Made by a program: the position numbers and the translations under genes. This document shows, piece after piece, positions 1 to 64,000 of a DNA stretch of 64,000 bases. The stretch lies in NCBI RefSeq assembly GCF_001623075.1, contig NZ_LMCF01000016.1, positions 1 through 64,000 of the forward strand, written 5' to 3'. The stretch's first letter is position 1, and every line of letters begins with the position of its first letter. The DNA is from Pseudovibrio sp. Ad37. Lineage in GTDB: Bacteria; Pseudomonadota; Alphaproteobacteria; Rhizobiales; Stappiaceae. Under the pieces are notes generated by a model that was not told where the DNA came from, did no database searches, and saw only the letters and a list, made by a program, of their open reading frames with translations.

Positions 1-2913
<2,913 letters not shown>

Positions 2914-2962
2914 GAACTAAGCCATTGAAGTGACTAGCAATAGTCAAAGACTAAACTGCATT

Positions 2963-2990
2963 GGAGGAGAGCCCGTGTGCTCTCCTCTGT
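2963..2990 (+). terminator. Intercistronic hairpin between tpl and permease
   Basis: GAGGAGAGC (2964-2972) pairs with GCTCTCCTC (2979-2987) across a 6-base loop, followed by TGTTGTTAT. The U-run is poor, so this may be a partial terminator or mRNA-stabilising hairpin that sets tpl expression above the permease. Confidence 0.55.
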
Positions 2991-3125
2991 TGTTATCAAA
3001 GCACAAATCTTACCCACCGTAAGTCTATGTGCGCTTTTCGGGAAAGCTCTGCCACGGGGCACTTACAAAATCGGCAGGCGTTTTCTCAATTGGTCACGGC
3101 AAATGCCGGAGTTGGGAGGCTCAAC

Positions 3126-4409
3126 ATGACCATTGCTTCTGAGCAGGTTCCTACTGCAGAGACAGTTGAACCAAAATCTACCAAGAAAAGCCAGGGCACA
3201 ATCTTAGGCGCCAGTGTGATCGCTGCTGGCACCGCCGTCGGCGCGGGCATGTTCTCGCTCCCTGTTGCAAACAGTGGCGTATGGTTCTCTGTTTGTCTGG
3301 TTCTGATGATCGTTGTTGGTTACATCATGCACACTGCATCGTTGTACATCATGGAAATCACGCTTCATTTCCCTGAAGGGTCCAACTACGACAGCCTTGC
3401 CAAGGGCACCATTGGTAACGTGGGCCGTGTGGTCAACGGTCTCTCCGTTGCCTTCCTGTGCTACGTTCTCACCTACGCCTACATCTCAGGTGGTAGTTCA
3501 ATCATCACGTACTCGCTGTCGATTTTTGGTGACGTAAACATGTCATCAGGGGTTGCGAGTTTGATCTTCGCAGTCGTGCTATTATCGATAGTGATGATGG
3601 GAACCCGAGCAGTCGACCGTGTGAACACAGTTCTCATCGGCGGCATGATCATCACATTCATGATCAGCTTGAGTTCATTGATCGGCAACTCATCTACAAC
3701 GAACCTGTTCCCAGAGATCTCACTCGGCGATCGCATGCCATATGCGTTCTACACCATCTCCTTCCTGGTGGCGAGTTTTGGTCTTCAAATTACAGTTCCA
3801 ACTGTAACCAACTATCTGGGTCTGGATGCGAAGCGGACAAGCAAAGCGCTGCTGATCGCGATTTTCCTTGCAGGCTTCTTCTACTTCCTCTGGATGTTTG
3901 CAGTATTCGGAAACATCTCCCGTGATGACTTCCCTGCGATCATCGCTGAAGGTGGCAACATCGGTAACATTATCGGTGCTCTGAGTAAGTCTGGTATCAG
4001 TGAAAACATCTCTGTAATCCTGCAGATCTTTGGCAACATGGCTGTTGCAACATCCTTCCTGGGTGTGTCTCTCAGCTTGTATGATTACATTTCCGACTTG
4101 TTCAAGTTCGATACAGCTACCGTTGCTGGCAAAGCAAAGACTGTAGGCATCGCATTCGTACCAACCATTATCCTTGCTATCCTGTACCCACACGGGTTCA
4201 TCGCAGCAATCGGTTATGCTGGTGTGGTTCTGGTGATCTTCTCCTTGCTGGCGCCAATCGTAATGGTTCGCATCTGTCGTGAGCGGAACCCGGACATGTA
4301 CCAGGTCCCAGGCGGTAATGCCCGTCAGGCAATGGTGTTCGGTTTCGGTATCCTGGTGTTCATCATCACCGCATTCGAACTGACCGGTAACCTGCCAATC
4401 TTCGGCTAA
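3126..4409 (+). CDS. Aromatic amino acid permease (HAAAP family, TyrP/TnaB/Mtr-like)
   Basis: This is a 427-residue inner-membrane proton symporter of the hydroxy/aromatic amino acid permease family. The family motif GTAVGAGMFSLPV opens the first membrane segment after a roughly 40-residue cytoplasmic tail, and about eleven hydrophobic segments follow. E. coli TyrP and Mtr are 403 and 414 residues. The frame is open upstream to 2961, but ATG 3126 has GGGAGG six bases before it and removes a non-homologous extension. It lies 212 bases after tpl, as tyrosine permeases do beside tpl in enterobacteria, so tyrosine is the likely substrate. Tryptophan cannot be excluded by sequence. Confidence 0.88.
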   Translation: MTIASEQVPTAETVEPKSTKKSQGTILGASVIAAGTAVGAGMFSLPVANSGVWFSVCLVLMIVVGYIMHTASLYIMEITLHFPEGSNYDSLAKGTIGNVGRVVNGLSVAFLCYVLTYAYISGGSSIITYSLSIFGDVNMSSGVASLIFAVVLLSIVMMGTRAVDRVNTVLIGGMIITFMISLSSLIGNSSTTNLFPEISLGDRMPYAFYTISFLVASFGLQITVPTVTNYLGLDAKRTSKALLIAIFLAGFFYFLWMFAVFGNISRDDFPAIIAEGGNIGNIIGALSKSGISENISVILQIFGNMAVATSFLGVSLSLYDYISDLFKFDTATVAGKAKTVGIAFVPTIILAILYPHGFIAAIGYAGVVLVIFSLLAPIVMVRICRERNPDMYQVPGGNARQAMVFGFGILVFIITAFELTGNLPIFG

Positions 4410-4520
4410 TCCGTTTGAAGAGAAAGCAATAAAGACGACTATTCAGTCGGGGCAAAACCTGATTGCGAGGCAAGCCACAAGCCCCGCAATCAAACCAACT
4501 GACCCTCAAATGTCAGCAAA

Positions 4521-4556
4521 AGACTTGCCGCAGCCCTTCCCGCTGCGGCAAGTTTT
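4521..4556 (+). terminator. Rho-independent terminator of the tpl-permease operon
   Basis: A perfect 11-bp stem CTTGCCGCAGC/GCTGCGGCAAG (4524-4534 with 4542-4552) is followed by TTTT and preceded by AAAA, so it could act on both strands. Confidence 0.85.
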
Positions 4557-4565
4557 GTCTGTTCT

Positions 4566-4604
4566 AACACCCCGAACCCGCTGGGAGGCAGGCTTCGGGG
4601 TGTT
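4566..4604. terminator. Second hairpin downstream of permease
   Basis: An 11-bp stem AACACCCCGAA/TTCGGGGTGTT (4566-4576 with 4594-4604) encloses a 17-base loop. It lacks a clean U-run and may back up the terminator just before it. The remaining 137 bases to the next gene hold nothing I recognise. Confidence 0.45.
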
Positions 4605-4741
4605 CAAGTAATTTGCGACTAAAACTAATCAAGGTTAAGCAAACAAACGAAGCTGTCCGTGTTGTGGAGTTTGGCAACAGTCCAAGCCCACATGTGCGGG
4701 CTTGCCTTCCTCAACTCCGAACGAATGGAGATAAGTGCTCT

Positions 4742-5269
4742 TTAACGTCTCAAAACGAACTGTTTGTTTTGAGAAGCCGTTCCTGAACTTGCCCAGCAGG
4801 TCTTGTTGACTTTAACAAGTCTTGCTGTTTCTCCTCCTGATTGCGATTTGAGCACAAGTTCTTTGCCTTCCAGATTCCATGTGGCGGCTTTACTCTTGCT
4901 CAATCCACAGCCCGACTTGGTATTGATCGCATGCTTCGCTTTATTCTGCGGATTGGAAGCCATTTCCAGTGGACACGATTTCTTTGTATTCAAATCGACA
5001 AGTGTCCAATCACCCAAGAGGTCTTTTGTGGTTGGGGCAGAGGCTTCATTAGCAATAAACTTTACCGCTGAGGCGACGGCGCTGATTGATTTGGTTGAGA
5101 CGTAGAAACCGAGTTCGGGTGTATAATTCAGTTTTGAAGCAGTGCTATCGGTCGAGCACAGTTCGAGCTTCGGCTCCTCTTTCACAGAGTTATTCGATGA
5201 TGTTTGGCACCCTGCCAATGCAATCAATAATCCAGAAAGAGCAATGAGTGAGTAAGTGTGCTTAGGCAA
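4742..5269 (-). CDS. Lipoprotein with AprI/Inh-like metalloprotease-inhibitor domain
   Basis: A short lipoprotein signal ends in the lipobox LAGC, so the mature protein is probably membrane-anchored. The C-terminal half (about residues 85-175) has the Inh beta-barrel pattern: LLGDWTLVD near its start, two cysteines that could pair (SCPLE and GCGLS), then a repeated W-x-L strand region. Proteins of this type include periplasmic inhibitors of secreted metalloproteases and Brucella Omp19. I chose TTG 5269 because GAGGA lies at a good distance upstream. ATGs at 5290 and 5329 extend the N-terminus without a visible Shine-Dalgarno. No protease gene is adjacent, so its target is unknown. Confidence 0.7.
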   Translation of the reverse strand: MPKHTYSLIALSGLLIALAGCQTSSNNSVKEEPKLELCSTDSTASKLNYTPELGFYVSTKSISAVASAVKFIANEASAPTTKDLLGDWTLVDLNTKKSCPLEMASNPQNKAKHAINTKSGCGLSKSKAATWNLEGKELVLKSQSGGETARLVKVNKTCWASSGTASQNKQFVLRR

Positions 5270-5605
5270 GTGAAAATCCTCGAGAAACATCAAACGAGAA
5301 GACATTAAATCAATAAATGTATTTTGCAATCATAAGTTGATAATTTTATATATTCTGCTGCATGAGTCGAACGAGCTAAACGTCACCTATGTTCACCAGC
5401 CCCCCCATCAAAATACCTCCCCCAATATTTCAAGATGAAAACACGTAACAACTTTATGTTGTGATTCATGTTTCTGTCATACAACTTTCCCACCCGCTTC
5501 TCAGAGTGCTTCAGCTCTATATCTGCGTCGGTCACTCAGATTTACTTGAGTACATACATTCCAGCGAACGATGTCCAAAACGAACAAAAACGATAAGGAC
5601 ACAGC
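5270..5605. other. Intergenic region, promoters of two divergent genes
   Basis: AT-rich spacer between the leftward lipoprotein gene and the rightward sulfatase fragment. I see no reading frame, RNA or repeat worth naming. Confidence 0.4.
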
Positions 5606-5977
5606 ATGAAAATTAACGGTAAGCCTCTCAATTTTTTGATTATTACGACGGATGAAGAGCGCTTTCCACCGGTCTATGAAAATGACAGTGCCAGGCAATT
5701 TCGGTTGCAGAACAGTGTTGCGCTCGGAAAGATGCGCCAACACGGATTGGAGTTTCTCAACCACCACACTGCAACCACAGCCTGCGCTCCCAGCCGAACC
5801 AGCATTTACACTGGCCAGTACCCCTCATTACACGGTGTCAGCCAGACGCTGGGTATTGGTAATGACATCCGTCACGCACTGGAACAGGTGCCGGTTGAAC
5901 AGCGCCTGAAGAAACGTCTGCTTCCCCATACATTGAACAATGAAGACAGTTCCAGCCCCGGACCTTTGCGGCGCTGA
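5606..5977 (+). pseudogene. Truncated sulfatase, N-terminal fragment with formylglycine motif
   Basis: The first 80 or so residues match the N-terminus of the sulfatase/alkaline phosphatase superfamily. The motif CAPSRTSIYTGQYPSLHGV begins at Cys60, the residue normally converted to formylglycine (C-x-P-x-R), and an early metal-binding acid is present in TTDEER. Sulfatases usually run to 450-600 residues, but this frame stops at 123, and its last 40 residues have no sulfatase features. The rest of the enzyme is not found in any frame before the next gene. AAGGA precedes the ATG, so the fragment may still be translated, but it cannot be an active sulfatase. Confidence 0.8.
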
Positions 5978-6082
5978 TGGACACTCTGACCGCGACATCG
6001 CGACACCATAAGCAAGCAGATAAGCATCCCTGACTGTTAGCCCAAAAGACGGCAACCGTTCAGCGCAAAAAGGAGATAACAA

Positions 6083-6871
6083 ATGCCGCTGAAATCAGCT
6101 TCACGATTAGCAACGCTATGGCTTGTACTCGCGTTCCCTCTACTCAGTTTAGGTACAGCCAACGCTGAAACCGGCACAGACGCGAGCACAGACCTAAGTC
6201 TTTTCAAGGAATGCCCGGTATCTCAGGATGATCCCAATACGTTCGCCCTGTGCGCCACAGCCAAATGCTGGACCGTCGACACCGTTGCCTACTGCAAATG
6301 CGATGTGATGAACGAACAGAGTATTTCTCTCCCGTTTCACTATAAAGAAGGTGATGAGAAAAAAGATGTCTGTGATCTGTTGAAGGCCGGCATTGATAAC
6401 GGTTTCACGGTAAGTACCTATGCCACGCCGCGCCAGATGGAAACTGACTACGATCCCGATACGGAAAAGCTGGGGCCACCCATGGCGACGTACAGCTGCC
6501 CCAACACAGACGATGCGCCCGCTGGCTACTCTGCTCAATGTGATGGCGGCTTCTGTTTTAACAGCACGCAGGGGAAAGACTTCCCCGGCATCGGAGCAGT
6601 CAAGGAAGACGAGATCATCTGTTCCTGTCCCGCAGTGCCCAGTCCGTCCGCAGGATTTCAGATGGCTGGCCCCTGGTCATGTGCGCCCGGTGATCGTAAC
6701 ACCGATGGCACGTGCTGCGATAAGTCGTTCCACGACAAGCTTTGTTCAGTCAAATCAGTCAATTCCACTGGCACTGAGCTTATGGTAGGTGCGCCTCTGG
6801 GAGTAGCTAAATTGCTCTCGAAAAAGTTGGACGGTAAGGATCCGGCCATCAACCGCTGCGTTTTTAAATAG
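6083..6871 (+). CDS. Secreted cysteine-rich protein with duplicated module
   Basis: The family is unknown to me. A signal peptide occupies residues 1-28 (hydrophobic core, cleavage near ANA-ET). The mature part has 16 cysteines and falls into two similar halves: C44, C57, C62, C71, C73, C97 and C139, C153, C158, C180, C182, C200. Both halves begin with Cys-Pro and share the pattern C-x12/13-C-x4-C, then C-x-C. A third small block has C211, C212, C221 and C259. Such spacing suggests disulfides in an exported protein. AAAAGGAG precedes the ATG. It follows the sulfatase fragment by 105 bases, but a functional link is not shown. Confidence 0.7.
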   Translation: MPLKSASRLATLWLVLAFPLLSLGTANAETGTDASTDLSLFKECPVSQDDPNTFALCATAKCWTVDTVAYCKCDVMNEQSISLPFHYKEGDEKKDVCDLLKAGIDNGFTVSTYATPRQMETDYDPDTEKLGPPMATYSCPNTDDAPAGYSAQCDGGFCFNSTQGKDFPGIGAVKEDEIICSCPAVPSPSAGFQMAGPWSCAPGDRNTDGTCCDKSFHDKLCSVKSVNSTGTELMVGAPLGVAKLLSKKLDGKDPAINRCVFK

Positions 6872-6895
6872 GCAGCAAGTGCATCAGGCTGGCGC

Positions 6896-7330
6896 TTAGC
6901 AGCCAGCCAGCACTACGATGATGTTGTCATGATCCTTCCACCTGAAGCCGTCAATGACGTTGATTTCAGGGTCGTAGCCGTAATAAGCGCAGCCGGGCGA
7001 GAGCTCGATCGCTGTCTTTGCTAATTTCAATCTCTCATTCACAGACAAGCTTGGCGAGGCGATGGGCGCACGGGTCTCAGGATCAAGTTCAGTAAACGTC
7101 ACAGCGACCAGGCTTAGCGTGCTGCCAGTTTGCTCCTGAAATGAAGGCCTCTCTTGCTAGGAAACGCTCATATCACCGATGGCAACATGGTGCGGCTGTG
7201 TAGAGACAACCACATTCTGAGCTGAGGTGGTTGAGGCAGCGTCATAAACAGGGCTTGCAGCGTCTTCTGCATTGCTGGTAGTGGCCAACACACAAGCAGC
7301 AAAACACAGTCCGAAACGCTTCATGAACAT
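6896..7330 (-). pseudogene. Secreted protein gene interrupted by in-frame TAG
   Basis: From ATG 7330 (AAGGAAA upstream) the product begins with a clear signal peptide (MKRFGLCFAACVLATTSNA after a two-residue lead) and runs 57 codons to a TAG at 7159-7157. The same frame then continues uninterrupted for 86 more codons to a stop at 6896-6898. The second part looks like real protein, with two cysteines and a compact end in VVLAGC. Without the TAG the product would be about 144 residues. I do not recognise the family. The simplest reading is a nonsense mutation. Base-calling error or readthrough are alternatives. Confidence 0.7.
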
Positions 7331-7499
7331 GGCTGAAATTTCCTTCGCAACTTTCCGCCCTGCAACACTCTGAATATGAGCGGGTAATGAGAGATGAGCG
7401 CCTGGCCTCTGGAAAGTCAAAGGGGAGGCGGCAAGATCGTTCTCTCCCTGCCCGAGCCATCCCTTACAGTCAACGGACCCACTGAAGAAACTACAGGTT

Positions 7500-7988
7500 T
7501 TACAAAGTCTCAGTCTGTGAGGGAGTGCCTTCTGATAAATCTCTCTTCGCCTCTGCTTCAGCCGAAACTTCAAATCCCCAAAACCGTAAAGCGTCAGGGC
7601 CGATCTGGCCTAACACCTGCTCAAAGCGGGGAAGGTCAACGCGGCTGCGCAAAACCTTAACCACACGTGCGGGCGTCTCATCATCCGCAAAGTTGTGATG
7701 TGCCCTGAGAGCTTTTACCTCAGCAGCCCAATCGTCTTCATCGCCAAAGTCCGCAGTGTAGTCACTGCTGCTCCAGCCAGACGTGAAAATCGCCCGAAGA
7801 ACCGCTGGCAGCGTATCAGCAAAGGACAGAGCCTGCTCAGCGTCCAGTCTCCGGCGGAACACCAGCAAAACAGCCTGGACGCATGTGTAGGTCTGATTAC
7901 GAGTGGTCAGGCCAAGCGCGTCCTGAGCATCAGCAAGGAAAGATTCGTACTGCTGAGAGGCCAGCTGATACTCCTGAGGCATAGGCAT
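7500..7988 (-). CDS. DUF2267 family protein
   Basis: This 162-residue soluble protein matches DUF2267: an alpha-helical repeat with Y-x-x-FL near residue 14, L-G-L-T-T-R-N-Q at about 26-33, and a duplicated helix-loop with L-P-x-x-L-R. The duplicated half has diverged. The biochemical role of the family is unknown, and members are often found in stress-related contexts. GGAG eight bases before ATG 7988 supports the start. The residues after about 140 (SEAEAKRDLSEG and on) are polar and probably disordered. Confidence 0.8.
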   Translation of the reverse strand: MPMPQEYQLASQQYESFLADAQDALGLTTRNQTYTCVQAVLLVFRRRLDAEQALSFADTLPAVLRAIFTSGWSSSDYTADFGDEDDWAAEVKALRAHHNFADDETPARVVKVLRSRVDLPRFEQVLGQIGPDALRFWGFEVSAEAEAKRDLSEGTPSQTETL

Positions 7989-8276
7989 GAAGGTAACTCC
8001 GAAAATACGGGTGATCGCTCGATGTACGACCTTAACTCAGGTTTTCGCGCTGCAAAAGTGACTGGTTTTCAGCTGACTCTTAAATCGATTTAATTTAGGT
8101 AATCTACGTATATGTACTATAGCTGCGAGTAAAGGTGAGGTCAGTGCTTGAAAGTTTGTGGTCAAGAATAATAAAAGAAATAATTATACTAAGTTGTGCG
8201 CTGCGAAATGAAATGATGAAGAAATATCGCTTCTGACCATGATTAAATTTCACATTAGTCAAATTCTAAATTCATA
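7989..8276. other. AT-rich intergenic region
   Basis: Spacer between DUF2267 (leftward) and a small rightward gene. It contains many short A/T tracts and presumably both promoters. I see no frame or RNA. Confidence 0.4.
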
Positions 8277-8290
8277 TTGACATAGGTCAA
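8277..8290 (+). promoter_or_regulatory. FNR/FixK-type palindrome
   Basis: TTGAC-ATAG-GTCAA is a perfect 5-4-5 palindrome matching the CRP/FNR-family anaerobox seen for FixK and FnrL in alphaproteobacteria. It ends 41 bases before the ATG of the 45-residue membrane protein. TTGACA at 8277-8282 could instead be a plain -35 element, which the palindrome overlaps, so the two readings must be separated by experiment. Confidence 0.55.
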
Positions 8291-8331
8291 AATGCTATCT
8301 ACGCTTTAAACGTCATTGAAGTGGAGGCACT

Positions 8332-8469
8332 ATGACTTTCGGCTTGATATTATTCATTTGCGTATTCTTGGCGATCCTTGGAATGGTTGTGATTTCTGAG
8401 TTTTCTTCACGAAATAAACCTGCAGATCGTATGATCGCGGGTTTAGACGCTGATCTCAGCAAAGAATAA
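8332..8469 (+). CDS. Small single-span membrane protein, 45 residues
   Basis: GTGGAGG lies six bases before the ATG. The product has one hydrophobic segment at residues 3-21 and a short polar cytoplasmic tail ending DLSKE. A terminator follows about 80 bases after the stop, and an FNR/FixK-type site lies upstream, so promoter, gene and terminator form a complete unit. I do not recognise the family. Small single-span proteins under such control are often subunits or stabilisers of terminal oxidases, but no oxidase gene is nearby, so that remains a guess. Confidence 0.65.
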   Translation: MTFGLILFICVFLAILGMVVISEFSSRNKPADRMIAGLDADLSKE

Positions 8470-8546
8470 CTCGGACAGAGATTCAGTCGAAGTGTGAGGC
8501 GCTGATTTTAAAGGACGGTTTGAAGTCGGCATCACCTCATAACGAT

Positions 8547-8602
8547 AAGGCGGCTAGAGCTAGGGTATAGGGGGACGCTAGCTCTGCCGCCTTCTTTGTT
8601 TT
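8547..8602 (+). terminator. Terminator after the small membrane protein gene
   Basis: A long stem, AAGGCGGC-T-AGAGCTAG (8547-8563) with CTAGCTCT-G-CCGCCTT (8578-8593), is followed by CTTTGTTTT. It may also serve the convergent VOC gene. Confidence 0.85.
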
Positions 8603-8640
8603 CAGGCAACCCGCAGATTTGAGCGGGAGTTGCCGCAGTC

Positions 8641-9384
8641 TCAATCTGCCTTAATCATCAGCCGCTTGGAATGAACAGGTGCACCGGCTGAGCCAACTAT
8701 CAGGCCGCCATATCCTGAAGCACCAACCTCTTGCAAACTCTCCGTCTCCACTGCAGAAACATGCTGAATTTCCAGCACCGTATAAGGCCGCTGATAGGTC
8801 CAGGTCCGGTTCTCAACTCCGGTGAGATCAGGGTTTGGAGGCTGCTCAGTCGTGAAGGCGTAAAAGTAGAGCGTGAAACCAAAAGGCTCGACAGGCTGAA
8901 CAGAGAGCGGCGTCATACCCCAACTGAGAATGTCGGGCTCAATTGCTGTAATGTCGCCAGTGCGCAAGGTCACAAGGCTGAGATGCGGACCACCGCCTAA
9001 TCGGCTCTCGTCGAGCTCCAGATCAGGTCGGTCGCCTTCAAACCAATGGTCGATCAGCTCAACCACAAAACCTTTCGGATCTGTGAACTTGGCAAGGTAC
9101 CCAACATCCCGAAACTGCTGCGGTTCTGTAACATAGACACCGCGTGCCCGAAGCTGCGCGCAGGCAAGCTCGATGTTGGGAACCGAGATCGCGATCTTCC
9201 AGTAAAGATCAGAGGCTTGTGGCGTGTAGGGCGTCTCAGCCGCGATAAATTGCAGTGCGACCTCTGTCGCCGAATACCCGATCCGCCCGTCACCCTGATC
9301 GGACATACCTAAAACATCGCAATAAAACTGTTTCAGAGCGGCCACATCACGGACACGCAAACGAAGAGTATCAAGCTTTGTCAT
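8641..9384 (-). CDS. VOC superfamily (glyoxalase/bleomycin resistance fold) protein
   Basis: The N-terminal half (residues 2-118) is a clear VOC domain: TLRLRVRDVAALKQFYCDVLGM is the first beta-alpha unit (residues 5 on), and FTDPKGFVVELIDH carries the final metal-ligand Glu position. The second half (about 125-247) has HLSLVTLRTGD and could be a diverged second VOC module. The metal dioxygenases and isomerases of this superfamily differ widely, so no substrate is claimed. Start 9384 is preceded by AAGGA and gives the normal VOC N-terminus, whereas upstream codons to 9420 do not. Confidence 0.75.
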   Translation of the reverse strand: MTKLDTLRLRVRDVAALKQFYCDVLGMSDQGDGRIGYSATEVALQFIAAETPYTPQASDLYWKIAISVPNIELACAQLRARGVYVTEPQQFRDVGYLAKFTDPKGFVVELIDHWFEGDRPDLELDESRLGGGPHLSLVTLRTGDITAIEPDILSWGMTPLSVQPVEPFGFTLYFYAFTTEQPPNPDLTGVENRTWTYQRPYTVLEIQHVSAVETESLQEVGASGYGGLIVGSAGAPVHSKRLMIKAD

Positions 9385-9426
9385 AACAGGCTGTCCTTCA
9401 TCAGGGCATAAGGCAAACACGTGTGT

Positions 9427-9885
9427 TTATTGAGCGATCTCGAAGTGGTCTTCGCGCAGCAAAGCACGGCCATCCGGCTGCAGAACCCAAAGCTCATTGG
9501 TGATGACGCCATGGGCGTTGTTCATCTTCCAGTTGGCTGCAACGTGGGCAGAGGTCTGGTCCAGAACAGTGGTGACAGTATTGCTGTAAACCACATCATC
9601 AAATCCCTTGGAGATGATGTCTGTCCAGAAGCCCTCAATCGCTTCACGTCCTTTAAACGTACCAAATGGCTTCACAACCATCACAGCATCGTCTTCATAA
9701 AGCGCTGCGGCACCGGCTGCATCGCCGGCGTTGAAGGCATCACGCCAGGCACGGCTTGCGGTGGCAACTGCGGTGTTGAGCTTGTATTCACCTTCTGCCA
9801 GCTTTCCAGCTTCGTCAGCGATGGCTTGTCCGCTCAATCCAACTGCGACAGTAGCAGCGAGAGCGATAGATTTAATGAAAGTCAT
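9427..9885 (-). CDS. Exported SnoaL/NTF2-like (DUF4440-type) protein
   Basis: A signal peptide (residues 1-23, ending GQAIADE) precedes a single NTF2-like cone domain: ASRAWRDAFNAGDAAGAAALYEDDA is the typical first helix and strand, followed by G-T-F-K-G-R-E-A-I and a C-terminal W-V-L-Q-P-D-G segment. Such domains bind small hydrophobic ligands or act as hydroxynitrile/steroid-type isomerases, and activity cannot be read from the sequence. GGAG lies eight bases before ATG 9885. The gene is divergent from a LysR regulator 107 bases away, which probably controls it. The VOC gene follows 42 bases downstream, likely in the same transcript. Confidence 0.78.
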   Translation of the reverse strand: MTFIKSIALAATVAVGLSGQAIADEAGKLAEGEYKLNTAVATASRAWRDAFNAGDAAGAAALYEDDAVMVVKPFGTFKGREAIEGFWTDIISKGFDDVVYSNTVTTVLDQTSAHVAANWKMNNAHGVITNELWVLQPDGRALLREDHFEIAQ

Positions 9886-9992
9886 CACGTGATCTCCGTT
9901 CAGATGCGATGTTGATGACTGTCTTTTGCCGCACTTGCATTGTTTAAAAAACACTCTATTTCTGAATTTACTATTCACATTGTGAGAACAAA

Positions 9993-10898
9993 ATGCTCTC
10001 AACGCTCCCGCTCTCCTTCGTCACAGTTGTCGAAACCGGCTCAATCACCCGTGCAGCGGATGAGTTGAACATAGCGAAGTCCGCTGTCAGTCAAAACCTG
10101 AAGCGGCTGGAACAACAGCTGGATGTAAAACTCGCCATCCGCACCACGCGCCACCTCTCTCTGACCCCGGCAGGGGAGCGCTACTACCAGCGCTGCAAGG
10201 AAATCCTCGCGCTCTCACGGCAGGCGGAAACCGAGATGGAGAGTTTCGGAGCGGTCCCGTCTGGCCCGATCACCATCACAGCCCCCCACGCTTTCATCAC
10301 GCCTGTCATCGCACCGGCCCTAGCAGTTGTGAAAGATAAGTTCCCGAACCTTCAGCCTTCAGTAATAGCGGAGGACAAGCGCCTCAATCTGATCACGGAG
10401 GGGATTGATGTTGCGATCAGTGTCGGCCAACTGCCAGACAGCACGCTTCAGGCTCGCCGCATAGGGACACTGCGCGATATTCTATGTGCCGCGCCAGTTG
10501 TAATGGAAAAGGCGCCTGCCGCTGATGATCCGCTCTACTGGCAATGGGTGCAGTCCCTGCCATACATCGCTCATACACGAGAGCCAGCTGTGGTGCGGCA
10601 TCGCCTCCCAGTTCAGGAAAGTTCAGAGAGCTTTGAGGTGAGCTTCAGATCTGCCGTCAAAGCCAACACCATTGAAGCCATCGCAGCTTTTGCTCGAAAT
10701 GGCCTGGGCGTTGCGCTCCTGCCGGATATCGCGATTGTACAGGACCTGAAGACTGGAACCCTCCAGCCTCTCCTTACTCTGTCAGAGCCAGAACCAACAC
10801 CAATTTATGCCGTGCACAGCTATGATACTTTGCCACCCAAATCGGTGCAGGAGACAATCACGGCAATTCAGCAGGCCTTGGCGAAAGCGCTGCAATAA
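9993..10898 (+). CDS. LysR-family transcriptional regulator
   Basis: 301 residues, the usual LysR length. The winged helix-turn-helix covers residues 5-62 (TRAADELNIAKSAVSQNLKRLE), and the periplasmic-binding-like effector domain spans about 90-297. The typical operon arrangement is present: it diverges from the SnoaL-like gene, with a short shared intergenic region where LysR proteins bind. The effector is unknown. It belongs to the large subfamily of quinone- and stress-responsive LTTRs by general look only. Confidence 0.9.
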   Translation: MLSTLPLSFVTVVETGSITRAADELNIAKSAVSQNLKRLEQQLDVKLAIRTTRHLSLTPAGERYYQRCKEILALSRQAETEMESFGAVPSGPITITAPHAFITPVIAPALAVVKDKFPNLQPSVIAEDKRLNLITEGIDVAISVGQLPDSTLQARRIGTLRDILCAAPVVMEKAPAADDPLYWQWVQSLPYIAHTREPAVVRHRLPVQESSESFEVSFRSAVKANTIEAIAAFARNGLGVALLPDIAIVQDLKTGTLQPLLTLSEPEPTPIYAVHSYDTLPPKSVQETITAIQQALAKALQ

Positions 10899-11080
10899 GG
10901 CAGGTCTCACCTGATCTCCATCTCAGACAAAACACACAACATGCTCTGAAATCAGAGTGTTTCCGAGAATGAACTCATGAAACCTTCTCTTAAAAGCGAG
11001 CGGTATATTTTACCTTCTGACTTTACCTATACGTTAATATATGATCCTATGCGGCTATCGTAAGTTGAAAAGATACCGCT

Positions 11081-11959
11081 ATGAAGCAACTGGAAGAAAT
11101 GATGGCTGAAAGTGAGCAGCGCGTGGAAACAATCACAATTCCCAGCGAGGGTGCCACACTGATTGGCAAAGCCTACTGGCCTGTGGGTGACCCAAAATCC
11201 TCAGTCATTATTCACGGCGCAACCGGTGTGCCGCAGTTGTTTTATGCCAAGTTTGCCCGCTGGGTTGCAGAGCAGGGCCATCTCTGCCTCACCTATGACT
11301 ATCGCGACTTTGGTGCCTCTAAACAGATACATCCACGCAACTCTTCCGCCACGATGTCTGATTGGGGCCTGTATGATCAGCAAGCTGCCTTTGATGCGCT
11401 GCTGAAACTGGCTGATACGCCCAGCACTCACGTGATTGGTCACTCTCTTGGCGGCTTCATGTTGCCATTCCATCGAAACCTGGACATGGTCGATAAGGTC
11501 ACCACAGTTGCCTGCGGTCAGGTTTATTGGCGTGACCACCATATGCCATATTTCCTGACTGTTGTTGCCTTCTGGTATTTGCTAGGGCCAGCTGTCACAC
11601 GTATGAAAGGTTATTTGCCCGGTAAGGCACTTGGGATCGGCGCAGATATCCCTGCTGGTGTTTACTGGCAATGGCGTAAATGGTGCACTTCTCCAACCTT
11701 CTTCAAGGATGACATCGGTAGTGTTTTACCGTCCATGAACCCGAAGCCGTTCACTGGCCCGATCAAAATCATGTCGTTCACCGATGATGATCTTGCCCCC
11801 AATGCCTCAGTTGAACGCCTTCCACCTCTCTACAAAGATGCGCAGGTCACGCGACAAATCCTTAATCCGGCAGACTTCGAGCTCAAGGAAGTTGGGCATC
11901 TGAAGGCCTTCGCCAAGCAAAACGCGGTCTTGTGGCCTGAGATTCTGGATATTGCTTGA
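11081..11959 (+). CDS. Alpha/beta hydrolase
   Basis: 292 residues with the alpha/beta-hydrolase fold of the serine aminopeptidase-like (Hydrolase_4) group. The nucleophile elbow is G-H-S-L-G-G with Ser122. An early strand VIIHGATG supplies the oxyanion region near residue 46, YDYRDFG follows at 72-78, and the late Asp and His candidates are in MSFTDDDLAP and EVGHLKAF. There is no signal peptide, so it is cytoplasmic. The substrate is unknown; esters or lactones are typical. The DUF2165 gene follows after about 110 bases on the same strand. Confidence 0.82.
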   Translation: MKQLEEMMAESEQRVETITIPSEGATLIGKAYWPVGDPKSSVIIHGATGVPQLFYAKFARWVAEQGHLCLTYDYRDFGASKQIHPRNSSATMSDWGLYDQQAAFDALLKLADTPSTHVIGHSLGGFMLPFHRNLDMVDKVTTVACGQVYWRDHHMPYFLTVVAFWYLLGPAVTRMKGYLPGKALGIGADIPAGVYWQWRKWCTSPTFFKDDIGSVLPSMNPKPFTGPIKIMSFTDDDLAPNASVERLPPLYKDAQVTRQILNPADFELKEVGHLKAFAKQNAVLWPEILDIA

Positions 11960-12069
11960 GGCAGGCCGCTCCATTAACAAAGGGCAAATGAAAAAGACCA
12001 GAGCTGACGAGAGCACCTAACTGCGCTTTAGCGCCAATCTGCTTTACTGGCGGAAAAGTGGGTAGTCCC

Positions 12070-12564
12070 ATGCTTCTTCGACTGATCAAAGTTCTGGTCT
12101 CCTTGGCGTTCGGCGGTTTTGCTGCTCTGGTCTGCTTCAACAACTATCAGGATACACCGGCAAATCTGGCGTATATTGAAAGCGTCATTTCCATGGTGGA
12201 CACGTTCCCAACCAGCCCCAAGTTCCGGGCTGCGTTCCCTCTGGAAACCGCGCCCACCTTCCTCACCATTATCCTGGCCATAGAAGGCTTCATTGCTCTC
12301 CTGCTGGTTCTGGGAAGCTTGCGCATGCTGGCCAGCATTCATCGGTCAGCGGCCTCATTCAATCGCTCCAAATCCACCGTCTCCTTCGGCTTTTGCATCG
12401 CCATTCTGCTTTGGTTTGGCATCTTTGTTACAGGAGCAGGAGAGTGGTTCCTTGCATGGCAATCTCCACTCGGGAGAGGGGCCATAGACACTTCCTACAA
12501 CATCAGCATCATCGCGTTTTTGGCGCTGATCTTCGTGAGCCAGAAAGAGGAAGACCACGGCTGA
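12070..12564 (+). CDS. DUF2165 family integral membrane protein
   Basis: About 164 residues with four hydrophobic segments (near 2-22, 62-84, 106-127, 138-157) and the family's conserved loop after segment one (NNYQDTPANLAYIESVISMVDTFP). DUF2165 proteins are small inner-membrane proteins of unknown function. A GTG at 12058 with GGCGGA before it would add four residues and is about as likely as ATG 12070. It shares orientation with the upstream hydrolase. Confidence 0.75.
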   Translation: MLLRLIKVLVSLAFGGFAALVCFNNYQDTPANLAYIESVISMVDTFPTSPKFRAAFPLETAPTFLTIILAIEGFIALLLVLGSLRMLASIHRSAASFNRSKSTVSFGFCIAILLWFGIFVTGAGEWFLAWQSPLGRGAIDTSYNISIIAFLALIFVSQKEEDHG

Positions 12565-12701
12565 GACGAAAGGAAAACCCTGAGATCCACCCAATTAGAT
12601 GTGACCTAAGACTATCCATCTGAGGCATTTGAAGGACTGCTTTTGCCTAGGAATTGTTCCACGTTTGAAACATCGACCACTTGTGGTGACGGGGAACAGA
12701 G

Positions 12702-13361
12702 ATGGATATCAGGTTTGGGAGGAATGTGTTTTCAGGTCAGCCAGCCGCTTCAAACAGGAAGTCGCATAAATCCATACCTGCGCGCTTTCTTGATGATGAC
12801 TACTTGATTGGCCTTGGCCTGGCCCTGCAGAAGAAAAGGCGGGGCGAGTATCTGACAGGAAGTGGCAATACCGTCCAACGCTATATCGCCAACCAACCGC
12901 AGCGGGTGACACTCCAGTACACCAACAAATCCTTCTATTTCTCCTCCATTTGTGATGGCGCCATCGTGGTGTTTGATTATCTGCGGCATAATGAAAGCAT
13001 GGCACACTTCAACGAGTACGCCCATGTCGGTAAGCGCTTCGCCACCATCAAAAAACCGCAGATCTGCGAAGTCCACCGCGTCGCTGAAGAAACCAACGCC
13101 GCCAACGCGATAGATCTGCTCCTCGCCGACTACCCCGGCAACCTCACCATGCTGCACCCGCTCAAGACCAACAAATGGTTCAACAAAGACCGCATCGATT
13201 GGTACGCCCGCCAAGGCGGCCGCCACTACCGCATAGAAACCTCCAACACCGGCGCCGCCCTGCACCAATGGAAAGACAGCCAAATCCTTATGCGGTTAAC
13301 ACCAGAACAAATCCACCTGCACACGCAGGTTCGCCTAAAGCGTAATGGTGAAGAGAACTAA
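12702..13361 (+). CDS. Hypothetical protein
   Basis: 219 residues, soluble and basic. No signal peptide or membrane segment and no motif I recognise. The N-terminal 30 residues look disordered. A central region with alternating hydrophobic strands (VTLQYTNKSFYFSSICDG, AIVVFDYL) precedes an Asn-rich stretch and a C-terminal W/H-rich segment. The codon pattern looks genuine and the frame is open throughout, with GGGGAACAGAG before the ATG. Nothing in the neighbourhood suggests a job. Confidence 0.6.
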   Translation: MDIRFGRNVFSGQPAASNRKSHKSIPARFLDDDYLIGLGLALQKKRRGEYLTGSGNTVQRYIANQPQRVTLQYTNKSFYFSSICDGAIVVFDYLRHNESMAHFNEYAHVGKRFATIKKPQICEVHRVAEETNAANAIDLLLADYPGNLTMLHPLKTNKWFNKDRIDWYARQGGRHYRIETSNTGAALHQWKDSQILMRLTPEQIHLHTQVRLKRNGEEN

Positions 13362-13435
13362 GCTAATATTCTGATTTATCACGTGTAACATCTTACGATA
13401 AAGTTTTGATTTGGAGTGCTTGGAGCCAAGAACTC

Positions 13436-13680
13436 GTGAGTAATGAGACGTTCTCTATGCCCTTATCTAAGATTTTGTTCATTCTCATATTCGTGCCTGC
13501 ATTAATGGGTATCGCAGTGCTGGGAAAGTCAACGCGTGGCGACTCTCGCAAGCGAGTCATACAAAAAACGACGCACCTGCTGACTCAGAGCCTGTTTGTG
13601 ACGACAGTGGAGCTTCTAGCAATATGATCGGCGGTCTTAGCGGAGATGGTGATGCTGGCAGTAGCGGGGGAGGTGATTAG
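13436..13680 (+). pseudogene. Small membrane protein, frameshifted at an A-tract
   Basis: From GTG 13436 (GGAG upstream) the first frame gives a short polar lead, a hydrophobic segment (SKILFILIFVPALMGIAVLG) and a basic stretch, then runs past an A6 tract at about 13561-13566 into a poor tail ending at 13627. Moving to the -1 frame at the A-tract gives a much better continuation: acidic, then Gly/Ser/Asp-rich (GGLSGDGDAGSSGGGD) and a stop at 13680. One extra A would join them into a protein of about 80 residues. I read it as one gene with a 1-base deletion. Slippage or sequencing error are possible. The family is unknown. Confidence 0.55.
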
Positions 13681-13777
13681 CCCGGTCAGCAACCAAACTG
13701 TCTCCTCTCTCATGTATCGGAATCTATGAAGGATAGAGGAAAGCTAAGCAGGACGTAGCTCTGAGTTGAAGTAGCCA

Positions 13778-13805
13778 TAAAAAAAGCGACCCTTAAGGCC
13801 GCTTT
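13778..13805 (-). terminator. Terminator of phnA-like gene
   Basis: On the minus strand, AAGCG-G-CC and GG-G-TCGCTT pair around TTAA and are followed by TTTTTTTAT. It sits 30 bases after the stop of the leftward gene. Confidence 0.75.
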
Positions 13806-13833
13806 CTACGTCTCAAGTTTTCAGTGCCAAACC

Positions 13834-14412
13834 TCAGGACTTCTTCACGAATTCCGTCAGAATAACAATACGCTGATCGTTAACGCGGCCTTCGATGTGT
13901 TCTGCATTATCCTGCACCAGAGTAATGTTCCGCACCGCTGTGCCGCGCTTGGCAGTGAAGCAAGCACCTTTGACTTTGAGGTCTTTAACCAGAGTCACGG
14001 TGTCACCAGCAGAAAGTACAGCGCCGTGCGTGTCTTTGTGCACGATAGCATCTTCGTCCTCTGCCGCTGGCATACCGGACTGAGCCCACTCAAGCGTTTC
14101 CTCGTCCAGATACAGCGTATCCAGCAAGTCACGTGCCCAGGCTTCGCCAGAAAGACGGCCCAGTAGACGCCATGCACTCACCTGAACCGCTGGCTCAGTG
14201 CTCCATGCGCTTTCATTCAGGCAGCGCCAATGGTTCACATCCAGCTCTGCTTCGTTCTCCAACTGTGCGGAGCACATGCCGCAGGCCAGAATGGATTTCT
14301 CAGCACTGCCATCGCTATCCGGACCAACTGCGACTGCAGCAAGGTCCTCTGTCGCGCCGCAAAGCTCACATTTATCGTCTGCACGGCTGCGCAGGTCATT
14401 CTCAAGGGACAT
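13834..14412 (-). CDS. PhnA/YjdM-family zinc-ribbon protein
   Basis: 192 residues. An N-terminal zinc ribbon has CELCG and ACGMC pairs (about residues 15-18 and 44-47). The C-terminal 65 residues form the PhnA SH3-like barrel (V-L-S-A-G-D-T-V-T-L-V-K-D-L-K-V-K-G), ending in the conserved GRVNDQRIVILTEFVKKS. Despite the name, E. coli YjdM is not phosphonoacetate hydrolase, so the role is uncertain. AAGG before ATG 14412 sets the start. Upstream codons to 14451 fall in the lepA terminator region. It lies downstream of lepA with a terminator between, so it is separately transcribed. Confidence 0.85.
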   Translation of the reverse strand: MSLENDLRSRADDKCELCGATEDLAAVAVGPDSDGSAEKSILACGMCSAQLENEAELDVNHWRCLNESAWSTEPAVQVSAWRLLGRLSGEAWARDLLDTLYLDEETLEWAQSGMPAAEDEDAIVHKDTHGAVLSAGDTVTLVKDLKVKGACFTAKRGTAVRNITLVQDNAEHIEGRVNDQRIVILTEFVKKS

Positions 14413-14441
14413 ATCTACGTACCTTTTCATAGTCGCATTTG

Positions 14442-14477
14442 CCAAAAACAAAGACCGGCCTCATATGGGCCGGTCTT
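14442..14477 (-). terminator. Terminator of lepA
   Basis: A perfect 10-bp stem AAGACCGGCC/GGCCGGTCTT (14451-14460 with 14468-14477). On the minus strand it is followed by TGTTTTTGG, 34 bases after the lepA stop. Confidence 0.88.
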
Positions 14478-14510
14478 GAATCTTAGTATTACTGCAGCTC
14501 TAATCGGTGC

Positions 14511-16316
14511 TCAGTCATCCATCTTCAGCGCTTGAATAAACGCTTCCTGAGGGATTTCAACCTTACCGAACTGACGCATCTTCTTCTTACCCGCCTTCTG
14601 CTTGTCCAGCAGCTTGCGTTTACGGGAAGCATCACCGCCATAACATTTCGCGGTCACATCCTTACGCAGAGCAGAGAGGGTCTCACGCGCAATCACGCGG
14701 CCACCAAGCGCTGCCTGAATAGGAATCTTGAACATGTGCCGAGGGATCAGCTCTTTAAGAACCTCACACATCGCACGGCCGCGTTTATCTGCCTGTGATC
14801 GGTGAACCAGCACGGAGAGCGCATCAACCGGCTCATCGTTCACCAGAATAGACATCTTGGCCAAATCACCAGCACGGTATTCGCTGATTGTATAATCAAA
14901 CGAAGCGTAGCCTTTAGAGATGGACTTCAGGCGGTCGTAGAAATCGAAAACCACTTCGTTGAGCGGCAAGTCATAAGTGACCATCGCACGAGACCCAACG
15001 TAGGAAAGGTCAACCTGCACACCACGGCGATCCTGACACAACTTCAAGATAGCACCGAGATATTCATCCGGTGTCATGATGTTCGCACGGATCCAAGGCT
15101 CACGGATCTCTTTGATCTTCACAACATCCGGCATATCAGCCGGGTTGTGCATCTCAAACTGAGAACCGTCTGTCATCTCCATCTCATAAACAACAGATGG
15201 AGCTGTTGCGATCAGATCAAGGTTGAACTCGCGGGACAGGCGTTCCTGAATAATCTCAAGGTGCAGCAGACCAAGGAATCCACAGCGGAAGCCAAAACCA
15301 AGCGCAGCCGATGTTTCCATCTCATAAGAGAAAGACGCATCATTGAGGCGCAGCTTGCCCATTGCACCGCGAAGATCTTCAAAGTCGTTGGCATCAACCG
15401 GGAACAGACCACAGAACACAACAGGCTGTGCAGGCTTAAAGCCCGGCAGCGCTTCGGTGCAGCCCTTCTTGTCATGGGTGATCGTGTCACCCACGCGCGT
15501 ATCCGCAACTTCTTTGATAGAAGCCGTCAGAACGCCAATCTCACCCGGGCCAATACGATCGGTTGTGACAAAGGCTGGTGTCATCACACCAACGCGGTCA
15601 ACTGGATACACAGCGCCAGTACCCATCATCTTGATGGTGTCGCCTTTTTTCAGTTCACCGTCGATCACGCGGATAAGAACCATCACACCAAGATAGGTGT
15701 CGTACCAGCTGTCCACCAGCATGGCTTTGAGCGGGCCATCCGGATTGCCTTTTGGAGCAGGGAGCTGTTTGACGATTGCTTCCAAAACATCAGGAATACC
15801 AAGTCCGGTCTTCGCTGAAATCATCACTGAGTCCGAAGTATCAAGGCCGATCACATCTTCGATCTGCTCTTTGATGCGATCCGGCTCAGCAGCAGGCAGA
15901 TCAACCTTGTTGAGAACGGTCACGATATCGTGGTCGTTGTCGATTGCCTGATAGACGTTCGCAAGCGTCTGCGCTTCCACGCCTTGGGAGGCATCAACCA
16001 CCAGCAGGGAGCCTTCCACCGCAGCAAGGGAGCGAGAAACTTCATAGGCAAAGTCCACGTGACCTGGGGTATCGATCAGGTTCAGCGTGTACTCTTCACC
16101 GTCATCAGCCTTGTAGATCAGGCGAACGGTTTGAGCCTTAATGGTAATGCCGCGCTCCTTCTCGATATCCATGGAATCGAGAACCTGCTCCGTCATCTCA
16201 CGATCAGTGAGAGTGCCGGTAGACTGGATGAGGCGATCGGCCAGGGTGGACTTACCGTGGTCGATGTGCGCGACAATCGAGAAATTGCGAATATTGGACA
16301 AAGTTTTGGTCGTCAT
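14511..16316 (-). CDS. lepA: Elongation factor 4 (LepA)
   Basis: A 601-residue translational GTPase that back-translocates or remodels ribosomes and assists initiation-complex and 30S biogenesis. The GTPase domain starts [13 protein letters not shown] (G1, residues 13-25) with GITIKAQ (G2), DTPGHVDF (G3) and NKVD (G4). The LepA-specific C-terminal domain is present, ending with [17 protein letters not shown] and the short tail QALKMDD. Length matches the family. A long open frame on the opposite strand (14802-15818) is a composition shadow. It is a single-gene unit with its own terminator. Confidence 0.98.
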
Positions 16317-16445
16317 GGGCGCTCAATTACCACTGCTTTGCTCTATGGCAAAGCACATAATAAGCGCCCATGCGCTTTTTTGCCGTTTTCCAGCCAATAA
16401 AGTGAATAGCAATTGGCTTTCTCTCAGATTTTCGCTGCTATCTGG

Positions 16446-17201
16446 CTAAAAGTGATACTCAAAGCCAAGACCGAACAGGTGCGCCGAAATATCAGTCGAG
16501 CCGTTGCCTGAGCTTGAAAGTGGCTCTCCACTTGGACCACTTGCGTTAAGGCTAATGTCAGCTGTCTGAAAGAAGCCATACTCAAGAGTCGCGCCAAGCT
16601 TTGGGTTGATGGCAACTGTCACGCCGGCTCGTGCCAGAAGTGCGCCAACCGTGGATTGCCCGCCCTTGATTGTAAACGCTCCAGCATCGGTAGTACCGTC
16701 AATTGTACCAATAATCGGAAATGCTGCCCCAAGGCTGAGACCGGCGAAAGGAATAACTTTCTTGGTGAGGGGAGAAAGTGGGGCAGAAAGCACCACGCCG
16801 CCCATCACGTAAGCAGCAGCTATTGATCCACTACCTCCATTCACTCCGGTAAGATTGGAAATACTGTTGCTGATATAGCCAGTGTCCAGCTGCAACTTTA
16901 CAAAATCACCTGCTGTAACCCCTGCAAACGCAGCTGCGTTCCAGCCAATGTTGTATTCAAAGAATTTGGTTCGTCCAGTCCCAGGTGTATAAAAGTCACC
17001 ATCAGGTGCGTATGAAACAAAGGCCTTTGCACCTGCATAAGGTTTGAGTGGAAACATGCCCATTGCAGCTTTTTCAGCTGCCGCCGCAGCTGCTTCTTGC
17101 GCAGCCGCCGCCAAATCCGCAGCATAGGAACGGGAAGAGAGTGCTCCTGTCGCCAATAACGCAGAAACTAACATGATCACAGTAGAGGAAAACTTTCCCA
17201 T
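16446..17201 (-). CDS. Outer-membrane beta-barrel protein
   Basis: 251 residues. Signal peptide 1-27 (cleaved near SYA-ADL), then an Ala/Glu-rich helix (about 29-47, mostly A, E, K) and an eight-stranded-type barrel rich in alternating Gly/aromatic strands. It ends ...FGLGFEYHF, the C-terminal Phe signature for BAM insertion. AGGAG lies nine bases before the ATG. The Ala-rich helical lead is unusual between signal and barrel. The ligand is unknown. A second unrelated-looking barrel gene lies upstream in the same direction, separated by 240 bases. Confidence 0.78.
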   Translation of the reverse strand: MGKFSSTVIMLVSALLATGALSSRSYAADLAAAAQEAAAAAAEKAAMGMFPLKPYAGAKAFVSYAPDGDFYTPGTGRTKFFEYNIGWNAAAFAGVTAGDFVKLQLDTGYISNSISNLTGVNGGSGSIAAAYVMGGVVLSAPLSPLTKKVIPFAGLSLGAAFPIIGTIDGTTDAGAFTIKGGQSTVGALLARAGVTVAINPKLGATLEYGFFQTADISLNASGPSGEPLSSSGNGSTDISAHLFGLGFEYHF

Positions 17202-17441
17202 TGCGCACTATCTCCTGAAGTCCTGAAAGGGAGATTCGCGCAAATAGACAAGTCTTACCAAATAATTAATGATGTAATTCACAGAACATATAAAATACAG
17301 GTATCAATTACAATGATGTAACTTGTATGGCATCTATAATACCTGATGATATTACCAGTAGTCTCCCATCATAAAACAAGGTGGCAACCTGCCGCCTCGG
17401 TCAATCGTGAAAATTATCGAAGTACTTACATATGTTACCCA

Positions 17442-18158
17442 CTAAAAATCATAACGAAGACCAACGCCGATCATATGAGTTTCAATGTTTGTTTGCAGAG
17501 TGTTTTTTGAAGCAGTAGGTGGAGTCGAGTTGTAACGTGTGATGTGCTTCACATCGAAATCACTTGTTCTGAGATAGCTATAATCTGCAATAAGGTGCAC
17601 ATTCTCAATCATTTCATAAGCGACACCACCGGAAAGCTTGAATGCAAAGGCGTAAACATCCTCCGTTTCCATCGTGCGTGTTTCAGTATAAGGCGAGCCT
17701 GATACATTAACTTCAGTTTTCTGCATGTTTGGTTTGGTAACACCAATACCACCACCAGCAAAAACTGCGAGTTGATCATTTAGGGGCAAGTCAAAAAACA
17801 CTGAGCCCATCAGGTAGGAAGTTGAGAAAGATGTGCCTCCTCCTCGTGTCAAGATAAACGCGTTACTGTCAATATCTTCAATAGTATTTTTTAGATATCC
17901 AAGCTCAGCTTCGAGGCGAATAAACTCATTAAGTCTCGTACCAACAGCGCCGCTAACCGCCCACTCGTCAGAGAAGTCTGTCGAATATTTGTCCAACGGA
18001 TTATTGTCGACAGGGTCATACGAGCTCCGCATGGTGAATGCAGTTGCGCCTTTGAGCGTGATGTACATGCTACCGTCTTGAGCCTGCGCAGCGGATGCTC
18101 CGGCAATTATTAATCCAACGCCTGTAATAAGGGTGGAAACACACAAAACCTGTTTCAC
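17442..18158 (-). CDS. Outer-membrane beta-barrel protein (OmpA-like/Opa-like porin fold)
   Basis: 238 residues with a signal peptide (1-26, ASAAQAQD) and a small beta-barrel. Strands such as RLEAELGYLKNTI, AVFAGGGIGVTKP and VHLIADYSYLRTSDF are typical of the OMP_b-brl family, and the chain ends MIGVGLRYDF with terminal Phe. No OmpA peptidoglycan-binding domain follows. Likely a small outer-membrane protein of adhesion or permeability type. No specific function is supported by neighbours. Confidence 0.8.
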   Translation of the reverse strand: MKQVLCVSTLITGVGLIIAGASAAQAQDGSMYITLKGATAFTMRSSYDPVDNNPLDKYSTDFSDEWAVSGAVGTRLNEFIRLEAELGYLKNTIEDIDSNAFILTRGGGTSFSTSYLMGSVFFDLPLNDQLAVFAGGGIGVTKPNMQKTEVNVSGSPYTETRTMETEDVYAFAFKLSGGVAYEMIENVHLIADYSYLRTSDFDVKHITRYNSTPPTASKNTLQTNIETHMIGVGLRYDF

Positions 18159-18592
18159 TTCAAATACTCCAGATATGAAAGTGTAAGCAGGGTGATATTC
18201 AAGGAGTAAGACAATTGCTGCTTAGTAACGTGTTTACTCTCTGTTAAGTAACGACTACTCGTAGGTGCAGTAATTAATTGATAACCTTAAAATCAACCAT
18301 TGAAATTTGACGTAATGATCAAAAACTATGGTTAAATTTACGTAAAATAATCTGATAATTAGTAAATTTCACTTATCTGATGTCCGGTCGGTTTTAACTC
18401 AAGACTCCAGACTATCCTGCAATAAACTCAAGTGTTTGCGTGCGGTGTGTTCTTGAGGCCTATCGCAAAATATGACAATCCTGCTGAAAGTTAAGGCGTA
18501 TCTATCAAAACTACGCAAAAAGTAGATTTCCGGGGCAACACGCATACCTTCACTCTGGCGTTATTTGCCCTGGGTGTTTTAAAGGGGCTTCC
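18159..18592. other. Intergenic region between barrel gene and GNAT gene
   Basis: 434 bases, AT-rich at 18250-18370 where the divergent promoters probably lie. At 18530-18572 CCGGGGCAA could pair with TTGCCCTGG around a loop of about 25 bases in the leader of the rightward gene. No known riboswitch is recognisable. Nothing else seen. Confidence 0.35.
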
Positions 18593-19123
18593 ATGAAACT
18601 GCGTCATGCAACCAAATCTGATCTTCCCGTCATCCTGGGAATTCACAATGATGCAGTCAAAACTCTAGCTGCCATCTGGACCGATTCATTAGAGACTTTG
18701 GAAGATCGCAAGACCTGGTTTGAAAGCCGGATTGCTGGCGGATATCCGATCATCGTAGCTGAAGACGACAACGGTGATGTGCTGGGTTACGGCAGCTATG
18801 GCCCGTTCCGTGAGAAGTCTGGATATAACAAAACCATGGAACACTCAGTTTATGTAACGCCGCAATCTCGTGGAAAAGGGACCGGATCTGTGCTGCTCGA
18901 GAAACTGGTTGAACTTGCAAAACAAGACCAGCGTCACGTCTTAATCGGTGCCATCGACAGCGATAACAAAGGCTCAATCCGCCTACACGAACGCTACGGC
19001 TTCAAAGTCAGCGGAGAGCTCCCACAAGTCGGCTTCAAATTCGGCCGCTGGCTGAACCTGACCCTGATGACGCTCATCCTGAACAACGACAAAGCCCCAG
19101 CGGCTCACGCGCATGACGAATAA
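18593..19123 (+). CDS. GNAT N-acetyltransferase (phosphinothricin acetyltransferase-like)
   Basis: 176 residues, single GNAT domain of the Pat/Bar/YncA type. It starts MKLRHATKSDLPVILGIHNDAV (motif C), has V-Y-V-T-P-Q-S-R-G-K-G-T-G (acetyl-CoA loop Q-x-x-G-x-G/A at about 90-96) and the family end L-H-E-R-Y-G-F with V-G-x-K-F-G-R-W. Members acetylate methionine sulfone/sulfoximine, phosphinothricin or related amines. The true substrate is not known. Monocistronic. GGGG before the ATG is the likely ribosome site. Confidence 0.87.
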   Translation: MKLRHATKSDLPVILGIHNDAVKTLAAIWTDSLETLEDRKTWFESRIAGGYPIIVAEDDNGDVLGYGSYGPFREKSGYNKTMEHSVYVTPQSRGKGTGSVLLEKLVELAKQDQRHVLIGAIDSDNKGSIRLHERYGFKVSGELPQVGFKFGRWLNLTLMTLILNNDKAPAAHAHDE

Positions 19124-19451
19124 AAAGGGATCGTCTCTGCTCCCAACTATCTGCTTCTGCAACGCCTTGAAGGCTTCGTATCTTCAGCGCAAGTCTATTT
19201 GAGCCAGACTGTTGTTGCTGTGTGCTCAAGCATTGCAAGCAAAATCCCTATAGCCAAGATTGCGTTCCACCGATGCTATGAAGGGCACCACAAGTGGATA
19301 TAAGACTGGCACGACAGTTTTGCCCCATGAATATAGTTTTCTGTACCTCAGCCTCTTTCAAAAGGCATGGATTAAAAACCAGCACATGAAAGCAGTCACC
19401 GCCGAACAAACCAGAGATTGTTAGTTCGGTTACATCAGCAGGGCGCCAAAC
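19124..19451. other. Intergenic region, convergent genes
   Basis: 328 bases between the stops of the GNAT gene and the leftward mepA gene. No frame, RNA or strong terminator is visible. The base composition is unremarkable. Confidence 0.35.
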
Positions 19452-20444
19452 TTACTCCGTTCTCAAAACCGTCGTACAGCTGTTAGGCAAGTCAGCAACA
19501 GCAAGCGGAGGCTTAGGCTTGCGTGGTTTTGGTTTTTCACCCGGTTTCGGCTTTTTAGGAACCCAGGGAGCATCAGAAAGCCAATAAGTCAGCTCCTTGC
19601 CGCAGCCATCACCAGCAGCTGGCACGGCCTGATTTTTACACTGTGTGCTGCCGTCTGGGCAGGCCATCCGTACGTGGAAGTGATAGTGGTGTCCCCACCA
19701 AGGCCGTACTTTACGCAACCAGTCGCGATCACCTGTCTCAAATTCACACAGTGCTTTCTTGATTGTCGGATTTACGAAGATGCGCGCAACACCATCGTCC
19801 TGGGCAGCGCGGCGGATCAGTTTTGCATGGGCATCCGTCCAGCGTTTCGGGTTGACGCGGCGGTCCGCCCCCGGTTTGCTCAGGTTGCCATTCAGCATGG
19901 AAATCGCACTCTCTGACTCGCGCTGCTTGGCGCTGAAGCGTGTGTCTGGCATTTGTCTCAGCCAGATATCAGCATCCAAACCGATCTGATGAGAAGCATG
20001 ACCCGTCAACATCGGGCCACCACGCGGCTGCGAAAGATCGCCAACCAGCAAACCATTCCAGCCCAGATCGGGCGCATCAGCAGCCAGACGCTTCAGGAAA
20101 TCAATGAGAACAGGATGCCCCCAATTGCGGTTACGAGACAGGCGCATGACCTGCCAGTTCTCACCGTCTTTAGGAATGGAGACAGCCCCTGCGACACAAC
20201 CTCTTGCATAACTGCCAAAGGAGAGAGGCTTTGTTTTGGCAGGTGTTTTCTTGTGCCCGAAGTGATACTTGGCAGCTCCCGGAAATTCGGGCTGCTTTTT
20301 CAGGGCTTCGCGATAATCCTCAGCAGAGAGCGGAGGCTTCGTGTCAGGAAGAGGTGCAGCATGAGCACCAGCAGAAAGCAGGCTCACAACAATTCCACCA
20401 GCCATTAAGGTAATCGTGCGCTGATGACCTCTCAACCCTAACAT
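19452..20444 (-). CDS. mepA: Penicillin-insensitive murein endopeptidase
   Basis: This LAS-family metallopeptidase cleaves the D-Ala-meso-DAP crosslink of peptidoglycan in the periplasm. Signal peptide residues 1-29 (HAA). The zinc signatures are intact: G-H-A-S-H-Q-x-G-L-D-A-D (149-159) and W-W-G-H-H-Y-H-F-H (249-257). Cys residues for disulfides are present. The protein is 330 residues against 274 in E. coli because of a C-terminal extension rich in Lys and Pro (KKPKPGEKPKPRKPKPP, about 294-314), which may bind wall polymers. Monocistronic. Confidence 0.94.
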   Translation of the reverse strand: MLGLRGHQRTITLMAGGIVVSLLSAGAHAAPLPDTKPPLSAEDYREALKKQPEFPGAAKYHFGHKKTPAKTKPLSFGSYARGCVAGAVSIPKDGENWQVMRLSRNRNWGHPVLIDFLKRLAADAPDLGWNGLLVGDLSQPRGGPMLTGHASHQIGLDADIWLRQMPDTRFSAKQRESESAISMLNGNLSKPGADRRVNPKRWTDAHAKLIRRAAQDDGVARIFVNPTIKKALCEFETGDRDWLRKVRPWWGHHYHFHVRMACPDGSTQCKNQAVPAAGDGCGKELTYWLSDAPWVPKKPKPGEKPKPRKPKPPLAVADLPNSCTTVLRTE

Positions 20445-20532
20445 GATCCCTCCGACGGTTCCACGGCTCTAACGTGAATCACTTTCACTATTCATCCTAA
20501 TGGTTGTAGCAGGGGTGGAAGGATTGTGAAGC

Positions 20533-21576
20533 CTAAAAGCCAGGGCCATCCTGTCTTTCTTCCATGATATCTGCCAGTTTGTCGAGTACATCTCCGTTGC
20601 CGGAAAGCAGGCCATCCGCAATGCGGTTGAGCTGAAGCACCTCACCCGGACGCACGCTGTAAATGTCGCTGCCAAAGTGTGGAAGGTCAGCGTTGAGGCG
20701 AATGTACTCAATCCCTGGCATGTCTTTAAACAGCACATCAGCATACTGACCAGTGGAGGCCGTTTGCCCATGCATGTAACTGGAAAGCAGAGGCGTGCCT
20801 TCTTCAGGAGAAAGCCAGCCACTCGTACCCCAGTTCACTGCCTGGTTAAAGCTATGCTTCTCTTCAACCGGATTGCCCGTGCCAAGCGAGAGAATAATAA
20901 TGTCTTTGGGTGCCCAGCCATGACGGCGCGCTTCCGCATACGCGGCAAGCACCGGGTCACTCAGGAAACCGGCAGCATCAATCATGATCTCTTCATCGCC
21001 AGTTGTCAGGTTCTCAACACGAGCTGGTTCAAACCATGATGGGGAAGAGGTCGTAGCCCTTACCGCCTGCCAGAAGTAATAGTCATCCCGTCCAGTTGTG
21101 TTGTTGCTCATGGAAACGACGCGGCGATTTTTCAGGTCATACGCAGTCAGCAAAATAGCCGTCATACTGCAAGAAAGTGCACTCCATCCAATATGCTGCT
21201 TGATGGCTTGCTCAACCGGACGCTCCTGAATGCCTTTATTGAACTGCCCGAAGGTATGGTAGATGCGCCGAGGCAGCCAGTGCCTGCGGTTGTTCATGTA
21301 AAGCTCGCGGGCTTCGATCTCAAAAAACTCTTGCAGTTCGCGGAGCGTCATCGCTGGCTGGCCGGATTTGTCACGGTCTGGGTTCGGTGCCGTTAGCCCA
21401 GCAGCAATCAGGCCGCCACTGGATGTTCCGCAAATCAAATCAAAGTATCGGCAAAGGGGAGCGGATTTTCCGCGCTCATACAATTTGGTCTCAAGGCCGC
21501 GCAGCAGACGAATTGGAATAAGGCCGCGCGCACCGCCACCGTCAATGGAAAGAATAATGCGTTTTCTTTTTTTCAT
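20533..21576 (-). CDS. Patatin-like phospholipase
   Basis: 347 residues, one patatin domain. The oxyanion motif DGGGARG is at 12-18, the nucleophile elbow G-T-S-S-G (Ser52), and the catalytic Asp is probably in I-D-A-A-G, where the usual form is D-G-G/A, a mild departure. It hydrolyses acyl esters of phospholipids or other lipids. It has no signal peptide, so it acts in the cytoplasm or is exported by another route. ATG 21576 gives the standard patatin N-terminus. The 35 upstream in-frame codons do not look like protein. Confidence 0.85.
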   Translation of the reverse strand: MKKRKRIILSIDGGGARGLIPIRLLRGLETKLYERGKSAPLCRYFDLICGTSSGGLIAAGLTAPNPDRDKSGQPAMTLRELQEFFEIEARELYMNNRRHWLPRRIYHTFGQFNKGIQERPVEQAIKQHIGWSALSCSMTAILLTAYDLKNRRVVSMSNNTTGRDDYYFWQAVRATTSSPSWFEPARVENLTTGDEEIMIDAAGFLSDPVLAAYAEARRHGWAPKDIIILSLGTGNPVEEKHSFNQAVNWGTSGWLSPEEGTPLLSSYMHGQTASTGQYADVLFKDMPGIEYIRLNADLPHFGSDIYSVRPGEVLQLNRIADGLLSGNGDVLDKLADIMEERQDGPGF

Positions 21577-21708
21577 AGACAAACCCGATACAGTGATCTT
21601 GTGTTTTAATTTGCTCTTATACGTATCGAGTTTGTCCAAAAATGAGGTGAAGAGATGGCACCTGTACCCGCAGAAATACAAGCACTTGCAATTGCAGTGA
21701 ATTAAGGG

Positions 21709-22299
21709 TTAAGCCGCTTCGCTCACAAGGGTGAGGGAGGCTGCAACCTTCGCAATTCTGCCACCAAGTGCTTTAGCTGTGTCCTTATCGGCTGTTGGCG
21801 GAACAACCTCCGGCCCTTCATCTGCATTGGCCTGTGCCATAACACCCAGCGTGCTGCCCAAACGGTTGAGGTCTTCCTCAGAGCCTTTGCTGCTGTTGTT
21901 GCCGGGCATAAGATCCAGCCCAACCCAAATCATGCCATGCTGCGCAGCAAACACACTCAGCTGTGTCAGTGTGCCAAGTTTATCGCCGCTGCGAGAAGCG
22001 GAAACCGTAAACGCTCCAGCGACTTTGTTCACCCAACCGCGCTCCATCCAAACTTTGGAACTGGCATCCATAAAGGTTTTGAACGGTGCACTCGCACTGC
22101 CCATATATGTCGGCGAACCAAAGATAAGGGCATCAGCCGCGGCCAGCTTGTCCCAGTTCACATCATCCAATGTGGCAACAGACATCAGTTCAGCATCCGC
22201 ACCCACATCCAAGGCACCCTGAAGCACGGCTTCCGCCAGCACCTGAGTGTGGCCATACCCACTATGATAAACGACGATGACCTTGCTCTGCACGCTCAT
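21709..22299 (-). CDS. WrbA-like flavodoxin / NAD(P)H:quinone oxidoreductase
   Basis: 196 residues with the flavodoxin fold. FMN-phosphate loop SGYGHTQ (about 13-19), the WrbA-type GSPTYMGSASAPFK (about 62-75) and the later segment QHGMIWVGLDLMPGNN. WrbA proteins reduce quinones by two electrons and limit redox cycling. The start at 22299 follows AAGGAAG by six bases. A LysR gene diverges 90 bases upstream and probably regulates it. A frameshifted paralogue lies at 25589-26216. Confidence 0.85.
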   Translation of the reverse strand: MSVQSKVIVVYHSGYGHTQVLAEAVLQGALDVGADAELMSVATLDDVNWDKLAAADALIFGSPTYMGSASAPFKTFMDASSKVWMERGWVNKVAGAFTVSASRSGDKLGTLTQLSVFAAQHGMIWVGLDLMPGNNSSKGSEEDLNRLGSTLGVMAQANADEGPEVVPPTADKDTAKALGGRIAKVAASLTLVSEAA

Positions 22300-22389
22300 T
22301 GCAACTTCCTTTTCCTGCACTGTGAGATCGACAGCCCCTGTCTATTCGGCTAAGTATCATTCGTCTAATGCATGTAAGGTATAATCATT

Positions 22390-23322
22390 ATGCGTCAGGT
22401 GAATTTACGCAGTGTAGACCTGAACCTCCTCGTCGTTTTGGAGAAGCTGCTGGAAACGCGGCATGTATCTGTTGCTGCCACACAATTGCACATGAGCCAG
22501 CCTGCAGTGAGCCGTGCCTTGCAGCGTCTCCGCGATGCCCTGCAAGATCCCTTGTTGGTGCGCATTGCCGGAGATTATGAGTTGACGGAAAGAGCTATAG
22601 AGATCCAAAGGCTGCTCCCGTCCGCTCTGGCAACTATCAAGGATGTGATCGCTAAACCGGAGTTTGACCCCACAACTGCAGAAGAAACCATTCGTTTCTC
22701 TGGGCCGGAGTTGGAGTTGAATCTGTATGGCCCTCCACTTCTACGACGGATGAAGCGTGAAGCACCTGGCATGAAATTGGAGATGAAGAGCGACATCCGC
22801 AATCAGTTCGAACCGCTGGAAAATGGAAAAGCCCACTTCGTCTTGTCAGGCCAAACCCCAACCACAGCAACAAGCCAGCTTCACTGCTTTTCGCTGGGCC
22901 GCTTCAGCTACGTGTGTTTGATGAGCAGGAACCATCCACTTGCACGCAAGCCCGTCTCATTGGAGGATTACCTCAGTCAGGACCATATCTCGGTCATGAT
23001 CACCGGGGCGGGGCACAGCATAATTGATGAGAAACTGGCAGTGCTGGGCCACAAAAGAAACGTCGCTGTAAAAATCGGCAGTTTCTTCGCCGCCATGCAT
23101 TTCTGTGGCCAATCCGACATGCTCTTTTTGGTGCCCTCCATTTTTGACACCCAAATCTACAACGGCCACAACACCGTTCCCTCTCCAGTGCCCGACTTCC
23201 TCAAGGAACACCACCAGGAATTCTTCCTCTACTGGCACGAACGCTACCACCACGACCCCATGATCAAATGGACCCGCAATCTGATGAAAGAGACCACAAA
23301 GCAATATAGGTCAGGTGAGTGA
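22390..23322 (+). CDS. LysR-family transcriptional regulator (NodD/NahR-like subgroup)
   Basis: 310 residues. The opening VNLRSVDLNLLVVLEKLLETR is typical of the NodD/NahR/LeuO branch, with the helix-turn-helix VSVAATQLHMSQPAVSRALQRLR (residues 28-50) and an effector-binding domain to about 300. Regulators of this branch often answer aromatic compounds. It diverges from the WrbA-like gene, so quinone or phenolic response is a plausible inference. Phenol formed by Tpl could be such a ligand, but no direct link is visible. Confidence 0.88.
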   Translation: MRQVNLRSVDLNLLVVLEKLLETRHVSVAATQLHMSQPAVSRALQRLRDALQDPLLVRIAGDYELTERAIEIQRLLPSALATIKDVIAKPEFDPTTAEETIRFSGPELELNLYGPPLLRRMKREAPGMKLEMKSDIRNQFEPLENGKAHFVLSGQTPTTATSQLHCFSLGRFSYVCLMSRNHPLARKPVSLEDYLSQDHISVMITGAGHSIIDEKLAVLGHKRNVAVKIGSFFAAMHFCGQSDMLFLVPSIFDTQIYNGHNTVPSPVPDFLKEHHQEFFLYWHERYHHDPMIKWTRNLMKETTKQYRSGE

Positions 23323-23388
23323 GGTAAGGTGCCTTGCTGCAACTTTAGCGGCCTGATGAAACATACGAAAAGTGGACAGGCGCTCATA

Positions 23389-23418
23389 TTGACACGGAAC
23401 AACAGGCCACTCTATCGT
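23389..23418 (+). promoter_or_regulatory. Putative sigma-70 promoter of the SDR operon
   Basis: TTGACA (23389-23394) lies 18 bases from TATCGT (23413-23418), about 78 bases before the GTG start. Consensus -35 but weak -10. Confidence 0.4.
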
Positions 23419-23495
23419 TACGAAAATTCCAATAGGCTGCCTGCCTCGATAGATAAGCTGTCAGCGACCTAGCAAATCTGAGAAAGCATCATTTC

Positions 23496-24188
23496 GTGAA
23501 GAAGAATATTCTGATTGTTGGTGGTACGTCTGGCGTGGGCCTTGAGCTTGCAAGGCACTACTTAGAAGAAGGCCATAATGTTGGGCTGACCGGACGTCAA
23601 AATCCTGAACTTGAAGGGACCACCTTTCATAGCCTCTCGATAACGGATGATCCCGTTCAGTTAGCGCAAAATATTGATCGGGTATTGGATGGCTTCAAGA
23701 ATGTTCACACGCTTATCTATGCCGCAGGTTTTCTTCAGCGCGGGCATATTGATGAGCTTGCTGATGCTGAACTCGGGACTATGGTCAATGTCGGCCTGCT
23801 GGCACCTATGATGCTGATACAACGCCTGAAAAGGAGATCAGATCATCCTCTCAAGATTATGCTGATTACCTCAAGTTCGCAATATACGCCTCGTGAGTTG
23901 GAGCCTGCATACTGTGCGACCAAATCTGCACTGGGAATGTTGGGCGCATCGCTCGTGCGCGACAAAGATCTTGGTAAGGTTCTGGTCGTAGCTCCTTCAG
24001 GTATCCAAACTGCATTCTGGGACAATACCGATGAAGATACAGACACGATGCTGTGTCCTTCTTGGGTATCACAACAGATTGTCGAACTCTCCAGTGGCAG
24101 CTTCAAATATAAGTTCGCAAAGATACTGCGAGATCCGGCGCGTGTGGAGATCGTTGAAACTCTGGATAACAATCTGGCGACAATCTAG
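23496..24188 (+). CDS. Short-chain dehydrogenase/reductase
   Basis: 230 residues, classical SDR fold. Nucleotide-binding G-G-T-S-G-V-G at 9-15, A-A-G in the usual NNAG position (about 77-79), a serine cluster TSSSQ (about 126-130) and the catalytic Y-C-A-T-K (about 140-144). The start is GTG with only a weak GAGAAAG site. The substrate is unknown. The next gene begins 34 bases later and is an unusual NDP-kinase-like protein, so the two are likely one operon acting on a nucleotide-linked or nucleoside-type molecule. That link is an inference. Confidence 0.85.
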   Translation: MKKNILIVGGTSGVGLELARHYLEEGHNVGLTGRQNPELEGTTFHSLSITDDPVQLAQNIDRVLDGFKNVHTLIYAAGFLQRGHIDELADAELGTMVNVGLLAPMMLIQRLKRRSDHPLKIMLITSSSQYTPRELEPAYCATKSALGMLGASLVRDKDLGKVLVVAPSGIQTAFWDNTDEDTDTMLCPSWVSQQIVELSSGSFKYKFAKILRDPARVEIVETLDNNLATI

Positions 24189-24222
24189 GCGGTTAGGCAA
24201 CTTGCTAGTGGGAGGAGCCTTG

Positions 24223-25098
24223 ATGGAACACAACATAATCCTCGTTAAGCCAGACTCGTCTAATCAAGAGAGGTTTGTAGAGGCCATCAGTGCTGATCTT
24301 TTGGAGGGCGGATACGAGATTGTTGCAATTAAATATAAGCAGCTGAGCTCTGAGGAATTTGAAGGCAACTTTATCTGTAAGAATCGCCAGCATTTAGCGT
24401 ACATGATCAGTGGCTCAATCGCAGCAATACTTTACCGCGGGCATTCTGCTGTTGGCTTCGGAAGGAACTATAAGTTCCATTTCAGAAAGCAGCACTCAAC
24501 GGATAAGCTCAAAAACATCCTCCATTCGACAGAACCGGGCAATGAATTTGCCGTGCAGTTCGAATTGTTCTTTGCAAACCTAAATATCACCGAGCATCAT
24601 CAGTTTGCTGATCAGGGCGTCTATTTTAGTAGTTTGAACGAGATACAGTCGGGTGAGCTATCGAGACTTGCCAGCTTCAATCTGATTGCGGTTAGTAACG
24701 AAGAGGCGAGTTCGCAGCAGTTCAGGGAAACATGCAGCCTGAGAAATTGCAGGTATGTTGGATACCGCGAACGCATTTATACCAGCACAGAACTGTTGCG
24801 GTATCGAAGGAAAGCAGATTCAAGCGCTAAAGATATGCCTGAAGTGAGGGTCTTGCATTTGCATGACTTACAGGAATATTCGCAACATATCAGACACATG
24901 AAAGAGACGCATAAAATACACGGAGTGGTGTGCTACAAGCCGAAACTCACACTTCTGGAAACGGAAATGCTGCGTACAGCGATACTAGAAAATAATCTCT
25001 GTTGTGTTGGTGGCAGCTTCGGTGAGCAGCCGCCCGGTTCGATCAGAGCATCGCAGGAGTTAGCCGATATGTTTGAAGCCCACTTTGAGCATAACTAG
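24223..25098 (+). CDS. NDP-kinase-like domain protein with uncharacterised C-terminus
   Basis: 291 residues. Residues 3-117 align with nucleoside diphosphate kinase: N-I-I-L-V-K-P-D (Lys9) at the first strand, E-G-G-Y-E-I-V-A-I-K, M-I-S-G-S-I-A-A-I-L-Y-R-G, and N-I-L-H-S-T-E-P, whose His101 falls on the phosphorylated histidine of the NxxH motif, followed by a V-Q-F-E-L-F-F helix. The segment normally holding the loop with GTIRGDF and nucleotide-contact arginine is missing or very short. Residues 120-291 match nothing I know. GGAGGAG precedes ATG 24223. The frame runs upstream, but only as overlap with the SDR gene. Catalysis is doubtful but not excluded. Confidence 0.6.
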   Translation: MEHNIILVKPDSSNQERFVEAISADLLEGGYEIVAIKYKQLSSEEFEGNFICKNRQHLAYMISGSIAAILYRGHSAVGFGRNYKFHFRKQHSTDKLKNILHSTEPGNEFAVQFELFFANLNITEHHQFADQGVYFSSLNEIQSGELSRLASFNLIAVSNEEASSQQFRETCSLRNCRYVGYRERIYTSTELLRYRRKADSSAKDMPEVRVLHLHDLQEYSQHIRHMKETHKIHGVVCYKPKLTLLETEMLRTAILENNLCCVGGSFGEQPPGSIRASQELADMFEAHFEHN

Positions 25099-25119
25099 AA
25101 AATCGGTCTCTCTGCCCAC

Positions 25120-25440
25120 CTACCCATTCGAGACAAACTTCAACCCTACGATTGCGGCAATGAGCATGGCTATGAAGAAGAGGCGGAGGAAGGTGACTGG
25201 TTCTCCAAAGAGGAAGATGCCAAGGATGGCAATGCCGGAGGCGCCGATCCCCGTCCACACGGCATAGGCTGTGCCAAGCGGTATGGACACCATGGCTTTG
25301 GTCAGGAAGTAAAGTGACAGCAAGGCCGTGATGATGAAGGCGATTGTATAGAAAGGCCTGGTAAAGCCGTCAGACAGCTTGAGGCAGACGGCAAAGGTCA
25401 TTTCAAACAGGCCAGCGATGATGAGCTAGATCCATGCCAT
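25120..25440 (-). pseudogene. SMR-family efflux protein gene with TAG at codon 5
   Basis: The frame from ATG 25440 has a good Shine-Dalgarno (GGAGG, eight bases upstream) and would encode a 106-residue four-helix small multidrug resistance protein of the SugE/Gdx or EmrE type: MAWI, then TAG (25428-25426), then LIIAGLFE with the essential membrane Glu, and IPLGTAYAVWTGIGA further on. The stop replaces the Tyr usual at this place. Restart at ATG 25401 would lose the first helix and the Glu, so the product would be inactive. The rest of the gene is intact, suggesting recent loss, suppression or a sequence error. Confidence 0.85.
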
Positions 25441-25588
25441 TCAGTTGCCTCCAACGCAACGTCTACAGTGTAACCTCTGGTCACCACCAACGGTGCACCA
25501 ATGAGAACACGCGATGAAACAAAAGCTTGATGCCGTTTGAGCGTTCCACTCCAAATTAGGTCACCTACAAGAAACGCGGTTTAAGCCC

Positions 25589-26216
25589 TCAGTGTAAAGG
25601 GCTCTTTCTTTGGGATGGATGATTTTCTCCACCTTCCACCCAGCGGTGCGTCGCCTTTGCAATGCGAGCGCCATAGGCAAAGGCCGTGTCTCTGTCTGAT
25701 TGAGGAGGAGCCACTTCTGGCCCTTCATCCATGTTGGCCTGTGCTGCTGCGCCATAATAGACGCCAAGGCGATTGAGATCTTCGTCGCTGCCAAAGCTGT
25801 AATTATTGCCCGGCGGCATGCCAAGGCTTACCCAGATCATGCCATGCCATGCCATGCTGGGCTGCAAAGGCTGCCATTTGAAGGAAGACGTTGTGCCGGT
25901 CGCCGCTCATGGAACCTGATACGCTGAAACCACCGGCGATCTTGTTGATCCAGCCTTGTTTGTACCAAACGGTTGCAGAGGCATCCATGAAGAATTTGAA
26001 GGGGGCAGCAACACCGCCCATGTAGGTCGGGCTTCCAAAAACGATGGCATCAGCAGCTTCCAGAGCGTCCCAGTCCGTATCCTCATAATCGCTGACAGGC
26101 ACATAAGTGACCGTGGCACCGTTTTCACTGGCACCGCGGGCGACTGCATGTGCCAGTGCCTCGGTATGTCCGTTGGCAGAAAAAAAGGCGATTGCTACCA
26201 GAATGTCTTTTGACAT
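25589..26216 (-). pseudogene. WrbA-like flavodoxin gene frameshifted by a 5-base repeat
   Basis: The paralogue of the gene at 21709-22299. The first frame (from ATG 26216) gives a flavodoxin N-terminus, including GSPTYMGGVAAPFK, up to AAFAAQHGM, then leaves frame and stops at 25803. The second frame carries the rest: GMIWVSLGMPPGNN, SDEDLNRLG and on to 25589. At the junction four tandem CATGC units (plus strand 25838-25857) stand where the intact paralogue has two, a 10-base insertion. Removing two units, or adding one, restores the frame. Function would be FMN-dependent quinone reduction. Confidence 0.85.
25838..25857. repeat. Pentanucleotide tandem repeat CATGC x4
   Basis: Four direct copies inside the flavodoxin gene at the exact point where its frame breaks. 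The intact paralogue (near 21930) has two copies. Candidate slipped-strand mutation site. Confidence 0.8.
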
Positions 26217-26345
26217 GGACCGTTACTCTTCAAGCCTGTCAGAATTCCGGTCTATTTGGGAGCAAACGCCTTTCAGCTACTCTAAGATAGCTCGGGTAGA
26301 TTTAGATGTGCTCGATTAAAATTCTTCACGCACATACCTGTTTAC

Positions 26346-26855
26346 CTAGGATTCCTTATAGGCTCCGCTGGAATAATGCAGCTCATAGGAGTGGCTGTAG
26401 ATTTCCAGAATGTTGCCGAATGGATCTTCCATGTAGATCATGCGGTACGGCTTTTCGCCAGGATAATAATAGCGCGGCTCCTTCATGCGGCGTTTACCGC
26501 CAGCAGCCTCAATCTTGGCGGCCAGACCTTCCACATCCGGGTCCTGAACACAGTAATGGAAGATACCGGTCTTCCAATATTCGAAGTTATTTTCCGGGGT
26601 CTCGTTCTGCGCAAACTCAAAAAGCTCCACACCAATGCCATCACTGGTGGAAAGATGAGCAATCTTGAAGCTCTTCCAGCCTTTACCAAACACGTCAGTA
26701 CACATTTCACCAATCGGACTATCATCTTCAACAATCTCGCTTGGTTTCATGATGATGTACCAGCCCATCACATCACGATAGAACTTCACTGCGGCTTCAA
26801 CATCCGGAACGGAAAGACCGATGTGAGAGAAACGTCTTGGATAAGGTGCGGACAT
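26346..26855 (-). CDS. VOC superfamily protein (glyoxalase/dioxygenase)
   Basis: 169 residues, one VOC domain of extradiol-dioxygenase type: RFSHIGLSVPDVEAAVKFY at the start gives the first metal His, G-I-F-H-Y-C-V-Q-D-P-D the second His, and D-P-F-G-N-I-L-E-I-Y-S-H the Glu. The spacing suits a metal enzyme. The substrate is unknown; lactoylglutathione is only one possibility. GAGG precedes ATG 26855. The gene diverges from a LysR regulator, the third enzyme/LysR pair in this window. Confidence 0.8.
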   Translation of the reverse strand: MSAPYPRRFSHIGLSVPDVEAAVKFYRDVMGWYIIMKPSEIVEDDSPIGEMCTDVFGKGWKSFKIAHLSTSDGIGVELFEFAQNETPENNFEYWKTGIFHYCVQDPDVEGLAAKIEAAGGKRRMKEPRYYYPGEKPYRMIYMEDPFGNILEIYSHSYELHYSSGAYKES

Positions 26856-26985
26856 AACAGACCTCGCTACGCTAAACATTACAGGCGGAATGCCTTGGAT
26901 ACGTTGGATGTAGCAACTCTGTGAGAAAACCAAAAATTGTCATTTATTAGTTTTATGATAATTTAATGTTATGTATGCTTGGGCC

Positions 26986-27882
26986 ATGTTGAATTCTCAG
27001 TGGCTTAAGACCTTCGTTAAACTAACTGAAACTGGTCATTTCACCCAGACAGCCAATCAACTTGGTATGACACAGCCGGGTGTAAGCCAGCACCTGAAAA
27101 AGCTGGAGCAGCAAATCGGTGCGCCGCTCATCACAAAAATCGGCAAGGGCTTTGAGTTGACGCGAGAAGGGGAGCTTCTGCTGGGCTTTGCATTGAAAGC
27201 AGAGAGGCAGGAAGCAGACCTTCGCGCCGCAATACAGCAAGACGATCCCAATACTGGTGAAGTCCGTATTGCGTGTTCCGGGTCCATGGCGCTCTACCTC
27301 TATCCCAACCTTCTCAAGCACCAGAGCCTTCATCCCGGTTTACTGCTGAAAGTCGAAGTGGCTCCCAACCATCGCAGCCTCCAACTGTTGCAAAACAATG
27401 AGGTCGATCTCTGCATCGTTACTCAGCAGACTGTTCAGACCTCGCTTGTGCAACACCACATCGGCGATGAACCGCTTTGCCTTGTGGTGCCAGCCGATTT
27501 CGAGGGGAACCCATCGGTCTTCGCGGACCTGGAGTCGCTGGGCTTCATCGATCATCCGGATGGACTACACTATGCAGAGCGCCTGCTCACGCCAAATTTC
27601 CCGGAGATAAGTGCTGTTTCTGCTGACCTTAGAACAACCGGTTACATCAACCAGCTCAGTCAGATCCTTGTACCTGTCGCACAAGGACTGGGATACACGG
27701 TTTTGCCGGAAACCGCCGTTCGCAGTTTTGAGGCACAAGCGAACATCAGAATTGTGGAGCTGAAAGAACCCGTCAGTGACCCGCTCTATCTGACGGCGAA
27801 AAAACATCGCACTTTGGCAGCGCGTTATGACTGGTTCAGCAAGAAAATCTCAGAACTATGCGGTCAAATGAGCAGCAGTTAG
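26986..27882 (+). CDS. LysR-family transcriptional regulator
   Basis: 298 residues. Helix-turn-helix at about 15-37 (FTQTANQLGMTQPGVSQHLKKLE), effector domain from about 85. The start could be ATG 26971, but LysR N-termini normally begin a few residues before the first helix, as from 26986. It faces the VOC gene with a 130-base shared AT-rich region, the expected operator location. The inducer is unknown. Confidence 0.9.
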   Translation: MLNSQWLKTFVKLTETGHFTQTANQLGMTQPGVSQHLKKLEQQIGAPLITKIGKGFELTREGELLLGFALKAERQEADLRAAIQQDDPNTGEVRIACSGSMALYLYPNLLKHQSLHPGLLLKVEVAPNHRSLQLLQNNEVDLCIVTQQTVQTSLVQHHIGDEPLCLVVPADFEGNPSVFADLESLGFIDHPDGLHYAERLLTPNFPEISAVSADLRTTGYINQLSQILVPVAQGLGYTVLPETAVRSFEAQANIRIVELKEPVSDPLYLTAKKHRTLAARYDWFSKKISELCGQMSSS

Positions 27883-27916
27883 GCTACCATCACAGAAGCC
27901 TAACCACAAAATCAGA

Positions 27917-28705
27917 TTAGCGCTGGGCCAGTTCCGCCACAGCAGCAATCATGCGGTCCAGATCTTCCGGGCGAGATAGGCGGTGGTCGCCGTCTTTTAC
28001 CAGTGTCAGCACCACATCGTCATGGGCCATGCCCTCAACAATACGCAGCGCATGCTGCCATGGCACTGCATCATCCTTCTGACCTTGTAAAATGATGGTC
28101 TTGCAATTGGTGATGATCGGCGCGCCAAGCAAAAGGTTTGTCCTGCCATCCTCGATCAGATCGCGGGTGATGATGTATGGGCTGTCTTCATACTCAGAAG
28201 GGCGCTCAAAGCGACCTTTCTCCATAATCTCCTGCTTGATTTCATCGGTAAACTCATGCTTCCACATCAGCTCCTCGGTGAAATCCGGGGCAGGGGCAAT
28301 CAGGACCATGCCGGAGAGGGTGCCCTCAATGGTATCAGAGGCTTCATGCAGCGCCTTTGCCAGCAACAGTGCCATCCAGCCGCCCATGGAAGAGCCAACA
28401 ACAATGGTCGGTCCTTTACAGAACTGCCTGAACACAGCAACGGCTTCTTCCAACCAAAGAGAGATGGTGCCGTCAACAAACTCACCGCCGGATTCACCGT
28501 GACCGGAATAATCCATGCGCGTGCAGGTCAGGCCTTGCTTCTCAGTCCACTCACAAAGCACTTCGGCTTTGGTGCCAAGCATGTCGGATTTGAAACCGGA
28601 AAGCCACAGAACACCCGGCGCACCGCGTTCATCATGTCGCACTGCGATCTTCCGTGCACTGTCTCCTTTGCCAACGCTGATGAATTGCGGTAAGTCAGCA
28701 CTCAT
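27917..28705 (-). CDS. Alpha/beta hydrolase (ABHD10-like acyl hydrolase)
   Basis: 262 residues, cytoplasmic. The nucleophile is Ser106 in G-S-S-M-G-G-W, a variant elbow typical of the mitochondrial ABHD10/palmitoyl-protein thioesterase-like group common in alphaproteobacteria. MDYSGHGESGG (64-74) is the strand-4 region, G-Q-K-D-D-A-V-P-W holds the acid and G-D-H-R-L-S the histidine. It would hydrolyse acyl esters or thioesters. It diverges from the following glycosyltransferase gene. Confidence 0.85.
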   Translation of the reverse strand: MSADLPQFISVGKGDSARKIAVRHDERGAPGVLWLSGFKSDMLGTKAEVLCEWTEKQGLTCTRMDYSGHGESGGEFVDGTISLWLEEAVAVFRQFCKGPTIVVGSSMGGWMALLLAKALHEASDTIEGTLSGMVLIAPAPDFTEELMWKHEFTDEIKQEIMEKGRFERPSEYEDSPYIITRDLIEDGRTNLLLGAPIITNCKTIILQGQKDDAVPWQHALRIVEGMAHDDVVLTLVKDGDHRLSRPEDLDRMIAAVAELAQR

Positions 28706-28836
28706 TCATAACCTCCAAACACTTATCGGCTTATACTGGCCGGCAATTGTTCGGAAACCTGATTACAGTGCCTCCACAGTTGCCCGCCGGACATTTTGGC
28801 GAGCATAGTTGGATCACTCTCAAAAAACATAGAGAA

Positions 28837-30012
28837 ATGTCCAAAGTGCCGACCATTTTGCAAATTGTCCCCGACCTTCAAACCGGCGGAGCCGAGCGCA
28901 CCACAGTGGATGTCGCAGAGGCGATCGTCAACGAAGGCTGGAATAGCCTTGTGATTTCGCAGGGCGGACGCATGGTCCCCGAGTTGGAAGCAACAGGGGC
29001 AGTGCACTTTGAACTGCCAGTGAAGTCCAAGAACCCTTGGACCATGTGGCGTAATTCCTATTTGATTGAGCGTATCTGCCAGCAGAACAGAGTTGATCTG
29101 GTGCATGCCCGATCCCGTGCCCCTGCATGGTCGGCCTTGTGGGCGGCTCACCGTCTCAATATTCCTTATGTCACCACCTATCACGGCATCTATAAGGAAA
29201 CGAACAAGTTCAAGGCGTTCTACAATTCCTCCATGACCCGTGCGGACAAGGTGATCGCGAACTCCAGATTCACAGCGGATTTGGTGGAAAAACGCGACCC
29301 GCGCACAAAAGGCAAAACCTCGGTTATCTATCGCGGCCCGGATGTGGAATCCTTCAACCCCGACAATATCAGCGATGAGCGTATCACAGACCTGCGCGCG
29401 CGCTGGGGTGTCTCTGACAACCGCCGTGTGGTGATAAACCTTGCCCGCCTGACCGAATGGAAAGGCCAGCGCGTGCTGATTGAAGCAACGCGCCAACTCA
29501 TCGAACGTGGCGGCTATGATGACGTGCTTGTGGTTTTGGCGGGCGATGATCAGGGGCGCGAATCCTATCGCCAGTCTTTGGAACTTCAGATTGCAGAATC
29601 TGATCTGACAGAACGCGTGCGCATCGTTGGGCACTGTTCAGATGTTCCGGCAGCCCTTGCAATAGCAGATGTTTCTGTTGTTGCTTCCATTGAAGCCGAG
29701 GCTTTCGGTCGTGCAGCTGTAGAAGCGCAGGCAGCTGGCGTGCCGATCATCGTCTCCAACATTGGCGCAGTACCGGAAACGGTTCTTGTACCGCCTGTTG
29801 TAAAGGCTGAAGAGCGTACTGGTTGGCATTTTGAAAATGGTGATGCTGAGGAACTCTGCGAGTTGATGGCTCAGGCCTTGGATATGAGCGCTGGAGACCG
29901 TGCCAAACTCACCAAACGGGCTCATGACCATGTAGAACGGTCATTCACCAAGCAGGCTATGTGTGATGCCACACTAAACGTTTACCGCGAGCTGTTACCA
30001 ACAGGAAGCTAA
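28837..30012 (+). CDS. Glycosyltransferase family 4 protein
   Basis: 391 residues with a GT-B fold. The N-terminal acceptor domain opens VPTILQIVPDLQTGGAERT, typical of GT4 enzymes. The C-terminal donor domain has INLARLTEWKGQRVLIEA and the sugar-nucleotide-binding EAFGRAAVEAQAAGVPII (an E-x7-E signature). It probably adds a sugar from a nucleotide donor to lipopolysaccharide or another envelope glycan at the inner-membrane face. ATG 28837 gives the normal start, and the upstream 30 codons are not conserved in character. infC follows after a clear gap. Confidence 0.9.
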   Translation: MSKVPTILQIVPDLQTGGAERTTVDVAEAIVNEGWNSLVISQGGRMVPELEATGAVHFELPVKSKNPWTMWRNSYLIERICQQNRVDLVHARSRAPAWSALWAAHRLNIPYVTTYHGIYKETNKFKAFYNSSMTRADKVIANSRFTADLVEKRDPRTKGKTSVIYRGPDVESFNPDNISDERITDLRARWGVSDNRRVVINLARLTEWKGQRVLIEATRQLIERGGYDDVLVVLAGDDQGRESYRQSLELQIAESDLTERVRIVGHCSDVPAALAIADVSVVASIEAEAFGRAAVEAQAAGVPIIVSNIGAVPETVLVPPVVKAEERTGWHFENGDAEELCELMAQALDMSAGDRAKLTKRAHDHVERSFTKQAMCDATLNVYRELLPTGS

Positions 30013-30051
30013 CTGGTTGTAAATGTCGCGTCAGAACCTACAAAACTAGTG

Positions 30052-30080
30052 TTGACTTACGTGGCATTTTTCCTGATTCT
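30052..30080 (+). promoter_or_regulatory. Putative infC promoter
   Basis: TTGACT (30052-30057), 17-base spacer, GATTCT (30075-30080). This leaves a leader of about 115 bases before the infC start. Confidence 0.4.
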
Positions 30081-30202
30081 AGCAATGCAGCGCAATTGAT
30101 GCCCTTCCCACGCGTTTCTCGACTTGACGAAACAGTCGGAACCAGTCATTGAACTGTTATCAAATATTCGCAAGTTCGGCAGTCTAAAGAGGAGATACTC
30201 AC

Positions 30203-30745
30203 ATTCGCCGTCCGTTTCGCGCACCGCCACCCACTAAGGAAGGGCCGCGCACCAATAAAGAGATTCGCGTTCGCGAAGTGCAGCTGATCAACACCGAGGG
30301 TGACAACCTCGGCCCAACTCCAACCGAAGAAGCCCTCGCAATGGCGGTGGAACAAGGTTTGGACCTGGTCGAAATTGCTCCGAACAGTCAGCCACCTGTT
30401 TGTAAGATTCTGGACTATGGTCGCTATAAGTACCAAGCTCAGAAGAAAGCTGCAGAAGCACGCAAAAAACAGAAGATCGTTGAGATCAAAGAAATCAAAA
30501 TGCGTCCGAACATCGACACTCATGATTATGAAGTGAAGATGCGGAACATGAAGCGCTTCTTTGAAGATGGTGATAAAGTGAAGGTGACACTTCGCTTCCG
30601 TGGTCGTGAAATGGCTCACCAGGATCTCGGCATGAAGTTGCTCCTGAAGGTTAAAGCAGAGACTGCGGACATCGCTAAAGTCGAGTCCCATCCAAAGCTT
30701 GAAGGCCGCCAGATGATGATGGTGCTCTCACCTATCGCTCGTTAA
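30203..30745 (+). CDS. infC: Translation initiation factor IF-3, AUU start
   Basis: IF-3 binds the 30S subunit and checks the start codon and initiator tRNA. The conserved protein extends upstream of any ATG: from ATT 30203 it reads [24 protein letters not shown], the alphaproteobacterial N-terminus, giving 180 residues. GAGGAG lies eight bases before the ATT. AUU is the known infC start in E. coli, where it allows IF-3 to repress its own translation, and the same control is inferred here. The N-domain (about 15-80), linker and C-domain with [14 protein letters not shown] and [12 protein letters not shown] are complete. An annotation starting at 30278 would be truncated. Confidence 0.96.
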
Positions 30746-30816
30746 TACGGGTTGGTTGAAGCGCTCCGGCTTTGTTTCCGTGTAGCTACTCAACCGTAAC
30801 CCCAGAGAATTTTGAG

Positions 30817-30846
30817 ATTACCCGGCACATTGTGTCGGGTATTTTC
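30817..30846 (+). terminator. infC terminator
   Basis: TACCCG-G-CAC and GTG-T-CGGGTA pair around ATT (30819-30841), followed by TTTTCGTTT. Confidence 0.8.
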
Positions 30847-30871
30847 GTTTGTATCTGAGAGTGGAGGTCTA

Positions 30872-31381
30872 ATGATGAATGATGAGATGAAACTGCATCA
30901 CGAGCGCATGCAAAAACTTGTTGCCTTCACTGCTTCCTCCTTTCAAACCTCGCATCCTTCTCCATTCGGTGGGGCGATCTATACCGCTGACGGAAGATTG
31001 TTGGCTCAGGCCTACGACAGTGTGATCCGGGAGTGTGACCCGACCTGCCATGGAGAGGTCAATGCAATTCGGCAGGCTAGTAAAGTACTGGGCTCTCGCT
31101 GGCTTGCCGATTGTACCATGTACAGCACCTGTGAGCCTTGTGCCATGTGTACCGCTGCAACCATATGGGCTGGCATTGATCAGGTTGTTTTCGGCGCTTT
31201 CACCAATGAGGATGCGACCCACTTCTGGCCTCAGGAAATGGATTTGAGAACGAAGGATCTGACAAATCATATGGTGCAGCGCCCTCAGATCACAGTGATT
31301 GATGGGGTTGAGCGTGAAGCCTGTAAGCAGCTTTTCACGCAGTGCGCAAGCGCGATGCAAAGGCTTGGGATTGAGATTTAA
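30872..31381 (+). CDS. Nucleoside/nucleobase deaminase (CMP/dCMP deaminase fold)
   Basis: 169 residues with the zinc deaminase signature: C-H-G-E-V-N-A-I (His and catalytic Glu, about residues 65-72) and C-E-P-C-A-M-C (about 93-99). Family members include tRNA adenosine deaminase TadA, guanine deaminase and cytosine deaminase. PFGGAIYTADGRLL resembles the guanine-deaminase branch, but the substrate cannot be fixed. GGAGG before the double ATG supports the start, and the infC terminator separates it from infC. Confidence 0.85.
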   Translation: MMNDEMKLHHERMQKLVAFTASSFQTSHPSPFGGAIYTADGRLLAQAYDSVIRECDPTCHGEVNAIRQASKVLGSRWLADCTMYSTCEPCAMCTAATIWAGIDQVVFGAFTNEDATHFWPQEMDLRTKDLTNHMVQRPQITVIDGVEREACKQLFTQCASAMQRLGIEI

Positions 31382-31492
31382 AGCCTTTCATGGTCCGGCA
31401 AAGTTCTTTGTAGAAAATTATTTGCCGTATAGGCTATTTCATTCGATCAAAAGGCGCCTTAGCCTGATTTCGATATGTTTTGAAATTGGGCG

Positions 31493-32149
31493 ATGATAAT
31501 GCGACAGGTTATTTTCTTAATTAGCTTTAGTTTTGCGCTTGCCTATGGAGTGTATTTTTGCTGGCAAGACCCGTCATTACTGAAAACCGTTGTGAAAACA
31601 ACTGCTCTCGGAGTTGTCGCTCTTTGGGCTTTTGTAACGCAAGCTCCGCTCCTGCTTGCATTGGCCCTGACGACATCCTCAGTGGGAGATGCAGCTCTGG
31701 CAGTGCCGGGTGAGGTTCGGTTCCTTGTTGGGCTTTGCAGTTTTGCGATCGCACATGTTTTTTATATCGTCTTATTCTCTCGAAAAATCAGGCATTTCGA
31801 TTCCAGGATATTCATAGTGTCAGGAGCTGCTCTCTCAGTTCTGGTGCTGTCGACCGGCTGGTGGTTGCTCCCCTTTACCGGTGATCTCATGATTCCAGTT
31901 GCCATCTATATTATTTTGATAGCAACTATGGGAGGGATGGCAGCACAGGTTGGTGGCTGGGTTTTGATAGGCGCTCTCGCCTTCATGATGTCTGACACTC
32001 TGTTAGCTATCCAACTCTTCCGTCTGGACGATATCAGCCCTCTCCAGCTACCGGTTTCAGTAGCACTTTGGACATTATATTATTGTGGTCAGATGTTGAT
32101 ATTCCTAGCTATCAGCAGAGACCGGGTTCCAGTCAGCAAGTTCTCTTGA
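31493..32149 (+). CDS. YhhN/TMEM86-family membrane protein (putative lysoplasmalogenase)
   Basis: 218 residues with about seven or eight membrane segments. TKTTALG-type segment (VVKTTALGVVALWAF), S-S-V-G-D-A-A-L after segment three and S-D-T-L-L-A late match the YhhN family's conserved Lys and paired Asp residues. The animal member TMEM86B is lysoplasmalogenase. Bacterial roles are mostly unproven. It lies between the deaminase and rpmI on the same strand. Confidence 0.8.
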   Translation: MIMRQVIFLISFSFALAYGVYFCWQDPSLLKTVVKTTALGVVALWAFVTQAPLLLALALTTSSVGDAALAVPGEVRFLVGLCSFAIAHVFYIVLFSRKIRHFDSRIFIVSGAALSVLVLSTGWWLLPFTGDLMIPVAIYIILIATMGGMAAQVGGWVLIGALAFMMSDTLLAIQLFRLDDISPLQLPVSVALWTLYYCGQMLIFLAISRDRVPVSKFS

Positions 32150-32296
32150 AATCTGCTTGCATTCCCATGCTGGCAGTTTTATAAGGCCTCGTTCAAAGTC
32201 GCCCGGCTGTAGTTTGCCTCCTAGGTATTTATAGGAAATCAGGCAGAAATTACAGGGCATGCCGTGGCGGCTTCTGATGCATCCATTGCAAATTTT

Positions 32297-32314
32297 TGAT
32301 CAGTTTACTGATCA
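32297..32314 (+). promoter_or_regulatory. Leader hairpin of rpmI-rplT
   Basis: TGATCAG/CTGATCA (32297-32303 with 32308-32314) around TTTA, 20 bases before the rpmI start. It could contribute to L20 autoregulation of the operon, but its shape is not diagnostic. Confidence 0.4.
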
Positions 32315-32333
32315 TCACAAGAAAGGACGCAAA

Positions 32334-32531
32334 ATGCCCAAGTTGAAGACGAAGTCTGGAGCTAAAAAACGCTTCAAGCTGACCGCGACTGGCAAAGTTA
32401 AGTGTGGCCAGGCTGGCAAACGCCACGGCATGATTAAACGCACGACTAAGTTCATCCGTAACGCACGTGGTACAACCACTCTGTGCGATGCAGATGCACG
32501 TATCGTGAAAAAATATCTGCCTTACGGCTAA
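32334..32531 (+). CDS. rpmI: 50S ribosomal protein L35
   Basis: 65 residues starting [17 protein letters not shown], the conserved L35 N-terminus, and ending KKYLPYG. The frame extends to 32259, but AAAGGA before ATG 32334 and family length fix the start. It is followed after 29 bases by rplT. infC is nearby but separated by two genes and its own terminator, unlike the contiguous infC-rpmI-rplT order of E. coli. Confidence 0.98.
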
Positions 32532-32560
32532 GCCTTAAAACCTGACACTAGGAGACTACC

Positions 32561-32917
32561 ATGTCACGTGTAAAAAGAGGCGTTACCGCCCACGCTCGTC
32601 ACAAAAAAGTTATTAAGGCAGCCAAAGGTTACTACGGCCGTCGTAAGAACACCATCCGCGTTGCTAAGCAGGCAGTCGAGAAAGCGGCACAGTACGCTTA
32701 CCGCGACCGTAAAGCTCGCAAGCGGAACTTCCGTGCACTCTGGATCCAGCGTATCAACGCAGCGACCCGTGAACACGGCATGACCTACGGCCGCTTCATC
32801 GATGGCTTGAACAAAGCTGGCATCGAAGTTGACCGTAAGGTTCTTTCTGACCTCGCGATCAATCAGCCAGACGCATTCAAAGCACTGGTTGAAAAGGCGC
32901 AGGCTGCTGTAGCTTAA
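32561..32917 (+). CDS. rplT: 50S ribosomal protein L20
   Basis: 118 residues, full length. [19 protein letters not shown] and [13 protein letters not shown] are the standard L20 segments. L20 is needed early in 50S assembly and represses its own operon in several bacteria. TAGGAG precedes the ATG. Confidence 0.98.
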
Positions 32918-32947
32918 TTGCTATAGTAGAAAGCAGAAGCTTTTTTG

Positions 32948-32983
32948 AAAAAGGCAGGTTCCGCAAGGTGCCTGCTTTTTTTG
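32948..32983 (+). terminator. rplT terminator
   Basis: GCAGG and CCTGC pair around a 12-base loop, flanked by A and T runs (AAAAAGG ... CTTTTTTTG). Confidence 0.8.
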
Positions 32984-33095
32984 TGTTCGCTCCCATACTC
33001 GACGAAAGAGGCCTGTTCTTCTGCCGCAGTATGTGAAGAAATAGCAAAACGACAAAAAAATGCGCATTCAGCGCTTTGGTGTATTGGGGGTGAGC

Positions 33096-33479
33096 ATGGT
33101 CAATGGGAAATGCGACTGCGGTAAAGTGAGCTTTCAGGTGGAAGAGGTGAGAGACACAGTTACAGTCTGCCATTGCAGCCAATGCAGGCGCACAAGTGGC
33201 CATGTCTGGGCCTCAACGCATGCCCCCTATGAAAAAGTCAGTTTTACTGCAGATGAAGGGCTTACCTGGTATTCGTCCTCTGACTTTGCAAAACGCGGCT
33301 TCTTTAAGTTCTGCGGCTCGAGCTTGTTCTACCTAATGAACAATGAAGAAGGTATCGCTATAGCTGCTGGCTGTCTGAATGAGCCAACCAACCTACACAT
33401 AGGCAAGCACATCTTTGTAAAAGACAAAGGGGACTACTACGAAATCACCGATGGCGCCCCTCAAATCCAGCGGTTCTGA
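33096..33479 (+). CDS. GFA/CENP-V family protein lacking one zinc cysteine
   Basis: 127 residues of the glutathione-dependent formaldehyde-activating enzyme (GFA/CENP-V) fold. The first zinc set is present (C6-D-C8, then C25-H-C27 and C30). In the second set the C-x-x-C of relatives (GFCSKCGS in the 43 kb copies) is changed to G-F-F-K-F-C-G-S, so Cys70 is Phe and only Cys73 remains. The family name overstates what is known; most members have no assigned reaction. The structural site may be weakened. GGGGGTG lies just before ATG 33096. Confidence 0.8.
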   Translation: MVNGKCDCGKVSFQVEEVRDTVTVCHCSQCRRTSGHVWASTHAPYEKVSFTADEGLTWYSSSDFAKRGFFKFCGSSLFYLMNNEEGIAIAAGCLNEPTNLHIGKHIFVKDKGDYYEITDGAPQIQRF

Positions 33480-33533
33480 TCTGCCGGCAATATGACTCGC
33501 AGGAAGCAAGCCCAATGACCTATACTTGCCATC

Positions 33534-34412
33534 TTGCACCTGATCAATAAGATCGCAAAAACTACTGTCGGAAAGGTGCTAGCGAAAGTGGCCCAACTCA
33601 CGAGTAATGTGCCTGAAAAGGTGGCATCAATTGCCCCGAAATTGTCCATTCATCCGATCACACAGGCCACAAGAGCAACATTTACGGATCTGTATTTTCG
33701 GCAAACGTTCCTCTCGTTCATTCATAAAGGGACGAAAAAGGTCATTTGTCCACTCAACGGCGAACTGATTGGCTCAGCGGGAGATCTCTTTATCTTCCCT
33801 CCCGGTTCCATAATTAGCCTCGAGAATAGACCTCTGGTGAATGATAATTATCAAGCTGATGGCGTTAGTATCGATAACGCGCTGGTTGATGCAGTCTTTG
33901 CAGATCAATCGGCTAATCCAGTGGCTACAGGTATTCAGATTGTGCGTGGTGAAGAGCAGCAGCCGGAAGAAGTACTCGCTCTAGTCAAAGAGACACTAAC
34001 AAATGCTTCTCTTCCGGAAGCGTTAAAGCAACACCGCCTGTTGGAGCCGTTAATTTGGCTGCGCCATATCGGAGTTCATCTGCCAAAGCCTGATACAGTC
34101 AATTCGCTGAGCAAGGTACGCAGCCTCATTGAAACTGATTTGAGCTACGCATGGCGCGCGACTGATGTTGCCAGCCATTTTGCCATGAGTGAGGCAACCT
34201 TCCGCCGTTGGCTTGCCAAGTCTGGGCATGGCTTTGCAAAAGCTCTGCTCCACGCCCGCTTGGAGAAGGGGCTAGCCTTATTGCAATCCACTCATGATCC
34301 AATCTCGAACATTGCATTGGATTGCGGCTTCAACACACCTTCACATTTCTCCGAGGCTTTCAAAAAACGCTTCGGCATTCGTCCGAAAGAGATCCGATTA
34401 CGAGATCATTGA
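33534..34412 (+). CDS. AraC-family transcriptional regulator
   Basis: About 292 residues. The C-terminal two-helix-turn-helix domain (about 190-290) is clear: RATDVASHFAMSEATFRRWLAK and P-I-S-N-I-A-L-D-C-G-F-N-T-P-S-H-F-S-E-A-F-K-K-R-F-G. The N-terminal sensing domain is unassigned; C-P-L-N-G-E-L and G-D-L-F-I-F-P-P-G-S suggest a cupin. There is no in-frame ATG near the front; TTG 33534 is the earliest usable start, and no good ribosome site is seen, so the N-terminus is uncertain. It follows the GFA gene by 54 bases. Confidence 0.82.
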   Translation: MHLINKIAKTTVGKVLAKVAQLTSNVPEKVASIAPKLSIHPITQATRATFTDLYFRQTFLSFIHKGTKKVICPLNGELIGSAGDLFIFPPGSIISLENRPLVNDNYQADGVSIDNALVDAVFADQSANPVATGIQIVRGEEQQPEEVLALVKETLTNASLPEALKQHRLLEPLIWLRHIGVHLPKPDTVNSLSKVRSLIETDLSYAWRATDVASHFAMSEATFRRWLAKSGHGFAKALLHARLEKGLALLQSTHDPISNIALDCGFNTPSHFSEAFKKRFGIRPKEIRLRDH

Positions 34413-34510
34413 TCGAAATTTGATAGTTTGTGAGTGAAACGCGAAAGCGCAAGCTGCAAGTACTGCCTATAGCTGGAATATGTTCAACGCACTAAGCCAC
34501 TGGAGATAAC

Positions 34511-35059
34511 ATGTTCCCGAAACCACATGCACTTGGTCTGGCCATCGCCGCTTCTCTTGCATCTGCCGCCCACGCGCAAGACTTTAAGCTCACCAGTACC
34601 TCCATTGCTGAGGGAGCACAGCTTACATCCGAGTTCGTTTACAACGGATTCGGATGTACCGGAGGCAACCTTTCGCCTCAGCTCAGTTGGTCCAACGCAC
34701 CAGAAGGCACCAAAAGCTTCGCTCTTACTGCTTATGATCCGGATGCTCCGACCGGTTCCGGCTGGTGGCATTGGAATGTGGTGAATATTCCTGCCTCTGC
34801 AAACTCTCTTGAAGAAGGCGTGAGCAATGACAAAACCCTGCCTTCCGGTTCAATGGAAATCACCAATGACTATGGCTCAAAAGGGTTTGGCGGTGCCTGT
34901 CCCCCTCAGGGAGAAGTACACCGTTACATCTTCACTATCCATGCACTCGGCGTTCCTGTTCTGGATCTCCCTGAAAATCCTAGCAACGCATTGGTCGGCT
35001 ACATGATTGGTGTGAACAGGCTGCAATCCGCCAAGATCACAGCCGTCTTTAGTCACTAA
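34511..35059 (+). CDS. Exported YbhB/YbcL-type PEBP protein
   Basis: 182 residues. Signal peptide 1-22 (HAQD), then a phosphatidylethanolamine-binding-protein domain: Y-D-P-D-A-P-T-G-S-G-W-W-H-W (about 77-90) and G-G-A-C-P-P-Q-G-E-V-H-R-Y (about 126-138) form the conserved anion pocket. The bacterial role is unknown; members are periplasmic or cytoplasmic and probably bind small phosphorylated or lipid ligands. CTGGAG precedes the ATG. Confidence 0.88.
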   Translation: MFPKPHALGLAIAASLASAAHAQDFKLTSTSIAEGAQLTSEFVYNGFGCTGGNLSPQLSWSNAPEGTKSFALTAYDPDAPTGSGWWHWNVVNIPASANSLEEGVSNDKTLPSGSMEITNDYGSKGFGGACPPQGEVHRYIFTIHALGVPVLDLPENPSNALVGYMIGVNRLQSAKITAVFSH

Positions 35060-35133
35060 ACACACTCAGTTATCGCTCGATTGGTATATGCTAAGTGAAA
35101 CCACAGGTAAGAGGCTTTGCCAGGCTATGTTAG

Positions 35134-35168
35134 CAAAATCCCCTCCGGGACGCTCTGTCCCAGAGGGG
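35134..35168 (-). terminator. Terminator of phoX
   Basis: CCCCTC-C-GGGAC (35140-35151) pairs with GTCCC-A-GAGGGG (35157-35168). On the minus strand it is followed by ATTTTGCT, 25 bases after the phoX stop. Confidence 0.85.
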
Positions 35169-35192
35169 TATCGTATGAGCTGTGACGTCTGC

Positions 35193-37094
35193 CTACCCAA
35201 TCACACCATTATCATCACGCTTAATGACGATGACGGAAGAGCGTGGCAGCTTGCCGCCGTCTGGCCAGTTACCGCCCGGGTGCTGAATGCCCACAAACAT
35301 GCTGCGGCGATCAGCAGACCAGGTCAGACCAGTGACTTCACTGCCGGTTGGCCCGGTCATGAAGCGTTGGATTTCTCCTGTCACAGGATCACCAACCAGC
35401 ATCTGATTGTTGCCCATTCCGGCAAAATCGCCTTCATTGCTGTCGTTGCCATCTGTCTGTATCCAGACCATGCCCGTCTCATCAAATGCCATACCATCTG
35501 GTGAGTTGAACATATTGCCAGCATTGACGTTTGCAGACCCGGCCTTCGGGCCTTCGTGAACGGCCGGATTGCCAGCCATCACATAAAGATCCCAGTCAAA
35601 CGTATCAGCGGCATGATCCTCATTGTGTGGACGCCAGCGCACGATCTGGCCGTATTTGTTGGTCTCGCGCGGGTTAGGGCCGTTGACGGAAGTGTCGTCA
35701 CCCCCGGCGTTTGGCTTCACGCCGCGGTTCTTGTTGTTGGTCAGACAACAATAAGCTTCTACTGCATTAGGATTGGCAGAAATCCATTCCGGGCGGTCCA
35801 TAGTGGTCGCACCAACAGCAGAGCCGGCAATACGGCTGAAGATCAGGATGCTCGCCGCGTCCATACCAGTGGTCTCTGGGGTCAGTGCCAGCCACTCACC
35901 TGTCTGGTTATCGTTGAACTTAGCAACATAGAGCGTACCATCATCCAGTAAGCCATCAGTCGGCTGCCCTGGAGCGTAAATGCCGTTAGAGACAAAGCGG
36001 TACATGAACTCGCCGCGCTCATCATCCCCCATGTAAACGACCACGCGGCCATCTGGTGCCAGAACAGCTTCCGCATTCTCATGCTTGAAGCGGCCTAGGG
36101 CGGTGTGTTTCACGGGAGTAGAAGTCGGATCTGTTGGGTCGATCTCTACAATCCAACCGGCACGATGTGGTTCGTTTGGATTCTTCGCAATATCAAATCG
36201 CTCATCGAACTTGTGGTAGTCATAGTTGAAGCCTGTCTCGTTGATGCCATAACGCTGATAGCCAGCATCAACACCGTCCAGACGTGCCGCAGGATCAGCT
36301 TCATTCGCGCCAAAGTACCCGTTGAAGTTCTCTTCGCAAGTCAGATACGTGCCCCAGGGTGTTTTGCCAGATCCGCAGTTGTTGAAAGTACCAAGCGACT
36401 GCGTGCCAGAAGGATCAGCAGCCGTCTGCAGCAAGGGATGACCAGCAGCAGGGCCTGCCAGCATCATCGGTGTGTTGTGTGTGAGGCGGCGGTTGAATGG
36501 ACTATTCTTCACGATAGCCCAGCCATCGTCCCCGTCTTCCACTTCAATAACAACCACATCTTGCAGATGTTGCAGTTTCAGAACATCGTCAGCGCTCTTC
36601 GGTGCGCCATCTTCGTTCTGAGGCAGGTTGATCTTGCGGTTGGCGTATTCATGGTTGATCGCGAGCAGTTGCTTACCCTGAAACTGAAAGCTTTCCATAC
36701 CGTCAGTGTTCTCGCCAAACACCTTATCAGCACCAGCAGCTGAACCACCCGTCTCATGGTTGAAAGCTTCAGCACCATCCACCAGAGCATCGCCCCAGCG
36801 TGCCAGAATTTTCCAGCTGTAGCCTTCAGGCACATGCACGGTCGCATCTGTGTAAGTTGGAATAGGTTTGAATGCAAAGCGCGAAGTAGACGCTTTGGCT
36901 TCAGACATGGAGAGGCCAAGTACACCAGTGCCCATCACAGCAGCGCCGGAGCCAAATGCCAACACGCCACCCAGAAATCCGCGGCGTGAAATCGCACGCT
37001 CGACAACGCGGTCAAATTCATTTTCTTCAGCACGAGGGAAATTCTGCTCATCCCACTCATCTGCTGTGAGTTCATTCATAAATTCGTTCGTCAT
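35193..37094 (-). CDS. phoX: PhoX-family (DUF839) phosphatase, Tat-exported
   Basis: 633 residues. A twin-arginine signal, S-R-R-G-F-L-G-G (residues 36-43), sits after an acidic 30-residue lead, so the folded enzyme with metal cofactor is exported. The beta-propeller contains PhoX/DUF839 signatures such as GTYLTCEENFNGYFG, the repeated FNNCGSG and N-P-R-E-T-N-K-Y-G-Q-I-V-R-W. PhoX phosphatases use Fe and Ca to hydrolyse phosphomonoesters and are common in marine bacteria. I did not see a convincing PHO box upstream. Some DUF839 members are not proven phosphatases. Confidence 0.85.
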   Translation of the reverse strand: MTNEFMNELTADEWDEQNFPRAEENEFDRVVERAISRRGFLGGVLAFGSGAAVMGTGVLGLSMSEAKASTSRFAFKPIPTYTDATVHVPEGYSWKILARWGDALVDGAEAFNHETGGSAAGADKVFGENTDGMESFQFQGKQLLAINHEYANRKINLPQNEDGAPKSADDVLKLQHLQDVVVIEVEDGDDGWAIVKNSPFNRRLTHNTPMMLAGPAAGHPLLQTAADPSGTQSLGTFNNCGSGKTPWGTYLTCEENFNGYFGANEADPAARLDGVDAGYQRYGINETGFNYDYHKFDERFDIAKNPNEPHRAGWIVEIDPTDPTSTPVKHTALGRFKHENAEAVLAPDGRVVVYMGDDERGEFMYRFVSNGIYAPGQPTDGLLDDGTLYVAKFNDNQTGEWLALTPETTGMDAASILIFSRIAGSAVGATTMDRPEWISANPNAVEAYCCLTNNKNRGVKPNAGGDDTSVNGPNPRETNKYGQIVRWRPHNEDHAADTFDWDLYVMAGNPAVHEGPKAGSANVNAGNMFNSPDGMAFDETGMVWIQTDGNDSNEGDFAGMGNNQMLVGDPVTGEIQRFMTGPTGSEVTGLTWSADRRSMFVGIQHPGGNWPDGGKLPRSSVIVIKRDDNGVIG

Positions 37095-37462
37095 TGGAAA
37101 TATCCCGTAGAAGAAGGTGAATGCATACTACGGTGCTAACATGACATCTTCACGAAGCAATTGGGGTATAAAAAATCTGCAAATGTAATATGAGTAATGT
37201 ATTCAAGTTATAATATGCCGCATACGAGAATAATAATATCTGCTGGGCGTCACATTAAACTGTTGTAGTTCATTGTTATTGTTTATTTCGCCTGATTTTA
37301 TTTTATAGATTACTTAAATTTATTCAATAAATGCTATGATAATATAAGAGTTGACGCCTAACAAGATGGTACTGCTAGCAAAATTCCAGAATACCTCGGA
37401 TTGTACTTGTAAGCTTTCAACTGTTTCCAAGGCCCCTGTGAAATCTGCGCAAAAACGTCACC
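37095..37462. other. Intergenic region upstream of phoX
   Basis: 368 bases, very AT-rich at 37170-37350. It must hold the phoX promoter. No tandem CTGTCAT-like repeats of a PHO box are evident and no gene is seen. Confidence 0.4.
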
Positions 37463-37885
37463 TCACACTGGTTCAATCACCTTTTGCAAACAGACGGAGT
37501 GGGTATCCGAGTACCCTTGTCCCTCATAGAAGCTGATAGCCTGCGTGTTATCTCCGCGTACAAGCAACTGAACCTTCCAAATACCTCGAGCCCGCAACCA
37601 ATCCTCTGCTGCTGCTGTAATTGCCTTACCAAGCCCTTTTCCCTGATGGTTCGGGTGTGTGCTGACATAATAAAACCAACCGCGATGCCCGTCTTCACCG
37701 CACATAATGCTGGCAACAACAATCCCATCCAGCTGACCAATCAAAATCGTAGAGTGTTCGCCCTCGAGTGCTTTCTCGATATCCCGAACCGGATCATTCC
37801 ATTCACGGAAGACCCCAGCAGCTTTCCAAAGAGCAATAACTGCATCCTGATCTGATAAGCACATTTCACGATAAATCATATGCAT
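37463..37885 (-). CDS. GNAT acetyltransferase (YpeA-like)
   Basis: 140 residues from ATG 37885, the length of E. coli YpeA (141). Conserved features: A-L-W-K-A-A-G-V-F-R-E-W-N-D-P at the start, G-E-D-G-H-R-G-W-F-Y-Y-V in the centre and H-P-N-H-Q-G-K-G-L-G-K-A as the acetyl-CoA loop. The frame is open to 38044, but the extra N-terminal 53 residues are unlike the family. No strong ribosome site is visible. The substrate is unknown. Confidence 0.82.
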   Translation of the reverse strand: MHMIYREMCLSDQDAVIALWKAAGVFREWNDPVRDIEKALEGEHSTILIGQLDGIVVASIMCGEDGHRGWFYYVSTHPNHQGKGLGKAITAAAEDWLRARGIWKVQLLVRGDNTQAISFYEGQGYSDTHSVCLQKVIEPV

Positions 37886-38042
37886 CGCACAGAGTAGTTT
37901 GAAAATAGAAAAGTAATCACAGGATGTTTTGTGATTATCCTTTTTAATACAGTAACTTGCAATTGAGAAGAGGGATAATAACAAGGTTAATAATCTATAA
38001 GTAAAAATATGAAAATCTTTGCGCGATTGAGAGGTTTTCGAC

Positions 38043-39518
38043 ATGGCTTTTTTTAAGCGTAATACACAAATGCTTGCTGAAGCCGCTGCAAACGACCAAG
38101 GAGAAGTAATCGGTCAGTCTGCAGTGGTGGAATTTACAGAACCTAAGAATTCCATTGATAGTGCACGCTTGTTTGGCGAATTGGATGCGCTCGCGTTGGA
38201 CATGGCATCAGCTGCGGGAGAGCTGGACGCCGTGAATAACACCGCAGGCGCTTTGAAAGTGGCCATGGAAAGCCTCCAGGACGCGTCTGGGCGCGTTGTC
38301 GAAAGTAACCGGGAAGTGAGTGCGGCGGTTGAACAAACTGCTGAGCAGACGTCTAACGCCCGCGATACTATGTCTAAGTCTCAGGAGGTGGTGACTGACG
38401 CGCTTGCCAACATCAACAGCCTGTCAACAGCCATCAGCAGTATCAATCGGCAACTGGAAGGTCTTCAGGCTTCATTTGCCAACGTCCGCCAATTCTCCAG
38501 CTCTATCGATGCCATTGCCCGTCAAACCAACCTGCTGGCGCTCAACGCAACCATTGAAGCAGCCCGTGCAGGTGAAGCAGGGAAGGGCTTTGCGGTTGTG
38601 GCCAGTGAAGTGAAAGCTCTCGCAACACAAACGACTGTTGCAACGGAGCAGATCGACCAGACCATTCTCCAACTCGGCAAAGAAGCTGACACCTTGGTCG
38701 ACTTGGGTAAGAGCGCGCTTGGCACCGTTGCAACCGCTGAAAACAGCACTCAATCCATCAACGACCTCTTCCATGAGTTGGAAGCGATGGTAGACAACAT
38801 ATCCGCAAATACGGACTCCATACGAACGGCTTGTGCAAACAACGATGCCGACACCGAAGAGCTTTTGCGCAACCGTGATGAAATGATAGGTGTTGTTTCA
38901 ACAAATGCGGAAAGCATCGAACAGGTCTCGGGCCAGATGCTGGGAACCTCTCAGACAGCCGACGCGCTTCTCGCCGAAGTGGCTGTCGAACATGGCGATA
39001 ACCTCAATCAGCAGATGATAGAGGTTGCAAAAGAGACTGCTGGCAAGACCATGGAAGCATTTGAAGCTGAAGTGGACGTAGGCCGGATCTCAGTGAATGA
39101 CCTCTTCGATTTCAACTACACACCAGTTGAAGGCTCCAATCCAGCCCAGTTCATGGCGCTTTTCACTCAGATGACTGACCGAGTGCTTCCAGCTATTCAG
39201 GAACCTGTCAAAGATCTCGATGACCACATCGTCTTCTGCGCAGCACTAGATAAGAACGCTTATCTGCCAACACACAGCAAAGATTATTCCAAACCGCAAG
39301 GCAATGACCCGGTCTGGAATGCAGCAAACTGCCGTAACCGCAGAATGTTCGATGATCATGCTGGCCTGAACGCAAGCAAGAACACCAAGGAATACAGCCT
39401 GCAAACGTATCGCCGAGATATGGGGGGCGGCAAAGTAATGATGATCAAACTGGTCTCGGCCCCAATCTGGGTCAAAGGCCACCACTGGGGCAACACCCTC
39501 ATCGCATTCAATGCTTGA
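38043..39518 (+). CDS. Soluble methyl-accepting chemotaxis protein
   Basis: 491 residues with no membrane segment, so a cytoplasmic receptor. The signalling hairpin tip ([37 protein letters not shown]) spans about 157-193, flanked by long coiled coils from about residue 40 to 330. The C-terminal 140 residues carry a separate domain with [11 protein letters not shown] and [11 protein letters not shown], the end-type module seen in some alphaproteobacterial chemoreceptors. It probably senses an internal signal. It diverges from the GNAT gene. Confidence 0.87.
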
Positions 39519-39536
39519 TGAAAATGCAAACATACT

Positions 39537-39563
39537 CCATAGCCGCTTGTTTTGCGGCTGTGG
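39537..39563. terminator. Hairpin between convergent genes
   Basis: A perfect 10-bp stem CCATAGCCGC/GCGGCTGTGG (one G-T pair) around TTGTTTT. The U-run is weak in both directions; it may end the chemoreceptor transcript and the FkbM transcript. Confidence 0.5.
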
Positions 39564-39589
39564 ACCTGCAGTATTTTGAGTAGTATTCG

Positions 39590-40357
39590 TTACTGGGATA
39601 ATACTTCTTGCGTTTCAAGAGCATGGCTGAGTTGCGTGCTCATCACATGATCAGGGTCAGATGTTTTTTGAAGGACGACGCATTTGTTTTGGCACTGATC
39701 GACCCGCAAGGCGAACCCTTTTTCGATCATTGCTTTAATACACTCAGTGACAGCGTCAAATCCGTTGAGTTTGGGATGAAATTCAATAACTAACATGCGG
39801 ATATTTGCCATATTCAAGGCTGGCAACAGACCAATCTCAGCTCCTTCAATATCCATCATCAAAAAACTGGGATTAAACTCCCTGATCAATCGATTGACAT
39901 CGACTGTCTTCTGAAGAATTTCCCGACTTTCTTTTCGTTCAAGGACGGATGAACCAGTGATGCGCTCTCCAACATAAAACGTAGATTGAGCATTATCTTC
40001 CAAGTCTGCGATCCCGCTTACAATCGAGGGGGAGATATCGTTTAAGTAATGGTTGTTCTCAATAACTGGAATGAGGTTTGGGTTGGCTTCTATGCACATC
40101 ACGTTCTCGGAACCGCAAATCATAGAAGCTGTTGCTGACAGAAAACCAATACAGGCGCCTAGCTCCAGCACACGATCTTCAGGTTTCAGCAGCTGTGTTA
40201 GAAGATTGTGTTCTTCACTTTCATAGGTGCCACGTACAATTTGCTCTTTAACGAACAGGTCAATTTCAGGTTGGGAAACATCCAGTTTGATGCCACGTAG
40301 CGTTTTATAGCGCCTACGCATTTTCAAGTGGTGTTCGAGGCCTTTAAGAAAATGCAT
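39590..40357 (-). CDS. FkbM-family methyltransferase
   Basis: 255 residues. SAM-binding motif I is V-L-E-L-G-A-C-I-G-F (about 63-72), the acidic strand-2 residue lies in M-C-I-E-A-N-P, and M-M-D-I-E-G-A-E (about 165-172) is the FkbM hallmark. Such enzymes O-methylate sugars or other small molecules, often in surface glycan loci. The glycosyltransferase gene lies immediately upstream in the same direction, 34 bases away, so both probably modify one surface glycan. Confidence 0.87.
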   Translation of the reverse strand: MHFLKGLEHHLKMRRRYKTLRGIKLDVSQPEIDLFVKEQIVRGTYESEEHNLLTQLLKPEDRVLELGACIGFLSATASMICGSENVMCIEANPNLIPVIENNHYLNDISPSIVSGIADLEDNAQSTFYVGERITGSSVLERKESREILQKTVDVNRLIREFNPSFLMMDIEGAEIGLLPALNMANIRMLVIEFHPKLNGFDAVTECIKAMIEKGFALRVDQCQNKCVVLQKTSDPDHVMSTQLSHALETQEVLSQ

Positions 40358-40390
40358 TACGACACTCCATTAACTAGTAATTGGAACAAA

Positions 40391-41509
40391 CTAAGCAACT
40401 ACGGTTTCCAGAAGAGATGCGTCTTTCGCAGGGGAAAGTTGTTTTAGATATCTACGTAATGAAAGAGAACAGTAAGCCTGTTGAGAGGTATACACATCAC
40501 TTACGTTTGTGAACTTCATCGACCCTTCGTACATAGGTGATTGGTGAAGAATCTTCTCCATTCCTATGTAGTAAGCTTTGTATTCTTCACCGTTGGCGTG
40601 ATAGGCCTGCCGGGTTATTTCCTCTTCAACGCGGAACTTGAAATCTTGAAAAAACTTAAAATGCAGCATTGCACCCCAATCTTCAGCAAGGTTGGTTCTT
40701 ATATCAACCTCGTGAGTGCCCCATAATTCAGAATAGGTAGGGTTCCATCTGATGAGCGGGACTTTGGTAAGTTGTGGGCATTGCTTTTTCAGAAATCGCT
40801 TAAGTCGTCTTTCCAGATAATTTCGAAAAGGGAGCTTCTGGTGAATCTTTGCAGGTGCAAGATACAGATTCCGTAGTTGACCAAGTGGAGCAACTTCTTT
40901 CCTTTTGGGAGGGATCCCGAAAAGGCGGCCTCTGATACCCCCACGAATTTCAAAACTTGGGCCTTTGCCTTCCGATGAAACAGGAACGGCCCAGGTTGAT
41001 GTCGTATCGAAATATGGGCATGTTTGAAGAAATGGGTCGCCTTGCCTGTAATCAACATCAACTAGCGGTTTGTCAGAGTACATGTCGATAAGCGGAGCAA
41101 TGACACCTTCCACACCAACACTATCCCAATAAACAGTCAGATCAGTCAACTTGGTTTCTGGCCAGCCTGGATAAACGAACTGTTCGTCGGTATCAGCCAA
41201 AATGGTCCATCTGTTTGTGCAGTATTCATTGAGAATGGCGAGTAGCCAGTTTCGTTTGAACTGCTTATAAAGCTTGCTCGTGTGAAATCTGGTCACGTCT
41301 GGCTGTGCTTCCAGATAAGTCGCTGTATCATCGGTGGATGCGTTGTCGACGACGAAAATGTGGCTTGCCCCGATGCTCCGATAATGCTCGAGAAAGAACG
41401 GTAGTCTCAACATTTCATTACGCGCGCGGGTAATGACGATGATCCCATCTTCTGGCAAATTGATTTCTGGAAACTCGTCAAAATCAAAAATGTCACGAAC
41501 GCTTGTCAA
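40391..41509 (-). CDS. Glycosyltransferase, GT2/GT92-like
   Basis: About 372 residues. I-V-I-T-R-A-R-N-E-M-L-R-L-P-F-F-L-E-H-Y at the start, V-V-D-N-A-S-T-D-D-T and D-T-D-E as the metal-binding acidic motif are typical of the GT2_4/DUF23 group. The open frame continues to 41554, but that part overlaps the hairpin of the upstream gene's terminator. TTG 41509, giving TSVRDIFDFDEF next, is the better start, though its ribosome site is weak. It pairs with the FkbM methyltransferase. Confidence 0.78.
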   Translation of the reverse strand: MTSVRDIFDFDEFPEINLPEDGIIVITRARNEMLRLPFFLEHYRSIGASHIFVVDNASTDDTATYLEAQPDVTRFHTSKLYKQFKRNWLLAILNEYCTNRWTILADTDEQFVYPGWPETKLTDLTVYWDSVGVEGVIAPLIDMYSDKPLVDVDYRQGDPFLQTCPYFDTTSTWAVPVSSEGKGPSFEIRGGIRGRLFGIPPKRKEVAPLGQLRNLYLAPAKIHQKLPFRNYLERRLKRFLKKQCPQLTKVPLIRWNPTYSELWGTHEVDIRTNLAEDWGAMLHFKFFQDFKFRVEEEITRQAYHANGEEYKAYYIGMEKILHQSPMYEGSMKFTNVSDVYTSQQAYCSLSLRRYLKQLSPAKDASLLETVVA

Positions 41510-41531
41510 CGCACAAATCCCATTCTTAGAG

Positions 41532-41586
41532 CCCAAAAAACAAAAGCCCCACACTCATCCCTCATAGTGAGGTGAGAGTGTAGGGC
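41532..41586 (-). terminator. Terminator of ytoQ-like gene
   Basis: GCCC-C-ACACTC (41546-41556) pairs with GAGTGT-A-GGGC (41576-41586), with CCTC/GAGG inside. On the minus strand it is followed by TTTTGTTTTTTGGG. Confidence 0.85.
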
Positions 41587-41624
41587 CGTGGTGAAACAGC
41601 GTCTTCCCTTGAATTGGGAGGGGC

Positions 41625-42077
41625 TTACAGCTCGCCGCGGATCACGTAACGAAGCAGATCAACCACCTGGTCAGGGTCTTCAGCAACAGCAAGGGCTGCT
41701 GCATCCACTTCCTTCAGTGGGTGCGTCAGAGCAGGTTCGTGCAACACGATGATGCTCTTGCCCAATGCTGAGGCGAACCCTGCATCGAATGCTGCATTCC
41801 ATTGCCGGTATTTGTCGCCAAAGCGAACCACAACGATATCGGCCTCAGAGAGCAGCGTGCGAGTGCGCATTGCATTCACCTTCGCACTCTTGTGATCTCG
41901 CCAGAAGTTGTTTTCTTCCGGACCTAGAATTTCGACACCGCAATCATCACTGGCTTCGTGATTGGTAACAGCACTGTCAAAATGAACAGGTAGGCCTGCA
42001 TCAGCCGCACCATGTTCAATACGCTCTCTCCAATCACTGTGGATTTCACCTGAAAGATAAACACGCCACGTTTTCAT
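41625..42077 (-). CDS. YtoQ family protein
   Basis: 150 residues matching the Bacillus YtoQ family (about 148) throughout: V-Y-L-S-G-E-I-H-S-D-W-R, N-H-E-A-S-D-D, G-D-K-Y-R-Q-W-N-A-A-F-D-A-G and H-P-L-K-E-V. The fold resembles nucleoside 2-deoxyribosyltransferase, but the reaction is unknown. It ends with a strong terminator. A DUF2799 lipoprotein gene lies just upstream. Confidence 0.85.
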   Translation of the reverse strand: MKTWRVYLSGEIHSDWRERIEHGAADAGLPVHFDSAVTNHEASDDCGVEILGPEENNFWRDHKSAKVNAMRTRTLLSEADIVVVRFGDKYRQWNAAFDAGFASALGKSIIVLHEPALTHPLKEVDAAALAVAEDPDQVVDLLRYVIRGEL

Positions 42078-42118
42078 CGGCTCGCTTTCCCCTAAGAATC
42101 TGCATTTGCCTACAAATT

Positions 42119-42760
42119 TTAAGAGGGGTTGTAGCTCGGTTCAAGGTCAAGCAGCTTATTGGTGACTTCTTTTCGGACATGATCGCGCTGGCGTTCGCGC
42201 GAGAATAACCGATTTTGTGCAAGCAGCAGGTCTGCACGAGCCAGATACGAGTCTGTACGGGCGGAATCTGCAGCTTTCCGGCAGGCCTTGCCTTCCTTGC
42301 CAGACTTGCAATCCTCACCACGTGCCTCTTCTTCAAGCCGGTCAATGCGGCGTTGAATTTCCCAGACAGCTTCCTGAGCTTCACTGGCAGACTCGTTTGC
42401 CGAATAAAGCTGGTTGCCTAGAGAGTAGCCGACTTTGAAGCTCTCTTCTGTGGCGATTGGGCATACACCACGATAGCTCTTGCCCTCGCGGCCCTGCTCA
42501 AAGCCAGAAATTGGCGTGCAATAGCTTTGCAGGCCAATCGTTCGCCCAGCCATATAAGCTCCCACATCCGGCGTGACACCGTACTTGCCGCAAGCTTTAG
42601 TATGTTCATTCAGCTTGTCAGAGGTATAACCAGCGCGCCCATCAACAACGCCAATGCCTTGCCAGTCGCCGACCTTGCAATCTTCCTCAGAAAGGGAGGC
42701 GCAACCGCTAAGTGCCAGCCCCAACCCCACAACAGTAAACAGTACCCGCATCCCCAACAT
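42119..42760 (-). CDS. DUF2799 lipoprotein
   Basis: About 213 residues. Lipoprotein signal with lipobox L-S-G-C (about residues 17-20), then C-K-V-G-D-W-Q-G-I-G and the family's H-T-K-A-C-G-K-Y-G, G-L-x-S-Y-C-T and G-F-E-Q-G blocks, followed by a long charged C-terminal helix with an internal Cys pair (DCKSGKEGKACRK). AGGGAAGG sits before ATG 42760; ATG 42751 is an alternative. The role is unknown. It is 41 bases upstream of the YtoQ-like gene. Confidence 0.85.
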   Translation of the reverse strand: MLGMRVLFTVVGLGLALSGCASLSEEDCKVGDWQGIGVVDGRAGYTSDKLNEHTKACGKYGVTPDVGAYMAGRTIGLQSYCTPISGFEQGREGKSYRGVCPIATEESFKVGYSLGNQLYSANESASEAQEAVWEIQRRIDRLEEEARGEDCKSGKEGKACRKAADSARTDSYLARADLLLAQNRLFSRERQRDHVRKEVTNKLLDLEPSYNPS

Positions 42761-42953
42761 GCCTTCCCTGAAGTCCAATCACCTTGTAGTGCCCCGCACA
42801 TCTGATTGGACAAAAATTGAATCTATGAAACCCAGATACGAGACTTAACCTGAACGCTTGCTGAATACAAATGTTCGCTATATGTTCTTTTAAGGAATCG
42901 CATAGCCCTCGATTCGAGAGGCCATCTCATTGCAGTAGGTAATGGAAAGTCAG

Positions 42954-43370
42954 ATGACGAAGACCATTGAATTTAAAGGACGCTGCCTGTGTGGCGCGGT
43001 CACTTTTGAGGGTGAAGCGCCACATGAACCAGTCAGCAGCTGCCATTGCAAGCAATGCCGTCAGTGGGGCAGCGGCCCGTTTGAGGCATTCAGCTTGCCG
43101 CTGGCAGATCTGAAGTTCACCTCAGGCGAAGATGCCGTCAAATACTATGAATCCTCTGAGTTTGCCCGCCGCGGCTTCTGTTCAAAATGCGGATCAAACC
43201 TGTTTTGGCATGCAGATCGCCATCCTCAATGGAAAGACCGAATTGCGATTGCCGTGGGTACGTTAGAGCAGCCAACAGGCCTCACAGCAGGCAATCATAT
43301 CTTCTGTGCCACAAAAGGTGACTACTACGAGATCGAAGATAGTCGCCCTCAATATGCCTACGAAGATTGA
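42954..43370 (+). CDS. GFA/CENP-V family protein
   Basis: 138 residues with a full set of zinc cysteines: C-L-C-G, S-C-H-C-K-Q-C and G-F-C-S-K-C-G-S. Ends with the common G-D-Y-Y-E-I motif. ATG 42954 follows GGAAAG; 42942 is possible. It is the upstream member of a tandem pair with the next gene, 72 bases apart, and relates to the 33 kb copy. Reaction unknown; glutathione-formaldehyde activation is only known for a few members. Confidence 0.85.
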   Translation: MTKTIEFKGRCLCGAVTFEGEAPHEPVSSCHCKQCRQWGSGPFEAFSLPLADLKFTSGEDAVKYYESSEFARRGFCSKCGSNLFWHADRHPQWKDRIAIAVGTLEQPTGLTAGNHIFCATKGDYYEIEDSRPQYAYED

Positions 43371-43442
43371 TGAGGAAATTGATCTTATCCCAAACCGTGG
43401 CCCTCGGCTAAGGTTACCCAACAAGCTCTAAGGGAGAGAGAT

Positions 43443-43856
43443 ATGTCTGACTTGCGGATTTATAAAGCGAAATGTCTTTGTGGCGAAGTCTCATTCAAGG
43501 CTGAAGCGCCCCAAAAAGATATTGGTTTATGTCACTGCACAATGTGCCGTCGTTGGAACAGCGGACCGTTCCATGCAATCGCGATTCCGTTTGATGCTTT
43601 GAAGGTCGAGAGCGGAGAAGAGAACATCTCATATTACCGCTCCTCTGATTACGCGAAGCGCGCATTTTGCAGCAACTGCGGCAGCAGCCTGTTTTATCAC
43701 GGAGACAAAATCCCCGAGATTGCTCATGAAGTTTACTTCAGCGCTGGGCTTTTGGAAGAAACGACAGGCTCGAAACTGGCAGGTCACATCTTCTGCGCCA
43801 GCAAAGGCGATTACTACGAGATAGAAGGAGACCTGCCTCAACACGAAACAGTATAA
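43443..43856 (+). CDS. GFA/CENP-V family protein, tandem copy
   Basis: 137 residues with intact cysteine sets: C-L-C-G, L-C-H-C-T-M-C and A-F-C-S-N-C-G-S, ending G-D-Y-Y-E-I-E-G. Clearly a paralogue of the preceding gene by shared blocks (RWNSGPFHAIAIPF against QWGSGPFEAFSLPL), so a tandem duplication. AGGGAGAG precedes the ATG by five or six bases. Confidence 0.86.
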   Translation: MSDLRIYKAKCLCGEVSFKAEAPQKDIGLCHCTMCRRWNSGPFHAIAIPFDALKVESGEENISYYRSSDYAKRAFCSNCGSSLFYHGDKIPEIAHEVYFSAGLLEETTGSKLAGHIFCASKGDYYEIEGDLPQHETV

Positions 43857-43923
43857 AAATCCGCTCTGCGGTCAAAACCGGTGCAAGGTGAGCGGTTGGA
43901 TCAAGGCGTGTTCTTCACACGCT

Positions 43924-44787
43924 TTAGCTCCAGCCGTTCTCCCACATATAATCCAACGCTTCCCGGTAGTTCGGAAATTTGAATTTATACCCCAATGCGC
44001 CTTTCAGCTTGGCATTGCTCGCGCGTTTCACTTCGCCGTAAAACGAAATCGCCATAGGCGAAAGATCAGCATCTTCAAAGGCGACTGCTGGCGGTGGCTC
44101 TACACCCATCAGACGAGCAGCATATTCCACCACATCTTCTGGCGGACACGGTGCATCATCACACACGTTGAAAATACCGGAGGCGTTGTCTTCAAACGCA
44201 TGCTGGACAGCACCAGCAATATCACTCACGTGAATACGGTTAAACACCTGACCTTCTTTGATAATCCGGCGAGCTTTACCTTTGTCCAGATTGCAAAGCG
44301 CATTCTGGCCACAGCCATAAATGCCGGCAAGGCGCAAAATGCTGACTGGGATGCTGGTTTCTTCTGAGAATGCGAGCCACTCGTGCTCTGCTTCCAGACG
44401 CTGCTCGGAGCGTTTGGAGGTTGGATTGCACTCCGCTGTTTCTGTCACCCAACGACCTCCGTGGTCGCCATATACCCCGATGGTCGAGAGATAGCAGATC
44501 GCCGTTGGCTTTGCTTTCGCAACTGCGTCACGCGCAGCATTCAGCAGAGGGTCACCATCGTCCGTTGGCGCGGCAGAAACCAGAATATGAGTTGCAGTGG
44601 CAATCGCCTCCAACAGCTCATCGCTTGCTGTTTGTCCGTCAAAGAGGATCGGCTGAACCCCTTTGGACCGCAGTTCCTCCATTTTCTCAGGAGAGCGGGT
44701 CGTTCCGCCAATCCAGGAAAACTCGGTCCCGTACATTTTCACAAAGTGGCGAGCTGAATATCCAGCTCCCAAAATCAACAAGCGCAT
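43924..44787 (-). CDS. NAD(P)-binding epimerase-like SDR (YeeZ-type)
   Basis: 287 residues, extended SDR fold. Nucleotide motif I-L-G-A-G-Y-S-A (5-12), Y-L-S-T-I-G-V-Y-G-D in the active-site strand, and the late R-I-H-V-S-D-I-A. The usual Y-x-x-x-K is not obvious, as in YeeZ-type atypical members, so it may not be a true epimerase. It is 22 bases downstream of the RNA methyltransferase gene and probably co-transcribed. Confidence 0.78.
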   Translation of the reverse strand: MRLLILGAGYSARHFVKMYGTEFSWIGGTTRSPEKMEELRSKGVQPILFDGQTASDELLEAIATATHILVSAAPTDDGDPLLNAARDAVAKAKPTAICYLSTIGVYGDHGGRWVTETAECNPTSKRSEQRLEAEHEWLAFSEETSIPVSILRLAGIYGCGQNALCNLDKGKARRIIKEGQVFNRIHVSDIAGAVQHAFEDNASGIFNVCDDAPCPPEDVVEYAARLMGVEPPPAVAFEDADLSPMAISFYGEVKRASNAKLKGALGYKFKFPNYREALDYMWENGWS

Positions 44788-44808
44788 TCCAAGCCCCCCG
44801 GCTTACGT

Positions 44809-45645
44809 TTACAGCTTCAGATAGTTCCTGCGCACTTCATAAAGCATCACAGCCGTTGCAACAGCAAGGTTCATTGAATCAGCCTGCCCCGCCTGCGGAA
44901 TTTTCACCAGATCAGAACAGGTGTCAGCCAGTTTATCACTCAGGCCAGCCTGCTCATTGCCCATCAACAAAATGACAGGTTCTTTATAATCTACAGCACG
45001 ATAGTCCTTTGTGCCCCGCAAATGGGTGCCAACCACAGGTCCGGACCAGCTCTTGCGGAATTCAACGAACTCATCAGCAGTACAGCGCACAAGTGGCATA
45101 TGGAACAGAGAGCCCATTGTCGCACGTACAGTCTCAACAGCAAATGGATCAGTTGTTTCGTCAATCAGAATAACGCCAGTCGCACCAACCGCATCGCCGG
45201 TGCGGATGATGGTTCCCAGATTGCCGGGATCACGGACACGATCAAGCGCGATCCATGTCGTGGCACTTTTCGGGTCAATGTCACTCAGCTTCATAGTTTG
45301 CTGTTCGTAAACGCCAACCACCATCTGCGGGTTGTCACGGCGGGTGATCGCACCAAGCACAGCCGTGTTCACTTCAAGAATGAGGGCGCCACGGGCTTTT
45401 GCTTTCGCAGCCGCTTCTAGCGCAATCTTGTTCTCACGAGCTTCAGGGCCAAGCGCCAGATAACGCACACCCCAGCCAGCTTCCAATGCATCGGTTGCCA
45501 GCTTCAGGCCTTCAGCAACGAACAATCCGGACTGTTTGCGATTCTTGCGCTGAGCAACAAGGCCTTTGATTTCCTTCACAATCGGATTGGAATGTGAGGT
45601 GATCTGCTTTACTGCACCGGCTCGGTGATTATCTCTGGTTTCCAT
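44809..45645 (-). CDS. TrmH/SpoU-family RNA 2'-O-methyltransferase
   Basis: 278 residues from ATG 45645. N-terminal substrate-binding part (about 10-100; SHSNPIVKEIKGLVAQRKNR), then the SPOUT knot domain: motif 1 D-R-V-R-D-P-G-N-L-G-T-I-I-R-T, motif 2 L-L-M-G-N-E-Q-A-G-L, motif 3 S-M-N-L-A-V-A-T-A-V. It transfers methyl from SAM to a ribose 2'-OH of rRNA or tRNA; the target is unknown. The open frame runs to 45789, but ATG 45645 starts four bases after the preceding gene's stop, a coupling arrangement. Confidence 0.88.
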   Translation of the reverse strand: METRDNHRAGAVKQITSHSNPIVKEIKGLVAQRKNRKQSGLFVAEGLKLATDALEAGWGVRYLALGPEARENKIALEAAAKAKARGALILEVNTAVLGAITRRDNPQMVVGVYEQQTMKLSDIDPKSATTWIALDRVRDPGNLGTIIRTGDAVGATGVILIDETTDPFAVETVRATMGSLFHMPLVRCTADEFVEFRKSWSGPVVGTHLRGTKDYRAVDYKEPVILLMGNEQAGLSDKLADTCSDLVKIPQAGQADSMNLAVATAVMLYEVRRNYLKL

Positions 45646-45649
45646 CGGG

Positions 45650-46846
45650 TTATGCTCTCTCAGCCTTATTGTTTTCAGGTGCGCTCCACCGGCTGAATAG
45701 GGAGGTTGAGAGCAATCGTGGTCCATCAAGTTCGTGAATAGCCAGCTCACCGGATTCAATCGTGCCCGGCAGGCCATCAAGGCATTCACGCATCAACTCA
45801 TGAGAAGACAGGAAGCTGGCGCGGATGGCGTAGCTGGACATCAGCAGGAACTGCGCATTGGGCGAGAGCAGCTTTCGCACGCACGCCAACATGTGCGGCA
45901 CGCTCTCAAAGAAGTCCCAGACCTCTCCATTCGGCCCGCGGCCATATTTCGGCGGGTCGAGGATAATGCCGTCATAGGTGTTTCCACGGCGCACTTCCCG
46001 CTCCACAAACTTCATGGCGTCATCACAGATCCAGCGAATTGGCTTGTCTTCAAGGCCGGATAACTCCTGGTTCTCACGTGCCCAGACAATGGCCTTTTTG
46101 GAAGCATCAACATGAGTGACTTGCGCGCCAAGAGCAGCAGGCAGCAGCGAAGCCATTCCTGTGTATCCGAACAGGTTGAGAACTTTGAGCGGACGATCTG
46201 CTTTTTTGATTTGCTCGCCAACCCAGTCCCAGTGTGCAGCCTGTTCAGGAAACACGCCCACATGGCGAAAAGACATGAACTGGCCATTGAAGGTGGCAGG
46301 GCCGTATTTCATCTGCCAGATCTCATCAACCTGATTGGCAAACTTCCAGCGGCCTGGGCCTTCTTCTTCAACGTCACCGGTAAAGATAGCGTCTGCGCTT
46401 TTCCATTCGCTTTCTGGCAGGCGAGGGGCCCCCATAGCCTGCGCTTCAGGGCGGATCAGTTTATAGCGACCATAGCGCTCAAGCTTTTGTCCGTGTCCCA
46501 TATCCAGCAGGGCATAGTCGTCCCAGCCGTTCATTTCCACCATCACAGGCAAAACGCTGGCAGGGGTGGTGAAGCGGGCAGATGTTGGCTTGTGTTCGCG
46601 TACGATGGGCTCAACAACCGTGGTGGCTGGAGCGCTGCGCGTTTGGTCTCGCCGGTTTGGGCGCGTTGCTGCTGCGCTATCTTTTTTGCCACCACGAGTG
46701 TCGCGGGGATTGCGCGCCTCTCTCTGGTCCCGATTATCACGTTTGGCAGAAAAACCACGCTTCGGACCGTTGTCCTTCCGTGCTCCGCCTTTTTTGGATT
46801 GCGCATTGCGGGCTCGTGGAGCACCGCCTTTGGGTGATTTACTCAA
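45650..46846 (-). CDS. Class I SAM-dependent rRNA methyltransferase (RlmI/RlmK-like) with basic N-terminal tail
   Basis: About 398 residues. The catalytic Rossmann domain lies at about 190-370: L-N-L-F-G-Y-T-G-M-A-S is motif I, V-D-A-S-K-K-A-I the acidic strand, and I-L-D-P-P-K-Y-G-R-G the DPPKY-type catalytic motif of m5C/m7G-type rRNA methyltransferases (COG1092). The first 90 residues are a low-complexity Lys/Arg/Gly/Asn tail, probably RNA-binding. TTG 46846 with AAAGG before it is my choice; GTG 46894 lacks support. The next gene starts four bases after its stop. Confidence 0.82.
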   Translation of the reverse strand: MSKSPKGGAPRARNAQSKKGGARKDNGPKRGFSAKRDNRDQREARNPRDTRGGKKDSAAATRPNRRDQTRSAPATTVVEPIVREHKPTSARFTTPASVLPVMVEMNGWDDYALLDMGHGQKLERYGRYKLIRPEAQAMGAPRLPESEWKSADAIFTGDVEEEGPGRWKFANQVDEIWQMKYGPATFNGQFMSFRHVGVFPEQAAHWDWVGEQIKKADRPLKVLNLFGYTGMASLLPAALGAQVTHVDASKKAIVWARENQELSGLEDKPIRWICDDAMKFVEREVRRGNTYDGIILDPPKYGRGPNGEVWDFFESVPHMLACVRKLLSPNAQFLLMSSYAIRASFLSSHELMRECLDGLPGTIESGELAIHELDGPRLLSTSLFSRWSAPENNKAERA

Positions 46847-47202
46847 GGATGTTGCCTTTGATTTTCTGCGCACAAACGCGAGACAAAGCCTCACGCTGAA
46901 TTCGTTTATTTAATGAAAAGGCATTAAGGCGATGCGGGCCTCGGGTCAACGCTTTAGCGCAAAACAAGCACTTTACCGTTAAGTGAGTATCCACAGCGTG
47001 GGAACACCAGCATAATGCAGGACGTATAAAACGTCGTTGTGTTCTGAAAAGAAGTTTTGAGCATCCATGACAATTTTAACACGAGAGGTACTTGTCTTTT
47101 CCCTCGATTTAAGTCCAATCTACATGATGTAAAATGCAAAAGTGACCTTAAGGCGTGGAGCCTACCTAAAGGAAGCACTGAAAAGAACGAGGGGGCCAAT
47201 CC
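46847..47202. other. Intergenic region upstream of coxG
   Basis: Divergent promoter region of the methyltransferase operon and the cox cluster. No frame, RNA or clear operator is seen. Confidence 0.35.
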
Positions 47203-47904
47203 ATGGAAATGTCTGGAGAGCAGCAAATACCTGCGAGTCAGGAAAAGGTTTGGGAAGCTCTCAACGATCCTGAATTGCTGAAAAAGTGTATTCCCGGTTG
47301 CGATAGTCTGGAAAAAACCTCCGACACTGAGATGTCTGCCACGGTCACAGCAAAAGTGGGACCGGTCAAAGCCAAGTTCAAAGGAGAAGTAACCCTCTCC
47401 GATCTGAACCCGCCAAACTCCTACAAAATCTCCGGTGAAGGCAAAGGCGGTGTTGCAGGGTTCGCGAAGGGCTCGGCAGATGTAACCCTGTCAGAGAGTG
47501 GGGATGGCACTCTTCTGAGTTATGAGGTTAATGCAAAGGTCGGTGGTAAACTTGCTCAATTGGGAAACCGGTTGATCGATTCAACTGCCAAGAAGATGGC
47601 TGAGGAATTCTTCTCGAATCTGAACAAAGAACTCGGGGGGACACCGTTAGCAGGCAAGGACGAGCCGCTAGAAGCTGTTGAGTTGGATCCAGGGCTGATC
47701 GAGGAAGCCAAGTCTATCGCAAACGAGCACGCCATCGAAGGATCAGTTGAAGCCATGGCTGATGCTGAACATGCGTTGGAAGATGCAGTCAAAGACGTTG
47801 AGGAGAAGGTAGAAGTTGCGGCGGGCAAGGGATTCCTAGGTGGTCCGCTGGGTTGGGGCCTTATGGCTCTGGTTGTTTTGATTGCTCTTTATTGGTTACT
47901 TTGA
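47203..47904 (+). CDS. coxG: CoxG-like SRPBCC protein with C-terminal membrane anchor
   Basis: 233 residues. Residues 1-145 are a CoxG/SRPBCC domain: G-E-Q-Q-I-P-A-S-Q-E-K-V-W-E-A-L, I-P-G-C, K-V-G-P-V-K-A-K-F-K-G, and G-K-L-A-Q-L-G. A linker of about 60 acidic residues leads to a hydrophobic tail (about 210-233). CoxG is thought to recruit CO dehydrogenase to the membrane and to shuttle quinone. Gene order here (G-S-L-orf-M) differs from the Oligotropha cox order. The start has no strong ribosome site. Confidence 0.86.
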   Translation: MEMSGEQQIPASQEKVWEALNDPELLKKCIPGCDSLEKTSDTEMSATVTAKVGPVKAKFKGEVTLSDLNPPNSYKISGEGKGGVAGFAKGSADVTLSESGDGTLLSYEVNAKVGGKLAQLGNRLIDSTAKKMAEEFFSNLNKELGGTPLAGKDEPLEAVELDPGLIEEAKSIANEHAIEGSVEAMADAEHALEDAVKDVEEKVEVAAGKGFLGGPLGWGLMALVVLIALYWLL

Positions 47905-48097
47905 AACTAGAAATTTGGCGGTCGGAAATTGCAAGGCGCGTAGAGGGCGCTTTGTAAGCTAACGGCCCCGCCGAATAACAAGGCCAATGGTCTAAATTAC
48001 AACCAACTGCCTTGATAGGACGGGAGATCCTGACCAAGGCTGTTGGCTTCATAGTCTGCGGACGCGAAATTGCAGGCTTTTTTGAGGGAGGAAAACC

Positions 48098-48586
48098 ATG
48101 ACGACTGTCTCTATGACGGTGAATGGAAAGCAGATTTCTGGTGAGGTCGAAGACCGCACCCTTTTGTCTACATTTCTGCGCGAAAATCAGGGACTGACCG
48201 GAACACACATCGGCTGTGACACCTCACAGTGTGGTGCATGTCTCGTGCACATGGACGGTAAAGCAGTGAAGTCCTGCAGTATGCTTGCTGTTCAGGCAAC
48301 TGGTTCTGCTGTCACCACAATTGAAGGTGTTTCCCAAAATGGCCAACTGCACATCATGCAGAAAGCCTTCAAGGAAAACCACGGTCTTCAGTGCGGTTTC
48401 TGCACCCCTGGCATGATCATGTCTGCAATCGATATGATTGATCGCCTGGGAACAGATCTGGACGAGAAAACAATCCGCCATGAGCTGGAAGGCAACATTT
48501 GTCGCTGCACCGGCTACCACAACATCGTCAAGGCAATCAAAGCCGCAGCTGACGAAATGGCCGAAGTTCTCGAAGCCGCAGAATAA
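48098..48586 (+). CDS. coxS: CODH-type molybdenum hydroxylase, small [2Fe-2S] subunit
   Basis: 162 residues with two [2Fe-2S] clusters: plant-type C-D-T-S-Q-C-G-A-C with a later Cys (about 40-60), and the second set C-G-F-C and C-R-C-T-G (about 100 and 135). It passes electrons from the molybdenum site of CoxL to FAD in CoxM. Full length for the family. GAGGGAGG precedes the ATG. Confidence 0.95.
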
Positions 48587-48694
48587 TTCGGAAATTCAAC
48601 TGATCATTGATCCAGCTGCACCTTATTTCAGGTGCGTTGCACTGCTGGAGCCTATGAACAGTTGCTGAAGTCAACCTTCCGGGAGGGGATGGAA

Positions 48695-51058
48695 ATGACA
48701 GCAGAAGGAATCGGCGCACGAGTGCTGCGCAAAGAAGACAAAAGATTTATTACCGGAAATGGCCGCTACACGGATGACATGACCATGCAACGCATGGGCC
48801 ACGCTGCTTTCGTCCGCTCAACACACGCACATGCACGCATCAAGTCCATCAACACAGATGACGCGATGAAAATGCCGGGTGTTGATGCAGTCTTGAACGG
48901 GCATCAGCTGGTTGCAGATGGCATCGGCAACATCATTTGCGGATGGATGATCCATTCCAAAGATGGTTCTCCAATGAACATGGGCGCGTACCGTGCTTTG
49001 GAGTCGGAAACAGTCCGTTATGTCGGTCAAGCCATCGCAGTTGTTGTTGCTGACACCCAGCAGCAGGCACGTGATGCAGCAGAAGCTGTGGTGGTGGAAT
49101 ATGAAGATTTGCCAGCTGTCGTTGACAGTCTTGATGCTCTGAAAGATGGCGCACCACAGCTCCATCCGGAAGCCGCTGGCAACCTCATCTACGATTGGGA
49201 GATCGGCGAGGAAGCTCCAACGGATGAAGCGTTTGCAAACGCAGCACACATCACTCGGATGGACATCGACAACAACCGTCTTGTTCCAAATCCGATGGAA
49301 CCACGCTCTGCTCTGGCGCATTTTGATCCGTCAGAAGAGCACTACACGCTTTACACCACCTCTCAGAACCCGCATGTGGCACGCTTGGTACTCTCCGCGT
49401 TCTACAACGTGGCACCTGAGAACAAGCTGCGCGTAGTTGCGCCGGATGTTGGCGGTGGCTTCGGCTCCAAGATCTTCATCTACCCAGAAGAGATTGCTTG
49501 TCTTTGGGCAACAAAGCGTGTTGGCCGTCCCGTTAAGTGGACTTCCGACCGTACAGAAGCCTTCCTGACAGATGCCCATGGTCGTGATCACCACAGCACC
49601 GCAGAACTGGCTCTTGATGCGAACAACAAAATCACCGGTTTCCGCGTGAAGACAGTCGCCAACCTTGGCGCTTACATGTCTCTGTTCTCATCTTCTGTAC
49701 CAACCTATCTGTACGCGACGCTATTGTCGGGTCAGTACAACATTCCAAACATCTACGCGAATGTGAAAGCGGTCTACACCAACACCACTCCGGTGGATGC
49801 GTATCGCGGTGCAGGGCGTCCAGAAGCAACCTATGTGGTTGAGCGCATGATGGAAACGGCTGCGAAAGAAGTTGGCATGGCGCCAGCTGAATTCCGCCGC
49901 ATCAACTTTGTGCGCGAGTTCCCGCATCAAACACCAGTGATCATGGCTTATGATGCAGGTGATTACGAAGCCTCTCTTGATGCAGCCATGAAGGCCATTG
50001 ATTATGATGGCTTTGCTCAGCGCCGCACTCAGTCTGAAGCTGCTGGCAAGCTTCGCGGCATAGGCATGTCTTGTTATATTGAGGCCTGCGGTATCGCGCC
50101 ATCTCAGGCTGTCGGCTCACTTGGCGCTGGTGTGGGGCTTTGGGAGTCTGCCGAGGTTCGTGTGAATGCCGTTGGAACCATTGAGGTTCTGACTGGGTCG
50201 CACAGCCATGGTCAGGGTCACGAAACCACATTTGCTCAATTGGTCTCCGACCGTCTTGGCTTGCCAACGGAGAGCATCTCCATTGTGCATGGTGACACCG
50301 ACAAAGTGCAGATGGGCATGGGTACATATGGCTCCCGCTCTGGCGCCGTTGGTATGTCCGCAATTGCTAAGGCACTCGACAAGGTCGAAGCCAAGGCAAA
50401 GAAGATCGCTGCACACCTGATGGAAGCGTCGGAAGGCGATATTGAAATCGAGAACGGTGAACTGAAAGTCACCGGAACCGACAAGAAACTCACCTTCACC
50501 GAAGTTTCTCTGGCAGCTTACACCGCTCACAACCTGCCAGAAGGCATGGAGCCGGGCCTGAAAGAAGGCGCGTTCTACGATCCAACCAACTTCACGTTCC
50601 CTGCAGGGTGTTACATCTGTGAGGTCGAAGTTGATCCGGATACGGGCGTTGTTTCCATTGAGAACTTTGTTGCCGCTGATGACTTCGGCACCATCATCAA
50701 CCCGATGATTGTGGAAGGTCAGGTGCACGGTGGTTTGGTGCAGGGCATTGGCCAAGCCATGCTGGAACACACCCAGTATGACGAAGATGGTCAGCTGCTT
50801 ACAGCTTCCTACATGGATTATACCATGCCGCGTGCGGATGATGTGCCATCCTTCACTCTGGAAACCACAGTCACGGAATGCCCGGGCAATCCGCTCGGCA
50901 TGAAGGGCTGCGGTGAAGCTGGCGCGATCGGGTCACCACCTGCTGTCATCAACGCCGTGACGGACGCCCTTGGCATTCGTGACATGAATATGCCTGCCTC
51001 GCCAAACCGCGTCTGGCAGCTCATTCAGGACAACGGCATGAAGCAGGCAGCGGAGTAA
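48695..51058 (+). CDS. coxL: CODH-type molybdenum hydroxylase large subunit, form II
   Basis: 787 residues, molybdopterin-binding catalytic subunit of the xanthine dehydrogenase/CODH family. The active-site loop is A-Y-R-G-A-G-R (residues 369-375), the form II signature; form I CO-oxidising enzymes have A-Y-x-C-S-F-R. The C-terminal K-G-C-G-E-A-G carries the conserved catalytic Glu. Form II enzymes are widespread in marine alphaproteobacteria and mostly do not oxidise CO usefully, so the true substrate is unknown. GGGAGGGG before ATG 48695 supports the start. Confidence 0.93.
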
Positions 51059-51061
51059 TCA

Positions 51062-51559
51062 ATGGCACAGGCTGGCGCTAAATCGACATTGGATCACAAG
51101 TTCATCGCCATCGAACTCAATCAGCGCGCATGGGCTCTCTTAGAAAATGAGAGCCGCTCGCCCGAGGAAAATGACGAGATGCTCCATGTCGCCCACGCCA
51201 GCCTTTGGCACTGGCTTCAGGCCGGAACGAAAGTCCATCACCAACGTGGCTTGTGGCTCGTAGGTCGTATCCATGTTCTGCTTGAAAACCGTGAAGCAGC
51301 AATGCGTTACGCCCGGCAGACCATGGACCTGACAGAGTTTCATCAAGAGGATATGGCAGACTTTGACCACGCCTATGCCTCTGAACTTCTGGCACGCGCC
51401 ACATTGCTGGCAGGGGAAGAAAGCGAAGCCTCAGTTCTGTTTGAAAGAGCTGCGCGGCTTGGCCAACTGATCCACGGTGAGCAAAATCGCAAGATTTTCT
51501 TTTCTGATCTGGAAGCTATTCCGTACCTGAAAACTGAATTATCCGAACTAAACTCATAG
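51062..51559 (+). CDS. Uncharacterised protein inside the cox cluster
   Basis: 165 residues, soluble, mostly helical with Ala/Leu/Glu-rich heptads that look like TPR-type repeats (L-W-H-W-L-Q, L-L-E-N-R-E-A-A-M-R-Y-A-R-Q). It starts three bases after the coxL stop, so it is translationally coupled. It resembles none of the known cox accessory proteins (CoxD-K) that I recall. It could act as a chaperone or assembly factor for the large subunit, by position only. Confidence 0.65.
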   Translation: MAQAGAKSTLDHKFIAIELNQRAWALLENESRSPEENDEMLHVAHASLWHWLQAGTKVHHQRGLWLVGRIHVLLENREAAMRYARQTMDLTEFHQEDMADFDHAYASELLARATLLAGEESEASVLFERAARLGQLIHGEQNRKIFFSDLEAIPYLKTELSELNS

Positions 51560-51601
51560 CAACTCTGCCAAAGACCCCTTTAGGGGGATGGGAGGCTAAA
51601 A

Positions 51602-52399
51602 ATGTACGAGACCAAATATCATCGCGCATCAACAGTGTCAGATGCAGCGAAAATGCTGAAAAATGCTGATGACGGTAAACTGCTTTCTGGTGGTCAGACC
51701 TTGATCCCAACCATGAAGCAACGTCTGGCAGCACCAAGTGATCTGATTGACCTGCGCCACATCGGAGAAATCTCCGGTATTGTGAAGCAGGCTGATGGCT
51801 CAATCCGCATCGGGGCTGCAACTTGTCATGCAGATGTGGCAGGCAGCGCGGATATCAAAGCCGCCCTTCCAGGGCTGGCTGATCTGGCAGGCACGATCGG
51901 TGATCCGCATGTCCGTCACATGGGCACCATTGGTGGCTCTGTCGCCAACAATGACCCTGCAGCAGATTATCCGGCAGCTCTGTTGGCTCTTGGGGCAACC
52001 ATCGAGACCAACAAGCGTGAGTTCTCTGCGCAGGACTTCTTCACTGGCATGTTCGAAACGGCGCTGGATGAAGATGAGATCGTGACTGCGGTTGTCTTCC
52101 CGGTCGCATCGAACACTGCATACGCGAAGTTCCCTAATCCTGCCTCGCGTTATGCAATGGCTGGCGTCTTTGTAGCAAAGACTGGAGCGGGTGCACGTGT
52201 GGCTGTGACAGGTGCCGGTCAGGATGGTGTTTTCCGTATGCCTGACATGGAAAAAGCTCTGGATGGCAACTGGTCTGCCGATGCTGTCGCAGGCATGGCA
52301 CCATCTGCTGACAACATGCTCTCAGACCTTCATGGCACCGCTGCCTACCGCGCCAATCTGGTGACGGTCATGGCAAAACGCGCTGTCGCGGCATCTTAA
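51602..52399 (+). CDS. coxM: CODH-type molybdenum hydroxylase FAD subunit
   Basis: 265 residues. FAD-binding motifs: L-S-G-G-Q-T-L-I-P (about 30-38) and T-I-G-D-P-H-V-R-H-M-G-T-I-G-G-S (about 98-113). It accepts electrons from CoxS. Slightly shorter than typical CoxM (280-290). A terminator follows the stop, ending the cluster. Confidence 0.93.
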   Translation: MYETKYHRASTVSDAAKMLKNADDGKLLSGGQTLIPTMKQRLAAPSDLIDLRHIGEISGIVKQADGSIRIGAATCHADVAGSADIKAALPGLADLAGTIGDPHVRHMGTIGGSVANNDPAADYPAALLALGATIETNKREFSAQDFFTGMFETALDEDEIVTAVVFPVASNTAYAKFPNPASRYAMAGVFVAKTGAGARVAVTGAGQDGVFRMPDMEKALDGNWSADAVAGMAPSADNMLSDLHGTAAYRANLVTVMAKRAVAAS

Positions 52400-52405
52400 A
52401 GACCT

Positions 52406-52440
52406 GAAAGGAGATGGTAATTCATCATCTCCTTTCAATC
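52406..52440 (+). terminator. Terminator of the cox cluster
   Basis: Perfect 11-bp stem GAAAGGAGATG/CATCTCCTTTC (52406-52416 with 52426-52436) seven bases after the coxM stop. The U-run is short (AATCCTCTTT). Confidence 0.75.
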
Positions 52441-52444
52441 CTCT

Positions 52445-54484
52445 TTATGTTGCAACTTTGACTAGAAAATGATTAATTTCAACTTTTAGCTGTTCGCTTT
52501 GGTCGCTCACGTTTTGGGTTGCGGCTTGCACTGCATCAGCATTTTCTGAGGTTTTTAGAGAAGAACTTGCGACAGCATCTACACGGAATGACATCTGCTT
52601 AGTCCCTTTAGCAGCGGCAGCTACGTTCTGATTGATTTTGTTGGTTGTTTCCAGCTGAGCTGACACACTGTTTGCTAGTTCATTGGTAAGCCAGTCCATA
52701 GAGGCAATGCTCTCCCTGATCTGATTGATAGCGGTGGATGCGGTCTCGGAACTACTCTGAATTTCCCGAACTACCTTTTGAATATCTTCGGTAGCCGCGC
52801 TGGTCTGATTCGCGAGGTCTTTCACTTCAGAGGCAACTACAGCAAAACCCTTACCCGCGTCGCCTGCGCGGGCAGCTTCAATCGTGGCATTAAGAGCGAG
52901 AAGGTTTGTGCGGCTGGCAATTTCCTGAATGAGATCCATCACATCGCTAATTTTATGCGAGGCTTCGAGCAGGGAATTTATCATCCGAGTAGAATGCTCT
53001 GCTGATCTACTGGTCTGACTCATAGTTGTAGCGGTTGTTGAAATCCGTTCTTGAAAATCCTGCGTACTGATGGCCAGTTGTTCCAAGGATTCCGCAATGG
53101 CAGAGACCTCATGAGTGGTTTGCTTCAACGTTTTATTGGCAGCTTTAGCGCCTTCTGATGTAGATGCTGCAAGTACTGTCAGGTCTTGAGAAGCGAGGCC
53201 CAGTGTACCTGCGCTATCCGCAATGCTTTGAGTAAGGCCATAGGAGTTCATGCGAAAAGTCCCGATCCATTCGGTCAGTTGAGTTGTTCTGGCTGATGCG
53301 GATTTGGCTTGTTGTGCTTGCTCGCTTTCAAGTCTGCTTCTCTCAGTTGTGTTGCGATCAAAAATCGCTAGTGCGTCGTATAAGTTGGCAATTTCGGGGA
53401 CACGGCTCGGCTTGGATGGGAAGCGGATCTCTTCTTTCTCAGCGAGGCTGTACACATCTGAAACAGCTTTCCGCAATGGTTTTACAACCCGCCAAGAAAG
53501 AATAAGGGCGACCAGCAAGCCGGCAAGAACTGCAGTTATGCCTGCAACAATAGTTCCCCAGAATAAGAAAGCGCTGGATTGCTCTATGTTCTGATTGAGT
53601 GTTGCCTGATCACCGTGCAGCTTAGTGAGAATTCTCTCAGAGCTTTGCTCAATAGCGCCTAACAGGGCCTCCACTCGTTGCTCTTCCCGTTGGAGACCGG
53701 TGTATGCACCAAAAAAACCCATCATATTTTGGAGGAGCAAATCCCTGTCTCGACTCGCAAACTTCAGAATAGCTCGCTCGCGGCGTGGCAGAACCTTAAG
53801 AAGCGGTTTAGCTTGACTAAATGCCTTGCCCAGAGCTGCTATATGTGTCTCAAATTGTGTGCGGTTTGCTTCATTTGGCAGCAAGGTGAATTGCAACGCA
53901 GATGAAAGGGTGCTTTGCGTAAGGGGACTAATACGAGTTGCTAGCTTTTTGGTATTCGGACTCAATCCTTCAAGCTGCCGAAGCAGGTTGCCGCTCGAGT
54001 TTGCAAGGGCCACGCTGTCCGAGCTGATTGCATTTCGTGTCCCATGGAGAGAACGCCGTGCTGCGAGCAAGGCGGTTACATTCTCTTCGAATTTCTCAGT
54101 AGGGGAGGAGAGAGTGTGGGACAGATTACTTTCACCCACGTTGTTGAGCCAACTTTGAGTGTGTGCGATTGTAGCGTTGAGCTGAATGGAAACAGGTTGG
54201 ATGAGGGCTTCATCATCACTTACATACTCGGGCGCTTCCATAGCTTTTATGCGATGAGAGGTTTCGGAAACCTTTTGCAACAATAGGTTAGCCAGAGTGA
54301 CGCCCTCTTCCTGTACTCTGATAGAGGCAATTGCCTCCTGAATGCGATAGGTTTGCAGTACAGTGATGCAGGAAGCGCAGGCACTAATGGAAACAATAAA
54401 ATAGAGGCTGAAATTGATGCGTCCGCTCATCGACCTCGAAGATTTTACGAGGGCGGAGAGAAATAGTTTCATGTATCTAAGCAT
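52445..54484 (-). CDS. Membrane-bound methyl-accepting chemotaxis protein
   Basis: 679 residues. A membrane helix near 22-44, a large periplasmic helical sensor (about 45-305), a second helix (about 306-328), a HAMP region, then the MCP signalling domain with the conserved tip [19 protein letters not shown] near residue 545. No methyl-adapter pentapeptide is seen at the C-terminus. The ligand is unknown. It converges with the cox cluster. Confidence 0.92.
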
Positions 54485-54601
54485 GCATACGGTCGCTTAT
54501 TCATCTAAGGATGTAAGTTCAATAAAAAATGTTTCTAACAGATTTGTGATGGTCCAATGATTACGAGGTGTTGGGTCGGGCTGTCTTGTTGATATGTCTA
54601 T

Positions 54602-54634
54602 AAAATAGCAAAGGGCGCCCAAAGCGCCCCTTTC
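54602..54634 (-). terminator. Terminator of the SDR gene at 54.7 kb
   Basis: AAAGGGCGC and GCGCCCCTTT pair (54610-54633) around CCAAA; on the minus strand GCTATTTTATAG follows. Confidence 0.78.
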
Positions 54635-54655
54635 ACGTTTCACATAAGAACGCGT

Positions 54656-55417
54656 TTATACGTGCTGACCGCCGTTGATATGTATTTCCGCACCTGTCAC
54701 GTAAGAAGATGGAGCAGAGCACAGGAAGTAGATGGTGTCTGCCACTTCTGTGGTGCTGCCCAAACGGCGCATCGGAATGGTCTCGACGATTTTCTCGGTA
54801 CCAGGTGAGAGAATCGAAGTATCGATTTCACCCGGAGCAATCGCATTCACACGAACGCCATGCGGCCCAAAGTCAGCAGCCATCTCGCGCGTGAGGGAAG
54901 CAAGAGCCGCCTTGGAAGTGGCATAAGCTGTTCCCGCAAACGGATGCACACGGCTCCCAGCGATGGACGTGACGTTCACGACAGAGCCTCTCGCAGCCCT
55001 CAGCTCATCAAACAAACCGCGAGCCAGCATAATTGGCGCGAAGAAGTTTACCTGAAACACATCTCGCCATGTTTGCATTGGGGTTGTCAGGGAATCGAGG
55101 CGTTGGCCTTCCTCGTCTTTCGGGCTGATACCCGCATTGTTGACGAGGGCATGAAGCATGGAGCCGTTGTCTTTCAGACGCTCTTTGATCTGGAGAACGG
55201 CGTTTTCCAGATTATCTGCATCACCCAAGTCCACTTCAATGTGGTCTTCCGGCCCGGATGGCCAAGGGCATTTGTCAGAAAATGGTTGTCTGGAACAGCT
55301 AATGACCCGATAACCCGCTGAAGAAAATTTCTTTACGGTTGCGTGGCCGATTCCACGGCTTGCTCCCGTTAAGACGATTGTCTTGCGGAGATCCTTCGTC
55401 GTTTGGTTGGTGTTCAT
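54656..55417 (-). CDS. Short-chain dehydrogenase/reductase (FabG-like)
   Basis: 253 residues, classical SDR. G-A-S-R-G-I-G-H (18-25), N-N-A-G-I-S (about 92-97), S-I-A-G and Y-A-T-S-K-A-A (about 164-170), and the P-G-E-I-D-T after strand six. Close in type to 3-oxoacyl-ACP reductases, but without a fatty-acid neighbour the substrate is open. No signal peptide. The gene stands alone between two terminators. Confidence 0.88.
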   Translation of the reverse strand: MNTNQTTKDLRKTIVLTGASRGIGHATVKKFSSAGYRVISCSRQPFSDKCPWPSGPEDHIEVDLGDADNLENAVLQIKERLKDNGSMLHALVNNAGISPKDEEGQRLDSLTTPMQTWRDVFQVNFFAPIMLARGLFDELRAARGSVVNVTSIAGSRVHPFAGTAYATSKAALASLTREMAADFGPHGVRVNAIAPGEIDTSILSPGTEKIVETIPMRRLGSTTEVADTIYFLCSAPSSYVTGAEIHINGGQHV

Positions 55418-55534
55418 AGGGGCTTTGCTCGTGATAGGACTGCAGGAAACTGGAGTATTATTCTCTAGTTTTAAAAGATCTACTGTTTATATAATGCTTT
55501 GCAAGCGAAATTGGGAGCCCGAAAGCAACCAACA

Positions 55535-55744
55535 ATGATCATTTGTCACTGCAACGTCATTAATGACAAGGAAATAAAACAAGCTGCACGTGAGCTTTGC
55601 GAGAATCCTGAGGGGGGTGTCCCCACTCCGGGCGCGGTATTTCGTCATCTTGGGTACAGGCCAAAATGTGGTGGTTGCTTTAAAAGCATCATCGAAGTTG
55701 TATACGCTGAGGCTGAACAAGTTAAAGATGACTCTGGACAGTAA
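55535..55744 (+). CDS. bfd: Bacterioferritin-associated ferredoxin-like protein
   Basis: 69 residues, Bfd-type [2Fe-2S] protein: C4-H-C6 and C45-G-G-C48 form the cluster ligands, with a helix between. It reduces stored ferric iron in bacterioferritin so that it can leave. The start ATG 55535 gives the canonical M-I-I-C-H-C N-terminus. The bacterioferritin gene follows 53 bases later with its own GGAGAG site, making a clear iron-recycling pair. No obvious Irr or Fur box was found. Confidence 0.92.
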
Positions 55745-55797
55745 CTTGGAATTATTCTAAAAAGGTCAATACCTCAATTTGTCAAGGAGAGAGTGAC

Positions 55798-56283
55798 ATG
55801 AAGGGTGAACCTAAAGTACTGGAATATCTCAACAAGGCTCTACGCCACGAGCTGACCGCAGTAAATCAATACTGGCTGCACTACCGTCTCCTTGAAGACT
55901 GGGGCTTCACAAAGCTTGCAAAAAAAGAACGTGAAGAATCCATTGAGGAAATGGAACACGCCGATAAGCTTATCGAGCGTATCATTTTCCTCGAAGGCCA
56001 CCCGAACCTGCAGACACTCGATCCGCTGCGCATCGGTCAGGACCTCAAGGAATGCCTTGAATGCGATCTGGCAGGTGAATACTCCGCTCGCGCTCTTTAC
56101 AAAGAAGCACGCGAAGTTTGCCGTGACGAAGGTGATTACGTCACCATGAAGCTTTTTGAAGACCTGATGGCAGACGAAGAAGGTCACATCGACTTCCTCG
56201 AAACCCAGCTGGAACTTCTGGAAAAGATCGGCGTCGAGCGCTACGGCCTGTTGCAGGCAACTCCTGCAAACGAAGGCGAATAA
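55798..56283 (+). CDS. bfr: Bacterioferritin
   Basis: 161 residues, 24-mer iron store. The ferroxidase ligands E18, E51, H54 are at the expected places, and Met52 (in E-E-M-E-H-A) is the heme ligand, so this is a heme bacterioferritin. C-terminal helices with [12 protein letters not shown] carry the second set (about E127, H130). Full length. Confidence 0.96.
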
Positions 56284-56303
56284 GCTTTTCATCTATGAAT
56301 TTT

Positions 56304-56340
56304 AAAAGGCCGGAGAGCGTTATGCTCTTCGGCTTTTTAT
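56304..56340. terminator. Convergent terminator of bfr and hrpB
   Basis: AAGGCCGGAGAGC pairs with GCTCTTCGGCTTT around GTTAT, followed by TTTTAT. The hairpin overlaps the hrpB stop codon and may end both transcripts. Confidence 0.8.
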
Positions 56341-58790
56341 TTGCGCGGTTTCACCCGGCGCGTGGCTTCTGCATCCAGCGGATTATCTGGCCACGGGTGT
56401 TTAGGATACTGCCCCTTCATATCAGCCTTCACATCCGCCCAGGATCCTTGCCAGAACCCAGGTAGGTCCTTGGTGATCTGAATAGGCCGCTGGGCAGGGG
56501 AGAGCAGTTGCAACACCAACTGAACTCTTCCACCGCAAATGCTTGGATGATCCGCAAGGCCAAACAGTTCCTGTACACGAACGGAAAGCATCGGCCCTTG
56601 CTCGCCATCATAATCAATCGGAATGCGTGATCCGGTGGGTACGACAAAGTGCGATGGCGCCAAATTGTCTAGTTCCGAACTCAACTCCCAGGGAACCAGC
56701 GTTGCAAGCGCGTCCCCCAATGTCCCAGCACTCACTTGAGACAGAGCTGTCTTCCCTGCAAGGAACGGGCGCAGCCATTCAAAGTCAGCATCCAGACCCT
56801 TGTCACTCAGATCCGGCCATTCCTTGCCTGCCGTCTCGCGCAGATAAGTCACGCGCCCGCGATAGCGCAACTGATCCTTACTCCATGGCAGACGGGCTGC
56901 TCTTTTGCGGGCAATCTGTTCCAGCAACGCGTCGATGATCGCTTCTGGATCAGGATCAGAGATTTTCTTCTCGTTCAGCACCAACTTGCCAAGGACCCGC
57001 TGCCGAACCGCTTTGATGGCACCGTCGGGCATCAGCTGCACCTGCTCCTTCTCGCGGATGTGCGAGGCAAAGCGCGCTTCGAGTTCACTGAAGGAAAGTG
57101 GCGCAGCCAGCAAAATGCGTGCGCGGGCGGCTGTTCCTGTGACTTCGGCAACACTCAGGAACTTCTCGGCATACAGCGCTTCGCTCTCTTCCAGCTGCGC
57201 ACCGCGGCCATTGGCAAGGCGAAAACTTCCTCTTGCACCCCGTTGCTGCGCGATGCGGTCAGGATAGGCAAGGCTCAGGATATCACCAGCGTCTTCAAAG
57301 TTAGCACGCTCAGAAGATCGCCCGCCAACAAGCTTCACCCAGCGCTTTGCCTGTGCCCTTGCTTCTTTTCCTCGTGGGCTTTGATCCTGCATCAAACGGC
57401 GCAAACGATCTCGCAGATCAGTTGATCTGCCACCCAACCCATGTTCGCCAATAATCACGGCAATCAGTGATGCCAGCTCCGCCTGTCCTTCTTGAGAGGC
57501 TTGCACCAGCATATGCCCAAGACGCGGGTGCAACGGCAGTCCAGCAAGATCACGCCCAGCTTTGGTCAGGCCACCATCCGCATCCAGAGCATCCAGCTCC
57601 TCCAGCAGCTCTTTAGCCTCAGACCAGGCCGCAGCAGGTGGCGGTGTCATGAACTTCAGTTGAGCGGGATCAGAAACACCCCAATTGGCAACATCAAGCA
57701 CCAGTCCAGAAAGATCACTCTCCAGAATCTCCGGTTTTTCAGCAGCAGGCAGCGCCTTCGTCTGTGCCTCCTCCCAAAGCCGATAACAAATGCCCGATTC
57801 CACACGGCCAGCACGCCCCTTGCGCTGCTCTGCCGTCGCGCGGGAAACCTTCACGGTCTCAAGGCGCGTTAAGCCTGTTTGCGGATCATAGCGAGGCACA
57901 CGAGAAAGACCCGCATCAATCACAATACGCACGCCTTCGATGGTCAGGGACGTCTGCGCAATGGCTGTGGTGAGTACCACCTTCCGCTGGCCGGGCTTGG
58001 CTGGCCGAACAGCCAGATCCTGCGCTTTACTATCCAAAGCACCATAGAGAGGAGCGATGCTCACATCAGCGGCAACGCGTCCTTCCAGCAAGGATTGCGT
58101 GCGCTTGATCTCACCCTGACCCGGCAAAAACACGAGCACAGAGCCTGTCTCTTCAGCCAATGCTGAACGAACAGCCCGCGCCACCTGGTCTTCCAGCCTT
58201 CCTCGAGGATCGCGGCCAATGTAGCGCGTCTCAACTGGATACTGGCGGCCTTCACTCTTCAGGATTGGTGCATCATCTAAAAGCTTGGAAACTTCAGCTG
58301 CATCCAGTGTTGCAGACATCGGCACAATGCGCAGGTCGTCGCGCAAAGCTTCCTGAACATCCAAAGCAAACGCCAGACCAAGATCTCCGTCCATGGAGCG
58401 TTCATGGTATTCATCAAAAAGAACCGCAGCCACACCGAAAAGCTCAGGGTCATCAAGGATCATGCGGGTGAAGACGCCTTCAGTCACCACCTCAATGCGG
58501 GTTTTGCCCGAAACCTTGCTGTCCATGCGCACGCGGTAGCCAACCGTCTCGCCAACGCTCTCACCCAGCGTATGCGCCATACGTCGCGCAGCAGCACGCG
58601 CTGCAAGGCGCCGAGGCTCCAACACAATGATCTTGCCATCGTCTCGCCATGGAGCATCCAGCAGGGCGAGCGGCACACGGGTCGTCTTACCCGCACCCGG
58701 CTCGGCAACAAGAACCGCATTGGTGTTTTGCTCAAGAGCAGAAAGCAAGTCCGGTAGGATTGCTTCGATTGGCAAAGAGGAAGACGTCAT
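56337..58790 (-). CDS. hrpB: ATP-dependent RNA helicase HrpB
   Basis: 817 residues, DEAH-type helicase. Walker A G-A-G-K-T-T-R-V-P (about 33-41), D-E-Y-H-E-R as the DExH box (the usual DEFHER), S-A-T motif III and Q-R-K-G-R-A-G-R motif VI, then the HrpB C-terminal domain with the end motif YPKHPWPDNPL. The biological role in bacteria remains poorly known. Transcribed alone toward bfr. Confidence 0.95.
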   Translation of the reverse strand: MTSSSLPIEAILPDLLSALEQNTNAVLVAEPGAGKTTRVPLALLDAPWRDDGKIIVLEPRRLAARAAARRMAHTLGESVGETVGYRVRMDSKVSGKTRIEVVTEGVFTRMILDDPELFGVAAVLFDEYHERSMDGDLGLAFALDVQEALRDDLRIVPMSATLDAAEVSKLLDDAPILKSEGRQYPVETRYIGRDPRGRLEDQVARAVRSALAEETGSVLVFLPGQGEIKRTQSLLEGRVAADVSIAPLYGALDSKAQDLAVRPAKPGQRKVVLTTAIAQTSLTIEGVRIVIDAGLSRVPRYDPQTGLTRLETVKVSRATAEQRKGRAGRVESGICYRLWEEAQTKALPAAEKPEILESDLSGLVLDVANWGVSDPAQLKFMTPPPAAAWSEAKELLEELDALDADGGLTKAGRDLAGLPLHPRLGHMLVQASQEGQAELASLIAVIIGEHGLGGRSTDLRDRLRRLMQDQSPRGKEARAQAKRWVKLVGGRSSERANFEDAGDILSLAYPDRIAQQRGARGSFRLANGRGAQLEESEALYAEKFLSVAEVTGTAARARILLAAPLSFSELEARFASHIREKEQVQLMPDGAIKAVRQRVLGKLVLNEKKISDPDPEAIIDALLEQIARKRAARLPWSKDQLRYRGRVTYLRETAGKEWPDLSDKGLDADFEWLRPFLAGKTALSQVSAGTLGDALATLVPWELSSELDNLAPSHFVVPTGSRIPIDYDGEQGPMLSVRVQELFGLADHPSICGGRVQLVLQLLSPAQRPIQITKDLPGFWQGSWADVKADMKGQYPKHPWPDNPLDAEATRRVKPRK

Positions 58791-58889
58791 GGGCTCCGCA
58801 AAATGTAGGCGTCAAAAAAGAGGAAGCAGCTCCACAGACCTTAATCTATGCAAAGCTGCTTCCAGTCAAATTGGAATTTGGGCTCAGTG

Positions 58890-59933
58890 CTATTCCGAGG
58901 TTGTGGTGTCCTTGCGGTGCCAGCTGCGGCCAGTCAGGTCTACCAGATAATCATCAGGTGCACGGGTATAAGCCGCAAGGCCTTCAAGGGCGGGGCTCTT
59001 ATGTGTGATGATGTAAGTCGGAATAGACTTCATGATGCTTTCATGCGGCGCTTTGGCCTCAAAAGCGGCGCGGAACTCACCACCATGCAGCCAATGCGAG
59101 ATCTTCGGTGGAATGCCGCCTGCCAGATACACACCGCCACGTGCGAGATTGGTGATCGCGAAATCCCCCGCAACACGGCCAAGCGCAGCAGAGAACAATC
59201 GCAGCACTTTCTGCGCAACCTCATCACCATCATCTGCCGCTAAAGGCACATCCGATGGTTTCTCATAAGTACGATGCACCCCATCAGCTTGCAGCACAGC
59301 CTTAGCAAGGCGCACAAGGCCGGCACCACAGACAACCTGCTCAGCACCAACGCGCCCGCCAATGCGCTCGATATGCGGCCAGATGCGGTATTCTTCCTCA
59401 CTCAGGGGGCCAAGCTCCACATGACCACCCTCACCAGGAACGGGAATCCACTTTCCGCAGGAGCGGATCATTGCACCTGCACCAAGGCCGGTGCCCGGTC
59501 CAACAACAAACTTGGTTGCGTTCTGATCAGCCACACCTCCGCCCACCTGATCCAGATCGACTGGGGATAGGGATGGCAAGGCAAGGGCCTGCGCCTCAAA
59601 GTCATTGAGAAGAACCACCTGTTCCAGACCAAGCTCTTTGATGAGAGCCGGCGGCTCAATCACCCAACTTGCATTCGTCAGGGCAATCCGGTCGCTGGAA
59701 ACGGGAGCAGCAACAGCCAGCACCGCAGATCGTGGTGCAGCGTAGCCTTGTTCCAGAACTCCGGCGCGAATGGCATCCTGAATGGTTGCATGCGCCTTCG
59801 TACCTTCCTGACCACAGAGCTTGGTAGGCTCATTGGGGCCTTCGATAAGCGCAAAGCGAGCATTCGTGCCGCCGATGTCAGCGACAAGGACCGGGTAGGG
59901 TAGGTTTCTTGTAAACGGAGCAGAGTGCAGCAT
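58890..59933 (-). CDS. glk: Glucokinase
   Basis: 347 residues, bacterial group A glucokinase (EC 2.7.1.2): A-D-I-G-G-T-N-A-R-F-A-L at 18-29 is the ATP-phosphate loop, G-P-G-T-G-L-G-A-G (about 149-157) the second phosphate motif, and E-G-G-H-V-E-L is the sugar-binding segment. It converts glucose to glucose-6-phosphate. The methylglyoxal synthase gene lies 14 bases upstream (both leftward), a glk-mgsA pairing reported in other alphaproteobacteria. Confidence 0.94.
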   Translation of the reverse strand: MLHSAPFTRNLPYPVLVADIGGTNARFALIEGPNEPTKLCGQEGTKAHATIQDAIRAGVLEQGYAAPRSAVLAVAAPVSSDRIALTNASWVIEPPALIKELGLEQVVLLNDFEAQALALPSLSPVDLDQVGGGVADQNATKFVVGPGTGLGAGAMIRSCGKWIPVPGEGGHVELGPLSEEEYRIWPHIERIGGRVGAEQVVCGAGLVRLAKAVLQADGVHRTYEKPSDVPLAADDGDEVAQKVLRLFSAALGRVAGDFAITNLARGGVYLAGGIPPKISHWLHGGEFRAAFEAKAPHESIMKSIPTYIITHKSPALEGLAAYTRAPDDYLVDLTGRSWHRKDTTTSE

Positions 59934-59947
59934 TTATAAGTGTGACT

Positions 59948-60376
59948 TTATTGTTGGCTGGAAATTTCTGGTGTTTGCGAGGAAATGGAAAGTCCCGCTA
60001 AGCGTGCAGAGCGCAAAATGATGTCTGCTGTACTGCGGTTCAACGCCATTGGAATATCGTAGACCAACGCCAGACGCATCAATGCTTTCACATCCACATC
60101 ATGCGGCATTGGGGAGAGGGGATCGACGAAGAAGAAAAGACCATCCAGAGCGCGGTCAGCAATCATTGCGCCAATCTGCTGGTCACCACCAAGCGGGCCG
60201 CTTTTCATGCGTTGTACATCCAGAGATGGACATGCCTCCTGAATACGGCCACCCGTTGTCCCCGTCGCAAAAAGCTTGTAGTTGACGAGTTTGCTTTCAT
60301 GCAGTTTGGCAAACGCAACCATTTCGTCTTTTTTGGCATCGTGGGCGATAAGGGCGAGAGTTCTACGCTCGGTCAT
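59948..60376 (-). CDS. mgsA: Methylglyoxal synthase
   Basis: 142 residues. Converts dihydroxyacetone phosphate to methylglyoxal and phosphate, relieving sugar-phosphate stress. The phosphate-binding A-T-G-T-T-G-G and the catalytic G-P-x-G-G-D-x-Q (Asp near 64) are present, as is D-P-L-S-P-M-P-H with the His of the active site. First gene of the glk pair, separated from glk by 14 bases. Confidence 0.95.
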
Positions 60377-60637
60377 TTAGGCTCCGTCAACACGTCGCTG
60401 GAGCGCATCCCTGAAAGGTGGTTCCGTTTTTCGGAGAGGGACACGCAGAAACAAAAACTTAGAGCTTGCCTGAAACTGTGCACGGCATGCTCTAAGTCTC
60501 TTGGGATTACTTATCCTTTAGCGCGTCTTGACAGGCTTTGAAAGAGTCAACTTGCGCCGTTTGTGCCTGATATTTGAGCGGCGACAAACGGCAGCAGGTC
60601 ATACACAGGTTTCCGAAACTTTTCGGAGATCGCAGCA

Positions 60638-61462
60638 TCAGTCGAATAAAGAGCACATGACCATATCTCTGCGTGACTTGGCGCGGATGAATTTGGGTTT
60701 GTCATCAACAAGGCCTGCAATCTCCAGCACAAGCTTCATGCGGATGGCATCACTGAAGCCTTCCTTTGAGCGGACTGGAATCGAAAAGGCTCCCGGACCA
60801 CCAATAACGCAGTCTTCGTAATAATGGTCCAGATGCAGCATGGACTGCCACGAAATGCTTTCTTCCTTCAGCATCAAAGGCAGGCCGTTGACTGTCATAC
60901 CCTGCGCGATTGCAGCATCACGCGCTTCAGTAACAGCGCTGCCCTGATTGTTCGGTCCATCGCCGGAGATGTCGATGACCTGACGCATGCCGTTGTATTC
61001 GTTTGCGATGACCAGATTGACCGCCTGTGTCAGCGCGGAGGAGATGGAAGTGCGCTGCACCCGGCGCAAGGGCGCCTCGGCAATCTTGCCCGCAAACTTA
61101 CCCGCAGTTGCCTCGTCCGAAATAATAGTCCAGTCCGCAACAACAAAGTGCTCGTCTTTGCCACCCCACTCCATATAGGCAACAGCAATGCGACCGATGG
61201 GGCCGTATTTGATCGCATCAAGCACCTCGTCAGATGTCAGTGCTGCAACATACCCTTCTCTTTGAATGCGCTGTTCCTCTGGATCCATGCTCTGAGAAAT
61301 GTCCACGGCCAGAACCAGTTCAAGGTCCACCTCCTTGGACATATCGAAGTTCAAAGATGCATGAGTATTGGAAGTTGCCAGGATGGGGGTAGAAAACAAG
61401 AAACCACCAAGTGCGAATGCGCCCGCAATCGCAGTGAGGGGTTTTGTGCACATGGGCCGCAT
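60638..61462 (-). CDS. Exported DUF1194/VWA-domain protein
   Basis: 274 residues. Signal peptide about 1-29, then a von Willebrand factor A-type fold: V-L-A-V-D-I-S-Q-S-M carries the metal-ion-dependent adhesion site D-x-S-x-S, and I-D-I-S-G-D-G-P-N-N-Q-G the later loop. DUF1194 proteins are periplasmic and of unknown role. AGGAGG six bases before ATG 61462 decides the start over upstream in-frame codons. Confidence 0.86.
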   Translation of the reverse strand: MRPMCTKPLTAIAGAFALGGFLFSTPILATSNTHASLNFDMSKEVDLELVLAVDISQSMDPEEQRIQREGYVAALTSDEVLDAIKYGPIGRIAVAYMEWGGKDEHFVVADWTIISDEATAGKFAGKIAEAPLRRVQRTSISSALTQAVNLVIANEYNGMRQVIDISGDGPNNQGSAVTEARDAAIAQGMTVNGLPLMLKEESISWQSMLHLDHYYEDCVIGGPGAFSIPVRSKEGFSDAIRMKLVLEIAGLVDDKPKFIRAKSRRDMVMCSLFD

Positions 61463-61994
61463 TTTCAGCCTCCTTTTTTGCAAGATTCAGGGTGTCCCGG
61501 TCACGGACCTCCCCGCCTCGATTTTTTTATTTTGCTGCAATCGGCACTGAGCTAACGAAAACAGGTTACATCCATAGTATTCCCACGGTCATCCATGAAT
61601 GTGGAAGACCATTCACTAGCATTGATATATATAGGGTTGTATTAAGCTGGCTCTGTGGAAAATAACTGTTTGATTTGCCAGTAAACGCAATCTGAAGATT
61701 TTGCGGCGACAAATGTTGTGCCAGTTAGTGCGTTGAAAATATTTTGTTTATTTTACAAATATTGAGAGTTGATCAAATGTTACATAAAGTTGATTAATTT
61801 CTTCATGATCTCTTTGCAAATTTGACCTGAAACGTGAGTCGTAACCTAAGTAATTTCTGCAAGTACTTGAACTGAAGCTATTTGATTTTATTAGTATGGC
61901 AAAAACAGTGGTTTAGTTAGCTAGCAATAAGATTCTGCAAATCGCGCAGTTTATTTCCTTGACCTTCCGTTTCACCTAATGCAAATGTGTGTCT

Positions 61995-62025
61995 GAAATA
62001 TTTCTCACGTGGTGAAGAAATATTC
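61995..62025. promoter_or_regulatory. Large inverted repeat, candidate SorC operator
   Basis: GAAATATTTCTCAC (61995-62008) and GTGAAGAAATATTC (62012-62025) are near-perfect inverted copies around a 3-base centre, about 118 bases before the sorC start. Size and position suit a regulator operator. Confidence 0.5.
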
Positions 62026-62043
62026 TTATCTGATTTGGGGGAG

Positions 62044-62068
62044 TGCTCAGAAGCTCTGAAACTGAGCA
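62044..62068. promoter_or_regulatory. Second inverted repeat upstream of sorC
   Basis: TGCTCAG (62044-62050) and CTGAGCA (62062-62068) with an 11-base centre, about 75 bases before ATG 62143. Possible second operator half or leader hairpin. Confidence 0.4.
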
Positions 62069-62142
62069 TTTCGGTAGGAAAATTGGGAATGGATTCTGGA
62101 GGTATTTCCAGAAAGCCATATAGGAATATAAGAGGCTAGACC

Positions 62143-63123
62143 ATGAAGGCAGACGAATGGACCACATCTTTGGCCATTAGGGCCGCTTGGATGTCTTTCA
62201 TTGGCCGAAGCACTCAGGGAGAGATTGCTGGCCGCCTTGGGGTTTCTCCTGCAAAAGTTCATCGCCTAATAGCACATGCTCAAAAAGAAGGCTTGATAAA
62301 ATTTCATATCGAAGCCCGGCCTTCTGAATGCGTTGAATTAGAACAATTTCTCTGCAAGCGAATGAATCTGGAAAATTGCTTTATTGCTCCGGATCTTGGC
62401 AGCGGTGACGAAACAGACTCTTTCACGGCAGTTTCATCTTTTGCTGGCCAATACCTTCATTCACTTTTTACAACGAATCCACCTAAGCGCATTGGCGTAG
62501 GCATGGGGCGCACGCTCCAGTCCACCATCGAGGCAATGCCTCGTGTGCATCTTCCAGAGCTTGAGCTGCTGTCCGTATCCGGCTCGCTCACCCGTCGTCT
62601 TTCTGCCAACCCGTATGATGTTGTGCAGCAGCTATGTGCGAAGACGGGCGGTGAAGGTTTCTATCTTCCTGTTCCTTATATTGCTGAAACCAAAGCAGAA
62701 AGAGACACCTTTGTGTCTCAGGGCGCTGTACAGGAGCTGCTCGCGAGAGCTAAGGCCGCAGAACTCTTCATCATCGGCATCGGGTCCGTTGAGAAGGAAG
62801 GCCACCTTGTACAACGCAAGCTGATTACCTCTGAAGAACGTGAAGAACTGCTGGAAAGCGGCGCTTGTTCTGACGTGATGGGCCGCTTTGTCGACATTGA
62901 CGGCAACGAAGTGGCCTGTTCTCTAAACGAAAAAGCAGTTGGATTGCACTTTGATGACGTCCGTAAGGCGCATGTTGTCGCGATCGTTGGCGGTTACCGT
63001 AAGGCGAAAGCAACACTGGCAGCATTGGCGACCGGCATCATCAAAGATCTGATCATCGATGAGGTTTTGGCCAGAGAACTCGCTGGCCTGCTGAAAGAGA
63101 ACGAGCTCGAAGCAAAGACGTAA
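62143..63123 (+). CDS. SorC/DeoR-type sugar-binding transcriptional regulator
   Basis: 326 residues. N-terminal helix-turn-helix (Q-G-E-I-A-G-R-L-G-V-S-P-A-K-V-H-R-L-I, residues 24-42), then the SorC effector domain (about 60-318) with I-G-V-G-M-G-R-T-L and F-I-I-G-I-G-S. These regulators bind phosphosugars. The next gene encodes a BMP-family substrate-binding protein, so this regulator probably controls uptake of a nucleoside or sugar. Confidence 0.9.
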   Translation: MKADEWTTSLAIRAAWMSFIGRSTQGEIAGRLGVSPAKVHRLIAHAQKEGLIKFHIEARPSECVELEQFLCKRMNLENCFIAPDLGSGDETDSFTAVSSFAGQYLHSLFTTNPPKRIGVGMGRTLQSTIEAMPRVHLPELELLSVSGSLTRRLSANPYDVVQQLCAKTGGEGFYLPVPYIAETKAERDTFVSQGAVQELLARAKAAELFIIGIGSVEKEGHLVQRKLITSEEREELLESGACSDVMGRFVDIDGNEVACSLNEKAVGLHFDDVRKAHVVAIVGGYRKAKATLAALATGIIKDLIIDEVLARELAGLLKENELEAKT

Positions 63124-63192
63124 GTTGGGAGTCTGTTCTTCTTAAGGGAGAATCCTTTCCGCTCTACGGGAAGATATAATAAGGAAGAAACC

Positions 63193-64000
63193 GTGAAAAC
63201 CACAACAATCCTCGGTGCAGTTGCTTTAGCAGCAGTCATGACGACTGGAGCTATGGCAGAAACTTTCAAGCCCGCAGTCGTTTATGATTTCGGCGGTCGT
63301 AATGACCGGTCTTTCAATGAAGCTGCTTACAAAGGCGCGTTGCAGTTCGAAGAACGTACAGGCATCAAGTTCCGCGATTTTGAGATCCAGAATCCATCTC
63401 AGCGTGAACAGGCTCTGCGTAACTTCGCGCGACGTGGACTGGACCCAATTATTACAATTGGTTTTGCACAAGCAACAGCACTGGAAAAAGTCGCGAAAGA
63501 ATTTCCAGACACTCACTTTGCTATCGTTGATGCCGTTGTCGATCTGCCAAATGTTCGTTCCATCGTTTTCAAGGAAGGGGAAGGCTCATTTCTTGTTGGT
63601 CTGTTAGCTGGGATGACAACGGAAACCAATACGATTGGTTTCGTCGGTGGTATGGATATTCCTTTGATCCGCAAGTTTGCATGCGGTTACAAGCAAGGTG
63701 CCAAATACGTCAAGCCAGATATTCAGGTTCTTGAAAATATGGTTGGTACCACTGGTGCTGCCTGGACTGACCCTCTGAAGGGGGGGGAACTTGCCCGTTC
63801 CCAGTTCGCTCGTGGGGCAGACATTGTTTTCCATGCTGCAGGTTCCACTGGCACAGGCGTTCTGCAAGCTGCAGCGGATGAGGGGAAGCTGGGTATTGGT
63901 GTTGACTCTAACCAGAACCATTTGCATCCAGGCTCTATTCTCACTTCTATGATTAAGGGCGTAGATGTTGCTGTTGATAAGGCACTGACAGACGCTAAAG
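63193..64000 (+). CDS. BMP-family ABC transporter substrate-binding protein, cut by window end
   Basis: 269 residues are visible and the gene continues past 64000. GTG 63193 with AAGGAAG upstream starts a signal peptide (1-22, GAMAE). The mature part matches the PnrA/BMP (BMP basic membrane protein) family: Y-D-F-G-G-R-N-D-R-S-F-N-E-A-A, E-G-S-F-L-V-G-L-L-A-G, G-F-V-G-G-M, and V-F-H-A-A-G-S-T-G-T-G-V. Family members bind nucleosides. It follows sorC by 69 bases in the same direction, so it is likely its target. An internal run of eight Gs keeps the frame. Confidence 0.92.
   Translation, partial: MKTTTILGAVALAAVMTTGAMAETFKPAVVYDFGGRNDRSFNEAAYKGALQFEERTGIKFRDFEIQNPSQREQALRNFARRGLDPIITIGFAQATALEKVAKEFPDTHFAIVDAVVDLPNVRSIVFKEGEGSFLVGLLAGMTTETNTIGFVGGMDIPLIRKFACGYKQGAKYVKPDIQVLENMVGTTGAAWTDPLKGGELARSQFARGADIVFHAAGSTGTGVLQAAADEGKLGIGVDSNQNHLHPGSILTSMIKGVDVAVDKALTDAK

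Follow-up and report, generated by a model that had tools for sequence, protein, structure and literature searches.

Nucleoside diphosphate kinases (NDKs) are highly conserved housekeeping enzymes, in which Phe60 and Arg58 hold the base and the phosphate. According to excerpts of one article, the active-site pocket of the Mycobacterium tuberculosis NDK is made up of K, Y, R, N, H, S and E, and the shorter Kpn loops of viral NDKs are part of the explanation for their altered nucleotide preference (PMC7554756). Eight metal ligands of RNase AM are described in an extract of a second article (PMC9410882), and the excerpted text of a third presents the PHP domain of E. coli PolIII as one that has lost metal ligands, is likely inactive and is kept for structure (PMC3666897).

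Here we describe a locus in which these themes meet. The window, i.e. the whole stretch of 64,000 nucleotides that was analysed, belongs to contig NZ_LMCF01000016.1 of Pseudovibrio sp. Ad37, whose genome is 5.9 Mb, and encodes an SDR followed by an NDK-like protein of 291 residues. Rather than a new kind of system, the latter is an accessory variant of an unusual sort. We tentatively favour, at somewhat less than even confidence, its being an NDK-derived phosphohistidine phosphotransferase with an accessory role, whose nucleotide-binding site is damaged and whose second module is PHP-like and probably free of metal.

Comparison with described proteins brings out both likeness and departure. 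The NDK of mimivirus (2b8q) has in common with the NDK-like domain its fold, the phosphohistidine and the active-site Lys, Arg and Asn, and the Kpn loop is shortened in both. The Pseudovibrio protein differs from it by an extra deletion of 5 residues at the RPFF segment, by replacements of Y by F, S by T and E by Q, by deletion of the T94 counterpart and by the addition of a C-terminal domain of 174 residues. The PHP domains of RNase AM, BAD_1165 and PolIII alpha resemble this additional domain in predicted fold (Z 9.4 to 5.8), but profile comparison shows no sequence similarity to those of RNase AM or PolIII, and most metal ligands of RNase AM are not recognisable in the alignments tried. The SDR is like a classical SDR such as 3guy in profile match, in its Rossmann and YxxxK motifs and in its length of 230 residues, and no remarkable difference was seen.

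The gene pair first proposed from the letters alone is real, with an SDR open reading frame at 23496-24188, a gap of 34 bases and a 291-residue frame at 24223-25098, both on the plus strand. The features of the locus are as follows.

22390-23322, plus strand: upstream LysR-family regulator, given as context (Pfam LysR_substrate 85.2 bits, HTH_1 57.2 bits)
23389-23418, plus strand: promoter-like site 5' of the SDR gene, TTGACA, spacer of 18, TATCGT (sequence scan)
23496-24188, plus strand: short classical SDR, 230 residues, GTG start (adh_short 68.1 bits)
24210-24217, plus strand: Shine-Dalgarno-like GGGAGGAG 5' of the NDK-like gene (sequence reading)
24223-24573, plus strand: NDK-like N-terminal domain, residues 1-117 (PF00334 32 bits; VIA-align Z 14.7; site table)
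24484-24486, plus strand: Arg88 codon, counterpart of the GTIRGDF Arg (HMMER alignments to PDB chains; MAFFT table, 5/5 orthologues)
24523-24525, plus strand: His101 codon, counterpart of the phosphohistidine (matches the catalytic His in an alignment with 9 canonical NDKs)
24574-25095, plus strand: C-terminal domain, residues 118-291, of probably PHP-like predicted fold and without a sequence family (AlphaFold and structure comparison)

The single promoter-like site found between 23300 and 25200 compares with a mean of 2.7 in shuffled sequences and is no evidence beyond chance. A longer reading of the NDK-like frame, from 24031, would overlap the SDR gene, and the start at 24223 is preferred because the MEHN found there is common to all five orthologues. 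The SDR passes the adh_short cut-off (68.1 against 26.6 bits) and carries GGTSGVG, AAG and YCATK, which we take to have their usual meaning in this family; 3guy (65.8 bits) is the only solved chain to match it with an E of 1e-8 or better. On one side the NDK-like gene is flanked by patatin, WrbA-like and LysR genes, and on the other by genes for an SMR-type transporter, a WrbA-like protein, a glyoxalase, a LysR regulator and a hydrolase, the name WrbA being our own assignment for both neighbours. The second WrbA-like gene (25561-26216, minus strand) is split in the window into overlapping frames of 137 and 92 residues; a copy of 205-207 residues is found in genomes G015, G009 and G002, and the copy in G005 departs as well, at a different place.

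Family, fold and active site of the NDK-like domain

The assignment of the N-terminal part to the NDK fold, made in the sequence-only reading, is borne out by both profile and model. The PF00334 match covers residues 2-119 and scores 32 bits (cut-off 27, E 1.3e-7), and four orthologues also lie above the cut-off of 27, with 42.5, 31.7, 31.6 and 29.3 bits. In the AlphaFold model of the whole protein, built on 5 related sequences (pLDDT 75.6, pTM 0.57), the predicted N-terminal domain aligns to 4and by VIA-align with Z 14.7, an rmsd of 2.1 and 117 aligned residues, and the best PDB match of this model in Foldseek is the mimivirus NDK. The NCBIfam enzyme (equivalog) models for NDK remain far below their cut-off (best 26.9 against 155 bits), so that annotation as a nucleoside-diphosphate kinase enzyme would be unwarranted. 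Nor is this the ordinary NDK of the bacterium, since a canonical NDK is encoded elsewhere in the same genome (178.7 bits); one is also present in 15/15 other Pseudovibrio genomes.

Active-site residues were tabulated from a MAFFT alignment of the five NDK-like proteins with 9 canonical NDKs, namely the copy of the same genome and 8 other loci matched by the N-terminal profile in class genomes. K9, R81, R88, N98 and H101 are kept in all five, and we take them to correspond to Lys12, Arg88, Arg105, Asn115 and His118 of human NDK. Conservative replacements, identical in 5/5, are found at three positions, Y to F (F50), S to T (T103) and E to Q (Q112), presumably human Tyr52, Ser120 and Glu129. The counterparts of R58 and F60 (which, like T94, we number after what we take to be the human enzyme) are not kept, and that of T94 is deleted. 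Relative to the seven pocket residues of the M. tuberculosis NDK, four are identical (K, R, N and H) and three are conservatively replaced.

HMMER alignments to PDB chains (three displayed), together with MAFFT, place Lys9 and His101 at the canonical NDK positions, as had been recognised. The same alignments correct the further claim that the nucleotide-contact Arg had disappeared with its loop: R88 is the aligned counterpart of the TIR arginine in GTIRGDF, in 5/5 orthologues, which rules out the loss of that Arg. What remains of the missing loop is that a part of the Kpn loop, roughly 10 residues between R81 and R88, is indeed gone, and the argument that loss of the Arg precludes phosphoryl transfer is unsupported, because that Arg is kept. 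A second deletion, unnoticed in the sequence-only reading, removes 5 residues at the RPFF segment (MAFFT), and 5/5 orthologues carry both the 10- and the 5-residue deletion instead of a complete Kpn loop and RPFF segment. Among the five orthologues 110/291 positions are invariant, a count lowered towards the end by the G005 row, which stops early; the longest invariant run comprises 12 residues (98-109) around His101, and the next longest only 5. Given that both deletions and the catalytic residues are common to the five orthologues, and that the 12-residue run surrounds His101, these features are not chance.

A domain of this kind could be an active NDK with relaxed nucleotide selectivity that serves as a back-up maker of NTPs and in which the C-terminal domain is merely a stabilising extension. 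Viral NDKs with short Kpn loops have an altered nucleotide affinity, according to excerpts of the article cited above (PMC7554756), and the top Foldseek match is the mimivirus enzyme. However, a canonical NDK accompanies the protein in its own genome and is found throughout the other Pseudovibrio genomes, the RPFF segment is lost as well as part of the Kpn loop, and the enzyme models of NCBIfam are missed by a wide margin; we consider a back-up NDK improbable.

The C-terminal domain

Residues 118-291 had been said to match no recognised family, and this holds: searches of Pfam, NCBIfam, PHROGs, PADLOC and PDB sequences gave no significant match. The best of the weak matches were to HisB in NCBIfam (E 0.032) and FANCM-MHF_bd in Pfam (E 0.088), each in 1/5 orthologues, to phrog_10509 (E 0.21) and to PDB sequences (E 0.28), PADLOC giving none; Pfam contained no PHP match for the window protein or its orthologues.

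Modelled alone from 5 sequences, the domain gave an AlphaFold prediction with pLDDT 79.1 and pTM 0.76, for which the top Foldseek match was RNase AM (E 4.7e-3, with none at 0.001). In a structural second look, 997 Foldseek-ranked chains were aligned to this model. The best nine matches are all PHP proteins (Z 9.4-5.8), a family whose fold is a distorted beta/alpha barrel, comprising two entries of BAD_1165 (3o0f, 3e0f), two of RNase AM (7ug9, 9etk), four of PolIII alpha and one Bacteroides PHP protein, whereas the tenth is unrelated (Z 3.7). Values of Z 7-8 are typical for models without a clear match, and the PHP-like reading is drawn from the agreement of nine entries rather than from the height of Z. 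On this predicted model, we find it fairly probable that the domain is PHP-like in fold.

Profile comparison lends no support to PHP homology. With hhalign, the domain scored 12.0 against 31 RNase AM rows and 18.3 against 31 PolIII PHP rows, compared with 9.9-18.6 for 13 unrelated or reversed controls. Removal of the RNase AM insertion gave 12.25, a score that 198/300 column shuffles equalled or surpassed (263/300 in global mode). The RNase AM set consisted of 31 sequences, i.e. 30 loci and the E. coli protein, and 11 further matches without a locus were left out. In the first segment, three forced alignments to RNase AM put D130 on D20 (kept) and H125 on H15, with H13 on a non-His residue and H45 on E160, a position occupied by E in four orthologues and by I in the fifth; where the later metal ligands fall varies with the alignment mode, and such forced alignments are no evidence of homology.

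The main rival of phosphotransfer as the function of the protein is a ligand-binding pseudoenzyme, a sensor with both domains degenerate that would bind a nucleotide or phosphorylated metabolite without chemistry and regulate the SDR or another partner. It would account for the two deletions in the substrate pocket, the counterparts of R58, F60 and T94 that are not kept, the change of E129 to Q and a PHP-like domain in which, on the alignments tried, most metal ligands lack a recognisable counterpart, and the E. coli PolIII PHP domain, as presented in the excerpted source, offers a precedent (PMC3666897). Yet the invariance of K9, R88, N98 and H101 in 5/5 orthologues and the position of H101 within the best-conserved stretch exceed the apparent needs of binding alone; we hold the pseudoenzyme to be possible, if somewhat unlikely.

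Distribution, genomic context and selection

The NDK-like protein is present in 5/16 Pseudovibrio genomes and in 0/71 other genomes of the family (E 1e-5); the named orthologues, of 58-81% identity, belong to P. ascidiaceicola, P. japonicus and P. denitrificans. With the C-terminal profile, a sample of 397 genomes of the order returned the own genome only, and a sample of 398 genomes of the phylum returned the own genome and one other match (E 0.004), rejected as chance, whose frame looks by eye like a membrane-fusion (HlyD-like) protein. The N-terminal profile, applied to 385 genomes of the class, yielded 8 other matches, all NDKs of ordinary length (24.9-28.5 bits). An NDK match was found in 235/249 sampled genomes of the phylum and two such matches in 4/249, the own genome included; the other three contain, respectively, two ordinary-looking copies, a contig-end fragment and a different divergent NDK-like protein (G667). 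Plasmids, phages and viral contigs gave no match. When genome contigs were scanned with the single protein, no relative appeared; a second scan, with the alignment, found three Pseudovibrio contigs. The samples overlap and the profiles were built from five close sequences, so that distant relatives may have escaped detection.

The divergent protein of G667, another alphaproteobacterium, has 301 residues (L111:5714-6619, minus strand; NDK 40.1 bits) and resembles the window protein in being a second divergent NDK domain inside a longer protein, but has no meaningful BLASTP match to it (E 0.22). It differs also in its surroundings, among aminotransferase, formyltransferase and thymidylate-kinase-like genes, with no SDR seen in the five neighbours scanned. 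The tight row at L111:2577-7683 (class-III aminotransferase, formyltransferase, thymidylate-kinase-like protein, NDK-like protein and a 355-residue protein without a Pfam match) has the look of a cluster for small-molecule biosynthesis that employs an NDK-like protein.

With presence set at E 1e-5 for the NDK-like protein and E 1e-20 for the SDR, both genes occur in 4 of the 16 Pseudovibrio genomes, the NDK-like gene alone in 1, the SDR gene alone in 1 and neither in 10 (one-sided Fisher test calculated by hand, about 0.013 with no correction for relatedness of the genomes). In the four genomes with both, the genes are 34, 34, 8 and 13 bases apart. Co-occurrence of the two genes elsewhere had been named as a check in the sequence-only reading, and it is seen only in part: G010 has the SDR without the NDK-like gene, adjoining a ceramidase-like gene, and G014 has the NDK-like gene without the SDR, which leaves an obligate unit unsupported. 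The SDR gene upstream is probably co-transcribed with the NDK-like gene yet separable from it, and its product perhaps acts in the same small-molecule pathway. The two-gene machine first suggested, in which the NDK-like domain passes a nucleotide-like ligand to the SDR or scaffolds it, would suit the close spacing and the joint presence in 4/16 genomes with joint absence from 10, but not the two genomes in which one gene stands alone, and this computational analysis found no biochemical link between the proteins. We regard such a machine as improbable, and the handing of a ligand to the SDR in particular is a guess.

The slot that the NDK-like gene occupies varies between genomes, and the gene itself is accessory. 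Gene order in G015 and G009 equals that of the window, the LysR gene adjoining the SDR gene in both; in G005 a distance of about 3.5 kb separates the LysR gene from the SDR gene, and in G014 the patatin, NDK-like and SMR genes are adjacent and the SDR gene is absent. In G002, a close relative of the window genome, the slot (L106:5255-8711) holds an AraC-type regulator and a 676-residue open reading frame that is repeat-rich, has no Pfam match and looks autotransporter-like by eye. Patatin is followed by SMR in G006 and LysR by SMR in G004, and no SDR or NDK-like gene was seen near the patatin gene of G003 and G007.

For dN/dS, 10 pairs of NDK-like genes were compared, of which 6 lacked a finite dS and three more exceeded 2, leaving the window-G015 pair alone in use. 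For this pair the ratio is 0.16 over the whole gene, 0.11 in the N-terminal part and 0.20 in the C-terminal part, next to ratios of 0.21 (SDR), 0.13 (LysR gene) and 0.04 (hydrolase). These values fit a protein that selection maintains, though with less stringency than in the case of the hydrolase. Synonymous divergence is 0.63 in the NDK-like gene against 0.075 in the SDR gene. Comparison of window 22390-27882 with L008 (G015) shows a step in DNA identity near 24200-24300, from 94-99% on the left to 80-93% on the right, and this step near the start of the NDK-like gene likely reflects recombination at the locus; read in this way, the contrast of 0.63 with 0.075 is not evidence for rapid evolution of the NDK-like gene alone. 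In the P. denitrificans draft (G005) a TGA interrupts the NDK-like gene (L011:8635-7769) in frame after about residue 272, and the match to a glycosyltransferase nearby (L011:4204-2944) is split into two pieces that lie in different frames; the draft may contain sequencing errors.

Proposed function and meaning

Phosphotransfer from His101 is proposed as follows. Residues of the chemistry are kept and base-gripping parts are lost, which points to a phosphotransferase with another or a broader substrate. His101 would still accept a phosphoryl group, the loss of the RPFF segment and of part of the Kpn loop would leave a pocket without the nucleobase grip of an NDK, and the protein might use a phosphorylated compound of another kind or be less selective for the base. 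With most of its metal ligands presumably lost, the C-terminal fold would be a binding or stabilising module, not a phosphatase. The NDK match, the phosphohistidine with Lys, Arg and Asn kept in five orthologues and the two common deletions are seen directly in the sequences. Support comes from the passing of the PF00334 cut-off, the four identical and three conservatively replaced pocket residues, each uniform in 5/5, the 12-residue run at His101, the dN/dS of 0.16 for the window-G015 pair, the mimivirus NDK as top Foldseek match and the nine PHP entries. Against it stand AlphaFold models from 5 related sequences, C-terminal profile scores within those of controls and shuffles, a dN/dS above that of the hydrolase (though near that of the SDR) and the in-frame TGA of G005. 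Turnover could moreover be absent, given a deleted T94 counterpart, a position of R58 that is not kept and Q in place of E129. A bolder proposal, which we find rather improbable, is a new two-domain phosphotransfer protein whose NDK-derived phosphohistidine core has given up the nucleobase clamp, which uses a metal-free PHP-like domain for ligand binding and which transfers a phosphoryl group to or from a non-nucleotide compound that the adjoining SDR consumes or makes.

A fusion of NDK with a PHP-like domain was not found in the literature on Pseudovibrio NDK or on NDK with a PHP domain, among the matches listed. The protein comes so far from five species only, all of the marine bacterium Pseudovibrio, and the predicted PHP-like fold of its fusion partner is invisible to sequence search. 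A natural NDK variant that has kept the phosphohistidine machinery and lost two parts of the nucleotide site would reveal other uses of this chemistry.
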